A stretch of 64,000 bases of DNA, taken from NCBI RefSeq assembly GCF_000014065.1, contig NC_008044.1:1325501-1389500 (forward strand), written 5' to 3'. Position 1 is the stretch's first letter, and the number at the start of each line of letters is the position of its first letter. The DNA is from Ruegeria sp. TM1040 (lineage in GTDB: Bacteria; Pseudomonadota; Alphaproteobacteria; Rhodobacterales; Rhodobacteraceae). The notes beneath the pieces were generated by a model that saw only the letters and a list, made by a program, of their open reading frames with translations, had not been told where the DNA came from and did no database searches. Positions 1-64,000 of the stretch are shown here, one piece after another. The position numbers were made by a program, and so were the translations under genes.

Positions 1-609
1 TCGGTGGCGGCTTTGACCCCGAAGTCAGAGCTCGAGGGCGACATGGGTGACAGCAACGTCGGCGTGCAGGCCCGCCTGATGAGTCAGGCGATGCGCAAGC
101 TCACCGGTTCCATCAGCCGCTCCAAATGCATGGTGATCTTTATCAACCAGATTCGCATGAAGATCGGCGTGATGTTCGGCTCGCCCGAGACCACCACCGG
201 CGGCAACGCGCTGAAGTTCTACTCCTCGGTGCGACTGGACATCCGCCGCATCGGGTCGATCAAGGACCGCGACGAGGTTGTCGGCAACGCCACCCGCGTG
301 AAGGTCGTCAAGAACAAGGTCGCACCGCCGTTCAAACAGGTGGAATTCGACATCATGTATGGCGAAGGCATCTCCAAGATGGGCGAATTGCTCGATCTGG
401 GTGTGGCCGCAGGCGTGGTCAACAAGTCCGGTGCCTGGTTCTCTTATGGGGACGAGCGGATCGGGCAGGGGCGCGAGAATGCCAAAGGGTATCTGCGCGA
501 AAACTCCCGCATCGCACTGGAGATCGAAGACAAGATCCGCGCTGCGCATGGGCTTGATTTCGACATGCCCCCCGAAGCGCAAGACGACGATGTTCTGTTT
601 GAAGGCTGA
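1..609 (+). CDS. recA: RecA recombinase, C-terminal part (cut by window edge)
   Basis: RecA forms ATP-dependent filaments on single-stranded DNA for recombination and triggers LexA cleavage. About 202 residues are visible, read in frame from base 1; the N-terminus with the Walker A motif lies outside the window. Seen directly: the FINQIR strand of the ATPase core, then the [13 protein letters not shown] segment of the L2 DNA-binding loop, then the C-terminal domain ending in an acidic tail ([11 protein letters not shown]) typical of RecA. The MOSC gene starts 3 nt after the stop, so the two may be co-transcribed. Confidence 0.97.
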
Positions 610-611
610 CG

Positions 612-1160
612 ATGCACGTCACCGCTGAGGAACTTGATGCGGCGCTGCCGCATGTGATGGCCGCCCCGAAGGATCGGGCGGCCATTTCCATGTTGTGCCT
701 GCGTCCCGGCTATAATCAGCGCCACTTTGTGGATGAGATTACTGTCACCCCCGAGGGCGGCATTCCCGGCGAACGCTGGTCGAGCCGACCTTGGCTGCAA
801 TTGGACGACGGCAGCGCCCATCCGGGCATTCAGGTCTGCATCCTGTCAAAGCGGGTGCTGGATCTGGTCTGGCGTCACCGGGAAGAGGTGCCCCATCCGG
901 GCGATACGTTTATCGTCGATATGGATCTGTCCGAAGAAAACCTCCCCGTGGGGCAGCTGCTGCAGGTGGGTAGCGCGCTGTTGCGGGTGTCGGATGTGTT
1001 CAACGATGGCTGCGTAAAGTGGAAAACCCGCTATGGTGTCGCGGCAAAGGATTGGGTGAACCGGCCAGAAAACCGCGCATTGCGGCTGCGCGGAATTCTC
1101 TGTTCCGTCGCGCAGGCTGGACGCTTTCAATCCGGGGATCTTATGATCAAAAAACAGTGA
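612..1160 (+). CDS. MOSC-domain protein
   Basis: A 182-residue protein resembling MOSC domains, the beta-barrel fold at the C-terminus of molybdenum-cofactor sulfurases, proposed to carry sulfur to metal centres. Supporting segments are GGIPGERW near residue 50, [12 protein letters not shown] near 116–127, a nearby Cys in the DGCVKW segment, and a closing [16 protein letters not shown] segment. It stands alone, without a cofactor-binding partner domain, so its substrate is unknown. It sits between recA and alaS. Family assignment is by motif reading and moderately sure. Confidence 0.7.
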
Positions 1161-1176
1161 CCAACCCCACTGTTTT
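1151..1176 (+). terminator. Hairpin after the MOSC gene
   Basis: A perfect 9-bp inverted repeat, AAAACAGTG (1151–1159) and CACTGTTTT (1168–1176), overlaps the MOSC stop codon. The descending arm ends in TTTT. The stem is A/T-rich at its base, so it is a modest intrinsic terminator separating the recA side from alaS. Confidence 0.55.
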
Positions 1177-1278
1177 CCTTGGGAATATGCGCCAGGCAAC
1201 TTGGGCGGTGGACAGCCCTGCATGGGCGCGATAAACCGCTTTGGACTGTTCCAATCACATCTAGAGAGCCGCGTTGAC

Positions 1279-3930
1279 ATGCCCAGCTTGAACGACATCC
1301 GGTCGACCTTTCTGAACTACTTTGCAAAGCAGGGCCATGAGGTCGTGGATTCCAGCCCGTTGGTTCCGCGCAATGACCCGACGCTCATGTTCACCAACTC
1401 CGGCATGGTGCAATTCAAAAATTGCTTCACCGGTGTGGACCGGCGTGACTATGTCCGCGCCACCACGGCGCAAAAATGTGTGCGTGCTGGCGGCAAGCAC
1501 AATGACCTCGACAATGTCGGCTATACTGCCCGCCATCACACGTTTTTCGAGATGCTCGGCAACTTCTCCTTTGGGGATTATTTCAAAAACGAGGCGATCC
1601 CCTTTGCTTGGGAGCTGATCACCGGCGAGTTTGATATTCCCAAGGATAAACTCTACACGACCGTCTATCACACAGACGACGAAGCCTTTGAAATCTGGAA
1701 GAAAGTAGGCGTCCCGGAGGAGCGGATCATTCGGATTGCGACCTCTGACAACTTCTGGCAGATGGGCGACACGGGCCCCTGTGGTCCCTGCACCGAGATT
1801 TTCTATGACCACGGCGATCACATCTGGGGTGGCCCTCCGGGCTCGCCCGAGGAAGATGGCGACCGGTTCATCGAAATCTGGAACCTTGTTTTTATGCAGA
1901 ACGAGCGCTTTGCGGATGGGTCCATGGTGGACCTCGACATGCAGTCGATCGACACCGGCATGGGGCTGGAGCGGATTGCGGCTCTCTTGCAGGGCACCCA
2001 TGACAACTATGAGACCGATCTTTTCAAATATCTCATCGAGGCCTCGGCCACGGTGACCAAGAGCGAGCCCTATGGTGACCAGAACGTGCATCACCGCGTC
2101 ATCGCCGACCACTTGCGGTCCTGTTCCTTCCTGATTGCCGAAGGTGTGCTGCCCTCCAACGAGGGACGGGGCTATGTGCTCCGCCGCATCATGCGTCGCG
2201 CGATGCGCCATGCCTCTCTCTTGGGGGCAACCGATCCGGTGATGCACAAGCTGGTGCCCGCGCTCGTGAGCCAGATGGGAGCGGCCTATCCGGAACTGGG
2301 GCAGGGGCAGGCGCTCATTGAAGAGACCTTCGAGCAGGAAGAAACCCGTTTTCTCAAGACCTTGGATCGCGGCCTTAAGCTCCTGGACGATGCGTCCGGT
2401 GATCTAGAAAAAGGCGATGTCCTGCCGGGCGAGACGGCCTTCAAGCTCTATGATACCTTCGGTTTCCCGCTCGACCTCACTCAGGATGCGCTGCGCGCGA
2501 AGGGCATCGAGGTGGACACCGACGGCTTTGACGCCGCGATGAAAGCCCAGAAAGAGCAGTCGCGCGCCGGCGGCATTGGTCTGGGCGATGCGACCGATGT
2601 CAAAGTCTACTTTGATATCGTCGACGCCGAGGGCACGACCGAATTCCTTGGCTATGAGACGGAAAAAGCCGAGGGGCAGATCGTGGCGCTGGTCAAGGAC
2701 GGCGCCAGGGTCGACAGTGCCAAAGCGGGCGAGAGCGTTCAGATCATCCTGAACCAGACACCTTTTTATGGCGAGAGCGGTGGCCAGGTTGGCGACAGCG
2801 GTATGCTCACGGTTGAGGGCGGCGCTGCGCGGATCACCGACACCAAGAAGGTCGAAGGCCTGTTCCTTCACATCGCAGAAGTCACCGAGGGCGAGATCGC
2901 TGTCGGCAGCGGTGCAGCGATGGAAGTCGACCACGTCCGCCGCAGCCAGATCCGGGCGAACCACTCTGCCACCCACCTGCTGCACGAGGCGCTGCGCAAT
3001 GCGCTTGGCGATCACGTTGCCCAGAAAGGCTCGCTCAACGCCGCAGATCGTCTGCGCTTTGACTTTAGTCACAACAAGGCGGTAAGCGCAGAGGACTTGT
3101 CGAAGATCTCCGCAGAAGTGAATGATTTCATTCGCCAAAACTCGGCCGTCAGCACCCGCATCATGACGCCCGATGATGCCCGCGCCCTGGGCGCTCAGGC
3201 GCTCTTTGGTGAGAAATACGGCGAAGAGGTTCGCGTTGTCTCCATGGGGCGCGCACCGACTGGCAAGGGTGCGGATGGCGAAACCTACTCCATCGAACTC
3301 TGCGGCGGCACCCATGTGAAACAGACTGGTGACATTGGCACCTTTGTGATCTTGGGTGACAGCGCATCCTCGGCTGGCGTGCGCCGGATCGAGGCGCTCA
3401 CGGGCGCGGCCGCTTTTGCGCATCTGGAACGCGAAGCCGGGCGGATGGCGGAGGTTGCCGCCTCGCTCAAGGCACAGCCTGCGGATGTGATGGAACGGCT
3501 GAAGGCGCTTATGGACGAGCGCAAGGCCCTGCAGAACGAGATTGCGACCCTCAAGCAGCAGATCGCCATGGGCGGCGGCGCCGGTGGCGGTGCTGAAGCC
3601 AAAGAGATCGGCGGCAAGACCTTTCTCGGTCAGGCGCTGCAGGGAGTCTCGGGCAAGGATCTGCGTGGGCTGATAGATGCGCATAAGCAGAAAATCGGCT
3701 CTGGCGTGATCCTGCTGATTGCCGAGGATGACGGCAAGGTCGCCGTTGCTGCCGGGGTCACCGATGATCTGACCGGCGAAATTTCTGCTGTGGATGTGCT
3801 CAAGGCGGCTGTGCCAGCTGTGGGCGGCAAAGGGGGCGGTGGTCGTCCCGACATGGCGCAGGGCGGCGGTAAGGATTTCTCCGGCGCCGACGAGGCCATC
3901 AAGGCTGCCGAAGCTCTTTTGAAAGGATAA
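1279..3930 (+). CDS. alaS: Alanyl-tRNA synthetase
   Basis: Charges tRNA-Ala with alanine in the cytoplasm and clears mischarged Ser and Gly. The 883-residue length is normal. The N-terminal class II aminoacylation core begins with the typical [16 protein letters not shown] and [15 protein letters not shown] segments. The editing domain shows HSATH at about 562–566, and its metal-binding partner CGGTHV starts at about 675. A Gly-rich C-Ala domain closes the protein. The start is ATG 1279 because family homology begins exactly there; the in-frame extension back to 1201 does not look like AlaS. A DUF1330 gene follows 6 nt later. Confidence 0.98.
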
Positions 3931-3936
3931 GACATC

Positions 3937-4224
3937 ATGCCAGCTCTTTGGATTGCTCATGTAACCGTCACCGATGCCGACGCGTATGGAAAATACGCCG
4001 AGCTTGCCGGGCCAGCGATTGCGAAACATGGCGGAGAGTTCATCGCCCGGGGAGGCCGCTTTGTGCAGCTCGAGGGCAAGGAGCGTCCGCGCAATGTGGT
4101 TGCAAAGTTCCCCAGCGTTGAGGCCGCAGTCGACTGCTACAACAGCCCTGAATACCAAGAGGCGCTGAGCCACGCACGCGATGCATCCGAACGTGAGCTG
4201 ATGGTTGTCGAAACCAGCGCCTGA
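3937..4224 (+). CDS. DUF1330 family protein
   Basis: A 95-residue single-domain protein of the DUF1330 group, small ferredoxin-fold (dimeric alpha-beta barrel) proteins of unknown function. Typical features are the opening LWIAHVTVTDADAYGKYAE segment, the GGEFIARGG turn and the FPSVEAAVDCYNSPEYQ segment near residues 65–80. It starts 6 nt after alaS and is followed by a strong terminator, so it is probably the last gene of the alaS transcript. No catalytic role can be assigned from sequence. Confidence 0.88.
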   Translation: MPALWIAHVTVTDADAYGKYAELAGPAIAKHGGEFIARGGRFVQLEGKERPRNVVAKFPSVEAAVDCYNSPEYQEALSHARDASERELMVVETSA

Positions 4225-4253
4225 GGCGTAAAACCTGTGCAAAACAGAAGATT

Positions 4254-4281
4254 GGGCTGCGCGTTTCGCGTGGCCCTTTTT
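4254..4281 (+). terminator. Intrinsic terminator of alaS–DUF1330
   Basis: A 10-bp stem (4254–4263 with 4267–4276, two G-U pairs) around a TTT loop is followed directly by five T. This is a standard Rho-independent terminator for the + strand. Confidence 0.85.
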
Positions 4282-4343
4282 CGTGATTAACAGCACCTTG
4301 ACGTCTGGGTGAGAGAATAGCCAGACGAGTTGAGGAGAACATC

Positions 4344-5120
4344 ATGTGCCGTTGGGCCGCCTATATTGGTCCCCCCGTCCATCTGGACGAAGTCGTGTGC
4401 AAGCCCGAGCATTCGCTGGTCGCGCAATCTGTCCACGCCTTTGAGTGTAAAACACAAACCAATGCCGACGGATTTGGGATCGCCTGGTATGACAGCCGCG
4501 AGGAACCGGGGCTTTATCGCGACACCCACCCGGCCTGGTCCGATCCGAACCTGAAGTCGATCACCCATCAGGTGCGCTCCGGGTTGTTTCTGGCGCATGT
4601 GCGCGCCTCAACCGGAACCGCGACCAGTCGCAATAACTGTCATCCCTTCACCCATGGGTGCTGGTCCTTCATGCACAACGGTCAGGTGGGCGGGTTTGAA
4701 AACTTTCGCCGTCGCGCCGATATGATAATCCCGGATGAGCTTTATTCTGCGCGAAAGGGGGCGACGGATAGCGAAGCGCTGTTCCTGATCGCCATAGCGG
4801 AAGGGCTCTACGAGGACCCCAAGGGCGCCATGCAGCGCGCAGTCGGCAGGCTGGAGGCGTTGAGCAGAGAGTTTGGTCACACACCCCACATGCGGATTGG
4901 CGCGGCCTTCAGCTGCGGCGGCGCTCTCTATGCGGTGCGCTATGCCTCGGATCACCTCGCACCCACGGTCTACAGCAGCAAAAGCGCAGATGGCACCGGG
5001 CGGCTCGTGGTGTCCGAGCCCCTCCACAAAGGCGAATGCTGGGAAGCAGTTCCCGCAGGATCTTTCTGCCGTTTCACGGCTGATGACACGGAGATCGAGG
5101 ACTTTGTCCCTCAATTCTGA
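4344..5120 (+). CDS. Class II glutamine amidotransferase (YafJ/EgtC-like)
   Basis: A 258-residue stand-alone Ntn-type glutaminase. The start ATG 4344 is followed at once by TGC, placing the catalytic Cys at residue 2 (MCRW), as this family requires; a GAGGAGA ribosome site precedes it. Other conserved parts are NADGFGIAWY near residue 46, LAHVRAST with the glutamine-binding Arg near 90, and FMHNGQV with the Asn-Gly oxyanion pair near 112. The partner or acceptor substrate is unknown; relatives include YafJ and the ergothioneine enzyme EgtC, but no ergothioneine genes are nearby. Confidence 0.9.
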   Translation: MCRWAAYIGPPVHLDEVVCKPEHSLVAQSVHAFECKTQTNADGFGIAWYDSREEPGLYRDTHPAWSDPNLKSITHQVRSGLFLAHVRASTGTATSRNNCHPFTHGCWSFMHNGQVGGFENFRRRADMIIPDELYSARKGATDSEALFLIAIAEGLYEDPKGAMQRAVGRLEALSREFGHTPHMRIGAAFSCGGALYAVRYASDHLAPTVYSSKSADGTGRLVVSEPLHKGECWEAVPAGSFCRFTADDTEIEDFVPQF

Positions 5121-5137
5121 TACCAAGCGCTCAAATG

Positions 5138-5169
5138 AAAAGGCCCGGTCAGTTTTGACCGGGCCTTTT
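5138..5169. terminator. Bidirectional terminator between the amidotransferase and typA
   Basis: A perfect 14-bp inverted repeat (5138–5151 with 5156–5169) has A-rich and T-rich ends and a GTTT loop. It lies between two convergent genes and can serve both strands. Confidence 0.92.
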
Positions 5170-5188
5170 TGCATTTCTGAGGGGGCGA

Positions 5189-7009
5189 TCAGCTGTTCGC
5201 CTTGGCCATCCGCTTGCGCTCATGCGGATCGAGGTAGCGCTTGCGCAGACGCACGGAGTTCGGCGTCACTTCGACCAGCTCGTCGTCGTTGATATAGGCA
5301 ATCGCCTCTTCCAGCGAGAGCGTGACGGGCGTGGTCAGGCGCACGGCGTCATCAGAGCCAGAGGCCCGCACGTTGGTGAGCTTCTTTCCCTTGAGCGGGT
5401 TCACCTCGAGATCATTGTCGCGGCTGTGCTCGCCAATGATCATGCCGGTGTAGACGTCGGCTTGTGCGCCGATAAACATCTTGCCACGCTCTTCGAGGTT
5501 CCACAGCGCATAGGCCACGGATTGACCGTTCTCCATTGAGATCAGCACGCCCGCGCGACGGCCCGGGATGGCGCCCTTGTGCGGGGTCCAGCCGTGGAAC
5601 ACGCGGTTCAGAACACCGGTGCCGCGGGTGTCGGTGAGGAATTCACCGTGATACCCGATGAGGCCACGTGACGGGACATGGGCGATGATGCGGGTCTTGC
5701 CTGCACCGGCGGGCTTCATCTCTACGAGCTCGCCCTTGCGGTTGCCGGTGAGCTTTTCGATCACCACGCCGGAGTATTCGTCATCCACGTCAATGGTGGC
5801 TTCCTCGACCGGCTCCATGCGCTGACCGTTCTCTTCTTTGAACAGAACCTGCGGGCGCGAAATAGAGAGTTCAAAGCCCTCGCGGCGCATGTTCTCGATG
5901 AGAACGCCCATCTGCAATTCGCCACGACCTGCGACCTCAAAGGCCTCACCGCCGGGGGTGTCGGTGACCTCGATGGCGACATTGAGCTCGGCCTCTTTCA
6001 GGAGGCGATCCCGGATCACGCGCGACTGGACTTTCTTGCCATCACGACCCGCCAGAGGGCTGTCGTTGATGCCAAAGGTCACGGTGATCGTCGGCGGATC
6101 GATCGGCTGGGCGGGCAGGGCTTCGGTAACGGAGGTGTCCACAAGCGAATCCGCAACGGTGGCCTTTGCCATGCCGGCGATGGTCACGATGTCGCCAGCT
6201 TCGGCGAGATCGATCGGCTGCTGGGCCAGACCACGGAACGCGAGGATCTTGGTGGCACGGAAGTTCTCGATCAACTCGCCCTCACGAGTCAGCGCCTTTA
6301 GGCTGTCGCCCACCTTGAGCGTGCCGCTTTCCACACGTCCGGTCAGGATGCGGCCCATGAAAGGGTCGGAGCCGAGCGTGGTTGCGAGCATGCGGAAGGG
6401 TTCATCCTTCTGCGCGATCTGCTTGGGCGCGGGGACGTGCTTTACGATGAGGTCAAACAGCGCCGAGAGATCCTTGCGCGGACCATCCAGTTCCATATCG
6501 GCCCAGCCGGAGCGGCCGGACGCATACATGGAGGGGAAGTCGAGCTGATCGTCGTCCGCACCGAGGTTTGCAAACAAGTCAAAACACTCGTCGAGCGCGC
6601 GGTCGGGCTCGGCATCGGGCTTGTCGACCTTGTTCAGCACAACGATCGGGCGAAGGCCCAGCGCAAGCGCTTTCGAGGTCACGAATTTGGTCTGCGGCAT
6701 CGGGCCTTCGGCGGCGTCCACAAGCAGAACAACACCGTCCACCATGGAGAGGATGCGTTCTACTTCGCCACCAAAGTCGGCGTGGCCGGGGGTGTCGACG
6801 ATGTTGATCCGCGTGCCGTTCCATTCTACCGAGGTGGCTTTGGCCAGGATGGTGATGCCGCGCTCGCGTTCCAGATCGTTGGAGTCCATGGCGCGTTCAG
6901 CCACGGCCTGGTTTTCGCGAAAGGCGCCGGATTGTTTCAGAAGCTCGTCAACCAGAGTGGTTTTGCCGTGGTCAACGTGCGCGATGATCGCAATATTGCG
7001 CAGGTCCAT
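5189..7009 (-). CDS. typA: Ribosome-associated GTPase TypA/BipA
   Basis: A translational GTPase of the EF-G family that acts on the ribosome during stress, cold and 50S assembly. The 606-residue length is normal. The G1 motif AHVDHGKTT starts around residue 9, [11 protein letters not shown] is G3, and NKVDKPDA is G4. The later EF-G-like domains and the TypA-specific C-terminus follow, ending in basic residues. The start is placed at ATG 7009 because the family begins [11 protein letters not shown]; the reading frame continues upstream to 7090 but that stretch is not TypA-like. Single gene between two convergently placed neighbours. Confidence 0.97.
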
Positions 7010-7135
7010 GAGGTATGCCTTTGATTGGGGTTGCCGGGCGCATACCGCGATAAAGCCCCCATGGCTAGTGCAAAAGAGGGACAAAGCCACAACTGTCGCC
7101 GCACTGCCGCGTGATCCTGGTCTTTGCGGCGGGTA

Positions 7136-7465
7136 TCAGTGGCCAGAGCTGCTGGAGAACAGGTGGATCACCAGAATGCCTGTGATGATCAACGCCATTC
7201 CCGCAATTGCAGGCAGATCAATGCGTTGGCCAAAGACAAGAAAGCCGATGGTGGCGATCAGGACAATCCCGAGCCCGGACCAGATCGCATACACGATCCC
7301 CACTGGCATCACCTTGAGCGTGAGGCTCATCAGAAAGAAAGACAGGCCGTAAGCAACGACAACAATCACAGACGGCAGCAGCCGGGTGAATTGCTGGCTC
7401 GCCTGAAGTGCGGTTGTCCCAATGGTTTCGGCCAAAACGGCGGCCATCAGGTAAAGATAATGCAT
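7136..7465 (-). CDS. Small multidrug resistance (SMR) efflux protein
   Basis: A 109-residue inner-membrane protein with four hydrophobic helices, the EmrE/QacE/SugE family that exchanges protons for lipophilic cations or guanidinium. The essential membrane-embedded Glu is at residue 13 ([10 protein letters not shown]), and helix 3 has the family segment [14 protein letters not shown]. Sequence alone does not separate drug exporters from guanidinium exporters. No clear guanidine riboswitch was seen upstream. Confidence 0.92.
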
Positions 7466-7605
7466 GGCATGTCCTCATCGGTCCTGAGAGTCCCACCTCA
7501 AGCGGGCAGGGCATGCTCCCCTCAAATCCTGCCATGCGCGCCGACGCAAGAGGGGAAATGCAGGCGCGCCCATCGATTGAGCCGTGCGCGCCGGGTTCTT
7601 AGCCT

Positions 7606-8772
7606 TCAGAGGCGGCCTTGTGCCGTAAACCAGGGCAACAGAAGCGCACGCACATGGTCCCAGACCTTCGGTGCGCCCCGCGCAATTTTCACGCCCACGC
7701 GGGTTTCCAGCTGCGGTAGGGTGACATCATAGGCCACCCAGCTGCCACCGCCGGTGGCAATATTCAACAAGACCGGCTGCACGCGGTCGATGGATTTGGC
7801 AAAGACCGCATCCGCGCTCTGGGCGGCTTCGAATTCCTGCCAGATCATGAGGCAGTCCTTGGCCTGCGCGTCCGGCAACAGCCCAAAGATCCGCTCTGCG
7901 GCGGCTTTCTCAGTCTCTTCGATCTGGCGCAGCGCGGCGGCGTCCAGATTGGAGTGAATGGGCACATCGCCGGCGTCAATCTCGACCAGATCGTGCAGTA
8001 GCAGCATCTTGAGAACGCGCGAGACGTCGACTTCCGACAGGCTATGCGGAGCGAGGATCCAGCCATAGAGCATGATGTGCCAGCTGTGTTCTGCCGAGTT
8101 TTCATATCGGGTGCCGGAGGCAATCCGCGAGGCGCGTAGAACCGACTTCAACCGGTCAGCTTCGGACAGAAACGCGAGCCGTGCTGCAAAGTCCGGATCG
8201 CTGACGGTCTGACCGTCAATGAGGCTGCATGCTGCTGCATAAGCCTCGGGAAACCGCTCTCGAAGAGAGGTGGCGCGACCGGTGGTCAGGTTTTCGCGTA
8301 CCACCCGAAGGTGATCGGCGGGAGGCGAAACAGCGCAAAGCGTCTGGAAGATCGGCTGGCAGTAGTCCAGCGATTTTGCAAAGCGCGCATCTGCTGTATG
8401 CGCCGCTTCAAATTCCTGCCAGAGCGCCTGCAGCCGGTGGCCCTGCGCTTCTGGAAGCAGTCCGAATATCCGTCGCTGCGCGCGGTCTTCGGCTTGTGCC
8501 ACCGCCTCCCAGTCTGTTGGCTCATCAATCGGATGATCGCCAACGTCGATCTCCACGATGTCATGCAGCAAGAGCATCTCGATGACACGGGTTATGGACA
8601 CGTCGGAGGGCGCATAGGGGGCAAACACCAGCGCATAGAGCGCCAGATGCCAGCTGTGCTCGGCCGAATTTTCTACCCGGCTGCCGTCCAGCAGAAGGTT
8701 CTGCCGTTCCACCTCGCGCAGCCTTTCGATTTCAGTGAGGAATTCGAATTGCTGCTCAAGATCTGTGGTCAT
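7606..8772 (-). CDS. Tandem HD-domain phosphohydrolase (YfbR/HDDC2-like, duplicated)
   Basis: A 388-residue protein made of two copies of one HD domain. Copy 1 has NSAEHSWH (metal His about 39), LLLHDIVEIDVGD (His70-Asp71) and a distal Asp near 136. Copy 2 repeats these as NSAEHSWH (His about 229), LLLHDLVEIDAGD (His260-Asp261) and Asp near 329. The spacing between copies is about 190 residues and all metal ligands are kept in both. The single-domain relatives YfbR and HDDC2 are metal-dependent 5'-deoxynucleotidases of about 190–200 residues; that activity is inferred here. The start overlaps the upstream 82-aa gene by 4 nt, indicating an operon. Confidence 0.85.
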   Translation of the reverse strand: MTTDLEQQFEFLTEIERLREVERQNLLLDGSRVENSAEHSWHLALYALVFAPYAPSDVSITRVIEMLLLHDIVEIDVGDHPIDEPTDWEAVAQAEDRAQRRIFGLLPEAQGHRLQALWQEFEAAHTADARFAKSLDYCQPIFQTLCAVSPPADHLRVVRENLTTGRATSLRERFPEAYAAACSLIDGQTVSDPDFAARLAFLSEADRLKSVLRASRIASGTRYENSAEHSWHIMLYGWILAPHSLSEVDVSRVLKMLLLHDLVEIDAGDVPIHSNLDAAALRQIEETEKAAAERIFGLLPDAQAKDCLMIWQEFEAAQSADAVFAKSIDRVQPVLLNIATGGGSWVAYDVTLPQLETRVGVKIARGAPKVWDHVRALLLPWFTAQGRL

Positions 8773-9017
8773 TGGTGTTTTTTGGCCTCTGCCTCGAGTG
8801 CAGCCTTGGCGGCCTCCAGGCGTTTGCTGAGAAAATCACGGGCCTTGCGCTCGGCAAGACGAATGCGAACCTCTGTCAGAAAGGCTTCTTCAAGAGATTG
8901 GGAGGCCGCCCCGAGCACCTGGGCGATCTCCATGTAGATGCGATCTTCGCCGAGCGCATCTTGGACCTTGAGGGTGTCCTCCGCCAGCTTTGCAGCCAGT
9001 GTGTCCAGCGTCCCCAT
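8769..9017 (-). CDS. Small helical protein of unknown function
   Basis: An 82-residue charged, Ala/Glu/Lys-rich protein that should be largely alpha-helical. It has no signal peptide, no membrane segment and no cysteine. I do not recognise the family. It is coupled on both sides, overlapping the downstream HD gene by 4 nt and sharing one base with the end of the upstream hydrolase, so it is probably co-translated with them. Confidence 0.75.
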   Translation of the reverse strand: MGTLDTLAAKLAEDTLKVQDALGEDRIYMEIAQVLGAASQSLEEAFLTEVRIRLAERKARDFLSKRLEAAKAALEAEAKKHQ

Positions 9018-9670
9018 CAGCGGGTGTTCTCTGTCAGGCGTCGCTTCACATAATCGGTCACGCTGCCGATCATCGTGTCCATATGCGGCTCCTGGAAGAA
9101 ATGATCCGCGCCTTCGACTTCTTCGTGGGTGATGGTGATGCCCTTCTGCTCGTGCAGCTTGTTCACCAGCCCCACGGTGTCCGCAGGCGGCGCCACGCGG
9201 TCGGCGGTGCCGTTGATGATCAGACCAGAAGACGGGCAGGGCGCCAGGAAGGAGAAATCATACATATTGGCAGGCGGCGCGACAGAGATAAATCCGGTGA
9301 TCTCCGGACGGCGCATCAGCAGCTGCATGCCGATCCAGGCCCCAAAGGAGAATCCCGCAACCCAGCAGTGCTTGGAGTTGTTGTTCATCGACTGCAGATA
9401 ATCCAGCGCGGAGGCGGCATCCGAGAGTTCGCCCACCCCTTGATCATATTCGCCTTGCGAGCGACCCACACCACGGAAATTGAACCGCAAAACGGTAAAG
9501 CCCATGTTGTAGAAGGCATAATGGAGGTTGTAGACCACCTTGTTGTTCATTGTGCCGCCGAACTGCGGATGCGGGTGCAACACGATCGCGATCGGCGCAT
9601 CCTTTTCCTTTTGCGGGTGATAACGGCCTTCCAGGCGTCCTTCGGGTCCGGGGAAAATGACCTCAGGCAT
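9017..9670 (-). CDS. Alpha/beta hydrolase
   Basis: A 217-residue cytoplasmic alpha/beta hydrolase of the short, lid-poor type. The oxyanion-side motif HPHPQFGG is near residue 32, RFNFRGVGRSQG near 63, and the nucleophile elbow GFSFGA puts Ser near 108. The acid Asp lies in NGTADRVAPP and the catalytic His in EGADHFF near 190. The substrate is unknown; similar proteins are annotated only as hydrolases. First gene of the three-gene - strand cluster with the small helical protein and the tandem HD protein. Confidence 0.88.
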   Translation of the reverse strand: MPEVIFPGPEGRLEGRYHPQKEKDAPIAIVLHPHPQFGGTMNNKVVYNLHYAFYNMGFTVLRFNFRGVGRSQGEYDQGVGELSDAASALDYLQSMNNNSKHCWVAGFSFGAWIGMQLLMRRPEITGFISVAPPANMYDFSFLAPCPSSGLIINGTADRVAPPADTVGLVNKLHEQKGITITHEEVEGADHFFQEPHMDTMIGSVTDYVKRRLTENTR

Positions 9671-9720
9671 GGGTGGGTTAATCCTACTCTGCTTCTTGGC
9701 GAGGTGGCGGAGACAAATAC

Positions 9721-9749
9721 TTGACGAATTTTATCCGGCACCTTAGAAC
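9721..9749 (+). promoter_or_regulatory. Predicted sigma-70-type promoter of iscR
   Basis: TTGACG (9721–9726) and TAGAAC (9744–9749) are separated by exactly 17 nt, fitting -35 and -10 elements (5/6 and 4/6 to consensus). The iscR start codon is about 100 nt downstream. Confidence 0.55.
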
Positions 9750-9757
9750 TGTTCTAA
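9743..9757. promoter_or_regulatory. Palindromic operator overlapping the iscR -10 element
   Basis: A perfect 15-bp palindrome, TTAGAAC-T-GTTCTAA. It covers the predicted -10 box, so a bound dimer would block polymerase. The most likely ligand is the IscR/Rrf2 protein encoded immediately downstream (autoregulation); an iron regulator is the alternative. Regulator identity is inferred. Confidence 0.65.
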
Positions 9758-9856
9758 AGAGGCGCAGGTGAAGGACCGGCACCCTGTCAAGCTGAGATAC
9801 GCATTGGCAGGGCTATCGTCAATCATTTGCTGCTTTTTCGACAAAAGGGTTGGCAG

Positions 9857-10315
9857 ATGAAGCTTTCGACAAAAGGACGGTACGCAATGGTGGCCTTGGC
9901 TGACATCGCGTTGCAGCCATCAGAGGGACTGGTCGTCCTGGCCGATATCTCCAAGCGTCAGCAGATCTCTTTGCCGTATCTCGAGCAGCTCTTCGTGAAA
10001 CTACGTCGTGGCGGGCTTGTGGCCTCCGTGCGTGGGCCCGGGGGTGGGTATCGTCTGGCGCGGCCCGCATCCGAAATTCGGGTCGTTGAGATCCTCGCCG
10101 CCGTTGATGAGACCGTAGACGCCATGCACAAGGGGGCAGGGGCGTCGGGTGGATCAAGTGGGAGCAGGGCGCAATCACTGACCAACCGTCTGTGGGAGGG
10201 GCTGAGTGCGCATGTCTACGTCTTTCTTCATCAAACACGCCTTTCGGATGTGATCGAGAACGACCTCGCGCCCTGTCCAGCAGTGCCCAATCTCTTCTCC
10301 GTGGTCGATGAATAG
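9857..10315 (+). CDS. iscR: IscR/Rrf2-family Fe-S regulator without the cysteine triad
   Basis: A 152-residue winged-helix regulator heading the suf cluster. It starts MKLSTKGRYAMVAL, the usual IscR opening; in-frame sequence before ATG 9857 is not family-like. Glu43, important for DNA-site choice in IscR, is present (YLEQLF), and the wing RGPGGGYRLAR is intact. The segment that normally holds three Fe-S cysteines is replaced by a Gly/Ser-rich stretch (about residues 90–105), and the only Cys is residue 140 (LAPCP). Rhodobacter IscR is known to be an atypical type without the triad. It probably represses its own operon through the upstream palindrome. Confidence 0.9.
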   Translation: MKLSTKGRYAMVALADIALQPSEGLVVLADISKRQQISLPYLEQLFVKLRRGGLVASVRGPGGGYRLARPASEIRVVEILAAVDETVDAMHKGAGASGGSSGSRAQSLTNRLWEGLSAHVYVFLHQTRLSDVIENDLAPCPAVPNLFSVVDE

Positions 10316-10381
10316 ACCACGCGCGAGGCCCCCCTTGACCTCTGCGTGAATGCAACTGTGACTGCCTGAAAATATGACTCC

Positions 10382-11425
10382 ATGACTCGTGTTTATTTAG
10401 ATCATAACGCCACATCGCCCCTGCGCCACGACGCGCGGGCAGCGATGATCGCGGCCATGGATGTGTGCGGCAACCCGTCGTCGGTGCACGCCGAAGGACG
10501 CGCGGCCAAGGCCGTGGTGGAGCGTGCCCGGGCCCAGATTGCAGCGGCCTTTGGCGCCGACGGGGCAGACATCGTGTTTACCTCGGGTTCGACCGAGGGA
10601 GCCGCACTTGCGTTGATGGGGCGTGATCTACACGGATCCGCGCTTGAGCATGACGCTGTAAGGGCTTGGATCAAAGAGGATCTTACAGTTGAGGCTCAGG
10701 GTCGTGTCGCGGTTTTGGACCCGCAGAGTTCCTGTCTTCAGCTTGCCAACTCGGAAACCGGCGTCATCCAGGATCTGCCCGAAGGGCTTGCGGTCACGGA
10801 TGCCACGCAGGCCTTTGGAAAGCTGCCGGTCGCCTTCAATTGGATGGGCGCGACGATGGCGCTCATCTCGGCGCACAAGCTCGGTGGACCCAAGGGTGTC
10901 GGGGCGGTTGTGCTGAAGCGCGGGACGGATTTGGCCGCGCAGATCAAGGGTGGCGGCCAGGAGATGGGGCGCCGCTCCGGGACGGAAAATGTTATTGGAA
11001 TCGCAGGGTTCGGCGCCGCAGCTGAAGCAGCCGCGAAGGATCTTGATAACGGTGTCTGGGACCGGGTTGCAGAAATTAGAAATATTCTAGAAAAGGCGGT
11101 TGCGGCCCAGTGCCCGGGCACTATTTTTATTGGCAACGAGGCGCGCCGCCTGCCCAATACCTCGTGTTTTGCGACCCCCGGCTGGAAGGGCGAGACGCAG
11201 GTGATGCAGATGGACCTTGCGGGGTTTGCCATCAGCGCGGGGAGCGCCTGCTCTAGCGGCAAGGTGCGCGCAAGTGCGGTTCTGACCGCGATGGGATTTG
11301 ATGAGAAGACAGCTCAGGGAGCGATCCGCGTATCGCTTGGGGCTGACACGACCGAAACGGATGTGCTGCGGTTTGCAGAAACGTGGTGCGCCAAACAGAA
11401 GAAACATCGCGCCCGCTCGGCGTGA
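10382..11425 (+). CDS. iscS: Cysteine desulfurase, IscS/NifS-like
   Basis: A 347-residue PLP enzyme that takes sulfur from cysteine for Fe-S clusters. It begins VYLDHNATSPL as class V desulfurases do. The PLP lysine is in ISAHKLGGPKG and the catalytic Cys in SAGSACSSGKVR, the longer-loop arrangement of the IscS/NifS group. It is somewhat shorter than E. coli IscS (404 aa). The cluster also holds a SufS-type desulfurase at 17254–18474. The gene contains an A/T-rich stretch of unusual codons at 11076–11090 that forms a palindrome (see findings). Confidence 0.9.
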   Translation: MTRVYLDHNATSPLRHDARAAMIAAMDVCGNPSSVHAEGRAAKAVVERARAQIAAAFGADGADIVFTSGSTEGAALALMGRDLHGSALEHDAVRAWIKEDLTVEAQGRVAVLDPQSSCLQLANSETGVIQDLPEGLAVTDATQAFGKLPVAFNWMGATMALISAHKLGGPKGVGAVVLKRGTDLAAQIKGGGQEMGRRSGTENVIGIAGFGAAAEAAAKDLDNGVWDRVAEIRNILEKAVAAQCPGTIFIGNEARRLPNTSCFATPGWKGETQVMQMDLAGFAISAGSACSSGKVRASAVLTAMGFDEKTAQGAIRVSLGADTTETDVLRFAETWCAKQKKHRARSA

Positions 11426-11440
11426 GTGCAGGAGAAGACG

Positions 11441-12961
11441 ATGGCCGCTCTGGACCAATTCGAAGCCAAGGAAGGCGTTGATCAGGAAACCGTGGATGCG
11501 GTGCGCGAGGTCAGCACATATAAATACGGCTGGGACACCGATATCGAGATGGAATACGCCCCCAAAGGCGTGAACCAGGATATCGTGCGCCTGATTTCCG
11601 AGAAAAATGAAGAGCCTGAGTGGATGACCGAATGGCGTCTTCAGGCCTTTGAGCGCTGGGAAGGCATGAAAGAGCCGAACTGGGCGATGGTGAACTACCC
11701 TGAAATCGACTTTCAGAACCAGTATTACTACGCCCGTCCCAAGAGCATGGAAGTGAAGCCGAAGTCGCTGGATGAAGTCGATCCAAAGCTGCTTGCTACT
11801 TACGAAAAGCTCGGCATCCCCTTGAAAGAGCAGATGATTCTTGCGGGTGTTGAGGGCGCAGAGGATGCCCCCGCAGAGGGCCGCAAGGTGGCTGTGGATG
11901 CGGTGTTTGACTCCGTGTCTGTCGGCACGACCTTTCAGGACGAACTCAAGAAGGCTGGCGTGATCTTCTGTTCCATCTCCGAAGCCATCCGCGAGCATCC
12001 CGAGCTGGTCAAGAAATACCTCGGCTCGGTGGTCCCGGTGTCGGACAACTTCTACGCCACACTGAACTCGGCCGTGTTCTCTGATGGGTCCTTTGTGTAT
12101 GTGCCGCCGGGCGTGCGCTGCCCGATGGAACTTAGCACCTATTTCCGCATCAATGCCGAAAACACCGGACAGTTTGAGCGGACGCTGATCATTGCCGATA
12201 AAGGCAGCTATGTCAGCTACTTGGAAGGTTGTACTGCACCACAGCGTGACACTGCGCAGCTGCATGCTGCCGTGGTTGAGATCATCATCGAAGAAGATGC
12301 CGAGGTGAAATATTCCACCGTGCAGAACTGGTTCCCCGGCGATGAGAACGGCAAGGGAGGCATCTACAACTTCGTGACCAAACGTGCCGATTGCCGCGGC
12401 GACCGCTCCAAGGTGATGTGGACGCAGGTTGAGACCGGCTCTGCAGTGACTTGGAAGTATCCCTCCTGCATTTTGCGCGGCAATGAAAGCCAGGGCGAGT
12501 TTTATTCCATCGCCATCGCCAACAACATGCAGCAGGCCGATACGGGCACCAAGATGATCCACCTTGGCAAGGACACCAAGAGCCGGATCGTGTCCAAAGG
12601 GATCTCTGCCGGCAAGGCGCAGAACACCTATCGCGGTCTGGTGTCGATGCACCCAAAGGCCAAGAATTCGCGCAATTATACCCAGTGCGACAGCTTGCTG
12701 ATCGGCGACAAATGTGGCGCGCATACAGTGCCTTACATTGAGGTCAAGAACAATTCCTCGCGCTGCGAACACGAGGCGACAACCTCCAAGGTGGATGATG
12801 ATCAGCTGTTCTACTGCCGCCAGCGCGGTATGGACGAAGAAGAAGCGGTTGCACTGGTCGTGAACGGTTTCTGCAAGGACGTCCTACAGGCTCTGCCGAT
12901 GGAATTTGCGATGGAAGCGCAGCAGCTTGTTGCAATCTCCCTTGAGGGCTCGGTCGGCTAA
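11441..12961 (+). CDS. sufB: Fe-S scaffold subunit SufB
   Basis: A 506-residue subunit of the SufBC2D scaffold on which Fe-S clusters are built. Length and composition match SufB: an N-terminal acidic part ([17 protein letters not shown]), the long beta-helix core, and the C-terminal [14 protein letters not shown] segment with the conserved Cys and the [10 protein letters not shown] signature. The start is ATG 11441, preceded by AGGAGA; an in-frame GTG at 11426 lies on that ribosome site and is less likely. It starts 16 nt after iscS, and its stop codon is followed directly by the next small gene. Confidence 0.97.
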
Positions 12962-12999
12962 TGGCCGGCCCCTGGCAAACGAGCGAAGGAGCGACCTCC

Positions 13000-13314
13000 A
13001 TGATCGTCACGACAACAAATAGCGTCGAAGGCTACCAGATCTCCGAGTACAAAGGCATCGTCGTGGGCGAGGCAATCATGGGTGCCAATGTTGTGCGCGA
13101 TGTATTTGCCCAGATCACCGACATTGTTGGCGGTAGATCAGGCGCTTATGAGAGCAAGCTGCAGGACGCGCGCGAGACGGCTTTGAGCGAACTCGAAGAC
13201 CGGGCGCGTGCGCTTGGCGCGAATGCGGTTGTGGGGGTCGACCTCGATTATGAAGTTGTCGGGCAATCGATGCTCATGGTCTCTGCCAGCGGCACCGCTG
13301 TCGTGATCGGCTAA
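13000..13314 (+). CDS. YbjQ/UPF0145 family protein
   Basis: A 104-residue protein of the YbjQ (UPF0145) family, homo-oligomeric beta-alpha proteins of unknown function sometimes suggested to bind metals. Typical parts are [14 protein letters not shown] at the start, [18 protein letters not shown], and [17 protein letters not shown] near 70–85. The start is ATG 13000 with AAGGAG 11 nt upstream; the frame could extend to 12961 but family similarity begins here. It sits inside the suf cluster between sufB and an FkbM methyltransferase. Confidence 0.9.
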
Positions 13315-13326
13315 AGAGGAAACGCC

Positions 13327-14091
13327 GTGCTGTTTGACCCTTCAAAACTCCCTGACATTGTTGCCCGGATCTCTTCCGGGCAATCCGTGGGGTTTGCGGA
13401 TGTGTCGCTCTACACGAGCGAAATTCACGGGCGCCGCATGGTGTTTTCTGTCGATATGCAGCGCGACCCGATCCAGCGCTCCCATCGCGAAGGGCACTTT
13501 TACGAAGAGGAAGAACTCTCTGTAATCAAGTCTCTTTTCCCGCTTGGGGGCACCTTTGTCGACATCGGGGCCAATGTTGGAAATCACGGGCTTTATGCCG
13601 CAGCCTTCCTGTCGGCTGCGCGCGTGATCCCCTTTGAGCCGAACCCAAAAGCGCTAAAGCTCTTGCTGGCAAATATCTCTGCCAATGGGCTCGCCCCCAA
13701 ATATGACCTCAGCCATCTGGGCAAAGGTCTGGGGGATGCGCCACGCGCGGGGTTTGGGATGGAGGCCAGAGACCGCAATCTCGGGGCTGCAAAGATGCTT
13801 GCCGGAGAGGGTGATATCGAGATCACCACGGGGGATCTGGCGCTTCAGGATGAGCAGGTCGATTTCATCAAGATCGACGTGGAAGGCATGGAAATCCTGG
13901 TGCTTTCCGGCCTGCAGGACACGATCAAACGATGCCGGCCAGCCTTGCTTGTCGAGGTCGACCGGGAAAACGATGCAGCGTTTCACGCCCTGATTGAACA
14001 GATGGGCTACGGGGTGTTCGACACCCTACAGCGCTATAACCGAAACAAGAATTACGTCATCAAGCCGCTTCAGTTGGATGCGGAGAGCTGA
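13327..14091 (+). CDS. FkbM-family methyltransferase
   Basis: A 254-residue SAM-dependent methyltransferase of the FkbM type. The SAM-binding loop FVDIGANVGNHGLYAA lies near residues 77–92, with VIPFEPNPKA after it and FIKIDVEGMEILVLSG near 180–195, the family's two strongest blocks. Starts at GTG 13327 after an AAAGAGG ribosome site, 12 nt behind the UPF0145 gene. FkbM enzymes usually O-methylate sugars or small molecules; there is no known role in Fe-S assembly, so its place inside the suf cluster is unexplained. Confidence 0.88.
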   Translation: MLFDPSKLPDIVARISSGQSVGFADVSLYTSEIHGRRMVFSVDMQRDPIQRSHREGHFYEEEELSVIKSLFPLGGTFVDIGANVGNHGLYAAAFLSAARVIPFEPNPKALKLLLANISANGLAPKYDLSHLGKGLGDAPRAGFGMEARDRNLGAAKMLAGEGDIEITTGDLALQDEQVDFIKIDVEGMEILVLSGLQDTIKRCRPALLVEVDRENDAAFHALIEQMGYGVFDTLQRYNRNKNYVIKPLQLDAES

Positions 14092-14153
14092 CGAAACCAC
14101 GATCTGCAGATCGCGCAGCCAGCGCTGACTGCAAGCAGAAAAAGGCGAAAAAC

Positions 14154-14908
<755 letters not shown>

Positions 14909-14909
<1 letters not shown>

Positions 14910-16189
14910 TGGGACTTCCCGAGCTGAAACAAACAACGACGGAGGCACGCCTGGCGGCGTTGTCCTTGCCCGAAGGTGGATGTCTTGAGGCGGCGCGTCG
15001 CGCCGCCGTGGCCCGGGTTCAGACCATGGGGCTGCCGGACCGTCGGGATGAGTATTGGAAATACACCCGCCCGGACACGCTGACCGCGGCAGACGCGCCT
15101 GCGGCTGCCGTTTTCGACAGTGGCGAGGCGCCGATGTTCGACAACTTCGACCGGCTGCGCATCGTTTTTGTAGATGGCGTGTTTGACGCAGAGGCCTCTG
15201 ATGACCTCGCACTTGAGGGTGTGAGCATCGAGCGTTTGGCTGACATAGATCGCAAAGATATCCATTGGGCCAAGGACATCTACGGTGTTCTTGAAGCGCG
15301 TGGCCAATCCCCGGTGGAGCGTCCTCTGGCAGCGCTCAACACGGCTTTTGCGACGGATGGCGTGGTCATCCACGTCACCGGCAAGCCGTCCAAGCCGATC
15401 AACTTGGTCTATCAGCACGCGAGCGAAAACTCGGATGCGATCCTGCACCATGTGATCAAAGTCGACAGCGGGGCCGAAGCGACGATCCTCGAAAATGGCC
15501 CAGCCGCGTCTCGCTTTAACAAAGCGATGGAAATCGACATCGCTGACACGGGCAAGCTGCATCTGGTGCGCGCCCAGGGGCGCGATCACGAGCGCCGCGC
15601 CGCAACGCATCTCTTTGCGCGGCTTGGGACGGAGTCCGTTTTCAAGAGCTTTACGCTGACGGTGAACGGTGTGCTGACGCGCAACGAGGCCGTGGTCGAA
15701 TTCCTCGGTGATGACGCTGTGGCGCATCTGGCTGGTGCCTGTGTTGGTGATGGTGATTTTCACCACGATGACACCGTGTTTGTTACGCATGACGCGGTCA
15801 ATTGTGAGAGCCGCCAGGTCTTTAAGAAGGTCCTGCGCAACGGCGCCACCGGCGTTTTCCAGGGTAAGATCCTTGTGAAGGAAGGCGCGCAAAAGACTGA
15901 TGGATATCAGATTTCTCAGTCTTTGCTCTTGGATGACGACAGCCAGTTCCTCGCCAAGCCAGAGCTTGAGATCTACGCAGACGACGTGGCCTGTTCGCAC
16001 GGGTCCACCTCCGGTGCCATTGATGAGGATGGTTTGTTTTACCTGCGTTCTCGTGGCGTGCCTGAGGCCGAGGCCACTGACCTGATGACGCTGGCGTTCC
16101 TGGCCGAAGCGGTTGAGGAAATCGAAGACGAAGAGATCGCCGCAAGCATCAACGACCGCCTTTACGGCTGGCTCGCACGGCGGCGCTGA
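14909..16189 (+). CDS. sufD: Fe-S scaffold subunit SufD
   Basis: A 426-residue beta-helix partner of SufB. The N-terminal helical part contains RRDEYWKYTRPD, the usual SufD signature. The C-terminal part has DDVACSHGSTSGAIDEDGLFYLRSRG, in which the conserved Cys and His lie near residues 364–366. Translationally coupled to sufC and followed 8 nt later by a membrane-protein gene. Confidence 0.96.
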
Positions 16190-16197
16190 GGTCCGGG

Positions 16198-16683
16198 ATG
16201 GCTGTGACCGCAGACATCACGGCGACATATCGGGGGCCGCGCAAGGTGATTGCGCGGCTTCTCGCTATGGGGCCGCGTGAAGACCGGCTTTTGGCTTTTG
16301 TAATGGGCGCTTGCGTGCTGTTGTTCATTGCACAGATGCCGAGATTGGCCCGTGAGGCTCATCTGAGTGGGCAAGAGCTGAATATGCTGCTGGGCGGAGC
16401 CTTGATGGGAATCATCTTCATCGCTCCTTTGGCGCTCTATGCGCTTGCGCTGATCTCGCACCTGGTGGTGCGACTGGTCGGAGGGCAGGGCGATGCCTAC
16501 TGTGGTCGGCTTGCCCTGTTCTGGGCACTTCTGGCGTCATCGCCATTGCTGTTGCTCAATGGTCTGGTGGCAGGCTTTATTGGGCCGAGCCCTGCACTGA
16601 GTTCAGTTGGACTTTTGTGGCTTGCTGTTTTCCTTTGGTTCTGGATCTCTGGTCTGATCGAGGCCTACTGGGGTAAAAACTGA
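16198..16683 (+). CDS. Yip1-like membrane protein (first of two)
   Basis: A 161-residue inner-membrane protein with about four hydrophobic segments (roughly residues 35–50, 65–90, 105–125 and 135–155). The pattern matches small Yip1-domain proteins, whose bacterial role is unknown. The stop codon overlaps the start of the second Yip1-like gene. Both lie between sufD and sufS, so they are transcribed with Fe-S assembly genes, but no functional link is established. Confidence 0.75.
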   Translation: MAVTADITATYRGPRKVIARLLAMGPREDRLLAFVMGACVLLFIAQMPRLAREAHLSGQELNMLLGGALMGIIFIAPLALYALALISHLVVRLVGGQGDAYCGRLALFWALLASSPLLLLNGLVAGFIGPSPALSSVGLLWLAVFLWFWISGLIEAYWGKN

Positions 16684-17261
16684 TGAACTTCAAAGACCTA
16701 TTGGTCGAAACTATCGTTAATCCTGCCTCGGCTGCGCGCCGGATCATGGCGCTCAATCTTACTGACGAAGTGGTCTGGACGGGGTTTGCGCTGAATGTTG
16801 TGCTCAGCGTTCTGCTCTATGCAGGGCAGGGCGTGTTGCTGGGCGATCCCTCCAATGCGCTCTTTCCGGGACTGAGCCCCGCACTCTTTGGCGCGTTCCT
16901 TGTCGTGCTGCAGCTCAGCTACACTGCCGCGTCGATGGTTGCGGCGAGGTGGATGGGCGGAGACGCAGAATTTGGCACCATTCTGGGACTGCTCGTCTGG
17001 CTGCGCATCGTGAATATCGTTGTGCAGGTTATTGCGATTGCGATGGTTTTTGTCATTGCACCCTTGGCCGTTCTGTTTAACTTCGCAGCTGCGCTCTATG
17101 GGCTCTATGTCTTGGCGCACTTCACTAAAGAAGGGTTTGGCCTCTCTTCGCTTGGCAAATCTGCAGGCGTGATCCTGTTGGCCGGGCTTGGTGCGATGAT
17201 CGCTGTTTTGATCCTGATGGGCCTTTTTGCGCCCACAATTCTGGAGACGTCCAATGTATGA
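16683..17261 (+). CDS. Yip1-domain membrane protein (second of two)
   Basis: A 192-residue inner-membrane protein with five or so hydrophobic helices. It begins with a short amphipathic part (NFKDLLVETIVNPASAAR) that is typical of bacterial Yip1-domain proteins. It overlaps the previous gene's stop and runs 8 nt into sufS, so the four genes sufD–Yip1–Yip1–sufS form one coupled block. Function unknown; possibly a membrane anchor or trafficking aid. Confidence 0.8.
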   Translation: MNFKDLLVETIVNPASAARRIMALNLTDEVVWTGFALNVVLSVLLYAGQGVLLGDPSNALFPGLSPALFGAFLVVLQLSYTAASMVAARWMGGDAEFGTILGLLVWLRIVNIVVQVIAIAMVFVIAPLAVLFNFAAALYGLYVLAHFTKEGFGLSSLGKSAGVILLAGLGAMIAVLILMGLFAPTILETSNV

Positions 17262-18474
17262 TGTCGAAAAAATCCGCTCTGACTTTCCGATCCTGTCACG
17301 CGAAGTGAACGGAAAGCCGCTGGTCTATCTCGATAACGGGGCCTCTGCGCAGAAACCTCAGGTTGTGATCGATGCCGTGACCAAGGCATACGCGGAAGAA
17401 TATTCAAATGTTCACCGTGGCTTGCATTATCTTTCTAATCTCGCGACTGAGAAATACGAAAGCGTACGCGGCATCATCGCAAAGTTTTTGAACGCGGGTC
17501 ACGAAGATCACATCGTGCTGAATTCCGGAACCACAGAGGGTATCAACCTCGTGGCGTATTCCTGGGCCATGCCGCGGATGGAAGCCGGCGATGAGATCAT
17601 CCTCTCCGTCATGGAGCACCATGCGAACATCGTGCCCTGGCATTTCCTGCGCGAACGCCAAGGTGTCGTCATCAAATGGATCGACACGGACGCGGACGGA
17701 AGCCTGGACCCGCAAAAGGTTCTGGACGCCATTACACCAAAAACCAAGCTGATCGCAGTCACCCAGTGTTCCAATGTCTTGGGAACCGTTGTTGATGTAA
17801 AATCCATCACAAAAGGCGCGCATGACAAAGGCGTGCCAGTGCTTGTCGACGGCTCTCAGGGCGCGGTTCACATGCCCGTGGATGTGCAGGATCTCGACTG
17901 TGATTTCTATGCCGTCACCGGGCACAAGCTTTATGGTCCGTCTGGGTCCGGCGCGATCTATATCAAGCCGGAGCGTATGGCCGAGATGCGTCCGTTTATT
18001 GGCGGCGGCGATATGATCAAAGAAGTGTCCAAGGATCAGGTGATCTACAACGATCCGCCGATGAAGTTCGAGGCTGGTACGCCAGGGATCGTGCAGACGA
18101 TCGGTTTCGGCGTCGCGCTCGAATATATGATGGAGATCGGAATGGCAGAAATTGCCGCCCATGAGGCCGATCTGCGAGACTATGCATCGGAGCGTTTCAA
18201 GGGGTTGAACTGGTTGAATATTCAGGGCCATGCTCCTGGAAAAGCAGCGATATTCAGTCTGACCCTTGAGGGCGCGGCACATGCGCATGACATTTCAACC
18301 ATTCTCGACAAGAAAGGTGTCGCGGTGCGTGCCGGGCATCATTGTGCGGGGCCTTTGATGGATCATCTTGGCGTCTCTGCAACTTGCCGCGCGAGCTTTG
18401 GCATGTACAACACGCGTCCAGAGGTAGATACGTTGATTGAGGCGCTAGAACTCGCACATGAGCTTTTTGGCTAG
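17254..18474 (+). CDS. sufS: Cysteine desulfurase SufS
   Basis: A 406-residue PLP enzyme of the SufS group. It opens with IRSDFPILSREVNGKPLVYLDNGAS. The PLP lysine is in VTGHKLYGPSG, and the active-site Cys in RAGHHCAGPLMDHLG near residue 365, with the short loop that marks SufS and separates it from IscS. Start ATG 17254; an in-frame start at 17227 lies inside the upstream gene and adds non-conserved residues. Last gene of the cluster in this window; no sufA, sufE or sufT follows before the terminator. Confidence 0.96.
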   Translation: MYDVEKIRSDFPILSREVNGKPLVYLDNGASAQKPQVVIDAVTKAYAEEYSNVHRGLHYLSNLATEKYESVRGIIAKFLNAGHEDHIVLNSGTTEGINLVAYSWAMPRMEAGDEIILSVMEHHANIVPWHFLRERQGVVIKWIDTDADGSLDPQKVLDAITPKTKLIAVTQCSNVLGTVVDVKSITKGAHDKGVPVLVDGSQGAVHMPVDVQDLDCDFYAVTGHKLYGPSGSGAIYIKPERMAEMRPFIGGGDMIKEVSKDQVIYNDPPMKFEAGTPGIVQTIGFGVALEYMMEIGMAEIAAHEADLRDYASERFKGLNWLNIQGHAPGKAAIFSLTLEGAAHAHDISTILDKKGVAVRAGHHCAGPLMDHLGVSATCRASFGMYNTRPEVDTLIEALELAHELFG

Positions 18475-18499
18475 GACTGGTGGGGCTCCAATCGGAGTG

Positions 18500-18522
18500 T
18501 ATGCTCTATAGTAGCATATTTT
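18500..18522 (+). terminator. Weak A/T-rich hairpin after sufS
   Basis: TATGCT (18500–18505) pairs with AGCATA (18513–18518) and is followed by TTTT. The stem is only 6 bp and A/T-rich. It may be a first terminator for the suf operon ahead of the stronger hairpin at 18605. Confidence 0.35.
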
Positions 18523-18604
18523 ACATAATACTGATTATGGGATTTGTATTCGCCCTCATATCCAGCGTCGATCAGCACCCTTGAGCCCATGAAAACAGAC
18601 AAAA

Positions 18605-18633
18605 AAAACGCGCTCCGGTTTGGAGCGCGTTTT
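18605..18633. terminator. Bidirectional terminator between sufS and the UspA gene
   Basis: A perfect 12-bp inverted repeat, AAAACGCGCTCC (18605–18616) and GGAGCGCGTTTT (18622–18633), with T or A runs on both sides. It separates two convergent genes. Confidence 0.93.
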
Positions 18634-18651
18634 CTTGAATTTGATGTTGGT

Positions 18652-19083
18652 TCAGTCTCGCACGATCAGCACCGAACATGGTGCGTAGCGCGCCACGCGT
18701 GCTGAGTTTGGACCTTGTAGTCGATCCATCAACTCAGGTTTATGCGCGCCCATCACGACGAGATCTGCTTCGGAGCGTTTGATCGCATCCAGGATCATCT
18801 CGTAGACATTTGCCCCGACTTCAACGATGTGCTGCACGTCCTTCATGTCCGGCACGACCTTTTTGACATAGGCATGCAATTGGCGGTCCGCTTCTTTGAC
18901 TGCCTCTTTCATGGTGCCGTCCTTGAAAAACGATCCCACAATGCTCATGCCGTAGTCCGGGACCACGGTCACCACGCTCAGCGTGGCACCGTAGAATTCC
19001 GCAAGCTCTGCTGCGCGCTTCAGCAAGGTCTCTTCCGCGTCCATATGCGTCAGGTCGATGGCGCAAAGTACATGTTTGGTCAT
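18652..19083 (-). CDS. UspA-family universal stress protein
   Basis: A 143-residue cytoplasmic nucleotide-binding-fold protein. It has the Usp start VLCAIDLTHMDAEETLLKRA and the C-terminal block ADLVVMGAHKPELMD…GPNSARVARYAPCSVLIV, where G-2X-G-9X-G(S/T) is the ATP-binding pattern; here the loop reads GAHKPELMDRLQGPNSARV. It shares one base with the TRAP permease stop, so it is in the transporter operon. In Halomonas a Usp protein (TeaD) modulates a TRAP transporter; a similar role is inferred. Confidence 0.9.
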   Translation of the reverse strand: MTKHVLCAIDLTHMDAEETLLKRAAELAEFYGATLSVVTVVPDYGMSIVGSFFKDGTMKEAVKEADRQLHAYVKKVVPDMKDVQHIVEVGANVYEMILDAIKRSEADLVVMGAHKPELMDRLQGPNSARVARYAPCSVLIVRD

Positions 19084-21680
19084 CAGGCTACTCCTTCTTC
19101 TTTGCGCTTCCGGCCCATTTGCAGGAAGACCACGAAACCAAGGATCAAGAACGCCGGCAGATAGAAGACTTCTTTCGGCAGACGATCAGCCTCAACCTCC
19201 ATCTCGACCAGTTCCCAGTCGAAATCGATGCCAAGCTGCTCTGCCGGACCGCCAAAGTTCAGGTTGTCGACGTAGATCTTGCCATCCTCATCGCGGAACT
19301 CAATCCCAGCGCCATCATAGAGACGGGTCTGCCCATCCGCGCCCTTTTCGCCAAGCGGCAACAGGAAACGGGCATCGACCATATCGCCTTCAAGGCTTTC
19401 GCCCACCAGACGCACACGCAGCGTTCCGCCATCTTCGACCGCTTCGGCCATCTCGTAGACCGCAGAGCCCGGTCGGGTTTCAAAGGCGGGTTGCAACTGA
19501 TCGAGGAAGAACCCGGGCCTGAACAAGGTAAAGGCCACCAGGAGCAACAAGACACTTTCCCAAATCTTTGATTTCACGATGAAATAGTTCATTGTCGAGG
19601 CCGCAAACAGCAGCATCGCAATCATCGCGACGATAAAGACAAAGATGGCCTGGATCGGTCCCACATCAATCAGCAGAAGATCTGTGTTGAAGATAAAGAG
19701 GAACGGCAACAGCGCGGTGCGGATCGAGTAGAAAAACGCCTGAAAGCCGGTGCGCAGCGGATCACCCTTGGAGATTGCCGCAGCTGCAAAGCTTGCAAGG
19801 CCCACGGGTGGCGTCACATCCGCCATGATCCCGAAGTAGAAGACGAACATATGGACAGCAACCAGCGGCACGATCAGGCCGTTTTGCGCGCCAAGTTCGA
19901 CCACAACGCCGGCCATCAGCGAACTCACCACGATATAGTTGGCGGTTGTTGGCAGACCCATGCCCAGAACAATGGAGATGAGCGCGACAAATATCAGCAT
20001 CAGCATGACGCTGCCACCCGAGAGGAATTCTACGAATTCCGCCATCACCTGCCCAATCCCCGTAAGGGTCACGGCGCCCACGATGATCCCGGCAACACCC
20101 ATGGCGCAGGCCAGGCCAATCATGTTGCGCGCACCGATGATCAGGCCTTCAAAGATGTCCGCAATGCCTTGTTTGAAATCAGCAATTGCAGTGTCTTGAC
20201 CTCGGAACATCGCCTTGATCGGGTTCTGCGTCGCGAGGATCACAAGCATTGCGACGGACGACCAGAAGGCCGACAGCCCCGGCGATTTCCGTTCGATCAT
20301 CAGAAGATACATCAGCAGCAGGATCGGCATGATATAATGAATGCCGGTTTTAAAGATCTCGCGCGTGGGAGGCAGGTTTTGCATCGACTCGATGCTGATC
20401 TCCAGATCCTCTTGTGCGGCAGCCACCTTCAGCGCCAGAACATAGAGCACCGCCATGATCACGACGATCAGCCATGTGGTTGCGCCACCTGCAATGCTCT
20501 CCAGCGCGTTCACGAGAACACCGCAGAGCCAGAGGGTGCCGCCCCCGATCAGGATCGAGATCGAGATGGTGAAGATTGCACCGAGGAAGAACTTGACCGG
20601 ATGCATCCGGCTCGAGCCCTTCATGCCCATTTTCAGCGCTTCAAGGTGCACGATGTAGATCAGCGCGATATAGGAAATCGCTGCCGGGATGATCGCAGTT
20701 TTGACCACTTCCACATAAGGAATGCCGACATACTCGGTCATCAGGAAGGCCACCGCGCCCATCACGGGCGGCGTCAGAACGCCGTTGATTGACGAAGAGA
20801 CTTCGATCGCGCCTGCCTTGGTGGCGGGAAAGCCCACGCGCTTCATCAGCGGAATGGTGAAGGTCCCGGTTGTGACCACATTGGCGATGGACGAACCCGA
20901 AATAAGACCGGTGGCGGCCGAGCCGATCACAGCTGCTTTGGCGGGGCCGCCGCGCAGGTGCCCGAGGGCCGCAAAGGCCAGTTTCAGAAAGTAGTTCCCT
21001 GCCCCGGCTTGATTAAGAAGTGCGCCGAAGAGCACAAAAAGAAACACAAAACCCGAGGATACGCCCAGAGCGACACCAAAAACGCCCTCAGTGGTTAGCC
21101 ACATATGGCTCATGGCTTTGTTGATCGAGGCGCCCTTCCATTGCACCACTTCCGGCAACCATGGCGAAGAGCCAAAAAAGACATAGGCGAGGAAGAACAG
21201 CGCAACACCCATCAACGGGAAACCAAGGCTGCGGCGTGCGGCCTCCAGCAGCAGCACCAGCCCCACGATGGAGACGATCACATCGGTCTGGTTGGGCGCA
21301 CCAGAGCGCGCAGCGACGCCGGAGTAGGCATAAAACAGATAGGAGGCACAGAGCGCACCAACGGCACCAATGATCCAGGTTGGAATCGGAATGTGGTGTC
21401 TAGGGCTCGATTTCAGTCCGGGAAACGCGATGAAGGCCAGAAGCACCGCAAAACCAAGGTGAATGGCCCGGGTCTGGGTGTCATTCCACACGCCAACCCC
21501 GAGGATAAAGGGCAGCGGTGAGGCGATCCAAAGCTGATACAGCGACCAGACAAGTGGTAGATACCACAGCGCATTACGTCCCAACGCATCCTGCGGCAAG
21601 CGACCGCCAGTGTCGCTATCGGCTACAAAATCCTCAAGCGAACGGTCTTCTTGAGCCGTCGCGCTCTGGTTATCTGTCAT
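19083..21680 (-). CDS. TRAP transporter fused permease (4TM/12TM) with C-terminal PDZ-like domain
   Basis: An 865-residue inner-membrane protein in which the small (4-helix) and large (12-helix) TRAP permease subunits are fused, as is usual for TAXI systems. The large-subunit signature GLPTTANYIVVSSLMAGVVVE lies near residue 590. After the last helix block comes a soluble stretch ending in NLNFGGPAEQLGID, resembling a PDZ-like DUF3394 domain, then a final hydrophobic segment. The start is ATG 21680 (MTDNQ) with a G-rich site upstream; a GTG at 21707 is possible. Uptake is driven by an ion gradient and needs the receptor encoded upstream. Confidence 0.95.
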   Translation of the reverse strand: MTDNQSATAQEDRSLEDFVADSDTGGRLPQDALGRNALWYLPLVWSLYQLWIASPLPFILGVGVWNDTQTRAIHLGFAVLLAFIAFPGLKSSPRHHIPIPTWIIGAVGALCASYLFYAYSGVAARSGAPNQTDVIVSIVGLVLLLEAARRSLGFPLMGVALFFLAYVFFGSSPWLPEVVQWKGASINKAMSHMWLTTEGVFGVALGVSSGFVFLFVLFGALLNQAGAGNYFLKLAFAALGHLRGGPAKAAVIGSAATGLISGSSIANVVTTGTFTIPLMKRVGFPATKAGAIEVSSSINGVLTPPVMGAVAFLMTEYVGIPYVEVVKTAIIPAAISYIALIYIVHLEALKMGMKGSSRMHPVKFFLGAIFTISISILIGGGTLWLCGVLVNALESIAGGATTWLIVVIMAVLYVLALKVAAAQEDLEISIESMQNLPPTREIFKTGIHYIMPILLLMYLLMIERKSPGLSAFWSSVAMLVILATQNPIKAMFRGQDTAIADFKQGIADIFEGLIIGARNMIGLACAMGVAGIIVGAVTLTGIGQVMAEFVEFLSGGSVMLMLIFVALISIVLGMGLPTTANYIVVSSLMAGVVVELGAQNGLIVPLVAVHMFVFYFGIMADVTPPVGLASFAAAAISKGDPLRTGFQAFFYSIRTALLPFLFIFNTDLLLIDVGPIQAIFVFIVAMIAMLLFAASTMNYFIVKSKIWESVLLLLVAFTLFRPGFFLDQLQPAFETRPGSAVYEMAEAVEDGGTLRVRLVGESLEGDMVDARFLLPLGEKGADGQTRLYDGAGIEFRDEDGKIYVDNLNFGGPAEQLGIDFDWELVEMEVEADRLPKEVFYLPAFLILGFVVFLQMGRKRKEEGVA

Positions 21681-21731
21681 CGTGTCCCCACCCGGTTTGT
21701 TATGCACTCTTGTTGAAACGAAAACGGCTCC

Positions 21732-21752
21732 CGCCCCTTAAAGAAAGGGGCG
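21732..21752 (-). promoter_or_regulatory. Intercistronic hairpin between TAXI receptor and TRAP permease
   Basis: CGCCCCTT (21732–21739) pairs with AAGGGGCG (21745–21752). On the transcribed strand no T-run follows at once, so this is more likely an RNA-stabilising or partly terminating hairpin that lets the receptor be made in excess over the permease. Confidence 0.55.
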
Positions 21753-21785
21753 AAAGCCTTTGATTTCACGAAAGAAGTGATTGGA

Positions 21786-22757
21786 TCACTTCCAGCCGCG
21801 CTCTTTGTAGTACTTCATCGCGCCGGGGTGGATTTCAGCCGACAGTGCGTCGCTCACCATCTCTTCTTCGGAGAGACGGGAGAAAGCCGGATGCAGCTTT
21901 TTGAAGTCGTCGAAGTTTTCGAAGACCGCGCTTACAACAGCGTAGACCACCTCGTCGGAGACGTCAGCGGAGGTCACGAAGGTTGCTTTGGGGCCCCAGG
22001 ACGGAATGTCGTCCGGGTTACCCGGATACATGCCACCGGGGATGGTTGCGGCTGCGTACGGCGTGTTCTCTGCCAGCAGAGTGTCAATGTTTTCACCGGA
22101 CAGCGGAACGATGTTCACGTCACAGGACGAGGTCGCTTCCTGGCTCGAACCATTCGGCAGACCGGAGGCCCAGATGGTTGCGTCGATCTTGCCGTCGCAC
22201 AGCGCCGCGGCCTGCTCGGAGGACTTCAGCTCTGCTGCCAGCGCAAAATCATCGGTGGTCAGACCGGAGTATTTCATCAGGGTTTCGGCCAGAACGCGGG
22301 TCCCGGAGCCGGGGTTCGCGATGTTGACTTTCTTGCCCTTCAGATCGTCGACGGAGGCGATTTCCGCATCCTTGCGCGCCATCAGGTGCATCGGCTCCGG
22401 GTGGACCGAGAACAGAGCGCGCAGACCTTCGAACGGGCCGTCTGCTTCAAATGCGCCGGTGCCGTCGAGACCAGCCTTCTGAACGTCGGACTGGACAACG
22501 CCGAACTCCAGCTCGCCTTCACGGATGGTGCGGGTGTTGTAAACGGAACCACCGGTGGATTCCACGGAGCAGCGAATGCCGTGCTCTTTGCGGTCTTTGT
22601 TCACCAGACGGCAGATCGCGCCACCCGTAGGGTAGTAAACGCCGGTCACGCCACCGGTGCCGATGGTGATGAACTGCTGTTCAGCCGCGGACGCCGCCCC
22701 GGCAAAGCCGAGCGCAACAGTTGCAGCAGATGCAAGAAGTGTGTGCTTGAGGACCAT
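21786..22757 (-). CDS. TAXI-family TRAP substrate-binding receptor
   Basis: A 323-residue periplasmic protein with a clear Sec signal peptide (MVLKHTLLASAATVAL… cut after about residue 23, ASA-AEQ). The mature start FITIGTGGVTGVYYPTGGAIC is the TAXI family hallmark. Start ATG 22757 follows GGGAGAG; the frame extends upstream without a signal-peptide-like start. TAXI receptors bind small organic acids or amino acids; the ligand cannot be read from sequence. The neighbouring oxidoreductase suggests an N-methylated compound (inference). Confidence 0.95.
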   Translation of the reverse strand: MVLKHTLLASAATVALGFAGAASAAEQQFITIGTGGVTGVYYPTGGAICRLVNKDRKEHGIRCSVESTGGSVYNTRTIREGELEFGVVQSDVQKAGLDGTGAFEADGPFEGLRALFSVHPEPMHLMARKDAEIASVDDLKGKKVNIANPGSGTRVLAETLMKYSGLTTDDFALAAELKSSEQAAALCDGKIDATIWASGLPNGSSQEATSSCDVNIVPLSGENIDTLLAENTPYAAATIPGGMYPGNPDDIPSWGPKATFVTSADVSDEVVYAVVSAVFENFDDFKKLHPAFSRLSEEEMVSDALSAEIHPGAMKYYKERGWK

Positions 22758-22826
22758 AAGTACTCTCCCTGATTTAAAACCTAAAATCGGTCGCGGTGCC
22801 GATAGTATGCGCGCGATGCTTCCACA

Positions 22827-22853
22827 AGTTATTTTTGCAGTCACGACATAACT
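22827..22853. promoter_or_regulatory. Inverted half-sites upstream of the TAXI receptor
   Basis: AGTTAT (22827–22832) and ATAACT (22848–22853) are inverted, separated by 15 nt, about 70–95 nt ahead of the TAXI receptor start. The GTTAT/ATAAC core is the same as in the palindrome at 23771–23784, so both may be bound by the RpiR-family regulator encoded between them. Confidence 0.35.
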
Positions 22854-23739
22854 AATGTTTTTTCTTCGCCACCCAGTAGGCGTTGTTGTCCTTGCGCAGG
22901 GTCTCATAAGACGTGATTCTGTCCTTCACGTCCTGACCGCCCAAAGCCACCAGCAATGACACAAGATTTTCGGCCACCGCCATAACCCCCGTGTAACACC
23001 CAAAGTGATGTGTGCTCAATGTAGACGCAACAAGAGTTTCTTCAGGGGTGAATTTTGAAGAAATCACCTCACTATCGGAGATCATGACCAGTTTGACCCC
23101 CTTTTTACGTGCAAATTCACAGGCTTCGATGGTCTCGCGCGAATAAGGCGTGAGCGTGATCGCGATCATCACGTCGCCTTCGTCGGCATAGTTCAACTCA
23201 TCAATGGCGCTGTTGATATGGCGAGGAATCAGTTGCAGCGACGGCAGCGCCATGCGGCCGACGTAATGAAAATAGTAGGCAATCGAATAGCTTGCGCGCA
23301 CAGCGGTCAGATAGACATTCTTGGCACCAAGGAGCATCTCGGCCACCCGCTGCAATTGCCTTAGATTCTGCCCCTCCAAGCTGCGTTGGACAATCGCCAT
23401 CGAATTCAGCGCCGCTTCGGCCTGTTTCTGGCCAAGTTCTCCACTTTCGCGCCATCGGTTGATCCATTCAGGCGCATCGACAAACTGTGTTGGGGCCACC
23501 AGCGCGACACGAAACGGATCCCGCATGTCCTCGTAGCTGTCAAAGCCGAGCCGTTCGGAGATCCGCACCAGGGTATAGGTCGAAACCTCGGCCTTGCGTG
23601 CCGTGTCGCGGATCGAGTCGAGCCCAAAGTCGGCCGGGTGATCCACGATGTATTTTGCGGCCACCTGGAGGCGCGGTGACAGGTCCGAAAGCTCCTCTTT
23701 GAGGCGTGTTATCGTTTTATTTCTGAGGGTTGGGTCCAT
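22852..23739 (-). CDS. RpiR/MurR-family transcriptional regulator
   Basis: A 295-residue regulator with an N-terminal RpiR helix-turn-helix (about residues 1–80; VSTYTLVRISERLGFDSYEDMR is the recognition part) and a C-terminal SIS sugar-phosphate-type ligand domain (about 125–265; TAVRASYSIAYYFHY and IAITLTPYSRETIE). It lies between the divergent oxidoreductase gene and the TRAP genes, a typical position for the local regulator. SIS domains in this family may sense phosphosugars or other metabolites; the effector here is unknown. Confidence 0.93.
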   Translation of the reverse strand: MDPTLRNKTITRLKEELSDLSPRLQVAAKYIVDHPADFGLDSIRDTARKAEVSTYTLVRISERLGFDSYEDMRDPFRVALVAPTQFVDAPEWINRWRESGELGQKQAEAALNSMAIVQRSLEGQNLRQLQRVAEMLLGAKNVYLTAVRASYSIAYYFHYVGRMALPSLQLIPRHINSAIDELNYADEGDVMIAITLTPYSRETIEACEFARKKGVKLVMISDSEVISSKFTPEETLVASTLSTHHFGCYTGVMAVAENLVSLLVALGGQDVKDRITSYETLRKDNNAYWVAKKKH

Positions 23740-23770
23740 ACTCTCACCCGTTTTCTCTCCTGTTGCGATT

Positions 23771-23784
23771 ATAACGAACGTTAT
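23771..23784. promoter_or_regulatory. Palindromic operator between rpiR-type gene and oxidoreductase
   Basis: A 14-bp palindrome ATAACG-AA-CGTTAT lies in the 147-bp divergent intergenic region, 32 nt before the RpiR start and about 100 nt before the oxidoreductase start. It is a good candidate for RpiR binding and control of both directions. Confidence 0.6.
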
Positions 23785-23886
23785 TTTTTGCTCACATTGA
23801 CGGGTTTCGTGATTTCATCAAGGCTTTTTTGCACGCCCGGTTCGCCGGGACACTGATCCTGATTCCGCCCAAAATGGAATGACACC

Positions 23887-26286
23887 ATGCCCAAAGACCT
23901 TCCCGCACACGCCTCCGTAGTCGTCATCGGCGGCGGCATCATGGGGTGTTCGACACTCTATCACCTCGCAAAGATGGGAGCGCACGACGCGATCCTGCTC
24001 GAACGCAACCAGCTGACCTCTGGCACCACCTGGCACTCTGCGGCTCAGGTGCGGGCGCTGCGCCATTCGCGCAACCTCACCCGAATGATCCAATACTCGG
24101 TGGAGCTCTACAGCCAGCTCGAGCGTGAAACCGGGCAGAGTGTTGGCTGGATTCAAAAAGGCTCCCTGTCGCTGGCCACCAATCCTGACCGGCTGGTTCA
24201 TATCCAGCGGCAGGAGGCGCTTGCACATGCCTATGGTATTGAAGCGACATCGATTTCACCGCAGGAGGCCAAAGAACGCTGGCCGCTGATGAACGCGGAT
24301 GATGTGCTTGGCGCAGTGTGGTCGCCCGATGATGGCCGGGTCTCGCCTTCGGACGTCTGTGCCGCATTGGTCAAGGGCGCAAAATCCCTGGGTGCGCGTC
24401 TCTTTGAACAAACTGGTGTGACGGGAATTCTGACGGAGAATGGCCGCGTCAAAGGAGTCGAAACGAGCCGCGGTGTCGTCATGTGCGATGCGATTGCCCT
24501 ATGTGCGGGGCTGTGGTCGCGTGAGATCGGTGCCATGGCCGGGGCCGAGGTCCCTGCCCTTGCCTGCGAGCATTTCTACCTGCTGACCAAGCCGATTGAC
24601 GGAATCCAGGGCAACACGCCGACCCTCTCGGATCACGACAACCATCTGTATATTCGAGACGATTCCGGCGGGCTGCTGGTGGGTTGTTTTGAACCCATGG
24701 GCAAAGCAATCGCGCCCGGGCGTCTTGATGAAAGCTTTGAATTTGGCCTGCTCCCCGAGGATTGGGACCATTTTGAGCCGATGATGCTGAACGCGCTGCA
24801 CCGTTTGCCCGCATTGGAAACGGCAGAGGTCAAAATGCTGCTTAACGGCCCCGAGAGTTTCACGCCCGATGGCACGTTTATGCTCGGTGAAACCGCCGAG
24901 ACGCGTGGGTTGTTCTTGGGGTGTGGGATGAATTCGGTGGGGATCGCGTCGGGAGGTGGCGCGGGCATGAACCTTGCGCATGCAATCCTGCATGGCGCGC
25001 CAGCCTATGATCTCTCTGAAGCGGACGCAAAGCGCTTTGCGCCGGTCTTCAATTCATTGGATCACCTGATGGCGCGCGCGCCCGAGATCCTCGGCACCCA
25101 TTACGAAATTGCATACCCGGACCGACAATTGTCTACTGCGCGCAATCTGCGCCCCCTGCCCGTTCACGCGGCGCATGTCTCGTCCGCTGCGCATTTTGGT
25201 CAGGTCTACGGGTGGGAACGCCCGCTTTATTTCGGAAGGACCGCGGAACCAAGGCTGAGGTTCGAACGGCCGGACTGGTTCTCCAATGTCGCCAATGAGG
25301 TCAAGGCCGCACACACCCGTGCTGCCGTGTTTGATGCCTCTTCCTTTGGCAAAATTGACGTGACAGGACCGGATTCTGAGGCGTTTCTTTTGCATGTTTG
25401 TTCGGGTCACATGGCGCGCGCGCCCGGATCCGTCATCTATACCGCCATGCTGAACGAACATGGGCGGTTTGAATCTGACATCACGGTGCACCGACTTGCG
25501 ACAGATCATTACCGTTTGTTTGTCGGCACAGCGGCCATCAAGCGAGACATGGCCTGGCTTCTGCGGCACAGCCGCGAGTTCGACGTAAAGATATGTGATA
25601 CAACAGAAGATTTCGCCACCTTTGGTTTGATGGGGCCAGAGGCTATGCGCATTGCGCGCGATCTTGGCGCCGCAGAGCTGGCCTCACTTGGCTATTTCAA
25701 ACATGGCGAAGCGATGATCGCGGGGCATCCTGTGCGCGCGGCCCGGCTCTCTTATGTTGGCGAGGCTGGTTGGGAAATCACCTGCAAGACTACATCCGCG
25801 CAAGAGGTCTACACCGCGCTCCTTGATGCAGGTGCGACCCCGGCCGGGCTCTATGCGCAGACCTCCATGCGCATCGAGAAAGGGTTCTGCGCGATGGGGC
25901 ATGAATTGGACAGCGATGTAAGCCCGCTTGAGGTCGGCCTTGGTTTCGCCCTACGCAAGAGTGGTGGCTTTATCGGTGCTCAAGCGCTTGAAGAGATGAA
26001 GAAAAAAAGCCTCAACCATCAAATCGTTTCGCTCCTGTTCGAGGAGGTGGATGTGGTGCCGCTGGGGCATGAGCCGGTCAGTGCGCGCGGTGACATCATC
26101 GGGCATACGACCTCCTGTGCCTTTGGCTACCGCATCGGGCGCCCGGTCGCTTTGGCTTTTTGCAAAGCGGGATTGGAAACCGGCCATGAGGTAGAGGTCA
26201 ATATTGCAGGGCGTCGGGCGACAGCGCGGGTTCAGATTGGGCCGGTGTTCGATCCTGAAGGCCTCCGGATGCGCGACATTGGCTAA
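23887..26286 (+). CDS. FAD-dependent oxidoreductase fused to GcvT domain (dimethylglycine/sarcosine dehydrogenase-like)
   Basis: A 799-residue cytoplasmic two-part enzyme. The N-terminal DAO-type FAD domain has VVVIGGGIMG at residues 11–20 and Glu39 for the ribose. TSGTTWHSA holds His50, the residue that carries covalent FAD in dimethylglycine dehydrogenases. From about residue 430 a bridging domain and then a GcvT/aminomethyltransferase fold follow, which in relatives transfers the released one-carbon unit to tetrahydrofolate. Expected reaction: oxidative N-demethylation of an amine such as dimethylglycine or sarcosine; exact substrate unknown. Divergent from rpiR and next to a TRAP importer, suggesting uptake-and-use of one substrate. 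Confidence 0.9.
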   Translation: MPKDLPAHASVVVIGGGIMGCSTLYHLAKMGAHDAILLERNQLTSGTTWHSAAQVRALRHSRNLTRMIQYSVELYSQLERETGQSVGWIQKGSLSLATNPDRLVHIQRQEALAHAYGIEATSISPQEAKERWPLMNADDVLGAVWSPDDGRVSPSDVCAALVKGAKSLGARLFEQTGVTGILTENGRVKGVETSRGVVMCDAIALCAGLWSREIGAMAGAEVPALACEHFYLLTKPIDGIQGNTPTLSDHDNHLYIRDDSGGLLVGCFEPMGKAIAPGRLDESFEFGLLPEDWDHFEPMMLNALHRLPALETAEVKMLLNGPESFTPDGTFMLGETAETRGLFLGCGMNSVGIASGGGAGMNLAHAILHGAPAYDLSEADAKRFAPVFNSLDHLMARAPEILGTHYEIAYPDRQLSTARNLRPLPVHAAHVSSAAHFGQVYGWERPLYFGRTAEPRLRFERPDWFSNVANEVKAAHTRAAVFDASSFGKIDVTGPDSEAFLLHVCSGHMARAPGSVIYTAMLNEHGRFESDITVHRLATDHYRLFVGTAAIKRDMAWLLRHSREFDVKICDTTEDFATFGLMGPEAMRIARDLGAAELASLGYFKHGEAMIAGHPVRAARLSYVGEAGWEITCKTTSAQEVYTALLDAGATPAGLYAQTSMRIEKGFCAMGHELDSDVSPLEVGLGFALRKSGGFIGAQALEEMKKKSLNHQIVSLLFEEVDVVPLGHEPVSARGDIIGHTTSCAFGYRIGRPVALAFCKAGLETGHEVEVNIAGRRATARVQIGPVFDPEGLRMRDIG

Positions 26287-26485
26287 AACAGGGCGCGACA
26301 CAGCGGTTCTAGGGGTAATTTTGCAAAAACGCACCCCAAACCCCACCAGATTGGGGGTGCTTGGATGAGATACCGCAAAGCGCATTAACCTCTGGAAGGG
26401 CACGCCTTAGCACTGTTCGTTCAGAGGTTTTGCGCGGATACCCCTGCCTTTCTGATGGGCGCACATGTGAAGGAGGTCTGCAAAA
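26287..26485. other. Non-coding stretch after the oxidoreductase gene
   Basis: About 200 nt without a supported gene. A hairpin GCACCCCAA (26331–26339) with TTGGGGGTGC (26351–26360), one base bulged, may end the oxidoreductase transcript, though no T-run follows. The rest probably carries the promoter for the small reading frame at 26486, but no convincing -35/-10 pair was seen. Confidence 0.4.
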
Positions 26486-26584
26486 ATGTCCCTGCACTAC
26501 GCCAAGATGATGCATTGGGATGATTCATGTGCAAAGCAACTTGGGATCGATTCATACCTCTTAATCGCAGAGCCGCTGGCCTAA
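26486..26584 (+). CDS. Predicted 32-residue small protein
   Basis: ATG 26486 is preceded by a complete AAGGAGGT ribosome site (26470–26477) with 8-nt spacing, the strongest in the window. The frame runs 32 codons to TAA at 26582, starting MSLHYAKMMHWDDSC and ending LLIAEPLA. A hairpin with a T-run overlaps the stop. No membrane segment or known family is recognisable; it has one Cys and several His and Met near the start. It lies in an otherwise empty 457-bp gap. A real small protein or a regulatory leader are both possible; a chance frame behind a chance ribosome site is less likely but not excluded. Confidence 0.5.
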   Translation: MSLHYAKMMHWDDSCAKQLGIDSYLLIAEPLA

Positions 26585-26592
26585 GCGGTTTT
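26573..26592 (+). terminator. Short hairpin with T-run after the small frame
   Basis: CCGCT (26573–26577) pairs with AGCGG (26584–26588), followed by TTTT. It overlaps the stop codon of the 32-residue frame. The short stem makes it a weak terminator. Confidence 0.4.
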
Positions 26593-26688
26593 GCTTCCTG
26601 TGTTAATCCGCGCCTTAAGGTTTGTCGCGAGCTGCTCACCGATCCCGTGAGTGTTGGCGCCCCTTGCGTCGCGGAATCCCCGCAAAAT

Positions 26689-26718
26689 AGCCGCCCTTGC
26701 ATTCCTGCAAGGGCGGCT
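26689..26718. terminator. Terminator of the glutaryl-CoA dehydrogenase gene
   Basis: A perfect 13-bp inverted repeat (26689–26701 with 26706–26718) with a TTCC loop. T-rich sequence follows on both strands (TATTTT on the - strand), so it can end the - strand dehydrogenase transcript and any + strand transcript. Confidence 0.88.
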
Positions 26719-26743
26719 TTGCGTTTTTGAGCCTCGTTAAGGC

Positions 26744-27967
26744 TTAGAAGAACGCCTGCAGGCCGGTCTGCGCGCGCCCAAGGATCAGGGCATGGACGTC
26801 ATGCGTGCCTTCGTAGGTGTTCACGGTCTCAAGGTTCATCATGTGACGAATGACCTGGAACTCAAGGCTGATGCCGTTGCCGCCGTGCATGTCACGCGCA
26901 TGCCGTGCAATTTCGAGAGCCTTGCCGCAGTTGTTGCGCTTTACGATGGAGATCATCTCCGGCGCGGCATTGGCCTCATCCATGAGACGCCCAACACGCA
27001 AGGAGGCTTGCAGGCCCAACGCGATCTCGGTTTGCATATTGGCCAGTTTCAACTGGAAGAGCTGCGTGTTCGCCAGAGGGCGCCCAAACTGATGGCGGTC
27101 GAGGCCATACTGGCGCGCCGCATGCCAGCAGGCTTCCGCCGCCCCCATGACACCCCAGCTGATCCCGTAACGCGCGCGGTTCAAACAGCCAAAGGGTCCC
27201 TTCAGTCCTTCGACATGTGGCAGCAGCGCCTCTTCGCCAACCTCGACCCCATCCAGGACGATCTCACCCGTGATCGAAGCGCGCAGTGACATCTTCTGTT
27301 GAATTTTCGGAGCCGACAGGCCCTTGGTGCCCTTATCGAGCACAAATCCGCGGATCTTGCCGCCGTGGGCTTCGGATTTTGCCCAAACCACAAAGACATC
27401 GGCGATGGGCGCGTTCGAAATCCACATTTTGGAGCCCGTGAGGCGATAGCCATCTGCGGTCTTTTCGGCGCGTGTTTTCATGCCGGCCGGATCTGAGCCC
27501 GCATCGGGTTCGGTCAAACCAAAACAACCGATCCACTCACCGGAGGCGAGTTTCGGCAGATATTTCTGGCGCTGCTCCTCGCTGCCATAAGCGTAGATCG
27601 GGTACATCACCAGCGAGCTTTGCACCGACATCATGGAGCGATAGCCGCTGTCGACACGTTCCACTTCGCGTGCCACCAGGCCGTAGGAGACATAACCGCC
27701 ACCGAGGCCGCCGTATTCCTCTGGGATCGTGGTGCCCAGAAGCCCCATTTCGCCCATTTCGCGGAAAATCTCGGGATCGGTCTGTTCGGTCTCATAGGCC
27801 TCAGTCACACGGCTTTGCAGTTTTTCCTGTGCGTAAGCGCGTGCAGAGGCTTCAATCATGCGTTCGTCTTCGGTCAGCTGATCGCTCAGGCGCAGCGGGT
27901 CGTCCCAAGCAAAGCGGCCAAGGTCAGGTGCATCTTTTGCGCGAAGTGTGGGTTTGTCATCCAGCAT
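26744..27967 (-). CDS. gcdH: Glutaryl-CoA dehydrogenase
   Basis: A 407-residue acyl-CoA dehydrogenase flavoprotein that oxidises and decarboxylates glutaryl-CoA to crotonyl-CoA in lysine and tryptophan breakdown. The FAD/substrate motif [12 protein letters not shown] lies near residue 145. The C-terminal block [20 protein letters not shown] contains the catalytic Glu and the [12 protein letters not shown] ending typical of GcdH, which separates it from general acyl-CoA dehydrogenases. Start ATG 27967 sits 5 nt after GGAGG; a TTG at 27979 lies before that site. A LysR regulator is divergently encoded. Confidence 0.92.
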
Positions 27968-28041
27968 GTGGGCCTCCAATCAAAGTGTTGACGAGAGCTT
28001 AAGCGCGGCTGGCCGCAAAAAACAGCGAGACTTTGGAAAGA

Positions 28042-28064
28042 ATGTATGACAAAAAATCATACAT
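28042..28064. promoter_or_regulatory. Palindromic LysR-type operator before the LysR gene
   Basis: Perfect inverted repeat ATGTATGA (28042–28049) and TCATACAT (28057–28064) around a 7-nt spacer, between the divergent gcdH and LysR genes. It contains T-N11-A spacings as LysR sites do. It runs up to the ATG at 28063, so binding there would autorepress. Confidence 0.7.
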
Positions 28065-28974
28065 GTCGGTACCTCGCAGATTTCTTCCTTCGATTGCGTC
28101 CCTCCGCGCGCTGGAGGCGGTTGACCGCCTCGGGAGCGCTTCTGCGGCTGCGGTAGAGCTCTCCTTGACGCAAGGGGCTGTGAGTCGCCAGTTGCAGGCG
28201 CTGGAGCGGCAGCTTGGCATTGAGCTTGTCCTGCGCGATGGAAAGGCGCTCTCTTTGACGCCAGATGCGACGGACTATGCCCAGGAGGTACGCCATGCGC
28301 TCGACCGGATTGCGCAGGCAACCCTGCAGGTGCAATCCGTTCCATTGGCCGGAAGCCTGAACCTCGCCATTTTGCCCGCCTTTGGCATGCGCTGGCTGAT
28401 GCCTCGTTTGCCGGCGTTCTCACGGCGACATCCGGATGTGACAATCAATATGTCCACCCGGTTGTCGCCTTTTAACTTTGCAACGCAAAGCTTTGATGCC
28501 GCACTTCATTTTGGACATGCAGACTGGCCGGGGACGGATTCTCTGCTGCTCAAGCACGAGCAGCTTTTGCCGGTCTGTGCGCCGGAGCTTGTCAAACGCG
28601 CCAAGGTTGATGCACCGGGCGATATCCTCGCCCTACCGCTTTTGCATATTCAAACCCGGCCGACCGCTTGGGCGGATTGGTTTCAACGGCAGCAAGTTCC
28701 GACTTCGGGCACGCTCGGTGGTAGCATGTATGACCAGTTCTCGACCATCAATCAGGCTGCGCTGCATGGTTTGGGGGTGGCCTTGATGCCGGATTATCTC
28801 GTGGAACAGGACCTCGCGACAGGGCGGCTGGTGTCATTGCATCCCGTGCCCGAAGACATTGGCGGCGCGTATTATCTGGTCTGGCCGACCAGCAAGTCTC
28901 GCCACAGCGGCCTTCAGAAATTTCGTGACTGGCTAGCCGAACAGGCACAGCCCGAAGATCCCTTGCCGCGCTAA
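28063..28974 (+). CDS. LysR-family regulator (GcvA-like), probable gcdH regulator
   Basis: A 303-residue LysR protein. The N-terminal HTH reads LRALEAVDRLGSASAAAVEL then LTQGAVSRQLQALERQLG; the rest is the periplasmic-binding-like effector domain (from about residue 90). The PSIASLRALEA opening resembles GcvA-type members. Start chosen at ATG 28063 because the upstream candidate ATG 28042 lies inside a perfect palindrome that looks like an operator; 28042 has the better ribosome site (GGAAAG), so the start is uncertain. Divergent from gcdH, hence a likely regulator of it. Confidence 0.87.
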   Translation: MSVPRRFLPSIASLRALEAVDRLGSASAAAVELSLTQGAVSRQLQALERQLGIELVLRDGKALSLTPDATDYAQEVRHALDRIAQATLQVQSVPLAGSLNLAILPAFGMRWLMPRLPAFSRRHPDVTINMSTRLSPFNFATQSFDAALHFGHADWPGTDSLLLKHEQLLPVCAPELVKRAKVDAPGDILALPLLHIQTRPTAWADWFQRQQVPTSGTLGGSMYDQFSTINQAALHGLGVALMPDYLVEQDLATGRLVSLHPVPEDIGGAYYLVWPTSKSRHSGLQKFRDWLAEQAQPEDPLPR

Positions 28975-28995
28975 GCCCACTGTTTGATGGAAAAA

Positions 28996-29017
28996 CGGCT
29001 CCGGAAAACCGGAGCCG
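28996..29017. terminator. Terminator between LysR gene and phoB
   Basis: Perfect 9-bp G/C-rich stem CGGCTCCGG/CCGGAGCCG with an AAAA loop, preceded by AAAAA on the + strand (T-run for the - strand). Serves the end of the - strand pst–pho operon and possibly the + strand LysR gene. Confidence 0.82.
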
Positions 29018-29053
29018 CAATAAATCGTTACAGTACAAATCTAATGTGGTCGG

Positions 29054-29743
29054 CTACCCGAGCGCATAGCCCGCACCGCGCACCGTACGGACGGGATCAT
29101 CGCCCCCATGCTGGGTCAGTGCCTTGCGCAGACGGCCGATGTGAACATCGACGGTGCGGGTGTCGACATAGATATCCCGCCCCCAGACGCGATCCAGCAG
29201 CTGTTCACGGCTCCAGACACGGCCCGGCTTCTCCATAAAGGTCGAGAGCAGGCGAAACTCGGTCGGGCCAAGCTTGAGCGGATGTTCCGAGCGGCTCACC
29301 TTGTGCGTTTCCGCGTCAAGGATAATGTCGTCAAACTCGAGCCGCATGCCAACGGTGGCTGGCCGGACGCGGCGCAGTTGCGTGCGCACCCGGGCCATCA
29401 GCTCGATCACGGAGTAAGGTTTCACCACATAGTCGTCCGCGCCGGTCTCCAGACCGCGCACCTTGTCGACCTCTTCCGAGCGCGCGGAGAGCATGATGAT
29501 CGGAATGCTCCGGGTGTCCGTGCGCGTCTTCAGGCGGCGGCAGATCTCGATTCCGGTCAGATTGGGCATCATCCAGTCGAGTACGATGATGTCAGGCATG
29601 TCCTCTTCGACGAGCAGCAGCGCCTCTTCACCGTTCTCCGCCTTGATCACCCGAAAGCCGTCCGCCTCCAGATTGTAAGCAAGCACTTCGCGCTGCGCCA
29701 GTTCGTCCTCGACGACCAGAACAGTAGGCTGATCGACTGCCAT
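29054..29743 (-). CDS. phoB: Phosphate regulon response regulator PhoB
   Basis: A 229-residue OmpR-type response regulator that activates Pho genes under phosphate limitation. The receiver domain has the phospho-acceptor Asp56 in IIVLDWMMPN, acidic VVEDE near residue 10 and the KPYS lysine. The C-terminal winged helix includes GRDIYVDTRTVDVHIGRLRKAL. It is the last gene of the - strand operon, 3 nt after phoU. Its binding sites appear before pstS. Confidence 0.97.
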   Translation of the reverse strand: MAVDQPTVLVVEDELAQREVLAYNLEADGFRVIKAENGEEALLLVEEDMPDIIVLDWMMPNLTGIEICRRLKTRTDTRSIPIIMLSARSEEVDKVRGLETGADDYVVKPYSVIELMARVRTQLRRVRPATVGMRLEFDDIILDAETHKVSRSEHPLKLGPTEFRLLSTFMEKPGRVWSREQLLDRVWGRDIYVDTRTVDVHIGRLRKALTQHGGDDPVRTVRGAGYALG

Positions 29744-29746
29744 GGC

Positions 29747-30472
29747 TTAGATCTCCTGCATGGTCACCGACGTATTGTCGGCTTTTGTGCGTTCTTCCTC
29801 GGGCTTGTTGCCGGTCACGAGATAGACCACCTGCTCTGCGATCGCGGTGACATGATCGCCCATGCGTTCGATGTTTTTTGCAATAAAGTGCAGGTGCATA
29901 CAGGACGAAATGTTGCGCGGGTCTTCCATCATATGCGTGAGGAACTCCCGAAACAGAGCGTTGTACATCTGGTCCACGTCGCGGTCGCGCTGGATCACGT
30001 CGCGCGCCAGCTCATCATCTCGCTGAATATAGCTGTCGAGCGCGTCCCGGAGCATCAACTCCACCTCACGCGCCATGCGCCGCAAGGCTGCTGCACTGTC
30101 GGCCACTGATGGGCTCTGGGCCAGAACGCTGGTTCGTTTCGCCATGTTCTTGGCATAGTCGCCAACCCGCTCCAGGTGGCCCGAGATCTTGATGACGCTG
30201 AGCACGACGCGCAGATCAACGGCGGCCGGTGCGCGGATGGCGATCACGCGGGCGGCATCCTCATTGATCAGCTCTTCGAGTCCGTCGATGGCTTTGTCGT
30301 CCTGCACCACTTTTGCGGCCAGCTCTTCGTCGCGTGTTTCAAGCGCGCGCGCGCCTTCCATGATGGCGGCCTCGACAAGCCCGCCCATCTTCATGATCCG
30401 GGCCTGAATGGCCTCCAGGTCGCGGTCGAATGCAGATGCAATATGTTGTTCAACCATTTGATATGTCTCCAA
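29747..30472 (-). CDS. phoU: Phosphate signalling protein PhoU
   Basis: A 241-residue all-helical peripheral protein with two PhoU repeats that links the Pst transporter to PhoR and represses the regulon when phosphate is plentiful. Both repeats carry the metal-binding E/D pattern, for example the VQDDKAIDGLEELINEDA segment and the DRDVDQMYNALFREF segment. It starts 1 nt from the pstB stop. Confidence 0.95.
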   Translation of the reverse strand: METYQMVEQHIASAFDRDLEAIQARIMKMGGLVEAAIMEGARALETRDEELAAKVVQDDKAIDGLEELINEDAARVIAIRAPAAVDLRVVLSVIKISGHLERVGDYAKNMAKRTSVLAQSPSVADSAAALRRMAREVELMLRDALDSYIQRDDELARDVIQRDRDVDQMYNALFREFLTHMMEDPRNISSCMHLHFIAKNIERMGDHVTAIAEQVVYLVTGNKPEEERTKADNTSVTMQEI

Positions 30473-30473
30473 C

Positions 30474-31271
30474 TTAGCCGATGCGGCCAGTGATGTAGCT
30501 TTCGGTGCGCGGATCTTCGGGATTGGTAAAGATCTGACCGGTTGGGCCGAACTCCACGAGGTTTCCGAGGTGGAAAAACGCGGTCTTTTGGCTCACGCGT
30601 GCAGCCTGCTGCATGGAGTGTGTCACGATCACAACCGAATAGTTTTCGCGCAGCTCGTCGATCAGTTCTTCTACCTGTGCAGTTGCGATCGGATCCAGTG
30701 CGGAGCACGGTTCGTCCATCAGCAGAACCTCGGGCTCTGTGGCGACCGCACGGGCAATACAGAGGCGCTGCTGCTGGCCACCGGAGAGCCCGGTGCCCGG
30801 CGCGTGAAGCCGGTCTTTGACCTCGTCCCAGATCGCTCCGCGACGCAGAGATTTCTCAACAATTTCATCGAGTTCCGCTTTGTTCTTGGCCAGGCCATGA
30901 ATGCGGGGACCATATGCGACATTGTCATAGATCGACTTGGGGAACGGGTTGGGTTTCTGAAACACCATCCCAACCTGCGCGCGCAGCTGGACCGGGTCGA
31001 CGCGTTTGTCGTAGATATCCTCGCCCTCAAGCAGGATGTCCCCGGTGACGCGGCAGATGTCGATCGTGTCGTTCATCCGGTTGAGGCAGCGCAGAAAGGT
31101 CGATTTTCCGCAGCCCGACGGACCGATGAAGGCGGTCACGGTCTTGTCCTCGATCTCGACGTTCACGTCCTTGATGGCGTGGCTGTCGCCGTAATAGACG
31201 TTGACGCCCTTGGCTGCGATCTTGGTGCGTTGTGTTTCCACGGTGCTGTCCATTGCTGTCATATCGTTCAT
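30474..31271 (-). CDS. pstB: Phosphate ABC transporter ATP-binding protein PstB
   Basis: A 265-residue ABC ATPase. Walker [10 protein letters not shown] near residue 52, the Pst-typical RCLNRMND after it, ABC signature [14 protein letters not shown] near 160, Walker [16 protein letters not shown] near 180 and switch His in [12 protein letters not shown]. Cytoplasmic side of the PstSCAB importer. Twelve nt separate it from pstA. Confidence 0.98.
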
Positions 31272-31283
31272 TGTAGGGCCCCT

Positions 31284-32651
31284 TTACCAGCGGCGTTCAA
31301 ATCGGCGGCGCAAGATAACGGCCAATGTGTTCATGGTGATCAAGAAGACCAGCAGGATGATGATACCGCCCCAGGCGCGTTCGTAAAACGCTGGATCGGC
31401 GCGTTTGGCCCACTCATAGATCTGTGCGGGCATGGCGGAGTTCGGCGACAAGAGACCGGAGGCAATGCTGTCGGGGGCGTTGGAGGCGATAAAGCCCACC
31501 ATGCCGATCAGCAGAAGCGGCGCGGTTTCACCCAGTGCTTGTGCCAGACCGATGATGGTCCCGGTGAGGATCCCCGGTGCGGCGAGCGGCAGAACATGGT
31601 GAAACACGGCCTGCATCTTGGAGGCGCCCACGCCCAATGCGGCATCGCGGATCGAAGGCGGTACGGCCTTAAGCGACGCGCGGGTCGAGATGATGATGGT
31701 CGGCAGTGTCATCAGCGTGAGCACCAGACCGCCCACAAGCGGCGCCGAGGTCGGCAGGTGCATGTAGTTGATAAAGACCGCAAGCCCCAGAATACCAAAG
31801 ACAATCGAGGGTACCGCCGCGAGGTTGGAGATGTTCACCTCGATGATGTCGGTAATCCAGTTCTGCGGCGCAAACTCCTCAAGATAGATCGAAGCCGCAA
31901 CTCCGATCGGCAGTGCAAGCGCCAGCACCACGAACATCATGAAGAGCGACCCCAACATGGAGACCCCCATGCCTGCGGCTTCGGGGCGTGCGTCCGATGC
32001 ATCCGAGCCGAGAATGAAGTCGAGGTTGAAGGTTTTTTCGATCACATTGGCCGCCACCAGCGCGTCAACGAGATCGAGCTGTTCAACCGAGATATTCTTG
32101 TCATTCTCGATGCTGTCTCGGCTCACGCGCCCCTTCAGATACCCGTCGACACGGCTCTGTGCGAGGAAGCGGAACTCCACAGTGGTGCCGATCTGATCCG
32201 GATTGGCGATCACGAATTCGCGCAGGGTTGCGGCGGCGTTCTTGGACAGAAGCCCCGCCATGTCCTTGGCCTTGAGCGAGGTTTCAACGCCAAGATCGGT
32301 CACTTTCGCCTCGACGGCGTTGCGAATGATCGGCGCATATCCAAACGTCGTGACCTTCTTGATGTCTTCAATATCGCGGTTGCCGTTCTTGTCGAGCTTG
32401 CTTTCCAGGAGCTCGACCGGGAGCGTGATGAATGTCTGCTGAAACGCGCCTGTTCCCTTGCTGACGATGGTTGTCACCAGAACAACAAGCATCAACAGGC
32501 CGACCGCGATAGCGGCAATGCCATAGGCCTTGAACCGGGTCTCGGCGGCGTTGCGGCGTTTGGTGCGATCCGACAGTTCCAGCAGTGAGGTGCCAGGTTT
32601 GCGCGACATGGGTGCGTCTCCGGAGGAGGGATTTTGGCTAAGATCGGTCAT
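31284..32651 (-). CDS. pstA: Phosphate ABC transporter permease PstA (long form)
   Basis: A 455-residue inner-membrane permease, longer than E. coli PstA (296) because of a cytoplasmic tail, one helix and a large periplasmic loop before the core (about residues 1–215). The core contains the TMLPTIIISTRASLKAVP segment and the EAA-type loop ALGVGASKMQAVFHHVLP that contacts PstB. The long form is common in alphaproteobacteria. Its start overlaps the pstC stop by 1 nt. Confidence 0.95.
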   Translation of the reverse strand: MTDLSQNPSSGDAPMSRKPGTSLLELSDRTKRRNAAETRFKAYGIAAIAVGLLMLVVLVTTIVSKGTGAFQQTFITLPVELLESKLDKNGNRDIEDIKKVTTFGYAPIIRNAVEAKVTDLGVETSLKAKDMAGLLSKNAAATLREFVIANPDQIGTTVEFRFLAQSRVDGYLKGRVSRDSIENDKNISVEQLDLVDALVAANVIEKTFNLDFILGSDASDARPEAAGMGVSMLGSLFMMFVVLALALPIGVAASIYLEEFAPQNWITDIIEVNISNLAAVPSIVFGILGLAVFINYMHLPTSAPLVGGLVLTLMTLPTIIISTRASLKAVPPSIRDAALGVGASKMQAVFHHVLPLAAPGILTGTIIGLAQALGETAPLLLIGMVGFIASNAPDSIASGLLSPNSAMPAQIYEWAKRADPAFYERAWGGIIILLVFLITMNTLAVILRRRFERRW

Positions 32652-34129
32652 CAGTCATACTGCTCCCGGTATCTGCGCACGATGTAGAGTGCGAGGACAT
32701 TGAGCCCGAGGGTCAGCACGAAGAGTGTCAGGCCAAGGGCAAAAGCGACCAGGGTTTCGGGGCTGGCGAAATCGGTATCGCCAGTCAGCTGGCTCACGAT
32801 CCGGGTGGTGATTGTTGTCATGGAATCAAGCGGGTTGAGCGAGAACTTCGCAATCGCGCCTGCGCCCATCACCACGATCATGGTCTCGCCGATCGCGCGG
32901 GAGGCTGCCAGCAGGATCGCGCCGACGATGCCGGGCAAGGCTGCGGGCATGACCACCTGACGCACGGTCTCGGACTTTGTGGCGCCAAGACCAAGCGAGC
33001 CATCGCGCATCGCCTGTGGCACCGCGTTGATGATGTCATCAGAGAGCGAGGAGACAAAAGGAATGAGCATGATCCCCATCACGACGCCTGCGGTCAGAAC
33101 CGAGGTCGCGCCGCTCATCCACTCCACTCCCAGGACGCCGTTTTCGCCCTGGCCAAAGAAACGCACAAGCGCCGGTCCCACGGTCAAAAGCGCAAAGAGG
33201 CCATAAACGATGGTCGGGATCCCGGCGAGGATCTCAAGCAGAGGCTTGGCAAAGGAACGGGTGGTCTTGCTGGCATATTCGCTGAGGTAGATCGCGGCAA
33301 ACAAACCGATCGGCACTGCAACCATGAGCGCAATAAAGGAGATATAGAGTGTGCCCCACAGAAGCGGCAGGATCGACAGATCGGAATCACCGCGAAAGTT
33401 CGGAGCCCAGGTGTCGCCAAAGAAGAAATCGGTCCAGGAATGCAGCGCAAAGAAGTTGCGTGTCTCAAACAGCATCGAAAGGACAATACCGATGGTGGTG
33501 AGGATCGCGAGCGATGCCGCAAGGATCAGCAATGCCATGATGCCCTGCTCGACCACGTTGCGGGCGCGAAAATCCTTGTGCGTGCGCCCGTAGGACCAGC
33601 CAAAGCCGCCCAGAGCCACCAGAACAACGCTGACCCACATGGACAAATGGCCGGTGCTGGAAAGCGCGCGATAGGTTTGCGCGGCGCTCAGCACCTCGGG
33701 ACGCACGTCCGATCCCAAGGCGACGCCAACATCGCCCAGAACGGCGCGTACGTCGGTGGTGCCGCTGCTGAGGTCATCTGACTGTGCCTGCGTCATGGCC
33801 CCCTGGGCCACGGCAATGTCGAGCCCCTCGGCCACGCGGCGCACGTCGCTCATGACGAGGCTCAGGGTCGAGCCTTCGGAGATCGCCGCGTCGGGGATCA
33901 TGCCGGAAACCCGTTTGTCGATGATCATGGGCTGCGCCAAGAGCCAGACGGCAAGAAGGACAAGCGCCGGCACCAAAGCCGACAGTGCCACGTTATGCCC
34001 ATAATAAGAGGGCAGCGAGTGTAGATCCTTGGGGTTTCCATCCGCGGAAACCAAGGCCCGATTGCGGCCGAGGAAGAACCCGGCGACCGAGAGGGCGATC
34101 AAGCCGAGGATAAGCCATAGGGTAGGCAT
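32651..34129 (-). CDS. pstC: Phosphate ABC transporter permease PstC (long form)
   Basis: A 492-residue inner-membrane permease with an extended N-terminal part (two helices and a periplasmic loop) ahead of the usual six-helix core. The coupling loop DGSLGLGATKSETVRQVVMP is near residue 375. Start ATG 34129 with GGAGC upstream; the frame extends to 34153 without similarity. A hairpin lies between pstS and this gene, so it may be made at a lower level than pstS. Confidence 0.95.
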   Translation of the reverse strand: MPTLWLILGLIALSVAGFFLGRNRALVSADGNPKDLHSLPSYYGHNVALSALVPALVLLAVWLLAQPMIIDKRVSGMIPDAAISEGSTLSLVMSDVRRVAEGLDIAVAQGAMTQAQSDDLSSGTTDVRAVLGDVGVALGSDVRPEVLSAAQTYRALSSTGHLSMWVSVVLVALGGFGWSYGRTHKDFRARNVVEQGIMALLILAASLAILTTIGIVLSMLFETRNFFALHSWTDFFFGDTWAPNFRGDSDLSILPLLWGTLYISFIALMVAVPIGLFAAIYLSEYASKTTRSFAKPLLEILAGIPTIVYGLFALLTVGPALVRFFGQGENGVLGVEWMSGATSVLTAGVVMGIMLIPFVSSLSDDIINAVPQAMRDGSLGLGATKSETVRQVVMPAALPGIVGAILLAASRAIGETMIVVMGAGAIAKFSLNPLDSMTTITTRIVSQLTGDTDFASPETLVAFALGLTLFVLTLGLNVLALYIVRRYREQYD

Positions 34130-34187
34130 CAAGAGCTCCGTTTGGCGGTGCAAGAAGGGAGGAAAACAGCGATACTTTTGAAACGAA

Positions 34188-34216
34188 AGGCCGGGACGTC
34201 ATATCCGCCCCGGCCT
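34188..34216 (-). promoter_or_regulatory. Intercistronic hairpin between pstS and pstC
   Basis: AGGCCGGG (34188–34195) pairs with CCCGGCCT (34209–34216). On the transcribed - strand it is followed by the T-rich TTTCGTTTC, so it may act as a partial terminator or 3' stabiliser for pstS mRNA. Confidence 0.6.
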
Positions 34217-34238
34217 GAACTTTACATGCGCGGGGCTA

Positions 34239-35279
34239 TTAGGAGTTGCCGCCCATGGTTGCTTCTGCTGCAACAGCTTCCTGAGTCTTTGCAAGCTCGG
34301 GGTCTGCTACGAGGCCGTATTCGGCCAGCGGGCCGTCGGGGCCAGCAACTTCATCTGCAACGAAGAACTCAGCGAATTCCTTGAGGCCGGGGATTACGCC
34401 GATGTGCGCTTTCTTCACGTAGAAGTACAGCGGGCGGGACACCGGATATTCGCCGGTTGCGATGGATTCGGTGGAGGGAACAACGCCGGACATGGTTGCA
34501 ACCTGCAGCTTGTCGGTGTTGTTCTCGTAGAAGGCCAGACCGAACACGCCGATACCGTCCTTGTTGGAGTCGATACGTGCGAGGGTCTCGGTGTAGTCGC
34601 CGTCGATGTCCACGGACACGCCGTCGGTGCGCAGAGCGATACAGGCTTTTTCGGCTGCTTTCTTGTCGCCACCGTTGGCTTCTTTCAGCAGATCGAACGC
34701 GCCGGTTTCTTCACAGCCAGCGAGGATCACTTTGTCTTCAAAGACTTCGCGGGTGCCGTGCTTGGTGCCGGGGATGAAGGCCTGGATGGGCTGTGCCGGG
34801 AAGGCGGCGTTTACATCGGCCCAGGTCTTGTTCGGGTTGTCGACCAGCGCGCCGTCAACAACAACTTTGTCGGAGAGCGCGAGGAACCAATCGGTCGGGG
34901 TGAATTCAAAACCGTTGCCGTCGATGTCGGAGGCAAACACGATGCCATCATAACCGATGCGGACTTCGATGATGTCGGTCACGCCGGCTTCGGCACAGGC
35001 CTTGATCTCTTTTTCTTTGATCGCGCGGGAGGCGTTTGCAATGTCGATGGTGTTTTCGCCAACGCCTTCGCAGAAACGCTTGAGGCCGGCGGAGGATCCA
35101 CCGGATTCGACAACCGGTGTCGGGAAGTCGAAGTTTTCGCCAAAGGCTTCGGCAACGATCGAAGCATAGGGCAGAACGGTGGAAGAACCTGCGACCTGCA
35201 CCTGCTCACGCGCAGAAGCTGCGGTGGCCGATACGGCTGCGATGGCGAGAGTGGATGCGGTCAGTTTCACAAAGGACAT
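34239..35279 (-). CDS. pstS: Periplasmic phosphate-binding protein PstS
   Basis: A 346-residue high-affinity phosphate receptor. The signal peptide MSFVKLTASTLAIAAV…ASA is cut before REQVQVAGSSTVLPYA, whose GSSTV binds phosphate; ESGGSSAGLKRFCEG near 60–75 adds further ligands. Start ATG 35279 follows GGAGA; an ATG at 35291 overlaps that site. Preceded by Pho boxes at 35363–35391. Confidence 0.97.
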   Translation of the reverse strand: MSFVKLTASTLAIAAVSATAASAREQVQVAGSSTVLPYASIVAEAFGENFDFPTPVVESGGSSAGLKRFCEGVGENTIDIANASRAIKEKEIKACAEAGVTDIIEVRIGYDGIVFASDIDGNGFEFTPTDWFLALSDKVVVDGALVDNPNKTWADVNAAFPAQPIQAFIPGTKHGTREVFEDKVILAGCEETGAFDLLKEANGGDKKAAEKACIALRTDGVSVDIDGDYTETLARIDSNKDGIGVFGLAFYENNTDKLQVATMSGVVPSTESIATGEYPVSRPLYFYVKKAHIGVIPGLKEFAEFFVADEVAGPDGPLAEYGLVADPELAKTQEAVAAEATMGGNS

Positions 35280-35362
35280 TGAAGTCTCCATGAGTTTAAG
35301 AAGTTTACGATCACCCCCAAGATGATCTTGCGCCCCTCCTAGAAGGCTCAGGTGTGGCTTTT

Positions 35363-35391
35363 GTGACAGCTATGTAACAGCTGTATGACAA
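35363..35391 (-). promoter_or_regulatory. Pho box array before pstS
   Basis: On the - strand three 7-nt direct repeats TTGTCAT, CTGTTAC, CTGTCAC are separated by 4-nt spacers (11-nt period), matching the PhoB consensus CTGTCAT-N4-CTGTCAY. They lie about 84 nt before the pstS start codon. The remaining intergenic sequence up to phoR (35392–35580) shows nothing else I can support. Confidence 0.9.
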
Positions 35392-35580
35392 CAGCGGGCC
35401 TGAGGTGAAAAAAATCCGAAACACTTGGAAAAGAGACCTGTGAACTTGGTGCAACGGCCGGTTTGCCGGGGATGGCGTGGCAGAAAGTATGAATCCTGTG
35501 TCACAAAACGCGCCAGTACCAATGGTTCGCGCGCAGGATTGCACGTGAAAGCCGTCTCAACGAAGAGAAGGACGCGGGAC

Positions 35581-36621
35581 CTATTGGGGCAAGATCACGG
35601 TGAAGGTCGCGCCTTTGCCAAGGTCGCTCTCGACGCGCAGGCGTCCGCGGTGGCGGTTGATGATGTGTTTTACAATCGCGAGTCCAAGGCCCGTGCCCCC
35701 CAACTCGCGGGAGCGGTGATTGTCGGCGCGATAGAATCGTTCGGTCAGGCGCGGCAGGTGAACCGGATCAATGCCAGGGCCATCATCGATCACCTGCACC
35801 CGCACCGCCGGACATCTGAGCGCGGGATCCCGCTCCAGCGCCATCAGGGAGACGGTCACATTGTCCCCACCATATTTCAGCGCATTCTCTATGAGGTTGG
35901 TGAAAACCTGCTGGAGCTGATCCGGATCCGCAGGGATCTCCACTGCGCCTGCGGGCGCATCAAGCGTAAGCTGGGTGCCGCCGCTCTCGGCGAGGGGCGC
36001 CAGCGATTTGATCGTGGACTGAAGATGCGCCAAGAGGTCGATACGTTCCTTCGGGCGTACGCGTTCCTCGCTCTCGACACGGTTGAGCGACAGCAGATCC
36101 CCCACAAGGCGATTCATCCGGCTCGCCTCGCCTTCCATGATTTCCAGGAAACGATCCCGCGCCGCCGCATCATTGCGCGCAGCACCCCGCAGGGTCTCGA
36201 TGAACCCCATCAATGCGGTCAGTGGCGTGCGCAGCTCGTGGCTGACATTGGCGACAAAATCACGCCGCATCTGGCTGGCCTGCTCGCGGTCGGTGATGTC
36301 GTCAAAACACAAGAGCACCGCGCCGCCATTCACGGCTCCTACTCCCGGCACATATCGCAGGGTCACTTCAAAGGTGGTGTCCTGCGCGCCATCATTGGAA
36401 AGATGGCGCGCGGTGCGCGGTTTGCGGTCCAGAAGACAGGCCTCGATCGCAGTGGTCACATTGGGCTGACGCAAGATCGTTGCAAAATGACGCCCGATGA
36501 CTTGCGGGCCAAGCAGGGTCGCCCCCTCCACATTGGCCGCAATCAACCGCTCTGTCTGATCGATCAAAACAGCCGGCATCGGAAACGCGGCCAGAAGCCC
36601 GTCGATCAGCTCTTGCGACAT
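35581..36621 (-). CDS. phoR: Phosphate regulon sensor kinase PhoR, soluble form
   Basis: A 346-residue histidine kinase. An N-terminal PAS-like domain (about residues 5–110) is followed by the HisKA dimerisation helix with FVANVSHELRTPLTAL (His128) and a HATPase domain: N-box LIENALKYGG, G1 DDGPGID, G2 GTGLGLAIVKH. No membrane helix is visible at the N-terminus, unlike E. coli PhoR. Start ATG 36621 (GAGG upstream) or ATG 36639; neither adds a helix. It stands upstream of pstS in the same direction, separated by a 301-nt gap with the Pho boxes. Confidence 0.92.
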   Translation of the reverse strand: MSQELIDGLLAAFPMPAVLIDQTERLIAANVEGATLLGPQVIGRHFATILRQPNVTTAIEACLLDRKPRTARHLSNDGAQDTTFEVTLRYVPGVGAVNGGAVLLCFDDITDREQASQMRRDFVANVSHELRTPLTALMGFIETLRGAARNDAAARDRFLEIMEGEASRMNRLVGDLLSLNRVESEERVRPKERIDLLAHLQSTIKSLAPLAESGGTQLTLDAPAGAVEIPADPDQLQQVFTNLIENALKYGGDNVTVSLMALERDPALRCPAVRVQVIDDGPGIDPVHLPRLTERFYRADNHRSRELGGTGLGLAIVKHIINRHRGRLRVESDLGKGATFTVILPQ

Positions 36622-36674
36622 GATTTTATGCCTCGTCATTGCGTCGTGGCGGCCTTCTTAGGGTTCAATTGTAA

Positions 36675-37856
36675 CTAGGACATGGCAGAGGTGATGGCGT
36701 TCTCGAAGATCGCGCAGAGCGCCTCTGGATCCTCCAGCCCTACGGACACGCGAAAGAAACCCTCGTGCAGGCCGAGTTCTGCCCGGTTTTCAGCCGTAAG
36801 CGCCCGATGCGATGAGGATGCCGGATGCGAGAGCGTCGTGCCCACATCGCCCAAGGTCGGCGCAAAGGACAGGCCTTCTGCTGCGCGGGTAAAGGCATTG
36901 GCCGCTTCTCGTCCGCCATCAAGCTCAAAGCTCACCATATTGCAGCCCCGCCCCTTCAGGAGCGCCTCTGCGCGCGCATGATCGGGATGATCCTTGCGCG
37001 TGGGGTAGATCACGCGTTTGATGCCCGGCAGGGTTGCGATGTGATCCGCAAGCCGTGCAGCCGTCGCCTCGGCGCGGTCAAAGCGCAGATCAAAGGACAA
37101 CAGCCCCCGCTCCGCCAACCAGCAGTCAAAGGGGCTTGGCGTCATGCCGGTGGTCACGGAGAACACGCGCATCCGGTCATTGAGCGCCGGATCTTTGGCG
37201 ACCACATACCCAAGCATCACATCAGAGTGGCCCGCGAGCAGCTTTGTCACCGAATGGATCACGATGTCCGCACCATGCTCAAAGGGTTTGAACGCGCGCG
37301 GCGTGGTGAAGGTATTGTCGACGGCCAGCAAAATACCGTGCTCGCGGCAGAGCGCTGCAAGGCCATCGATGTCGGCCACCGCCAGTGTCGGATTGGAAAC
37401 GGCTTCGACCAGAATGAGCTTGGTCTCGGGGCGGATTGCCGCGCGGATCGCCGCAACGTCACCGGGGTTGGCGAGGGTTGTTGCGATCCCCAGCCGTGGC
37501 AGGTCTTCTTTCATCAGGCGCAGCGAGCGCCCGTAGAGCTGATCGCCGCCGATGACATGATCACCGGTTTGCAACAGCCCCAGCAGCACCGCTGAGACCG
37601 CCGCCATGCCGGAGCCACAGACAACGCCGCCCGACGCCCCTTCCATGTCGTCGAGCCGCCGCGCGATCACATCCGCGTTTGGGTGTCCCTCGCGCGAGTA
37701 GGTATAGCCATGGACGCGGCCCTCATATTGATCATCCAGCGCATCCGGGGTTTCAGACGCGTAAACGACCGAGGGGCTCAGCGGAGTGACAACCGGGTGG
37801 CTGGCGCTGTCCGGCAGGCCATGGGGACGCATTACGGAGGGGCGAGAATTCTTCAC
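36675..37856 (-). CDS. Cys/Met-metabolism PLP enzyme (cystathionine gamma-synthase/lyase family)
   Basis: A roughly 393-residue PLP enzyme of the trans-sulfuration family. Seen are YSREGHPN near residue 50, GSGMAAVSAVLLGL near 80, DNTFTTPRAFKP near 170, the PLP lysine in IHSVTKLLAGHSDVMLG near 195, and the C-terminal TTLSHPASSSHRAL. It could be a cystathionine synthase, gamma-lyase or methionine gamma-lyase; motifs do not separate these. The start is uncertain: GTG 37856 follows AAGGA at good distance, while TTG 37862 overlaps the preceding stop codon. Confidence 0.88.
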   Translation of the reverse strand: MKNSRPSVMRPHGLPDSASHPVVTPLSPSVVYASETPDALDDQYEGRVHGYTYSREGHPNADVIARRLDDMEGASGGVVCGSGMAAVSAVLLGLLQTGDHVIGGDQLYGRSLRLMKEDLPRLGIATTLANPGDVAAIRAAIRPETKLILVEAVSNPTLAVADIDGLAALCREHGILLAVDNTFTTPRAFKPFEHGADIVIHSVTKLLAGHSDVMLGYVVAKDPALNDRMRVFSVTTGMTPSPFDCWLAERGLLSFDLRFDRAEATAARLADHIATLPGIKRVIYPTRKDHPDHARAEALLKGRGCNMVSFELDGGREAANAFTRAAEGLSFAPTLGDVGTTLSHPASSSHRALTAENRAELGLHEGFFRVSVGLEDPEALCAIFENAITSAMS

Positions 37857-37858
37857 GG

Positions 37859-38380
37859 TCAAATTTCCTTCAGGTCTTTCTTAAAACGGCGCATGTTGTC
37901 CTGGTAGTGAATGGCGCTTGCGGTGAGCTTGGCGACAAGCGCATCGTCCACCTCGCGCACCACTTTGCCGGGGGCGCCCATCACCAGAGAATTATCAGGG
38001 ATCTCCTTATTCTCGGTGATCAGGGCGCCCGCCCCGATCAGGCAGTTTTTACCGATCTTGGCGCCATTCAGGATGGTAGCCCCCATCCCGATCAGGGAGT
38101 TGTCGCCGATGGTACAGCCATGCAGCATGACCTTATGGCCGATGGTGCAGTTCGCGCCAATGGTGAGCGGGTAGCCCGCATCAATATGCATCACCACGTT
38201 TTCCTGCACATTGGTGCCACGACCAACGCGGATTTCCTCGTGATCGGCGCGGATGGTGACGCCAAACCAGACCGAGGCCCCCTCTTCCAGCACCACTTTG
38301 CCAATGAGATTTGCGTCAGGCGCGACCCATGTGTCGGCATGGATCTGGGGGCGGTCTTCTCCTAGGGCGTAGAGGGTCAT
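37859..38380 (-). CDS. Gamma-carbonic-anhydrase-like hexapeptide protein (YrdA/PaaY type)
   Basis: A 173-residue left-handed beta-helix protein built from hexapeptide repeats (for example [21 protein letters not shown], then [20 protein letters not shown]). The three metal-binding histidines of gamma carbonic anhydrases are in place: [17 protein letters not shown]. Many family members are thioesterases or lack measured activity, so the reaction is open. It overlaps gmk by 4 nt (ATGA). Confidence 0.92.
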
Positions 38381-39030
38381 GACAGGTCCTCAAATTCCTG
38401 CTGCAGGGCGCGTGCGTGTTCGATGAGCGACGGCTGTTGAATGCGGCGCAGGCGGGTGGCGGTGATGATCGTCTTCAAGGCTTCTTCGGTCTCATCGAGA
38501 TCCTCGTTGATCAGCACATGATCATAGGACCCCCAGTGCGAGATCTCGTCCCAGCTCTTTTGCATGCGACGGCTGATGGTTTCCGCGTCGTCCTGACCAC
38601 GGCTTTCGAGGCGGCGGCGCAGCTCGGTAATGGAGGGCGGCAACAAAAAGATCGACAGCGTGTGTTTGCCGAGATCCGAATTGGTGATCTGCTGCGCGCC
38701 CTGCCAGTCGATGTCAAAGAGCACATCGCGGCCTTCGTTGATGGCTGTCTGAACCGGCCCCTTCGGAGAGCCGTAGAAATTCCCGAACACATGGGCGTGT
38801 TCGAGCATATCGCCATTGGCCACGTCCTGTTTGAACGACTCGACCGTGACAAAATGATAGTCCTGCCCATCGACCTCGCCCGGGCGGGGCTTGCGCGTCG
38901 TGGCCGAGACCGAAAAGCTGATGTCGCTGTCCCAGGCCCGCAGCCGCTTGGCGAGGGTGGATTTGCCTGCACCGGAGGGGGAGGACAGGATGATGAGAAG
39001 ACCCCGTCGCTGCGCTTTTGAATGTGCCAT
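38377..39030 (-). CDS. gmk: Guanylate kinase
   Basis: A 217-residue enzyme that phosphorylates GMP to GDP. The P-loop [16 protein letters not shown] lies at about 15–30, the GMP-binding block [19 protein letters not shown] near 41–59, and [10 protein letters not shown] near 107. It follows yicC by 15 nt; the yicC–gmk pair is common in proteobacteria. Confidence 0.98.
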
Positions 39031-39045
39031 GTTAGGGAGTTCTCC

Positions 39046-39942
39046 TTATTCTATGTTCTGAACCTGCTCGCGCATCTGGTCGATCACGGTTTTGAGTTCC
39101 AAACCCACTTCGGTCAAGGCCGCGTTCTGCGCCTTTGAACAGAGCGTGTTGGCCTCCCGGTTGAACTCTTGCATCAGGAAGTCGAGCTTTCGCCCCACCA
39201 ATCCCCCCTGCCCGAGCAGTTTGCGTGCGGCGGCAATATGCGCCTTCAGGCGGTCGAGTTCTTCGGTAACATCTGCTTTGACCGCGATCATGGCGAGCTC
39301 CTGCGCCACGCGGTCGGGATCTGCGCCGTCGCTTTGGTCCAGCACACGGGCAAGATTTGCGCGAAGCGCCTCCTTTATGAGGGGGTCGCGCGCTGCGGCG
39401 CGCTGGGCGGCCTCCTGGCTCAGGGATTCGATCCGTTCAAGTTGTGCGCTCAAAACCACCTCCAGAGCCGCCCCTTCATTAGAACGCATGTTAATGAAGT
39501 CGGCCAAAAGTGAGTCGAATTCGGATAGCAGCTGGGTCACGAGGTCTTCGGTTTTGGCTTCGTGACTGACCTGTTCGAGCACGCCACGTATCTGAAGGAT
39601 ATCCGTCGCTCGCACCGGTGTGAGGTCCAGGCCCGCTTCGGTGGCGGCAGCCTGTGTCTGCTGGATCGCCGCCAGTGCAGCCGTCATCGCAGCAGCATTG
39701 ATCTGTAGCTCGCCTTTGCCATCGTCGGCACGGCTCAGCCGCAGTCCGATCGTGACATTGCCACGACCTAGGCTTTTGGTTGCGCGTTTTTTAATTTCAT
39801 TTTCAAGACCTTCGAGCCAGTCAGGCACGCGCACACGCACATCCAGCCCCTTGGCGTTCACCGATCTGATGTCCCAGATCCAAGCCAAGGCACCCTCACC
39901 GCCCTGCCCTGAGGCAAAGCCTGTCATCGAATGCAAAACCAT
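39046..39942 (-). CDS. YicC-family endoribonuclease-like protein
   Basis: A 298-residue protein. It begins MVLHSMTGFASGQ and contains WDIRSVNAKGLDVRVRVP, the two N-terminal hallmarks of YicC, and the C-terminal block GRKLDFLMQEFNREANTLCSKAQ. E. coli YicC has endoribonuclease activity. Start ATG 39942 is preceded by GGAGGAT; the frame continues upstream to 40014 but is not conserved. Divergent from the PAS gene across about 240 nt. Confidence 0.95.
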   Translation of the reverse strand: MVLHSMTGFASGQGGEGALAWIWDIRSVNAKGLDVRVRVPDWLEGLENEIKKRATKSLGRGNVTIGLRLSRADDGKGELQINAAAMTAALAAIQQTQAAATEAGLDLTPVRATDILQIRGVLEQVSHEAKTEDLVTQLLSEFDSLLADFINMRSNEGAALEVVLSAQLERIESLSQEAAQRAAARDPLIKEALRANLARVLDQSDGADPDRVAQELAMIAVKADVTEELDRLKAHIAAARKLLGQGGLVGRKLDFLMQEFNREANTLCSKAQNAALTEVGLELKTVIDQMREQVQNIE

Positions 39943-40042
39943 CTGTGATCCTCCTGCATCCTGAATACAGTGGCAGGGTCCGGGGTCAATGGTCCGGCGG
40001 ATAGTGCCTTGCACATAGGCAGAGCGGACCTATACCAAAGTG

Positions 40043-40058
40043 TTAACCATTGATTAAA
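40043..40058. promoter_or_regulatory. CtrA-like binding site 1
   Basis: TTAA-CCATTGA-TTAAA matches the alphaproteobacterial CtrA consensus TTAA-N7-TTAAC at 8 of 9 fixed positions. It lies in the divergent region between yicC and the PAS gene. Confidence 0.6.
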
Positions 40059-40092
40059 CTATTGGTCCAAACTTTAGTCAGATTGTGTCATG

Positions 40093-40108
40093 TTAACTTC
40101 AAGGTAAC
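40093..40108. promoter_or_regulatory. CtrA-like binding site 2
   Basis: TTAA-CTTCAAG-GTAAC has the same spacing and one mismatch to TTAA-N7-TTAAC. It is 50 nt from site 1 and closer to the PAS gene start. Confidence 0.5.
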
Positions 40109-40183
40109 CACTATGGCGTTAACACTTGAGCATGGGCCTCCTGCCAAGTTTCGATGCTGGAACCGGATGCAGAGGACAAGAGA

Positions 40184-41131
40184 ATGATGTTTCGCGGTCA
40201 AGACGACACAGATAAAAAGACAGGGTTGGATAAAGTGGTAGCTATGGATCGCTTTCGCACACGTTCGAACGTGTCGCCTCTGCGTCAGGCCGAGGCCTAT
40301 TGGACCGCACTGCGTCGCGGGGATGACATTCCCAGCCGCTCGCAGGTCGACCCGCGCGGTCTTGAAAACATCCTGAGTCAGACCTTCATTCTGGAGCGTG
40401 TTGCACCGGGCATCGCGCGATTCCGCCTTGCCGGGCAAAAGGTCAACGAGCTTGCGGGGATGGAAGTGCGCGGTATGCCTCTGACTGCGTTTTTCACCGC
40501 CGAGTCCCGCAAGACCGTGAGCGCCGCGCTCGAGCACATGTTCGACGACCCCTCCATTCTGGAATTTGAACTGCACACCCAGGCCACCCGTCTGCGCGGC
40601 AGCCGCACCGCAAAGATGATCCTGCTGCCGCTGCGCAGTGATCTCGGCGATGTGAGCCGGGCGCTGGGCGTCATGGTCTCTGAAGGGGCAGCAAGCCGCG
40701 TGTCGCAACGCTTCCTCGTCGACAGCTGCGACATTCGCAAGATCACCAAGGCCAGCGAGTCCAAAACTGCGCCCGAGTTCAAGGCCGCACCCCGCGTGTC
40801 CGAACCCCAGATGCAGGGCCAATCGCAGCGCGATCTCACGAACAAACCGGTGAGTACCGGTGGTTTCAGCGAGCCGCGCACGGGATTTGAACGCAAATCC
40901 CCGAGCCTGATGGATGAGGCCCGCTCGCTTCTGGATCGGGCCCGCCGCGAAAACCGCGACGCTTTGAAATCTGCCCGCACGCCTGCCCGGGCCGATGCGC
41001 GCCCCGAGGGTCCTGTGACGCTGGAGACCGTCTCCACCACCGATGTCGAAAAACTTGTTTCGCGCCCGCCGCGTGGTGGCAAGCTGAAGAAAGGCGCGTC
41101 GCACCTGCGTCTTGTGGTTTCGCGGGACTGA
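40184..41131 (+). CDS. PAS-domain protein (PAS_5 type)
   Basis: A roughly 315-residue protein. The first half is a PAS_5-like domain: AEAYWTALRRGDDIPSRSQVDP, then RFRLAGQKVNELAGMEVRGMPL and a core ending near residue 175. The second half (about 180–315) is low-complexity, Arg/Ser/Pro-rich and likely disordered, closing with a basic GGKLKKGASHLRLVVSRD. PAS_5 proteins are alphaproteobacterial; the Caulobacter member MopJ acts in cell-cycle control. CtrA-like sites upstream fit that theme. Start could also be ATG 40187 or 40154. Confidence 0.8.
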   Translation: MMFRGQDDTDKKTGLDKVVAMDRFRTRSNVSPLRQAEAYWTALRRGDDIPSRSQVDPRGLENILSQTFILERVAPGIARFRLAGQKVNELAGMEVRGMPLTAFFTAESRKTVSAALEHMFDDPSILEFELHTQATRLRGSRTAKMILLPLRSDLGDVSRALGVMVSEGAASRVSQRFLVDSCDIRKITKASESKTAPEFKAAPRVSEPQMQGQSQRDLTNKPVSTGGFSEPRTGFERKSPSLMDEARSLLDRARRENRDALKSARTPARADARPEGPVTLETVSTTDVEKLVSRPPRGGKLKKGASHLRLVVSRD

Positions 41132-41206
41132 TTATTAAAATTCGAATCGAAAACGCCAAGAATTCTTATAAGTTTCAAGCTACTGGACATAGACCTTGAA
41201 GCATTG

Positions 41207-41241
41207 ACGCCCGAACGCAGAACGCGTTTCGGGCGTTCTTT
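41207..41241 (+). terminator. Terminator of the PAS gene
   Basis: A 9-bp stem ACGCCCGAA (41207–41215) with TTCGGGCGT (41228–41236), followed by TCTTTTT. Confidence 0.85.
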
Positions 41242-41311
41242 TTGCGTGCAAGGACGATACCGCGCCCAGACTATCACGCGCTGCCAGGCACTTTGCAAAA
41301 GCCCGGATAAA

Positions 41312-41339
41312 AAAAGGCCCGCAAAGCTGCGGGCCTTTT
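41312..41339. terminator. Terminator of the DAHP synthase gene
   Basis: Perfect 12-bp repeat AAAAGGCCCGCA (41312–41323) and TGCGGGCCTTTT (41328–41339) with an AAGC loop and a long A-run (T-run on the - strand). Ends the - strand gene and may catch + strand read-through. Confidence 0.93.
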
Positions 41340-41360
41340 GAAATGCTGCGGACGGATCAC

Positions 41361-42731
<1,371 letters not shown>

Positions 42732-42931
42732 GGCTTTCACTCCGAAAATAACTTTGGAACCGTGATTTACGAAAGAAGCGTATACATAAGAGCGCTAACA
42801 GAGGCCAGTTTAGAATTTCCACATCTTGACCATGACGCTATCCTATGAGCAGGGTCTTTGAATTCGCGGCCATCGTGTCGCGTGGCTTTCCCAGCTCCGT
42901 CTAAAAGACCAGATTTGTAAGGACCAGAGCC

Positions 42932-43936
42932 ATGCAAACCAAGCCAGAGGCGATTCCCGAGCTCACGTCGGGCGGTAAACATCGTCGGTTTACGTTTGTC
43001 CTGTTGGATCAATTCACCCTCCTGTGCTTCTCCGCCGCGATGGAATCGCTGCGGATCGCCAATCGCATGGCAGGTCGCGACCTCTATTCCTGGACCCTTG
43101 TTGGCGAAGGTGGCGAGACTGTTACCTGCTCTGCCGGGACCGTGTTTCAGGTGGATTCTGACCTCACAGAGTTACAACGTGATGACACCATTATGCTCTG
43201 CGGTGGGATTGAGGTGCAAAAAGCCACCACCAAGCGGGTGCTCTCTTGGCTGCGTCGCGAGGCGCGCAAGGGTCTGACCATCGCGGGCTTGTGTACGGCC
43301 TCTTATACCCTGGCCAAGGCGGGTTTGCTGGATGGCAAGCGCGCGACCATTCACTGGGAAAATTCCGACAGTTTTGCCGAAGAGTTCGAAGATGTGGATC
43401 TGACCAAATCGGTCTTTGTGATCGATGGCAATCGTCTGTCGACCGCGGGGGGCACCTCGTCGATCGACCTCATGCTCAAGATCATTGCCGACGACCATGG
43501 CGAGGAGCTTGCCAATATGGTGGCGGATCAGCTGATCTATTCGTCGATCCGCACCGATCAGGACACCCAGCGCCTGTCGATTCCGACCCGCATCGGCGTG
43601 CGCCATCCCAAACTCTCGATGGTGATCCAGATGATGGAGAAGAACATCGAAGAGCCGATCAGCCCGTCGATCCTCGCAGAAGACGTGGGCATGTCGACGC
43701 GTCAGCTTGAGCGGTTGTTCCGCCGATACCTCAACCGCAGCCCCAAGCGGTACTACATGGAGCTGCGCCTGCAAAAGGCTCGCAACCTCCTGATGCAGAC
43801 AGATATGAGCGTCATCAATGTGGCGCTGGCCTGTGGCTTTGCATCGCCGTCGCATTTCTCCAAATGCTACCGCGCTCATTACGACACCACGCCCTATCGA
43901 GAGCGTGGCAGCAAGGGCGTACGCCACATCACCTGA
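42932..43936 (+). CDS. GlxA-family transcriptional regulator
   Basis: A 334-residue regulator. The N-terminal DJ-1/PfpI-like domain (about 18–195) carries FVLLDQFTLLCFSAAMESLRIAN and GLCTASYTLAKAGLLDG. The C-terminal AraC-type domain shows AEDVGMSTRQLERLFRRYLNRSPKRYYMELR and the second HTH VALACGFASPSHFSKCYRAHY. Known relatives (GbdR, CdhR, ArgR) control amine and amino-acid use. Its target here is unknown; the liv genes lie 1.2 kb downstream. Confidence 0.93.
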   Translation: MQTKPEAIPELTSGGKHRRFTFVLLDQFTLLCFSAAMESLRIANRMAGRDLYSWTLVGEGGETVTCSAGTVFQVDSDLTELQRDDTIMLCGGIEVQKATTKRVLSWLRREARKGLTIAGLCTASYTLAKAGLLDGKRATIHWENSDSFAEEFEDVDLTKSVFVIDGNRLSTAGGTSSIDLMLKIIADDHGEELANMVADQLIYSSIRTDQDTQRLSIPTRIGVRHPKLSMVIQMMEKNIEEPISPSILAEDVGMSTRQLERLFRRYLNRSPKRYYMELRLQKARNLLMQTDMSVINVALACGFASPSHFSKCYRAHYDTTPYRERGSKGVRHIT

Positions 43937-43942
43937 GTTTGC

Positions 43943-45049
43943 TCAGTTCGGGGTGATCCGAAAGAGGGCGCCCTCGTATTCCGAGGCAAACCAGATGCTG
44001 CCATCGGGGGCTTCGCGGATATCGCGCACCCTTGCGGTTTCGGGCGATTTCATCTGCTCGACCTCCTGCAGGGGTGCCCCCGAGAGCCTTGAGATGTAAT
44101 CAAATTTCAGGGATCCCACAAAGATGTCTCCGCGCCAGTTGGGCCAGAGCTTGCCCGAGTAGATCATCATACCCGAGGGCGCGATGGAGGGATCCCAATA
44201 CCACTCCGGCTGTTGCAGCCCCGGCTTTTCGGTGCCCTCGCCGATCTTCAGCCCCGAATAGTGGCGCCCGTAGGAAATGACCGGCCAACCATAGTTGGCG
44301 CCCCGTGTGATCCGGTTGATCTCATCGCCGCCGCGCGCGCCATGTTCAACGGCCCAGATGTCGCCGGCCGCATCAAGCGCCATGCCCTGCGGGTTGCGGT
44401 GGCCGTAGGACCAGATCGCCGGACGCGCGTCCTCAGAATTTACAAAAGGATTGTCCGAGGGAATGCTGCCATCCGGAAGGATGCGAATAATCGAACCCTG
44501 CTCGCGTGACAGATCCTGTGCGCTGGGACGGTCACCACGTTCTCCGAGGCTGACATAAAGACTGCCGTCGGGGGCTTCGACCAGCCGCGAGCCAAAGTGC
44601 CGCCCGCCCCGCGCGCCTGGCGTGGCTTCAAAAATCACCTCAAGCGAGTCGAATCGGCTGCCGTCTTCAGAGAGTTCAGCCCGTGCCACAGCGGTCCCCG
44701 CGCCGCGCCCCTGCGGACGGGCAAACGTGAGATATACGGTGCGGCTCTGAACGAAATCCCGCGCGGCAACAACGTCCAGAAGGCCACCCTGCCCGTCCGC
44801 AGCGATCTCAGGGACGCCATCGACCTGTTGGCGTCGCGCGCCGTTCAGATACCAAAGCTGTCCGGAGCGCTCCGTGACCAGCAGTGCGCGTCCGGGCAAA
44901 AACGTAAAACCCCAAGGAACATCAAACCCATCGGCCATTTTTTCAACGCGGAGCGTGCCTTGGCTTGAGTCCATTTGCTGCGCCAGCGAGGGCACGGCCA
45001 TCGCGGCACTAAACATCAAACTGGCGATCACGGCGAGCGGGCGTAGCAT
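43943..45049 (-). CDS. PQQ-dependent soluble aldose sugar dehydrogenase (YliI-like)
   Basis: A 368-residue periplasmic six-bladed propeller. The signal peptide MLRPLAVIASLMFSAAMAVPSLAQ ends near residue 24. PQQ-binding features of the Asd/YliI group are present: DVPWGFTFLPG near 42, GERGDRPSAQD, and WSYGHRNPQGMALD with the catalytic-site His/Arg. Start ATG 45049 follows AAGGAG. It is convergent with the GlxA-family gene, their ends only 6 nt apart. Confidence 0.9.
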   Translation of the reverse strand: MLRPLAVIASLMFSAAMAVPSLAQQMDSSQGTLRVEKMADGFDVPWGFTFLPGRALLVTERSGQLWYLNGARRQQVDGVPEIAADGQGGLLDVVAARDFVQSRTVYLTFARPQGRGAGTAVARAELSEDGSRFDSLEVIFEATPGARGGRHFGSRLVEAPDGSLYVSLGERGDRPSAQDLSREQGSIIRILPDGSIPSDNPFVNSEDARPAIWSYGHRNPQGMALDAAGDIWAVEHGARGGDEINRITRGANYGWPVISYGRHYSGLKIGEGTEKPGLQQPEWYWDPSIAPSGMMIYSGKLWPNWRGDIFVGSLKFDYISRLSGAPLQEVEQMKSPETARVRDIREAPDGSIWFASEYEGALFRITPN

Positions 45050-45156
45050 CAGCTTTCTCCTTTGACAGTGGGATGTTAGCGCAGACATTGTGACGTAACA
45101 AAAAGCCTGTCCGATCGCTCTTCCCTTTCTTGCGGGGCTTGCATAGGGTTCGTGTC

Positions 45157-45170
45157 GAACAACATTGTTC
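45157..45170. promoter_or_regulatory. Palindrome immediately upstream of the liv-type receptor gene
   Basis: GAACAA-CA-TTGTTC, a 14-bp inverted repeat ending 18 nt before the receptor start codon and overlapping the expected transcript start region. It could be an operator. The cognate regulator is unknown; the nearby GlxA-type protein is one candidate. Confidence 0.5.
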
Positions 45171-45188
45171 CAATTAGGGAGAATTCAA

Positions 45189-46388
45189 ATGAAAAAACTG
45201 CTGACCGCGACGGCAGCCATCGCATTGAGCGCTGGCACCGCGTTTGCAGACGGCCACGGCCACCCCGACGAAGTAAAGCTGGGTGTCCTGTTTGGCTTCA
45301 CCGGCCCGATCGAATCCCTGGCGCCGACCATGGCCTCTGGTGCTGAACTCGCGATGTCCGAAGTCACCGAGTCCGGCAAACTCTTTGGCGGTGCAAAAGT
45401 GACCCCGATGCGCGCGGACACCGGCTGTATCGACAATGGTCTTGCGACTGCGAACGCAGAAAAGCTGATCGCAGATGGCGCCAACGGCATCGTGGGTGGT
45501 GACTGTTCCGGCGTGACCGGCGCGATCCTGCAGAACGTCGCGATCCCGAACGGCATGGTGATGATTTCTCCCTCCGCAAGCTCGCCGGGTCTGACCTCGA
45601 TGGAAGACAACGGCCTGTTCTTCCGGACCACCCCGTCTGACGCACGTCAGGGCGAGATCATGGCGTCGATCCTTGCAGATCGTGGCGTCGACAGCATCGC
45701 CATCACCTATACCAACAACGATTACGGCAAGGGTCTGTCGGATTCGATCAAATCCGCATTCGAGGCCGCAGGCGGTGAAGTCACCATCGTGACCGCGCAT
45801 GAAGACGGCAAGGGTGACTACTCTGCCGAGGTTGCGGCGCTGGCATCAGCCGGTGGCGATATTCTGGTTGTTGCGGGCTATCTCGACCAGGGTGGTCTGG
45901 GCATCATCCAGGGCGCGCTCGACACCGGTGCGTTCGACACCTTTGGTCTGCCGGACGGGATGATCGGCGATTCGCTGCCCAACAACGTGGGCCCGGACCT
46001 CAATGGCTCCTTCGGGCAGATCGCCGGCTCTGACAGTGAAGGTGCCGAGATGTTCGCTGCCAAAGCCTCCGAGCTTGGCTTTGACGGTACTTCTGCCTAT
46101 TCGCCGGAATCCTATGATGCGGCAGCGCTTTTCCTGCTCGCGATGCAGGCATCGGGCTCTGTTGATCCCAAGGATTACGTCGCCAAGATCACCGAAGTCG
46201 CCAATGCTCCGGGTGAGAAAATCAACCCCGGTGAGCTCGGCAAAGCGCTCGAAATTCTCGCCAATGGCGGTGAGATCGACTATGAGGGCGCAACCGGCGT
46301 CAACCTGATCGGCCCCGGCGAGAGCGCAGGCTCTTTCCGTGAGATCGAAGTTCAGGACGGCAAGAACGTGACCGTGAAATTCCGCTAA
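45189..46388 (+). CDS. Branched-chain amino-acid-type ABC transporter, periplasmic binding protein
   Basis: A 399-residue receptor of the Leu/Ile/Val-binding group. Signal peptide MKKLLTATAAIALSAGTAFA is cut before DGHGHPDEVKLGVLFGFTGPIE. Type I binding-fold landmarks are GIVGGDCSGVTGAILQNVA, ISPSASSPGLTS and NNDYGKGLSDSIKSAFEAAGG. Ligand may be an amino acid, amide or urea; sequence does not settle it. Start ATG 45189 after AGGGAGA. First of five genes for one importer. Confidence 0.95.
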   Translation: MKKLLTATAAIALSAGTAFADGHGHPDEVKLGVLFGFTGPIESLAPTMASGAELAMSEVTESGKLFGGAKVTPMRADTGCIDNGLATANAEKLIADGANGIVGGDCSGVTGAILQNVAIPNGMVMISPSASSPGLTSMEDNGLFFRTTPSDARQGEIMASILADRGVDSIAITYTNNDYGKGLSDSIKSAFEAAGGEVTIVTAHEDGKGDYSAEVAALASAGGDILVVAGYLDQGGLGIIQGALDTGAFDTFGLPDGMIGDSLPNNVGPDLNGSFGQIAGSDSEGAEMFAAKASELGFDGTSAYSPESYDAAALFLLAMQASGSVDPKDYVAKITEVANAPGEKINPGELGKALEILANGGEIDYEGATGVNLIGPGESAGSFREIEVQDGKNVTVKFR

Positions 46389-46419
46389 GGCGGACCACTG
46401 TTGCACATCGCATCTGATC

Positions 46420-46448
46420 AGCCCGGGAGCCATTGCGCCCCGGGCTGT
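46420..46448 (+). promoter_or_regulatory. Intercistronic hairpin between receptor and ATPase genes
   Basis: Perfect 9-bp stem CAGCCCGGG (46420–46428) and CCCGGGCTG (46440–46448) in the 106-nt gap, without a strong T-run. Probably stabilises or partly ends receptor mRNA. Confidence 0.65.
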
Positions 46449-46494
46449 TCCAAATAAAAGGGCCGACAAAGAGATCGGCAGGGGTAAACATGAC

Positions 46495-47286
46495 ATGATC
46501 GTCGTCGAGGATTTGCATAAGCACTTCGGCGGGTTCCACGCGGTTGACGGCGCCTCGCTCGAAATCGCAAAGGGCTCGATTACGGGTTTGATCGGACCAA
46601 ACGGTGCCGGAAAGACCACGCTTTTCAACGTTGTGGCAGGGGTTCTTCCTCCGACGTCAGGCCGCGTCCTGATGGATGGAGAGGATATTACCGCCCTGCC
46701 GCCACATGAATTGTTCCACAAAGGTCTGCTGCGCACCTTCCAGATCGCGCATGAGTTCTCCTCGATGACCTGCCGCGAGAACCTGATGATGGTTCCGGGC
46801 AACCAATCGGGTGAGACGCTGTGGAACACCTGGTTTGGCCGCAAGCGCATCGCCGATGAAGAGCGCGCCCTGCGCGCCAAAGCAGATGAGGTGCTGGAGT
46901 TCCTCACCATCAGCCATATCGCCGATCTCAAGGCCGGCGAGATTTCTGGCGGCCAGAAGAAGCTCCTGGAGCTGGGGCGCACCATGATGGTCGATGCCAA
47001 GATCGTCTTCCTCGACGAGGTGGGCGCCGGTGTGAACCGTACCCTCCTTTATACGATTGCCGATGCCATCAAACGCCTCAACGAGGAACGTGGCTATACC
47101 TTCGTGGTGATCGAACACGACATGGAGTTCATCGGCCGCCTGTGTGATCCGGTGATCGTCATGGCCGAGGGCAAGAAACTGGCCGAGGGTACCCTCGATG
47201 AGATCAAGGCGAATGAGCAAGTCATCGAAGCTTATCTCGGCACGGGCCTGAAAAATAAAGATAAACTGCAAGGGGCTGACGCATGA
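46495..47286 (+). CDS. livG: Branched-chain amino-acid-type ABC transporter ATPase (LivG)
   Basis: A 263-residue ABC ATPase. Walker A GPNGAGKTT near residue 34, LivG-typical LRTFQIAHEFSSMTCRENL near 80, signature ISGGQKKLLELGR near 150, Walker B IVFLDEVGAGVNRTL near 170 and switch His in VIEHDMEFI. In Walker B the usual DEP is DEV. It overlaps livF by 4 nt (ATGA). Confidence 0.93.
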   Translation: MIVVEDLHKHFGGFHAVDGASLEIAKGSITGLIGPNGAGKTTLFNVVAGVLPPTSGRVLMDGEDITALPPHELFHKGLLRTFQIAHEFSSMTCRENLMMVPGNQSGETLWNTWFGRKRIADEERALRAKADEVLEFLTISHIADLKAGEISGGQKKLLELGRTMMVDAKIVFLDEVGAGVNRTLLYTIADAIKRLNEERGYTFVVIEHDMEFIGRLCDPVIVMAEGKKLAEGTLDEIKANEQVIEAYLGTGLKNKDKLQGADA

Positions 47287-47996
47287 GCGAACCCTTTTTG
47301 ATTGGCGACAGCATGACGGGTGGCTATGGCAAGGGGCCGGACATCCTGCATGATTGCACCATCGCCGTGAACCCGGGCGAAATCGCCGTGATCGTGGGCC
47401 CCAATGGCGCGGGAAAATCCACCGCCATGAAAGCCGTCTTTGGTATGCTGAACGTGCGCTCCGGCGCGGTACGTCTGGGCGGAGAAGACATTACCAGCCT
47501 CAGCCCGCAAGAGCGCGTGATCAAGGGCATGGGTTTTGTGCCGCAAACGAGCAATATCTTCACCTCGATGACGGTCGAGGAAAACCTCGAGATGGGCGCC
47601 TTTATCCGCACCGATGATTATTCCGACACCATGGAGCAGGTCTATCACTTGTTTCCGATCCTGAAGGACAAACGCCATCAGGCGGCCGGGGAATTGTCGG
47701 GCGGTCAGCGTCAGCAGGTGGCCGTGGGCCGCGCATTGATGACCAAGCCCAAGGTTCTGATGCTGGATGAGCCGACCGCTGGCGTGTCGCCCATCGTGAT
47801 GGACGAGCTGTTTGACCGCATCATCGAGGTTTCCCGCACCGGGCTGCCGATCCTGATGGTGGAACAAAACGCCAAGCAAGCGCTTGAAATCGCGGACAAA
47901 GGCTATGTCCTCGTTCAAGGCGCGAACGCCTATACGGGCACCGGTCAGGAACTGCTGGCCGATCCCGAAGTACGCAAATCTTTCCTGGGAGGCTAA
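47283..47996 (+). CDS. livF: Branched-chain amino-acid-type ABC transporter ATPase (LivF)
   Basis: A 237-residue ABC ATPase. Walker A GPNGAGKST near residue 40, LivF-typical GMGFVPQTSNIFTSMTVEENL near 80, signature LSGGQRQQVAVGRALM near 138, Walker B VLMLDEPTAGVSP near 160 and switch MVEQNAKQALEIAD. It pairs with LivG as the ATPase heterodimer. The next gene starts 3 nt later. Confidence 0.94.
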   Translation: MSEPFLIGDSMTGGYGKGPDILHDCTIAVNPGEIAVIVGPNGAGKSTAMKAVFGMLNVRSGAVRLGGEDITSLSPQERVIKGMGFVPQTSNIFTSMTVEENLEMGAFIRTDDYSDTMEQVYHLFPILKDKRHQAAGELSGGQRQQVAVGRALMTKPKVLMLDEPTAGVSPIVMDELFDRIIEVSRTGLPILMVEQNAKQALEIADKGYVLVQGANAYTGTGQELLADPEVRKSFLGG

Positions 47997-47999
47997 GAG

Positions 48000-49010
48000 A
48001 TGGATTTCCTCAATGCCTTCGTGGCGCTTTCAAACTTTGTTCTGATCCCCGGCATCGCCTATGGCAGCCAACTGGCGCTTGGCGCACTTGGGGTGACGCT
48101 GATCTACGGGATCTTGCGCTTTTCGAACTTTGCCCATGGGGACACCATGGCCTTTGGGACCATGGTCGTGATCCTGTTTACTTGGCTGTTCCAGTCCTGG
48201 GGCATCTCCGCAGGCCCGCTGCCAACCGCGCTTCTGGCGTTGCCAATCGGGATCGTGATGACCATGGGGTTGGTTCTGATCACCGACAAGGCCGTGTTCA
48301 AATTCTACCGCGAGCAAAAAGCAAAGCCCGTGGTCTTTGTGATGGTCTCGCTTGGCGTGATGTTCATGATGAACGGGCTTGTGCGCTTTATCATCGGTCC
48401 CGGCGATCAGCGGTTTGGTGATGGCGAGCGGTTCATCATCAAGGCCCGCACCTTCAAGCAGATGACCGGTCTTGATGAGGGTCTAGCAATCAAGACCTCG
48501 CAGGGCATCACCGTGGTCACAGCCATTGTTGTGGTGGCGCTGTTGTTCTGGTTCCTCAACAAGACCCGAACGGGCAAATCCATGCGCGCCTATTCCGACA
48601 ACGAGGATCTGGCGCTGTTGTCTGGCATCAATCCCGAACGCGTGGTCATGATCACATGGATCATCGTCGCAGCACTGGCGACCATTGCCGGCACGCTATA
48701 CGGGCTTGATAAGTCATTCAAACCTTTCACTTATTTCCAGCTTCTCCTGCCGATCTTTGCGGCGGCCATCGTGGGCGGTCTCGGCAGCCCTCTGGGCGCA
48801 ATCGCTGGTGGGTTTGTCATCGCCATGAGCGAGGTGATGATCACCTACGCTTGGAAAAAAGTGGGCGGTTACCTGCTGCCTGAAAGCCTGGAACCAGAGG
48901 GGCTCGCACAGCTTCTGAGCACGGATTACAAATTTGCGGTTTCCTTTGCGATCCTCGTCGTTGTGCTGCTGTTCAAACCCACCGGTATCTTCAAAGGAAA
49001 AGCGGTATGA
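48000..49010 (+). CDS. livH: Branched-chain amino-acid-type ABC transporter permease (LivH)
   Basis: A 336-residue inner-membrane permease with about eight hydrophobic helices. LivH landmarks are ALGALGVTLIYGILRFSNFAHGD near 28–50 and AYSDNEDLALLSGINPERV near 200, the loop that meets the ATPase, and the glycine-rich AAAIVGGLGSPLGAIAGG near 258. The start follows livF by 3 nt and its stop overlaps livM by 4 nt. Confidence 0.94.
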   Translation: MDFLNAFVALSNFVLIPGIAYGSQLALGALGVTLIYGILRFSNFAHGDTMAFGTMVVILFTWLFQSWGISAGPLPTALLALPIGIVMTMGLVLITDKAVFKFYREQKAKPVVFVMVSLGVMFMMNGLVRFIIGPGDQRFGDGERFIIKARTFKQMTGLDEGLAIKTSQGITVVTAIVVVALLFWFLNKTRTGKSMRAYSDNEDLALLSGINPERVVMITWIIVAALATIAGTLYGLDKSFKPFTYFQLLLPIFAAAIVGGLGSPLGAIAGGFVIAMSEVMITYAWKKVGGYLLPESLEPEGLAQLLSTDYKFAVSFAILVVVLLFKPTGIFKGKAV

Positions 49011-50332
49011 GCGATACGTTGAAACATACGCTTCTGTTCGCCTTCGTCGGCCTGTTGCTGGTGCTCGAGGGGACCACAAATGCGTTTGGCGTTTTCTCGG
49101 GATCGTGGAACTCTGCGTTGACCATCCTCAATATGGGGCTGATCTCGGCCATCATGGCGATTGGGGTCAATCTGCAGTGGGGGTTTGCCGGGTTGTTCAA
49201 CGTCGGCATCATGGGCTTTACCGCGCTTGGCGGGCTGGCCGTGGTTTTGACCTCCATGCCGCCCACCCCCGGTGCCTGGCAGGCAGGTGGTTGGCAAATC
49301 CTGCTGGCGCTGGTGCTGGGTGCGGCGACCATCGCAGCCGCAATCTACAGCTATCGGGTGATGGCGGCGGGCAAGGCGCGCACGCTGACCCTGCTTGCAA
49401 TCCTGATCGTGGGATTTGTGGTTTACCGCGCAGCGCTGGATCCCGGTGTTGAAGCCATCGAGTCGATCAACCCCGCGCTTGAGGGCAACATTGGCGGCTT
49501 TGGCCTGCCCGTGCTCCTGGCCTGGCCGCTGGGCGGTCTGCTGGCGGCGGGTGTTGCGTGGATGATCGGCAAGACAGCGCTGGGGCTGCGGTCGGACTAT
49601 CTGGCGATCGCAACACTTGGCATTGCCGAGATCATCATTGCGGTGCTGAAGAACGAGGACTGGCTGTCCCGAGGGGTCAAAAACGTCGTCGGCTTGCCGC
49701 GCCCCCTGCCCTATGAGGTTGATTTGCAAGCAGATCCTGCGTTCGTGAACCAGGCTGCGGCTTGGGGCATGGATGCCACCACGGCCTCCACGCTCTACGT
49801 GAAACTGGGCTATGCGCTCATGTTCACGGTCGTGCTGCTGGTCTTCCTCTGGATGGCACAAATGGCGCTCAAGAGCCCCTGGGGGCGGATGATGCGCGCC
49901 ATTCGGGACAATGAAGTGGCCGCCAACGCCATGGGCAAACATGTCACCCGGCGCCATCTGCAGGTCTTCATCCTTGGTTCGGCCATTTGCGGCGTGGCTG
50001 GTGCGATGATGACGACGCTCGACAGCCAGTTGACACCCGGCACCTACAACCCGCTGCGGTTTACCTTCCTCATCTGGGTGATGGTGATCGTCGGAGGCTC
50101 CGGTAACAACTTCGGCGCGGTGCTTGGCGGGCTCTTGGTGTGGTTCCTGTGGATCAAGGTGGAGCCGATGGGCGTGATGCTGATCGAGCTTGTGACCTCT
50201 GGCATGTCCGAGGACAGCGGACTGCGCGCACATCTTCTGGAGAGTGCCTCACATATGCGCCTGTTCACCATGGGGCTGGTCTTGCTGCTGGTGCTCCGGT
50301 TTAGCCCAAGGGGTCTGATCCCGGAGAAATAA
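49007..50332 (+). CDS. livM: Branched-chain amino-acid-type ABC transporter permease (LivM)
   Basis: A 441-residue inner-membrane permease with around ten helices. The opening SLQ-type helix segment GVNLQWGFAGLFNVGIMGF near residue 45, the LRSDYLAIATLGIAEII block near 195 and the coupling loop MMRAIRDNEVAANAMGKHVTRR near 300 are LivM hallmarks. It is longer than E. coli LivM because of a helical insertion between residues about 85 and 170. Last gene of the importer operon. Confidence 0.93.
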   Translation: MSDTLKHTLLFAFVGLLLVLEGTTNAFGVFSGSWNSALTILNMGLISAIMAIGVNLQWGFAGLFNVGIMGFTALGGLAVVLTSMPPTPGAWQAGGWQILLALVLGAATIAAAIYSYRVMAAGKARTLTLLAILIVGFVVYRAALDPGVEAIESINPALEGNIGGFGLPVLLAWPLGGLLAAGVAWMIGKTALGLRSDYLAIATLGIAEIIIAVLKNEDWLSRGVKNVVGLPRPLPYEVDLQADPAFVNQAAAWGMDATTASTLYVKLGYALMFTVVLLVFLWMAQMALKSPWGRMMRAIRDNEVAANAMGKHVTRRHLQVFILGSAICGVAGAMMTTLDSQLTPGTYNPLRFTFLIWVMVIVGGSGNNFGAVLGGLLVWFLWIKVEPMGVMLIELVTSGMSEDSGLRAHLLESASHMRLFTMGLVLLLVLRFSPRGLIPEK

Positions 50333-50364
50333 CCTCGGCAAGCCTGCCAACTTGAAGACAAACA

Positions 50365-50397
50365 AAAACGCCTGTCGAAATATTCGGCAGGCGTTTT
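50365..50397. terminator. Terminator after livM
   Basis: A 15-bp stem (50365–50379 with 50383–50397, one G-T pair) with an ATA loop and A/T-rich ends. Placed between convergent livM (+) and the GrlR-like gene (-), so it likely serves both. Confidence 0.9.
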
Positions 50398-50413
50398 CAA
50401 TTTCCCGAGAGCC

Positions 50414-50749
50414 TTAATCCCGAAGCTTTGTAAATACCAGTTTCATGGGAATATCCGGCGCATCACGGCTTGCGGCGGTGCCGACGATGCGGTTGTTGCT
50501 CAGCAGTTTTGCGTTCACTGCGATGCTCACATGCTCTTTGCCAAAGACTGGCACCATGTCGTTTTTATGCGCGTGTCGAAACGCTTCGAGTTCGAGCGCC
50601 ACATCAGATCCTGCCTGCGAATAGTTCCCGTCGTATGCGATGATACTGTCACCTCCGCGCGCGCGCCCGCCCGCAAAACTGATGACTCCAAATCCGCGCA
50701 GAGCGGGGGTTACAAATTCGACTGTGTAAAGACCATCGATGTTCTTCAA
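50414..50749 (-). CDS. GrlR-like small protein
   Basis: A 111-residue protein. The layout IDGLYTVEFVTPALRGFGV…GGRARGGDSIIAYDGNYSQ resembles GrlR, the small beta-barrel regulator known from enterobacterial pathogenicity islands, in which the DGLY and GGD-x4-Y blocks are conserved. The C-terminal half is a beta-rich VPVFGKEHVSIAVNAKLLSNN segment. No type III secretion genes are in view; similar proteins occur widely without such systems. It lies between livM and the prophage attachment site. Family call is by eye only. Confidence 0.55.
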   Translation of the reverse strand: MKNIDGLYTVEFVTPALRGFGVISFAGGRARGGDSIIAYDGNYSQAGSDVALELEAFRHAHKNDMVPVFGKEHVSIAVNAKLLSNNRIVGTAASRDAPDIPMKLVFTKLRD

Positions 50750-50999
50750 CTGCTACTCCAAAAACCATGTCGCAAAACGCCCCAAAGGAATGTCGCAATT
50801 CCATCGGGGTCTATGAAAAATAGAATCGATATTGATCAAAAAGAAGTGGTTCGGATCAAAATGGTGAATGGGACGGGCCTATATTGCAAGCCCCAACGCA
50901 GTATCTGGTCTGATCTGCCTCATGGGACATGGCGTCATCATCAGGCAAAGACTGGCCACGCTCAAAAGCGCAGCGTCTAGTTTGAAACTTATGGAGAAG
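50750..50999. other. Gap between the GrlR-like gene and the tRNA fragment
   Basis: About 250 nt with no supported gene. It presumably holds the - strand promoter of the GrlR-like gene and, next to the tRNA 3' end, sequence downstream of the tRNA transcript. A 55-codon frame on + (50813–50980) lacks a good ribosome site. Confidence 0.4.
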
Positions 51000-51061
51000 T
51001 GGTGCGGGTGAAGGGACTTGAACCCCCACGCCTTGCGGCGCCAGAACCTAAATCTAGCGCG
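51000..51061 (-). tRNA. 3' part of tRNA-Leu(UAG); prophage attachment site
   Basis: Read on the - strand this is the anticodon arm (CTAGA-TTTAGGT-TCTGG, anticodon TAG), variable arm, T arm (GGGTTCAAGTCCC) and acceptor end CACCCGCACCA of a tRNA-Leu with encoded CCA. The 5' half (acceptor GCGGGTG, D arm) is absent: sequence above 51061 diverges. This is what remains after a phage has recombined within the anticodon region; the phage copy of the core should complete the gene at the other, unseen end. Confidence 0.88.
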
Positions 51062-51147
51062 GATTTATGCAAATCAGCGCCTTAGCTTTTTTATTTCCCC
51101 AAACAAAGCCAGAACGAACTAGGAAACCGGGAAACTCGCGCAGCTGC

Positions 51148-52155
51148 CTATTCTACCGGCTCAGCCGTGATTGCGGTGCGATATCCCCCACTGTCTAGGA
51201 TGTGGGTTGCCCGGCTGACCAACCATTCTCCGTCAATGTAGGATCGAAACCCACTGGCGCTCAGGCGCGCCTCGGCGACTATGTCGGAGTTTCCGGGCAT
51301 GGTGATTGAAAGGCTGCGTCCTGCTCGCCCCAAGCGCTTTAACTCGGATTCGGCTGTTTTCCGGGCTGTTACCTTGTCCGGGAAGCGTCGCCGCAGCCTT
51401 AAGGCGGGCTCACCTTGCCCGGCCTCTACCTCAACCGGCTGACCAGCTTCGAGATCCTGCGTGGTCGCGATTACGCGCCCAACCCGCTCGCGCAGGCTGT
51501 TCCTGTAGCGCCATTCGGTCACCGATGATTTATCAACTCTCACCACCGGGAGAGGCTGGCCGGATGCGGTTAGGCTTTCCCCTCGCCTGGTCATGATCAG
51601 TCGGCCATTGCCCGGCTTGGCAATCGCATCAAAATCCCGCGCGATCCGTGACAAGAGATTGATATCGCTTTCGTCAATCTGATCGATGTGAGGCAAAGCC
51701 TCTGCGCGCAGGCTTTCGGACACCATAGCGATCAGGCCATGCTCGCTCGCGATTTTTTCGACCATTGCCCCTATTGTGGTGCCTTCGGGCCAGCTCCGCT
51801 TTTTCTGATCGGTAAGCGCCGTTTTGCCGCTTGTGGTTTCTCCGTTCACCGATGCCGTCCCGGTGATCGTCACGGTATCAGGTGGCCCGCCCGTCTCAAT
51901 CGTATCGGCGACAAACAAGCCCATGTAGGACAGACTAAGCGGGAACCCCAACCAGACTTCGATTTCAGCGCCAGCGCGGGGTTCGGAAATCCTCTGAAAC
52001 AGGTTCGTGTCACTTAGGCGGATCTCGACAGTGTCAGACTGCACGCCTGCGCCATCCGTCACACGTAAGCTCACCAGCCGCGGCGCAAGAACGCCACTGA
52101 TATCTTTGCCGTCAACAGTGACTCGAAAGTACGGTCTGAAATCCATCAATCCCAT
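51148..52155 (-). CDS. D: Phage late control/tail protein gpD (baseplate hub)
   Basis: A 335-residue protein of the P2 gpD / VgrG-N group that forms the trimeric baseplate hub under the spike. Seen are FRPYFRVTVDGKDISGVLAPRLV at the start, GAEIEVWLGFPLSLSYMGLFVAD near residue 85, and a closing FRSYIDGEWLVSRATHILD segment. The start overlaps gpX by 10 nt. It is the last gene before the attachment site. Confidence 0.93.
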   Translation of the reverse strand: MGLMDFRPYFRVTVDGKDISGVLAPRLVSLRVTDGAGVQSDTVEIRLSDTNLFQRISEPRAGAEIEVWLGFPLSLSYMGLFVADTIETGGPPDTVTITGTASVNGETTSGKTALTDQKKRSWPEGTTIGAMVEKIASEHGLIAMVSESLRAEALPHIDQIDESDINLLSRIARDFDAIAKPGNGRLIMTRRGESLTASGQPLPVVRVDKSSVTEWRYRNSLRERVGRVIATTQDLEAGQPVEVEAGQGEPALRLRRRFPDKVTARKTAESELKRLGRAGRSLSITMPGNSDIVAEARLSASGFRSYIDGEWLVSRATHILDSGGYRTAITAEPVE

Positions 52156-52364
52156 AGGCGCAGGCTTTCTGCTTCTTTGGGTGTATCGATCACGGGGAGT
52201 TTAACCCGAGTTCCCAGCGGCAGGATCGGCCCCATTGCAGCGATACCCGGATTTGCTTCGAGCACCGTTTCGAACGCGCCCCGGATCTCTGCGCGGTAGT
52301 GGCGCCAGACAATCTCATCGAGGGCCTCACCTTCCTTAGAATGGTAGAAGACTGCGGAGTCCAC
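52146..52364 (-). CDS. X: Phage tail protein gpX (LysM-like)
   Basis: A 72-residue protein matching the small P2 gpX (67 aa) in size and order. It has YHSKEGEALDEIVWRHY at the start, a LysM-like pattern, and GPILPLGTRVKLPV near residue 52. The start is GTG 52364, preceded by GGAGG at 7 nt; the longer frame reaching 52490 overlaps gpU and is not family-like. The gene overlaps gpU by 29 nt and gpD by 10 nt. Confidence 0.9.
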   Translation of the reverse strand: MDSAVFYHSKEGEALDEIVWRHYRAEIRGAFETVLEANPGIAAMGPILPLGTRVKLPVIDTPKEAESLRLWD

Positions 52365-52749
52365 CGTCGTACCTCCGAATACTGATCCCAAATTCTTGCC
52401 ACAGTGGCGCGCCATGGTGCGTAAAGGTCCGTTGGCCCTCTCGCACACTTTTGACCACCCAAACGCCCAGAATGCGCCCTGTACCAGCAATGAGCGGCAA
52501 CGGAATGCCGATGGCGGCCTGACGGCGCATCTTGTCTAGTTGCGCCAGCCCGCCCTTGAAGTGTGGATAAATTACTCCGCGCAACGAAATCGTGTCCTCG
52601 CCATATCCCGTGAATTGCAATGCGTCATCTGCGCCGACACGCTCCTGCGCAGCCCAGCGGTATTCGGTCGACCTCTCAAGGTTTTGATAGGCAGCGTTGT
52701 CGATACTGAACTGGTAGGCGCCGAGTTGCATCATCGTTCCGGCCATCAT
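52336..52749 (-). CDS. U: Phage tail protein gpU (tail terminator)
   Basis: A 137-residue P2 gpU-type protein. Landmarks are QLGAYQFSIDNAAYQNLERSTEYRWA at the start, ISLRGVIYPHFKGGLAQLD near residue 55 and GVWVVKSVREGQ near 95. It overlaps the gpT stop as ATGATG, indicating coupled translation. In P2 gpU lies between T and X as here. Confidence 0.94.
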   Translation of the reverse strand: MMAGTMMQLGAYQFSIDNAAYQNLERSTEYRWAAQERVGADDALQFTGYGEDTISLRGVIYPHFKGGLAQLDKMRRQAAIGIPLPLIAGTGRILGVWVVKSVREGQRTFTHHGAPLWQEFGISIRRYDGGLRSLLPF

Positions 52750-55220
52750 GCGCCCCCGTATTGCCCATAATTGTGAGCCTGGTCATAGAGCGCCCCTGCC
52801 TGCGCTTCGCGCCCGCGGCGCTCGAGCTCGTCGATGAGACTCTGCGGGCTCATACTGCCAGCATGAATTTGTGCATGGATCACAACCGGCGCGGCCTGAG
52901 CAGCATGCGTCTGCGGAGAAGCTACCCGACCCTGCATCTGATCGCCTGTGACCTCGATACGCTGCAACACCGGCGCGACGGCTTGCTGCGCGCCCGCCAT
53001 GGCCCTCTGCAGGCCAGCACCCAAAGCATCCAGAACAGGCCCAGCGCGCTCAGACAGACGCGCCAGACGCTCTGTCGCGTTTGCGTGTGCCACATAGCCG
53101 CCCTTCGAGGTCCAGATCGTCTCAGGCCCTTGTTCTCCAACCTCGCGGAAGCCACGCCCGATGGTGCCGCCTAAATAGGAACCAGAAATCCTTATGGGCT
53201 TTGCGCGACCGCTGCGCGGATTGGCCGGCCCTTCATCGCCACTGCTATCGCCACCGCCGAACAGATTGCTGACACCGTTACTGATGCTGTCGCCGATTCC
53301 CTGGATGCCCGCGACGGCTCCCGCACCCTTGTCCCGGAGCCATGACAGGCCATCGAGGACGGGTTGCAGCTTTTCCATCAGCCAAACGAACTTTTGCGCC
53401 AGCCATTCGATCACAGCGCCGACAGCGGTTTTGACCTCTTCCCACGCGGCGGAGATCCCGCCGGTTGCGCCCAGTGCCTCGATCACAGGTCCGATACTGC
53501 CGTCATACGCAGTTTCGAGCACGACGCCGATTTCGCCAATAGCGGTCCCGATCATCGTGCGGGCGATGTCCCACGCTGCTGTGATGTGGCTTGTAATCCC
53601 CAGCTTGTCGGTGATCGGCTTTATCCCGTTCTCCCATGCAAAACGAAAAACTCCAGTGATCCCGTCGAACACTGTCGAGAAGACCGCCTTTGCTGATCCC
53701 CAAGCGTCGGACAGGCCTGCAGCGGCGGCATCCATGTCACCCCGCCAGACACCAGAGACAAATCGACCAAGCCCGCCGAAATGACCCTTCACGCCATCCC
53801 ATAGTTCGGCGAACCACGGCCCGACCTTCTCCCAGTTTTCATAGATCAGGTAAGCAGATCCCGCGATCCCGGCCACGGCAAGCCCAATGGGGTTCATCAG
53901 CAAAGCCCGCCCGACAGCAAGAACGCCCGTCTTGACCAGGGCAAGCCCACCAGCGAACAACTTCATCGCGCCAGCTCCTGCGGCCCCCCACGGCACAAGC
54001 GCCGCCATAGAGACGCCGAGGCGACCGACCGCCCAGCCGAAATTGAGCACGCTGGCGATGGTGCGACCGGCCAAGACCGTGCCGACGACGATTCCGAAAT
54101 TCTTCCAGCCCCCGACCATTTCCGCCGTTTTGGAGATCACGCCACCGACTGCCTTAGACACATCACCCATGCCCTCGGCGATTTGACCGATCACAGGCAA
54201 AGCTGCCTCAAGCTTGGTTGCGGCGGTATCAGCAAAGGCTGCAACGTCGTCGCGATTGGTCACGGCCCATTCGCTAAACCGCTGCATCGACCGGGTGACC
54301 ACAGGCATCAGCTCTGACCCGATGGTGTTTTTCAGGCCTTTGATCGACAGTTGCGCATCTAGCTGTGCGTCGGCAAAAGCTTCTGCGTCCCGCGCAGCTT
54401 CCTCGCTCAAGACATAGCCGGTGCGCCGGGCGTCTTCGCGCAGTTGTTCCAGCGCATCCGATCCGTTTCCGAGCATGTTTACCATGCCGATCCCCGACCG
54501 GCTGAACAATGCCGCAGCAATCGCCGCGCGTTCGGCTGGCGCTTCGATACCCTGCAGTTTGTCCGCGATTGCACCCATGGCGCGCTCTGGCCCCATGGCT
54601 ATCAGGTCGCTTGCACTCAGGCCGATCTGGTCGAGCGCTTTTTTCGCGGCACCCGTGCCTTGCGCTGCCTCGCCCAGGCGCTTCTGCATTGCTGTCAGTG
54701 AGCTATCGAACGTCTCTGTCGACACCCCAGAGCGCTCGGCCGCATAGCGGTATTCCTGTAACGCCTCGATCCCGATCCCGAGCTTCCCTGCCGTTTTGGC
54801 AACCTGGTCACCGTATGAAGCCGTTGAACTGGTCAGCGCGAAGATCCCGGCGCCAACCGCTGTAATTCCAATTGCCGATTGCCTTGCGAGCCGTCCGATC
54901 CGTTGGGTCATATCGCCAAAGGTTTTGCCGACCCGGGCGCTGTCGCGCATCGCGCGCTCCCAGCGCCTCTGTTTGCGCGCCAGATCCTCGAGCGTGCGCT
55001 CTAATGCTTCATACTCGCGGTCCAGGTGCTCGACCGATTTGCCCTGTTTCTCAAGGTCTTTGCGCGTGCGCGAAAGCTCTTTCTGGCGTTCTTTAACATC
55101 GCGGATGCTTTGCCCGACCTTGTCAAAGCCCGACCGGACAAAACCGATACCCTTGCGGAAGGAATTTTCAACAACACCGCCGATGGTCACAGTGGCGTTA
55201 AGGCGCTGATTTTTTGCCAT
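52746..55220 (-). CDS. T: Phage tail tape-measure protein gpT
   Basis: An 824-residue tail-length ruler. The N-terminal 100 residues form a charged coiled coil (DVKERQKELSRTRKDLEKQGK…LEDLARKQRRWERA). A TP901-type core follows (about 110–330), then hydrophobic segments near 410–460 and a Gly/Ala-rich C-terminal part. At roughly 3 residues per nm-scale ruler unit it predicts a P2-size tail (P2 gpT is 815 aa). Its start lies 22 nt inside the frameshifted E' frame. Confidence 0.94.
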   Translation of the reverse strand: MAKNQRLNATVTIGGVVENSFRKGIGFVRSGFDKVGQSIRDVKERQKELSRTRKDLEKQGKSVEHLDREYEALERTLEDLARKQRRWERAMRDSARVGKTFGDMTQRIGRLARQSAIGITAVGAGIFALTSSTASYGDQVAKTAGKLGIGIEALQEYRYAAERSGVSTETFDSSLTAMQKRLGEAAQGTGAAKKALDQIGLSASDLIAMGPERAMGAIADKLQGIEAPAERAAIAAALFSRSGIGMVNMLGNGSDALEQLREDARRTGYVLSEEAARDAEAFADAQLDAQLSIKGLKNTIGSELMPVVTRSMQRFSEWAVTNRDDVAAFADTAATKLEAALPVIGQIAEGMGDVSKAVGGVISKTAEMVGGWKNFGIVVGTVLAGRTIASVLNFGWAVGRLGVSMAALVPWGAAGAGAMKLFAGGLALVKTGVLAVGRALLMNPIGLAVAGIAGSAYLIYENWEKVGPWFAELWDGVKGHFGGLGRFVSGVWRGDMDAAAAGLSDAWGSAKAVFSTVFDGITGVFRFAWENGIKPITDKLGITSHITAAWDIARTMIGTAIGEIGVVLETAYDGSIGPVIEALGATGGISAAWEEVKTAVGAVIEWLAQKFVWLMEKLQPVLDGLSWLRDKGAGAVAGIQGIGDSISNGVSNLFGGGDSSGDEGPANPRSGRAKPIRISGSYLGGTIGRGFREVGEQGPETIWTSKGGYVAHANATERLARLSERAGPVLDALGAGLQRAMAGAQQAVAPVLQRIEVTGDQMQGRVASPQTHAAQAAPVVIHAQIHAGSMSPQSLIDELERRGREAQAGALYDQAHNYGQYGGA

Positions 55221-55353
55221 TGATTTCCCTCAGGCCTTCAAGCCACCACGTCATGCGACTGACGCTCATTGCGGAGATCTCGGCGCACGACCAGCCGGTC
55301 TCGCGTGCGATCAGCAGCACGCCGAGGCGCGCCGCCTCAGGCGTCAGCCATTG
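55198..55353 (-). CDS. E': Tail assembly chaperone extension gpE' (made by -1 frameshift)
   Basis: An open frame in -1 relative to gpE, without its own start. It begins CAA at 55353 right after the slippery heptamer and runs 51 codons to TAA 55198, reading QWLTPEAARLG…TGWSCAEISAMSVS then MTWWLEGLREING. The Trp/Leu-rich segment resembles P2 E'. Joined to the first 97 residues of gpE it gives a product of about 148 residues, the gpE+E' form needed for tail assembly. It overlaps the gpT start by 23 nt. Confidence 0.88.
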   Translation of the reverse strand, partial: QWLTPEAARLGVLLIARETGWSCAEISAMSVSRMTWWLEGLREINGKKSAP

Positions 55354-55643
55354 AAAAAATCCAGCGCCTCTTGAAGTCGGCGGTAGTCGCGCATCGGAGC
55401 GGTCTGCACCTCTTCGGGCGACAGATCTGCCAGATTTGCAATCAGCGTGATTTCATGAACGGCGTTGTCACCCTTTGCCATTTGGCGCGCGGCCATGTTG
55501 TCGCCTGCCGTCGGTTCGCGCAGGGTGACCTCTTTGCGTTTTTCGCTGCCAACGGTGATGCCCTTTGCAAGCGTCACGGTCACGGACTCCTGATCGCCGT
55601 CGGTGTTGTGCTTGCAATAGGAAGGAAGTGCCGGATTTTGCAT
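55344..55643 (-). CDS. E: Phage tail assembly protein gpE
   Basis: A 99-residue tail assembly chaperone of the P2 gpE group. Seen are VTVTLAKGITVGSEKRKEVTLREPTAGD and an acidic helical end with LQEALDFFNG. Start ATG 55643 follows AAGGAG. The slippery heptamer lies in its last codons, so a fraction of ribosomes makes gpE+E'. Confidence 0.92.
   Translation of the reverse strand: MQNPALPSYCKHNTDGDQESVTVTLAKGITVGSEKRKEVTLREPTAGDNMAARQMAKGDNAVHEITLIANLADLSPEEVQTAPMRDYRRLQEALDFFNG
55353..55359 (-). promoter_or_regulatory. -1 ribosomal frameshift slippery site
   Basis: On the - strand the heptamer T-TTT-TTC sits in the gpE frame as (GA)T TTT TTC, the X-XXY-YYZ arrangement, 6 codons before the gpE region ends in TGA at 55346–55344. 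Slippage by -1 leads straight into the E' frame. Confidence 0.9.
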
Positions 55644-55652
55644 GGTTGCTCC

Positions 55653-56159
55653 TTAGATGCCCAGCGCGGCGCGCTGCTCTGCCAGATGATCGACGCCGTC
55701 GATGATCCGCTTCATATTGATCACGTCGATATCGCAAACGACGCGCGGCCCGACGGTTTCCTTAAACGCTTCAAGCGTCATGCTTACAGTGAGGGTCGCA
55801 GACTGCCCGGGCGACCAGGTGCCACGATCAGGGGTGATGATCTTTCCCCGCATGTTGTGGATTACCGGCGTGACGGTGCCATCCTCGCTTTCCAGAGCGC
55901 CGCGCGCGGTGATCTGGATCCGACGCCCCGGCGCGATACCCCAGAGGGCCAACACGTCTGCGCTGTAGTTGCGCAACACAAACGAGGTGGTCATCTTTTC
56001 CATGCCCATATCGAGATCGATCGGGCCGTTCATACCACCGCCGCGGTATTCCTCGGTTGCGATAGACGGGCTTGGCGGGGTGTAGTCGCCCAGCTCACCA
56101 GCAAAGCCCCGCCCGTCAACGAACAGATTGAAGTTTTTCAGAATGTTGCGAATAGACAT
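55653..56159 (-). CDS. FII: Phage major tail tube protein gpFII
   Basis: A 168-residue tube subunit. It starts MSIRNILKNFNLFVDGRG and has GGGMNGPIDLDMGMEKM near residue 40 and the beta-rich RGKIITPDRGTWSPGQSATLTVSMTLE-like middle; size agrees with P2 FII (172 aa). Its start shares one base with the sheath gene stop. Confidence 0.96.
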   Translation of the reverse strand: MSIRNILKNFNLFVDGRGFAGELGDYTPPSPSIATEEYRGGGMNGPIDLDMGMEKMTTSFVLRNYSADVLALWGIAPGRRIQITARGALESEDGTVTPVIHNMRGKIITPDRGTWSPGQSATLTVSMTLEAFKETVGPRVVCDIDVINMKRIIDGVDHLAEQRAALGI

Positions 56160-57376
56160 TAGCCCAGCGCCTCCGTGATGTACTCATTTGTCAGGTGAGA
56201 GCGGAAGGTCACCCGCTCGGCTGGGTACACGGGTGTAAAGTCAAAGTTGAACCACACCTGCCCGTTGGCAATGCTCTCGGGGGTGTTCAAATCCGGATCA
56301 GCCCAGCACGTACCACCGAGGATCGCACCTTGCGCAACCAGCCCCGCGATAAAGGCGTTCACCCCTTCGACCACGTCCTCGATGTAGGTCTTGGAAATCC
56401 CACGGTCCACGGCCCAAAGATGCGTGCGCTGGATGCTTTCATTCAACACATCTGCGGTGCGCCGCACACAGAGGTATTGCCACTTTGGATCGGCTGTGGG
56501 CGCGCGGTTCCCCCAAAGGCGGAACCCGTCCTGACGGATGATCGTAGCGACGTCATTGCTGTTGAGCAGGTTCGCTCGGCTTGCCTGATCGCCCAGCTTG
56601 AAATCAACCGGGCGCGAGGTCCCGATTATTCCAAAAATACCCTTATTTGAGGGCGATACCCAAAACCCTTCGTCATTGTCAGTGCGGGCAATCACACCAG
56701 CAACCCGGGCAGAGGCCGGTTCATTGACCACCTCACCTGCGCTGTCGAGAACCTTCACCCAAGGGTCAACGACATAGATGCGACCTGAAGTGCCCCAATC
56801 GCCAGCGTAAGTGTGTGCATCTGCGTCGGTCGTGTTCGGCCCGTCTGCGATGATCACCGCGCCGATACGGTTAGCAATGCCTTCCAACTCGGCGACCACC
56901 GGGTTCGCAAGATAGGAGCCGGGATTTCCTGCGTCCTCTGGGCGCTGATGCGTCCAACCTGGGGCGATAAGGATGCGCGGTGCAAACCCCACGACGCTCT
57001 CCGCACCAGACAGCGCATGCACACCCTCAAATTGCCCGTCCGTCGCATTCACGCCGCCGATCACATTGGCGAGCGTTGCTGCTTCATCGACGCCCTCGTC
57101 AACGCGCACAACGATCACAACCGCGCCGATCTGGTCAAAGATCCCGTCGAGCGCAGCAGGAAGCGTTCCACCGCCGGTGCCGTCGTCGGTGGTGTCGAGC
57201 TTTGCCGCCTCAAGGCGGCTGCCTGCGACCAGTACCGGTGTATTCAGCGGAAAGGCAGTTTCGTCAGCCGCAGGCGCAGTCCCAACAATACCGATCACAC
57301 TGGTCGGGATCGCTTGGATCGGGCGCGGACCCGTGTCGATCTCGAGAACCTCGACGCCGTGAAGAAACCCAGCCAT
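56159..57376 (-). CDS. FI: Phage tail sheath protein gpFI
   Basis: A 405-residue contractile sheath subunit. The start MAGFLHGVEVLEIDTGPRPI, the central IGAVIIADGPNTTDADA block, VIARTDNDEGFWVSPSNKGI near 225 and the C-terminal domain ending FRSHLTNEYITEALG are typical of P2 FI (396 aa). Start ATG 57376 follows GAGGGTAAA; the frame runs upstream to 57409 without similarity. A hairpin and an 18-nt repeat lie in the gap before it. Confidence 0.96.
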   Translation of the reverse strand: MAGFLHGVEVLEIDTGPRPIQAIPTSVIGIVGTAPAADETAFPLNTPVLVAGSRLEAAKLDTTDDGTGGGTLPAALDGIFDQIGAVVIVVRVDEGVDEAATLANVIGGVNATDGQFEGVHALSGAESVVGFAPRILIAPGWTHQRPEDAGNPGSYLANPVVAELEGIANRIGAVIIADGPNTTDADAHTYAGDWGTSGRIYVVDPWVKVLDSAGEVVNEPASARVAGVIARTDNDEGFWVSPSNKGIFGIIGTSRPVDFKLGDQASRANLLNSNDVATIIRQDGFRLWGNRAPTADPKWQYLCVRRTADVLNESIQRTHLWAVDRGISKTYIEDVVEGVNAFIAGLVAQGAILGGTCWADPDLNTPESIANGQVWFNFDFTPVYPAERVTFRSHLTNEYITEALG

Positions 57377-57433
57377 TTTACCCTCGCTGCAAATTGCATG
57401 TTGCTGCAATCATCGCGAGCGCGAGCGATAAGC

Positions 57434-57451
57434 GCCTCTGGCGGTTTTCCT
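57434..57451. repeat. 18-nt direct repeat, copy 1
   Basis: GCCTCTGGCGGTTTTCCT, identical to 62216–62233 and in the same orientation. It lies in the 113-nt gap between the DUF1353 gene and the sheath gene. Part of it also forms a hairpin, CCTCTGGC (57435–57442) with GCCAGAGG (57460–57467). Confidence 0.85.
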
Positions 57452-57489
57452 TCGGTATAGCCAGAGGGTCAGATTCCCAATGCCGAGAT

Positions 57490-57849
57490 TCACAGTCCCA
57501 ATGCAGATTGACCTAAGCGGCGGGCCCACATCGCGACAAAAGCGATGGTCGTGCGAAGTGGGGGCGCATGATCGCTCAAAGCAGCTGCTCGCCATTGTGC
57601 GTCGGCCTCGAAAGCGCGAGATCCGTTCTCGAGAAGCGTGTCATGTATCAATGCCGCTTTAAGGTAATAGGGATCATCTGGCGACCAGATCCATTGCAAA
57701 ACGCGAGGTACAGAGCTTTCAAATTCACGGCCCGGCGGAATTGTCAGAACAAATGGTGATGTTTTCCACATCAGGTGCCAGGTTACGGTTCGCGTGGTTA
57801 CATAGCCACGCGAACCACCCTTGATGCACCATGACGTATCAAGCGCCAT
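57490..57849 (-). CDS. DUF1353 family phage protein
   Basis: A 119-residue protein of the DUF1353 group seen in tailed phages. The pattern VTIPPGREFESSVPRVLQWIW-like (PPG..ESSVPR, near residues 38–55) and AALIHDTLLENG near 67 with its His-Asp pair are family hallmarks. Function is unknown; a cell-wall or membrane role has been guessed for some members. GAGG before ATG 57849 lies in the end of the upstream gene. Confidence 0.75.
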   Translation of the reverse strand: MALDTSWCIKGGSRGYVTTRTVTWHLMWKTSPFVLTIPPGREFESSVPRVLQWIWSPDDPYYLKAALIHDTLLENGSRAFEADAQWRAAALSDHAPPLRTTIAFVAMWARRLGQSALGL

Positions 57850-58350
57850 TTATGCCTCGACACCGCTCGAGATTTCCGCCTTTCGTTCTGGCGTCAAAAG
57901 CCCAGCTGCAACCAGCAGATCTAGTCCCGCCTGAATTTGCGGATTACCCAGATCAACATTGTCAGTTGGTGCGAGCGCATCAATCCGCTGCAACATGACT
58001 GCCAATTTGGCGACCCCCATCAAGCGAGCCTTTTCCGGCGCATCTGCGGCGTTAAGCTTGTCAGAGGTGACCTGTTCAGATGCCGCGATACGGATCATTG
58101 CTTCCTCATCAGGGGTAAACAGACCGTAGTATTCGGTGCGGGTTACACTGGTTCGCATTTGCCCAGAGTTCGGCTCATTTGATGGTCCCGGCTCAGGTGG
58201 CGCTACCCAAGTGCCTTGCGCATCGCGCCGCCAGCCTAGCCCTACTTCGTCCGGCACCGCTTCGAACTGCGCAGCAATGCTGGGGTGAAATGCTGTCTCG
58301 GGTGCAGGATGCACATCGACTGCAACGTCGTTTTGAATGCGCGCTTTCAT
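57850..58350 (-). CDS. Tail-fibre-associated protein of unknown family
   Basis: A 166-residue protein. The N-terminal part has a VPDEVGLGWRRDAQGTWVAPPEP segment, similar to the short 'dgtf' motif of tail-fibre assembly proteins. The C-terminal half is helical, containing TPDEEAMIRIAASE and LLVAAGLLTPERKAEI. Position just after the glycine-rich fibre gene fits an assembly chaperone, but the family is not recognised. Start ATG 58350 with GGAG upstream. Confidence 0.6.
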   Translation of the reverse strand: MKARIQNDVAVDVHPAPETAFHPSIAAQFEAVPDEVGLGWRRDAQGTWVAPPEPGPSNEPNSGQMRTSVTRTEYYGLFTPDEEAMIRIAASEQVTSDKLNAADAPEKARLMGVAKLAVMLQRIDALAPTDNVDLGNPQIQAGLDLLVAAGLLTPERKAEISSGVEA

Positions 58351-58351
58351 T

Positions 58352-59359
58352 TTACCACTCCACAATCACGAGGCCATGTCCGCCTTTGCCGCCATCACCG
58401 CGGGCGCCGCCGCCACCGCCGCCAATGCCGCCGTGGTTGCGACCTCCGGAGAACCCGCCGCCCGCACCGCCACCAATACCGCCGCGACCACCGTGGTGTG
58501 ATGTTGTATTCCAACCACCGCCACCGCCGCCGCCAATCCCTCCCGGAGCGCCTTGATACTCAGTGCCCTCTCCACCGCCGCCAACGAACCCATCAAACGG
58601 AAATCGTAGAACAGCGTTTATCGGGTTGAAGGACGTGTAGGGGTTCTCGGATGAGCTTGCGCGCTCTATTCCGGCCTGATGGCCAAGAATGTCGGGCGCA
58701 CCGAAATTGTCGCTCTCATGCCAGCCGTGGTGGTGCAAGTCTGCTAGGCCAAATGGCCCACCGCCACCATAAGCGAAGCTGTGACCGTTGTTCACGCCTG
58801 CCCCGCCCGATTGGACAAACGCGGCGCTATTGCCGCCATTTCCAAGCTGTGATCCAGCGCCCCCGCCCCCAGTTCTCTGGGCTTGCCCCGACACCCCGCC
58901 CGATGCCTGAAAGTCGCCACCAAAGCCTTGGCCTCCGACCGTGGGCGTGTTGCTGTCGTCGGATGCAGTGCCGCCCGTGGCCGAAATCAAAGCGCCAAAA
59001 GACGACGTGCCGCCCGAAGTTGGGAAATCGCCACCGTCGCCGCCTTGCCCCACCGTTACGTCGAAGCTGTCGCCCGGTGTGACGTCAAAAACGCCATGTG
59101 CATAACCACCTCCGGCTCCGCCGTAGCCGTCATTGCCGCGCCCGCCGCCGCCGGGGCCAACAACACGCACACGTAGACTTGTGACACCTGCGGGAACGAT
59201 GAAGATGTGTGTCCCGGGCTGTTGGAAACAACTCCACATGCCCGAGCCGAACTCGCCCATGTAGCCTGCCGGTAGGATTTTCTGGCCCGAAATTGTATTG
59301 GTTCCGATCCCCACTGCTGCTGCGCTAGCTTGTTCCGAACCTGATGCAAAACGCGCCAT
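58352..59359 (-). CDS. Glycine-rich tail fibre/adhesin-like protein
   Basis: A 335-residue protein, very rich in Gly, especially runs such as VGPGGGGRGNDGYGGAGGGY near 70–90 and IGGGGGGGWNTTSHHGGRGG near 285–305. The region from about residue 45 begins with FIVPAGVTSLRVRVVGPGGGG, a common start of glycine-rich phage domains. Such repeats can fold as polyglycine-II helices that carry receptor-binding loops in phage adhesins (known for S16 gp38); that fold is inferred. Likely host-recognition part. The C-terminus LVIVEW is also usual. Confidence 0.75.
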   Translation of the reverse strand: MARFASGSEQASAAAVGIGTNTISGQKILPAGYMGEFGSGMWSCFQQPGTHIFIVPAGVTSLRVRVVGPGGGGRGNDGYGGAGGGYAHGVFDVTPGDSFDVTVGQGGDGGDFPTSGGTSSFGALISATGGTASDDSNTPTVGGQGFGGDFQASGGVSGQAQRTGGGGAGSQLGNGGNSAAFVQSGGAGVNNGHSFAYGGGGPFGLADLHHHGWHESDNFGAPDILGHQAGIERASSSENPYTSFNPINAVLRFPFDGFVGGGGEGTEYQGAPGGIGGGGGGGWNTTSHHGGRGGIGGGAGGGFSGGRNHGGIGGGGGGARGDGGKGGHGLVIVEW

Positions 59360-59679
59360 CAGACGTCCTCCTCATAACCTGAAACCCTCACATCCACTGT
59401 GTCGGTGGAAGCTTGGACATAGATCACCTCACCCGCCGCCATCGGTTCATTGGTGCGGAGAAGTGGGTTGGCAAGGGACACAGAATGTCCGGTTTCAATC
59501 CAGTCACCATCAGCAGGCGCGCTACCATCCGTGATCGCAATTTTTACGGTTGCCGCATCGGGTCCATGATTTGCCACGTTGATATTGATTGCCGCACCAG
59601 TTGCAGCCGGAACGGTATAGAGGGCGGTGTTTACACCCGCCGACAACCTCGCTCGCGCCTTGATAAATCCGCTCGCCAT
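59359..59679 (-). CDS. Small beta-rich phage protein next to the fibre
   Basis: A 106-residue protein, Ala/Val/Thr-rich with alternating polar and apolar residues, suggesting a beta-sandwich (VNTALYTVPAATGAAININVANHG and PMAAGEVIYVQAS). No signal peptide. I do not recognise a family with certainty; similar small proteins are found near tail fibres. It overlaps the fibre gene by one base. Confidence 0.65.
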   Translation of the reverse strand: MASGFIKARARLSAGVNTALYTVPAATGAAININVANHGPDAATVKIAITDGSAPADGDWIETGHSVSLANPLLRTNEPMAAGEVIYVQASTDTVDVRVSGYEEDV

Positions 59680-59680
59680 G

Positions 59681-60409
59681 TTAGCGACCTCCGAGGTAAG
59701 CGCGCCGTGCGCGCGTGGGTTTCAAGAGATTGGCCACGGTATCCGCATAGTTTTCATCATTGGCGATGGCAGCGGCGATCTCGGACAGCGTGTTCAAAGC
59801 TTCGGGCGCGCCAGCCACCAAATCATTTACGGCCTGATCCAGAACCAATTTGACCGCATGTGGCGACATGATTGTGTCTGTGCTGACACCCGCAATGGCC
59901 TGCGGATCGGTTGCAAATTTGGCAGAGACTTGGCCATCAACATAATTGATCACCCATGCCGTCGTGGCCGTCACCACTGCTGGATCAATAGTGAGGTTGA
60001 TTGTGCCTGCATTGGCGACAAGGAACTCGATACGGACCAGGGTGTCCGAAAACGCGCCATCGGCGGGCACCGGCTTGTATGTCTCCGGCAGGTTGCCGAC
60101 TACAAAAAGTGTGCCATCATCTGTAAAAAGGCCCACCTCGCGCATAACAAAAGCGCCCGTTGCGGCGGGGATCACAAGCTCGGCGGCATATTTGGTGGGC
60201 TGGCCAATCGGATCGGGCTGATAGACGCGATTGATCGCGGCCCGAAACACCTCTCCCGCGAGGCCAGTCATAGCCGGATCAGGGACAATTGCCGCGCCAC
60301 CACCGTCGCCCACCGCCATATCGCCGAGGGTGATCAGCGCCCCCTCTCCCTGAGCTTGCGCCAAAAGCGCCAGTCCTGCGGTGGTGTGAATTGCAACTAT
60401 CTGTGTCAT
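59681..60409 (-). CDS. Tail-collar/fibre protein with gpH-type N-terminus
   Basis: A 242-residue protein. The first 150 residues match the N-terminal collar domain of P2 gpH-like fibres: ITLGDMAVGDGGGA near 27, ELVIPAATGAFVMREVGLFTDDG near 75 and VRIEFLVANAGTINLTIDPA near 125. The rest carries LKPTRARRAY near its end and an ALNTLSEIAAAIAND helix typical of fibre shafts. It is far shorter than P2 gpH (669 aa), so receptor binding is probably left to the glycine-rich protein downstream. Confidence 0.88.
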   Translation of the reverse strand: MTQIVAIHTTAGLALLAQAQGEGALITLGDMAVGDGGGAAIVPDPAMTGLAGEVFRAAINRVYQPDPIGQPTKYAAELVIPAATGAFVMREVGLFTDDGTLFVVGNLPETYKPVPADGAFSDTLVRIEFLVANAGTINLTIDPAVVTATTAWVINYVDGQVSAKFATDPQAIAGVSTDTIMSPHAVKLVLDQAVNDLVAGAPEALNTLSEIAAAIANDENYADTVANLLKPTRARRAYLGGR

Positions 60410-60419
60410 CTTACCCCCT

Positions 60420-60953
60420 TCATGCTGCGCTCACGGTGATCTCTTGCCCCACCACTACCGCCGCTGCGGCGACGGGTTCAGAGACTGTTGCGGTCGAGAT
60501 TTGAACTGATGTTAGGTGCGCCCGAATAGGCTTTGATTCATCAACTGCGCGCAGTGCGCGCTGGATACTCTCAGGGCTGTTAAAGTCGCGCACAGCATCA
60601 AGCTTGAGTGCAAAAGTATGGGGTGCCCTTCGCGGATCTGCCTGAAACCACTCCACGATTTCAGGCACAAACCCAATCGCCTCGAGCGCCTCAGCGACTG
60701 CACCCCGTGTCCCTTTTCGTTGATGGACCACAAAAGAGCGGCGAATAACCTCACGCTTTGCAGGCTCGCTCCAAGAAGGATCCCACTCATCTACAGAGAG
60801 AGAAAAGGCCAACCATGGCAAAAGCTCAACCGGGCAACGATCAGGATCCCAGATTTCGCGGAGCGGCGCTGTCGTGAAGAGAGGCGGCCCGCTAACTGCT
60901 TCCAAAGCGCGTTCCTGCGTCGTTGCGTTATGCGGCAGAAGGCTTTCAGGCAT
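60420..60953 (-). CDS. I: Phage baseplate protein gpI
   Basis: A 177-residue baseplate wedge protein, as long as P2 gpI (176). Seen are SLLPHNATTQERALEAVSG at the start, IWDPDRCPVELLPWLAFSLSVDEWD near 45–70 and VVHQRKGTRGAVAEALEAIG near 88. The start is ATG 60953, overlapping gpJ by 8 nt; the frame extends to 61007 inside gpJ but is not conserved. Confidence 0.95.
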   Translation of the reverse strand: MPESLLPHNATTQERALEAVSGPPLFTTAPLREIWDPDRCPVELLPWLAFSLSVDEWDPSWSEPAKREVIRRSFVVHQRKGTRGAVAEALEAIGFVPEIVEWFQADPRRAPHTFALKLDAVRDFNSPESIQRALRAVDESKPIRAHLTSVQISTATVSEPVAAAAVVVGQEITVSAA

Positions 60954-61845
60954 TGGTGCCCCCAATGCTAACTGAAACAGCAGAGCAGAATGCCGCCTCG
61001 CTTGCATCTACCAGAATATCTGCTGCAGGACTGATCAGCGCGACGTTCTGCACTCCTGGCTGATGAAGTGCAGCATAAAGCCCCGAAAGGGTAATATCTG
61101 CCCCGATACGGTGCTGCTGGCTTGCATACTCTAGTGCTGCGCGTTGAGCCGCGTCTCGCACAACCGCACTATCGGGTCCGGGTAAGACAGTAAGAACCGC
61201 CTCGATGGTATATCCGATGATTGCGGCCCCTTGGACAGTCACGAGATCCGTAAGCGGGCGCACATCATCCTTGTTCAAGGCAGCATCAACAGCAGTCAGC
61301 AGAGTTGCAGGCGCAGCACCATCGCCCGACCGGGAAAGAACCGTGACCAGCACCTCGCCCGGCGCGGGGCTTTGCACGCTGGCATCCCCGACGTCCGGAT
61401 CCGCGCCAAGTGCATGGAACACATAGGCACCCATCGGCCCCGCAGTGCTCAGCCCTTCAAATGCGAGGAACATTCGGCGGCGCAATGCGTCGTCGGTCTC
61501 AAGGACAGGGGGAACTGGCGGGAGAGCCTCAGGATCACCGGGATCGATCACCAATCGTTCAACAGCATAGCGGGCGGCAATATGGTCAAGATCAGAACCC
61601 GTCGCATAGGCAGGCATCACTGCTCGCGCTGCGTCGTTCCCCTGCTGAATAGTCAAGGTTCGATAAAACGCCGCGATCTCGAGGATTTTGTAGGCAGGGT
61701 CACTTTCGACCAGAGCGTCAAAAGCCGGATCTCTCTGCCTGAGCTCAGATAGCATTTCTGCGAGCGCGACTTCGTAGTCGATAGCCTGCAACACATCGGG
61801 CGCAGGCAACTGAGACAGATTGATTGATGCAAAGCCGCCAGCCAT
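60946..61845 (-). CDS. J: Phage baseplate assembly protein gpJ
   Basis: A 299-residue baseplate wedge protein of the gpJ/Mu gp47 type; P2 gpJ is 302. Landmarks are INLSQLPAPDVLQAIDYE at the start, ATGSDLDHIAARYAVERLV near 82–100 and DDALRRRMFLAFEGLSTAGP near 120. Shares one base with gpW. Confidence 0.96.
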   Translation of the reverse strand: MAGGFASINLSQLPAPDVLQAIDYEVALAEMLSELRQRDPAFDALVESDPAYKILEIAAFYRTLTIQQGNDAARAVMPAYATGSDLDHIAARYAVERLVIDPGDPEALPPVPPVLETDDALRRRMFLAFEGLSTAGPMGAYVFHALGADPDVGDASVQSPAPGEVLVTVLSRSGDGAAPATLLTAVDAALNKDDVRPLTDLVTVQGAAIIGYTIEAVLTVLPGPDSAVVRDAAQRAALEYASQQHRIGADITLSGLYAALHQPGVQNVALISPAADILVDASEAAFCSAVSVSIGGTNA

Positions 61846-62183
61846 CAGTTGAGCCCTATTCCTTCGAGAAACACAGGCTCACCTGTTGGAAGATACTGGC
61901 CCGCCAAAGCGATTACGATTGCGCCAGGTTCGGAACCCTCGAGCGAAACACTTTCCAGTTGAAGCCTTGGCTCCCACGTTTCGATGGCTTCGTAGGTCGC
62001 TGCCATCATATCTAGTCGAGTTGCGTCATTCATTGGCGCATCAACCAAGCGGTAAAGGCGACTTCCATAGTCGCGGCGCATCACACGGGTGCCAATCGGC
62101 GTTGTCAGGATGTCACGCACCGACTGACGCAGATGCGCCAGATCAGACATGTGTTTGCCAGTGGATGCGTCTATTCCAATCAT
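61845..62183 (-). CDS. W: Phage baseplate protein gpW (gp25-like)
   Basis: A 112-residue baseplate wedge protein of the T4 gp25 / P2 gpW family. It has LAHLRQSVRDILTTPIGTRV and MRRDYGSRLYRLVDAP, the strongest family blocks. The ribosome site before ATG 62183 is weak, so it may rely on the sequence around 62184–62233, which includes copy 2 of the 18-nt repeat. Confidence 0.95.
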   Translation of the reverse strand: MIGIDASTGKHMSDLAHLRQSVRDILTTPIGTRVMRRDYGSRLYRLVDAPMNDATRLDMMAATYEAIETWEPRLQLESVSLEGSEPGAIVIALAGQYLPTGEPVFLEGIGLN

Positions 62184-62215
62184 GGGCCGATCATTGCCGT
62201 GATCAGCTCCACTAG

Positions 62216-62233
62216 GCCTCTGGCGGTTTTCCT
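62216..62233. repeat. 18-nt direct repeat, copy 2
   Basis: GCCTCTGGCGGTTTTCCT, identical to 57434–57451, in the 48-nt gap between the PAAR and W genes; its last two bases overlap the PAAR stop codon. Confidence 0.85.
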
Positions 62234-62522
62234 ATCCACCCGCGAACACGTTCCCGGAGCCGCTCGCGACGGAGGAACCGCAATCGACGGGATCACCGAT
62301 GCGCCCAATCTGTTTGCCCTCAACGAACACGGTGCTCGACCCGGTGGCAAGGATGCCGCCATGGCAAATCGGTACTGGATTGCAATGAACCGACCAGCCA
62401 TCTCCCTGTCTGTGGACAGGCTTGCCGTTTGTATAGACGGAACCGCTACCGCCAGTGCTCGAGCGGGAAGGATAGTTGCCGTGGCCCGTGCAGGTGTCGC
62501 CTTTTCTGGTAACAGCCGGCAT
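62232..62522 (-). CDS. PAAR-domain spike-tip protein
   Basis: A 96-residue PAAR-like protein expected to cap the baseplate spike. It shows PAVTRKGDTCTGHGN at the start, then CHGG near 53–56 and DPVDCGSSVASGSGNVF near the end; Cys/His residues could bind a metal at the tip. P2 has no separate PAAR gene. It lies between V and W and overlaps the V stop by one base. Confidence 0.92.
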   Translation of the reverse strand: MPAVTRKGDTCTGHGNYPSRSSTGGSGSVYTNGKPVHRQGDGWSVHCNPVPICHGGILATGSSTVFVEGKQIGRIGDPVDCGSSVASGSGNVFAGG

Positions 62523-62899
62523 CAGTTCAGGTCGATCCTGGGTGCGCTAATCCGGATCCCGTTTTCATCGATCTCAATCGAGGAATCGCCGACTTGGATC
62601 TTGAACAACCCACCCGCTCCGGCTGTTGGAGGGTTAGAACTGCTGAAGGCCGAGCCGATGATTACGCCTTGCGCGGTGTCACCAGATTCCGACAAGACCA
62701 TGACCTGCTCGCCCTCCGACGGTGGAGCCCAGACGCTGATTGCCCCGGCGCGAAGCGGAAACCATGACAGCCAAGCGCTTTCGCTCTCGCCGCCGAAACT
62801 AACCTTCGCGCGAGCGGCGCCCGGGTCAACGGCGGTAATCACACCAAACCGCACGATCCCCTCGCGCACTTGTTCGTTTCTTGCCGCGCCATAGCTCAT
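62522..62899 (-). CDS. V: Phage baseplate spike protein gpV, short form
   Basis: A 125-residue gpV-type protein with an OB-fold domain: GVITAVDPGAARAKVSFGG near 20–38, then WLSWFPLRAG and GEQVMVLSESGDTAQGVIIGS near 65–85. It ends soon after (SIEIDENGIRIS), with a brief beta-helix segment only. P2 gpV is 211 aa and carries its own pointed tip; here the separate PAAR protein probably replaces it. Confidence 0.92.
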   Translation of the reverse strand: MSYGAARNEQVREGIVRFGVITAVDPGAARAKVSFGGESESAWLSWFPLRAGAISVWAPPSEGEQVMVLSESGDTAQGVIIGSAFSSSNPPTAGAGGLFKIQVGDSSIEIDENGIRISAPRIDLN

Positions 62900-63432
62900 A
62901 GCGGTGCCTCCACGGTTTCGGAATATTCATCCTCATTGCCTGGCCCGATATCTGGTGCCCAGCCTACATTTACCACCTCTGGAACGACGCCCTCGCCGGT
63001 CCACACGCTTTCGCCCAGATCGATCTGTTGATCCCATTCGACGGACCAGACCTCGAACTTGTCAAATTCAGGGTCGAAAGCATCAGGCCCGATATACGTC
63101 ACCTGTGCCGGACCAACCCTTTGCCCCCATCTCTGGCGATGAACTTTGGCGGCGAGCGCGGCCGTCAATTGGCGAACCTCACGTTTGACGCCCTCTGTGC
63201 GAAAGCCGAGGATAACGCGGGCGACCCATTTTGAAACGAAAGGCACCTGTTCGGTGCCGGGGTCTGCATCCGGATCGCCTTCTAGGTCGATCAGTTCGAC
63301 CAGTACCGCAGGCACCGGCAGGGCCTTTTTATCGAGGTCATAGTCACCGACAGTGGCGAGGTCAGGAAAGTCGGCCCTGATCTGGGCGAGTATTGCGTCG
63401 TGCATCGCGATCAGATCAACGTTTCTGGACAT
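62896..63432 (-). CDS. Gp37-like phage tail protein (possible tail terminator/completion protein)
   Basis: A 178-residue acidic protein, resembling the Gp37-like group of phage tail proteins by its layout: helical start LIAMHDAILAQIRADFPDLATVGDYD, central VLVELIDLEGDPDADPGTEQVPF and beta-rich VARVILGFRTEGVKREVRQLTA near 70–90, and a W-rich part. Position beside the minor tail Z-like gene fits a head-tail or tail-completion role. Family call is moderate. It overlaps V by 4 nt. Confidence 0.65.
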   Translation of the reverse strand: MSRNVDLIAMHDAILAQIRADFPDLATVGDYDLDKKALPVPAVLVELIDLEGDPDADPGTEQVPFVSKWVARVILGFRTEGVKREVRQLTAALAAKVHRQRWGQRVGPAQVTYIGPDAFDPEFDKFEVWSVEWDQQIDLGESVWTGEGVVPEVVNVGWAPDIGPGNEDEYSETVEAPL

Positions 63433-63980
63433 CAGCTACCCACTCCATAGATCGTACGGGCGCGCACCTCGGCCCGAAAATAGTGAAAGAATACCTCTTC
63501 GATCTCGTCAAAAACTTCGTCCTCGATAAAGGTTTGGGCCTCATCGTCGATAGGCATCCTCGCCTCTTTGATCGGATAGGCACGAGATCCGGCCCGCTGT
63601 TTGATCGTAGGGCGGCCCTTTGCATTTCTGCCAATGAACCCGCCCGGGAAATCGTGCCCGGCATAGCTGGCTCCTGTCGCCGTCCTGGACGCGCGGCCCT
63701 TGAAGGCTGACACCCGCATATCATTCAGGCCGAACCACATGCGAACGCTCCCCATGGCGCCATTCCGCTTGAACCGAAACCCTTGCAGGCGTCGGCGTAG
63801 CTCCGCAGCGGTGCGCAATTGCAGCTTGGTTCGCAGTCCCTTGCGCGAGCGAGTTTTCATGGTTTGCGCGGTTCGACGCAAGGCGCGGGAATAGGCGTTG
63901 CGCAGATCCTTTTCGCTGGCGTCAAACTCTTCGGCGATGCGCCTCAGTTCGCCTTGATCAAAATCGAAGGCAGCAAACAC
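63432..63980 (-). CDS. Phage minor tail protein Z-like
   Basis: A 182-residue basic protein. The segment NAYSRALRRTAQTMKTRSRKGLRTKLQLR-type helix (residues 29–56) and the later SVRMWFGLNDMRVSAFK and GHDFPGGFIGRNAKGRP blocks resemble the lambda minor tail protein Z family (PF06763), which helps complete tails or join them to heads. The window ends 20 nt beyond its start; a TGA at 63987–63985 on the - strand may be the stop codon of the gene upstream. Confidence 0.75.
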   Translation of the reverse strand: MFAAFDFDQGELRRIAEEFDASEKDLRNAYSRALRRTAQTMKTRSRKGLRTKLQLRTAAELRRRLQGFRFKRNGAMGSVRMWFGLNDMRVSAFKGRASRTATGASYAGHDFPGGFIGRNAKGRPTIKQRAGSRAYPIKEARMPIDDEAQTFIEDEVFDEIEEVFFHYFRAEVRARTIYGVGS

Positions 63981-64000
63981 GCGATCACTCCGTCGCCATG

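Follow-up and report, generated by a model that had tools for sequence, protein, structure and literature searches.

A prophage in the genome of Ruegeria sp. TM1040 carries, between its tail tube and tape measure genes, a tail assembly chaperone gene (E) that is followed by an open -1 reading frame (E'), and this arrangement raises the question of whether ribosomes change frame near the end of E and thereby make a second, longer chaperone. The E/E+E' frameshift of phage P2, reportedly described by Christie et al. in 2002, offers the comparison. From the sequence of a window of 64,000 nucleotides (the whole stretch of DNA that was analyzed) and of related loci, we conclude that ribosomes very likely undergo a programmed -1 frameshift at this locus, as in the E/E+E' system of P2.

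Gene E, its heptamer, and the -1 frame

The gene order FI-FII-E-(E')-T-U-X-D, with the baseplate genes W, J, and I farther on, is that of a P2-like tail module (Table 1). The E product belongs to Phage_TAC_7 (PF10109, "tail assembly chaperone proteins, E, or 41 or 14"), with an E value of 1.1e-23 that is over the cut-off, and it matches phrog_166 at 4.2e-17; this is the outcome, for the E part of the product, of the comparison with Pfam tail chaperone families that a preliminary description of this DNA had proposed. A profile search of solved structures gave two matches, both at chance level (E values of 0.19 and 0.97). A 57-bp perfect repeat marks both ends of the prophage, with one copy at 50999-51055 and the second 39,427 bases further on, within tRNA-Leu and beside the integrase. 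Beyond the window, to the right of the tail module, the prophage encodes a portal of the lambda family, a terminase of the GpA family, and a capsid protein that shares one frame with the prohead protease.

Table 1. Genes of the tail module, elements of the frameshift site, and predicted RNA stems, with positions counted along the 64,000-nucleotide window
Feature	Positions	Strand	Basis
Gene E, tail assembly chaperone, 99 aa, zero-frame product	55643..55344	-	ORF, PF10109, phrog_166
Slippery heptamer T_TTT_TTC, X_XXY_YYZ phase in E	55359..55353	-	sequence
E' part of the predicted fusion, 51 codons + stop	55198..55353	-	-1 frame, selection, profile match
E stop TGA, 6 nt after heptamer	55344..55346	-	sequence
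Predicted hairpin, register 43, 10 bp, 4-nt loop, 16 nt after heptamer	55313..55336	-	83-nt fold; energy -17.5
Competing predicted stem, 12 bp, 7 nt after heptamer	55317..55345	-	48-nt fold; energy -17.9
Place of the register-59 stem of roseobacter relatives, broken in this copy	55305..55328	-	pairing comparison
Gene T, tape measure protein, 824 aa	52746..55220	-	phrog_8462 and others, tail length tape measure protein, 1.3e-64
FII, tail tube	55653..56159	-	PF04985 4.2e-55
FI, tail sheath, longest ORF, start provisional	56159..57409	-	PF17482/PF04984, phrog_23 2.9e-116
gpU	52336..52749	-	PF06995 1.1e-40
gpX, stretch tested, start provisional	52146..52409	-	PF05489 2.6e-17
gpD, baseplate hub, last large phage ORF on its side	51148..52155	-	PF05954 6.8e-8, phrog_52 1.9e-102

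The stretch from 55643 to 55198 contains a single TTTTTT run, which lies at phase 2 and so gives T_TTT_TTC; it is followed by AAT GGC TGA, so that two codons lie between the heptamer and the E stop. The -1 frame remains open between 55452 and 55198 (84 codons, 51 of them after the slip), and its stop at 55200-55198 falls 20 nt within T, the start of which is at 55220; the predicted E+E' fusion has 148 aa. The preliminary description had placed the heptamer at 55359-55353 on the reverse strand, in X_XXY_YYZ phase in the last codons of E, with a -1 frame open for 51 codons past it and ending inside the T start; coordinates, phase, and open frame were all correct, and re-deriving the proposed 148-residue product gave the same length. 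It was also right that an ORF list alone misses E', of which the list holds just a 40-aa GTG fragment (55320..55198). A Shine-Dalgarno-like element, AGAGG, is present 7 nt upstream of the heptamer.

The letters TTTTTTC occur 11 times over both strands of the window, and a -1 frame open by chance over 49 codons was obtained in 0.32 of 5000 dinucleotide shuffles, which is not rare. The open -1 frame is therefore not beyond chance, and it is conservation that exceeds chance.

Conservation of the E' frame and of the slip site

Related loci were drawn from viral and genome contigs. The viral contig search supplied the best 80 of 254 confirmed relatives, and the 85 clade loci compared below are thus no full census; the genome contig search returned 24 loci with an alignment as query and no relative with a single-protein query. 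The -1 frame carries an E' motif, TGW...W.[ED]GL, at the E stop in 125 of 157 loci (copies included), and the E'-like similarity in related loci on which the preliminary description had made its reading depend was thus found. Most of the 32 loci without the motif are of P2 type and have a different E'; the others are L086 and also L146, the frame of which was misread. Removal of these 32 and of 10 further loci with another motif offset left 115 loci, from which redundancy filters kept 73 (more than 10% different) or 85 (more than 3% different).

E' is under purifying selection: in comparison with two near relatives, dN/dS is 0.009/0.186 (L001) and 0.073/0.527 (L004). When all pairs of 23 loci are pooled, changes in the E' frame number 6395 at third, 4050 at first, and 2753 at second codon positions. 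Nine residues, including W21, W36, and W37, are invariant across 14 E' sequences. In a profile-profile comparison (hhalign), 14 clade E' sequences matched 14 P2-type E' sequences, P2 among them, at 97.0% (E value of 1.1e-10, 40 columns). The Pfam model PF06528 (Phage_P2_GpE) had no match in the TM1040 genome at E <= 0.001, and the same model does match E. coli among 14 control genomes; E' is therefore not assigned to that model. E' alone matched no Pfam or NCBIfam model, and its sole direct match was phrog_10636, of unknown function (2.4e-4). The earlier comment that E' resembles that of P2 therefore stands by profile-profile comparison but not by the Pfam P2 E' model, and as a statement of homology to the P2-type E' it is fair.

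Could E' be a separate small gene with its own start (e.g., the GTG at 55320), unfused to E? The 40-aa GTG ORF would suit such a gene, and the record of phage Murka gives E and E' as separate genes. However, the conservation of E' extends upstream of this GTG, to residue R9 (invariant in the 14 sequences) and to a majority L and P near the slip site, and we consider a separate gene highly improbable.

An in-phase heptamer lies in the overlap of E and the -1 frame in 47 of 53 loci with an E match, the TM1040 locus included (L002, a near copy of L001, was dropped before this count), compared with 7 and 5 of 53 for the other phases. Among the 85 non-redundant clade loci, a canonical in-phase heptamer falls within the final 24 nt of E in 61, versus 9 and 3 with heptamers in the other two phases of the same stretch. 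Classified by the 3'-most heptamer, these 61 fall into 10 types: GGGTTTT (17 loci), TTTTTTG (16), AAATTTT (9), TTTTTTC (7), TTTTTTA (4), GGGTTTC (3), TTTTTTT (2), and three others found once each. The distance from heptamer to E stop varies little (6 nt in 46 loci, 3 nt in 14, and 9 nt in 1). The 24 loci without a canonical heptamer comprise 22 with just T_TTT, one with just T_TTC, and one with neither; in these 22, a single tRNA-Phe (on T_TTT) may suffice for slipping where no tandem heptamer is present, perhaps with help from RNA structure. In 84 of the 85 loci, the final 18 nt of E include a TTN codon preceded by T. The putative slip site is conserved by place, not by letters, and the conservation of the heptamer among homologues, which the preliminary description had named as decisive, holds for its position and fails for its letters. 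The heptamers thus vary at a fixed place, and the features retained are this position and a final tRNA that can re-pair on UUU.

The same series of sites bears on whether the fusion might instead be due to transcriptional slippage, with RNA polymerase and not the ribosome losing register on the T run. The T6 run is a homopolymer, two relatives extend it to TTTTTTT, and the available text of PMC3931495 gives the slip sites as T6G in P2, T7G in Smp131, and T7C in xanthomonad and Stenotrophomonas maltophilia prophages. At the same position, however, the relatives with GGGTTTT, AAATTTT, or GGGTTTC lack a long homopolymer and carry sites that suit tandem tRNA slippage; the preceding codon varies while UUU re-pairing is kept, which argues against polymerase slippage and leaves it very unlikely. 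A chance heptamer with a chance open frame, or a decayed gene, is scarcely conceivable, for although the open frame alone is not rare, the place of the heptamer is conserved over 53 and 85 loci and E' is under purifying selection.

Proposed mechanism and known systems

Under ribosomal frameshifting, we infer that most ribosomes would read E (99 aa) and stop at its TGA, that on U_UUU_UUC the two tRNA-Phe could re-pair with UUU UUU one base back, and that a minority of ribosomes would then read 51 codons more to yield E+E' (148 aa). By analogy with P2 and with lambda G/GT, the lambda heptamer differing from T_TTT_TTC, E and E+E' would both chaperone T in tail assembly, and the N-terminal part common to both forms may bind T while the E' part may recruit the tube protein. 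As described in the available part of PMC5009743, lambda G/GT likewise has one start and two chaperone products via a -1 slip. Slipping of 6 and 7% was measured for two HK97-like tail chaperone genes (PMC3711429, in part), and the prediction of such frameshift sites is treated in the accessible text of PMC10885494.

The locus shares with P2 its operon place (FI-FII-E-E'-T), a T6 heptamer close to where E ends as the putative place of the -1 shift, an E' whose end overlaps T, and close product lengths (91/142 in P2 versus 99/148 here). In contrast, the last codon of the heptamer is UUG in P2 and UUC here, the E stop follows 18 nt after the heptamer in P2 and 6 nt here, the E' of the prophage lies outside the Pfam P2 E' model, and the portal and terminase of P2 differ from the lambda-family portal and GpA-family terminase of the prophage. 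The P2 record (NC_001895) annotates the -1 site toward the end of E, which sits between FII and T, and the available part of PMC3091744 gives TTTTTTG for P2 and BCC phages, with an E of 91 aa and an E+E' of 142 aa.

The best named phages by E+E' include Pseudomonas Persinger and PPpW-3, Burkholderia Mica, Achromobacter Mano, and Jilinvirus (ep3, ECO1230-10). In these phages 3 or 6 nt separate the heptamer from the E stop, and the E' motif is the same; they differ in heptamer (GGGTTTC, AAATTTT, GGGTTTT, TTTTTTA), at 31 to 45% identity. The Mica and Mano records already annotate a "tape measure chaperone frameshift product," and 12 of the 17 phage records examined have no E' feature. By comparison, the frameshift is as good as certain, and it is an ordinary one of a known kind, of which the prophage would be a further case.

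RNA folding past the E stop

In a synonymous-shuffle scan of 73 loci, the 45-nt folding window that starts at the last base of the E stop had a mean z of -1.14, with -0.84 and -0.97 in its overlapping neighbors and at most -0.81 elsewhere; control windows in the same scan ranged from -0.06 to -0.66 (11 in E) and from -0.10 to -0.81 (10 in T). The paired test gave -0.95 versus -0.36 for the 73 loci (Wilcoxon, 4.7e-5; p <= 0.05 in 18 of them), and the Wilcoxon value was 0.03 for 19 loci that are more than 35% different. When arms were swapped between loci, the own partner fitted better by 1.5 to 1.7 kcal/mol (z of -5.7 to -6.2), arm fit against synonymously recoded sets had a z of -6.1, and the overlapping windows at e+15 and e+27 (e being the first base of the E stop) were also positive (z of -4.7 and -3.1). 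Arm swapping gave no signal in five E windows and p values of 0.09 and 0.14 in two later E' windows. Two of four T-gene control windows had p < 0.05 in the arm swap, the T+150 window exceeded its own synonymous null (z of -3.7 and -6.0), and one E window showed extra folding without arm fit (z of -2.3 and 0.4). The P2-type loci (26 named, 25 used) had no excess by synonymous shuffles (mean z of 0.09, n = 25), yet their arm-swap p was 0.0046, and they failed as a clean negative control. Overall, the RNA just past the E stop appears to be folded in this clade more than codon choice explains; the signal looks real as a statistical excess and is possibly a new detail. Rfam gave no match to 54900..55700 at E <= 1, and no published report of such an RNA structure was found in a literature search.

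A common stem register for all 85 loci was rejected, as the helix scan had none (z from -5.57 to 4.59, wide noise), and single-pair scans (195 and 928 pairs) had extremes in both directions. In the 20 roseobacter-type loci that are closest to the TM1040 locus, a block of the FastTree order with partly low inner supports, a stem of register 59 joins e+18..e+25 with e+34..e+41. This register was first spotted in folds of the same 20 loci on which it was then tested; there, 47 of 60 cells that pair third with third codon positions hold standard pairs, versus 27.1 ± 3.8 expected, with 0 of 5000 permutations as high, and without the four Tritonibacter-type loci 39 of 48 cells are paired (23.3 expected). 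The covariation score was 0.332, versus 0.142 ± 0.029 for shuffled and 0.057 to 0.187 for slid versions, and register 59 accounts for 9 of the 10 best of 1138 helices scanned in the 20 loci (z from -4.03 to 4.38). Two of five measures were not above shuffles (double-side changes, 3 versus 3.3; further pair types, 10 versus 9.1). This covarying stem is possibly also a new detail. Stems of registers 28 to 32 in other subclades start close after the slip, with no single register significant.

In the TM1040 copy the register-59 stem is broken, because two of its three third/third pairs are C.A and C.C. The predicted fold of this copy varies with the length given, and the stems that start 7 nt and 16 nt after the heptamer compete. 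The register-43 hairpin is also predicted in the closest relatives, L001, L065, and L004/L063/L066 (the last three share an identical 54 nt) and is absent from the 53- and 54-nt folds of the TM1040 copy. The 45-nt folding window of this copy has a z of -2.16 (p = 0.017), and its control windows average -0.67 (synonymous shuffles). A simple downstream stimulator was rejected on MFE alone, the z values of -1.15 and -1.28 (dinucleotide shuffles) being not convincing by themselves.

The excess structure may be unrelated to frameshifting and reflect the stability of the mRNA, ribosomes pausing at the E stop, or a by-product of another sequence constraint, an explanation that we hold to be slightly more likely than not. 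Textbook frameshift stimulator stems lie 5 to 9 nt after the heptamer; the register-59 stem starts about 20 to 24 nt after it, farther out, and would meet the ribosome near the E stop, not at the slip. Stem registers differ among subclades, the folding window about 150 nt into T is likewise in excess, and the available part of PMC3091744 reports that the 60 bp following three BCC sites contain no hairpins and that none is known for, or expected from, P2. On the other hand, the clade-wide folding signal peaks in the folding window at the E stop. We weakly suspect that folded RNA past the E stop might tune the slip or termination, and we regard it as rather doubtful that a downstream hairpin would set the E/E+E' ratio in the clade, its position and register shifted between lineages and its presence kept.

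E' can now be annotated in the phage records that omit it. The clade offers, at one orthologous position, a natural series of slip sites (UUUUUUN, GGGUUUN, AAAUUUN, and U_UUU alone), and such a series is a means to test what bacterial ribosomes need for slipping. If the RNA structure counts, these loci would also provide a tail chaperone frameshift with an RNA element to dissect.

Probable prophage ends and capsid gene

The prophage is flanked by a 57-bp perfect direct repeat, the second copy of which lies inside a tRNA-Leu gene and adjoins a tyrosine integrase gene. The two copies are probably the attL and attR sites bounding a ~39.4-kb element. A single reading frame of 693 amino acids, lying beyond the right edge of the window, encodes both a prohead protease (PF04586) and a major capsid protein (PF05065).

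Coordinates of features in the window and in two stretches of the same prophage outside it (L060, L061)
Feature	Position	Strand	Location
AGAGG	55367-55371	-	7 nt upstream of heptamer
57-bp repeat, first copy	50999-51055		prophage flank
57-bp repeat, second copy	L061:6426-6482		prophage flank
Protease-capsid frame	L060:620-2701		right of window

Sequence and structure around the slip site

The AGAGG upstream of the heptamer resembles a weak, putative Shine-Dalgarno element, and it also belongs to the codons of LQEAL. Inside the tape measure gene T, ~150 nt past the E' stop, the RNA is again more structured than codon choice would account for (64 loci).

Relatives and their slip positions

L007 and L146, reached by two search routes, are one stretch of a 690,617-base contig (uncultured Pelagimonas); L146 is absent from the counts because it matched E' first, so that its E frame was misread. 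Among the 85 clade members, one (L153) has T_TTC alone at the slip position and another (L084) neither T_TTT nor T_TTC. T_TTT alone occurs in 22 (L046, L081, L088, L093, L096, L097, L099, and 15 others); slippage in these would involve a single tRNA or be less frequent.
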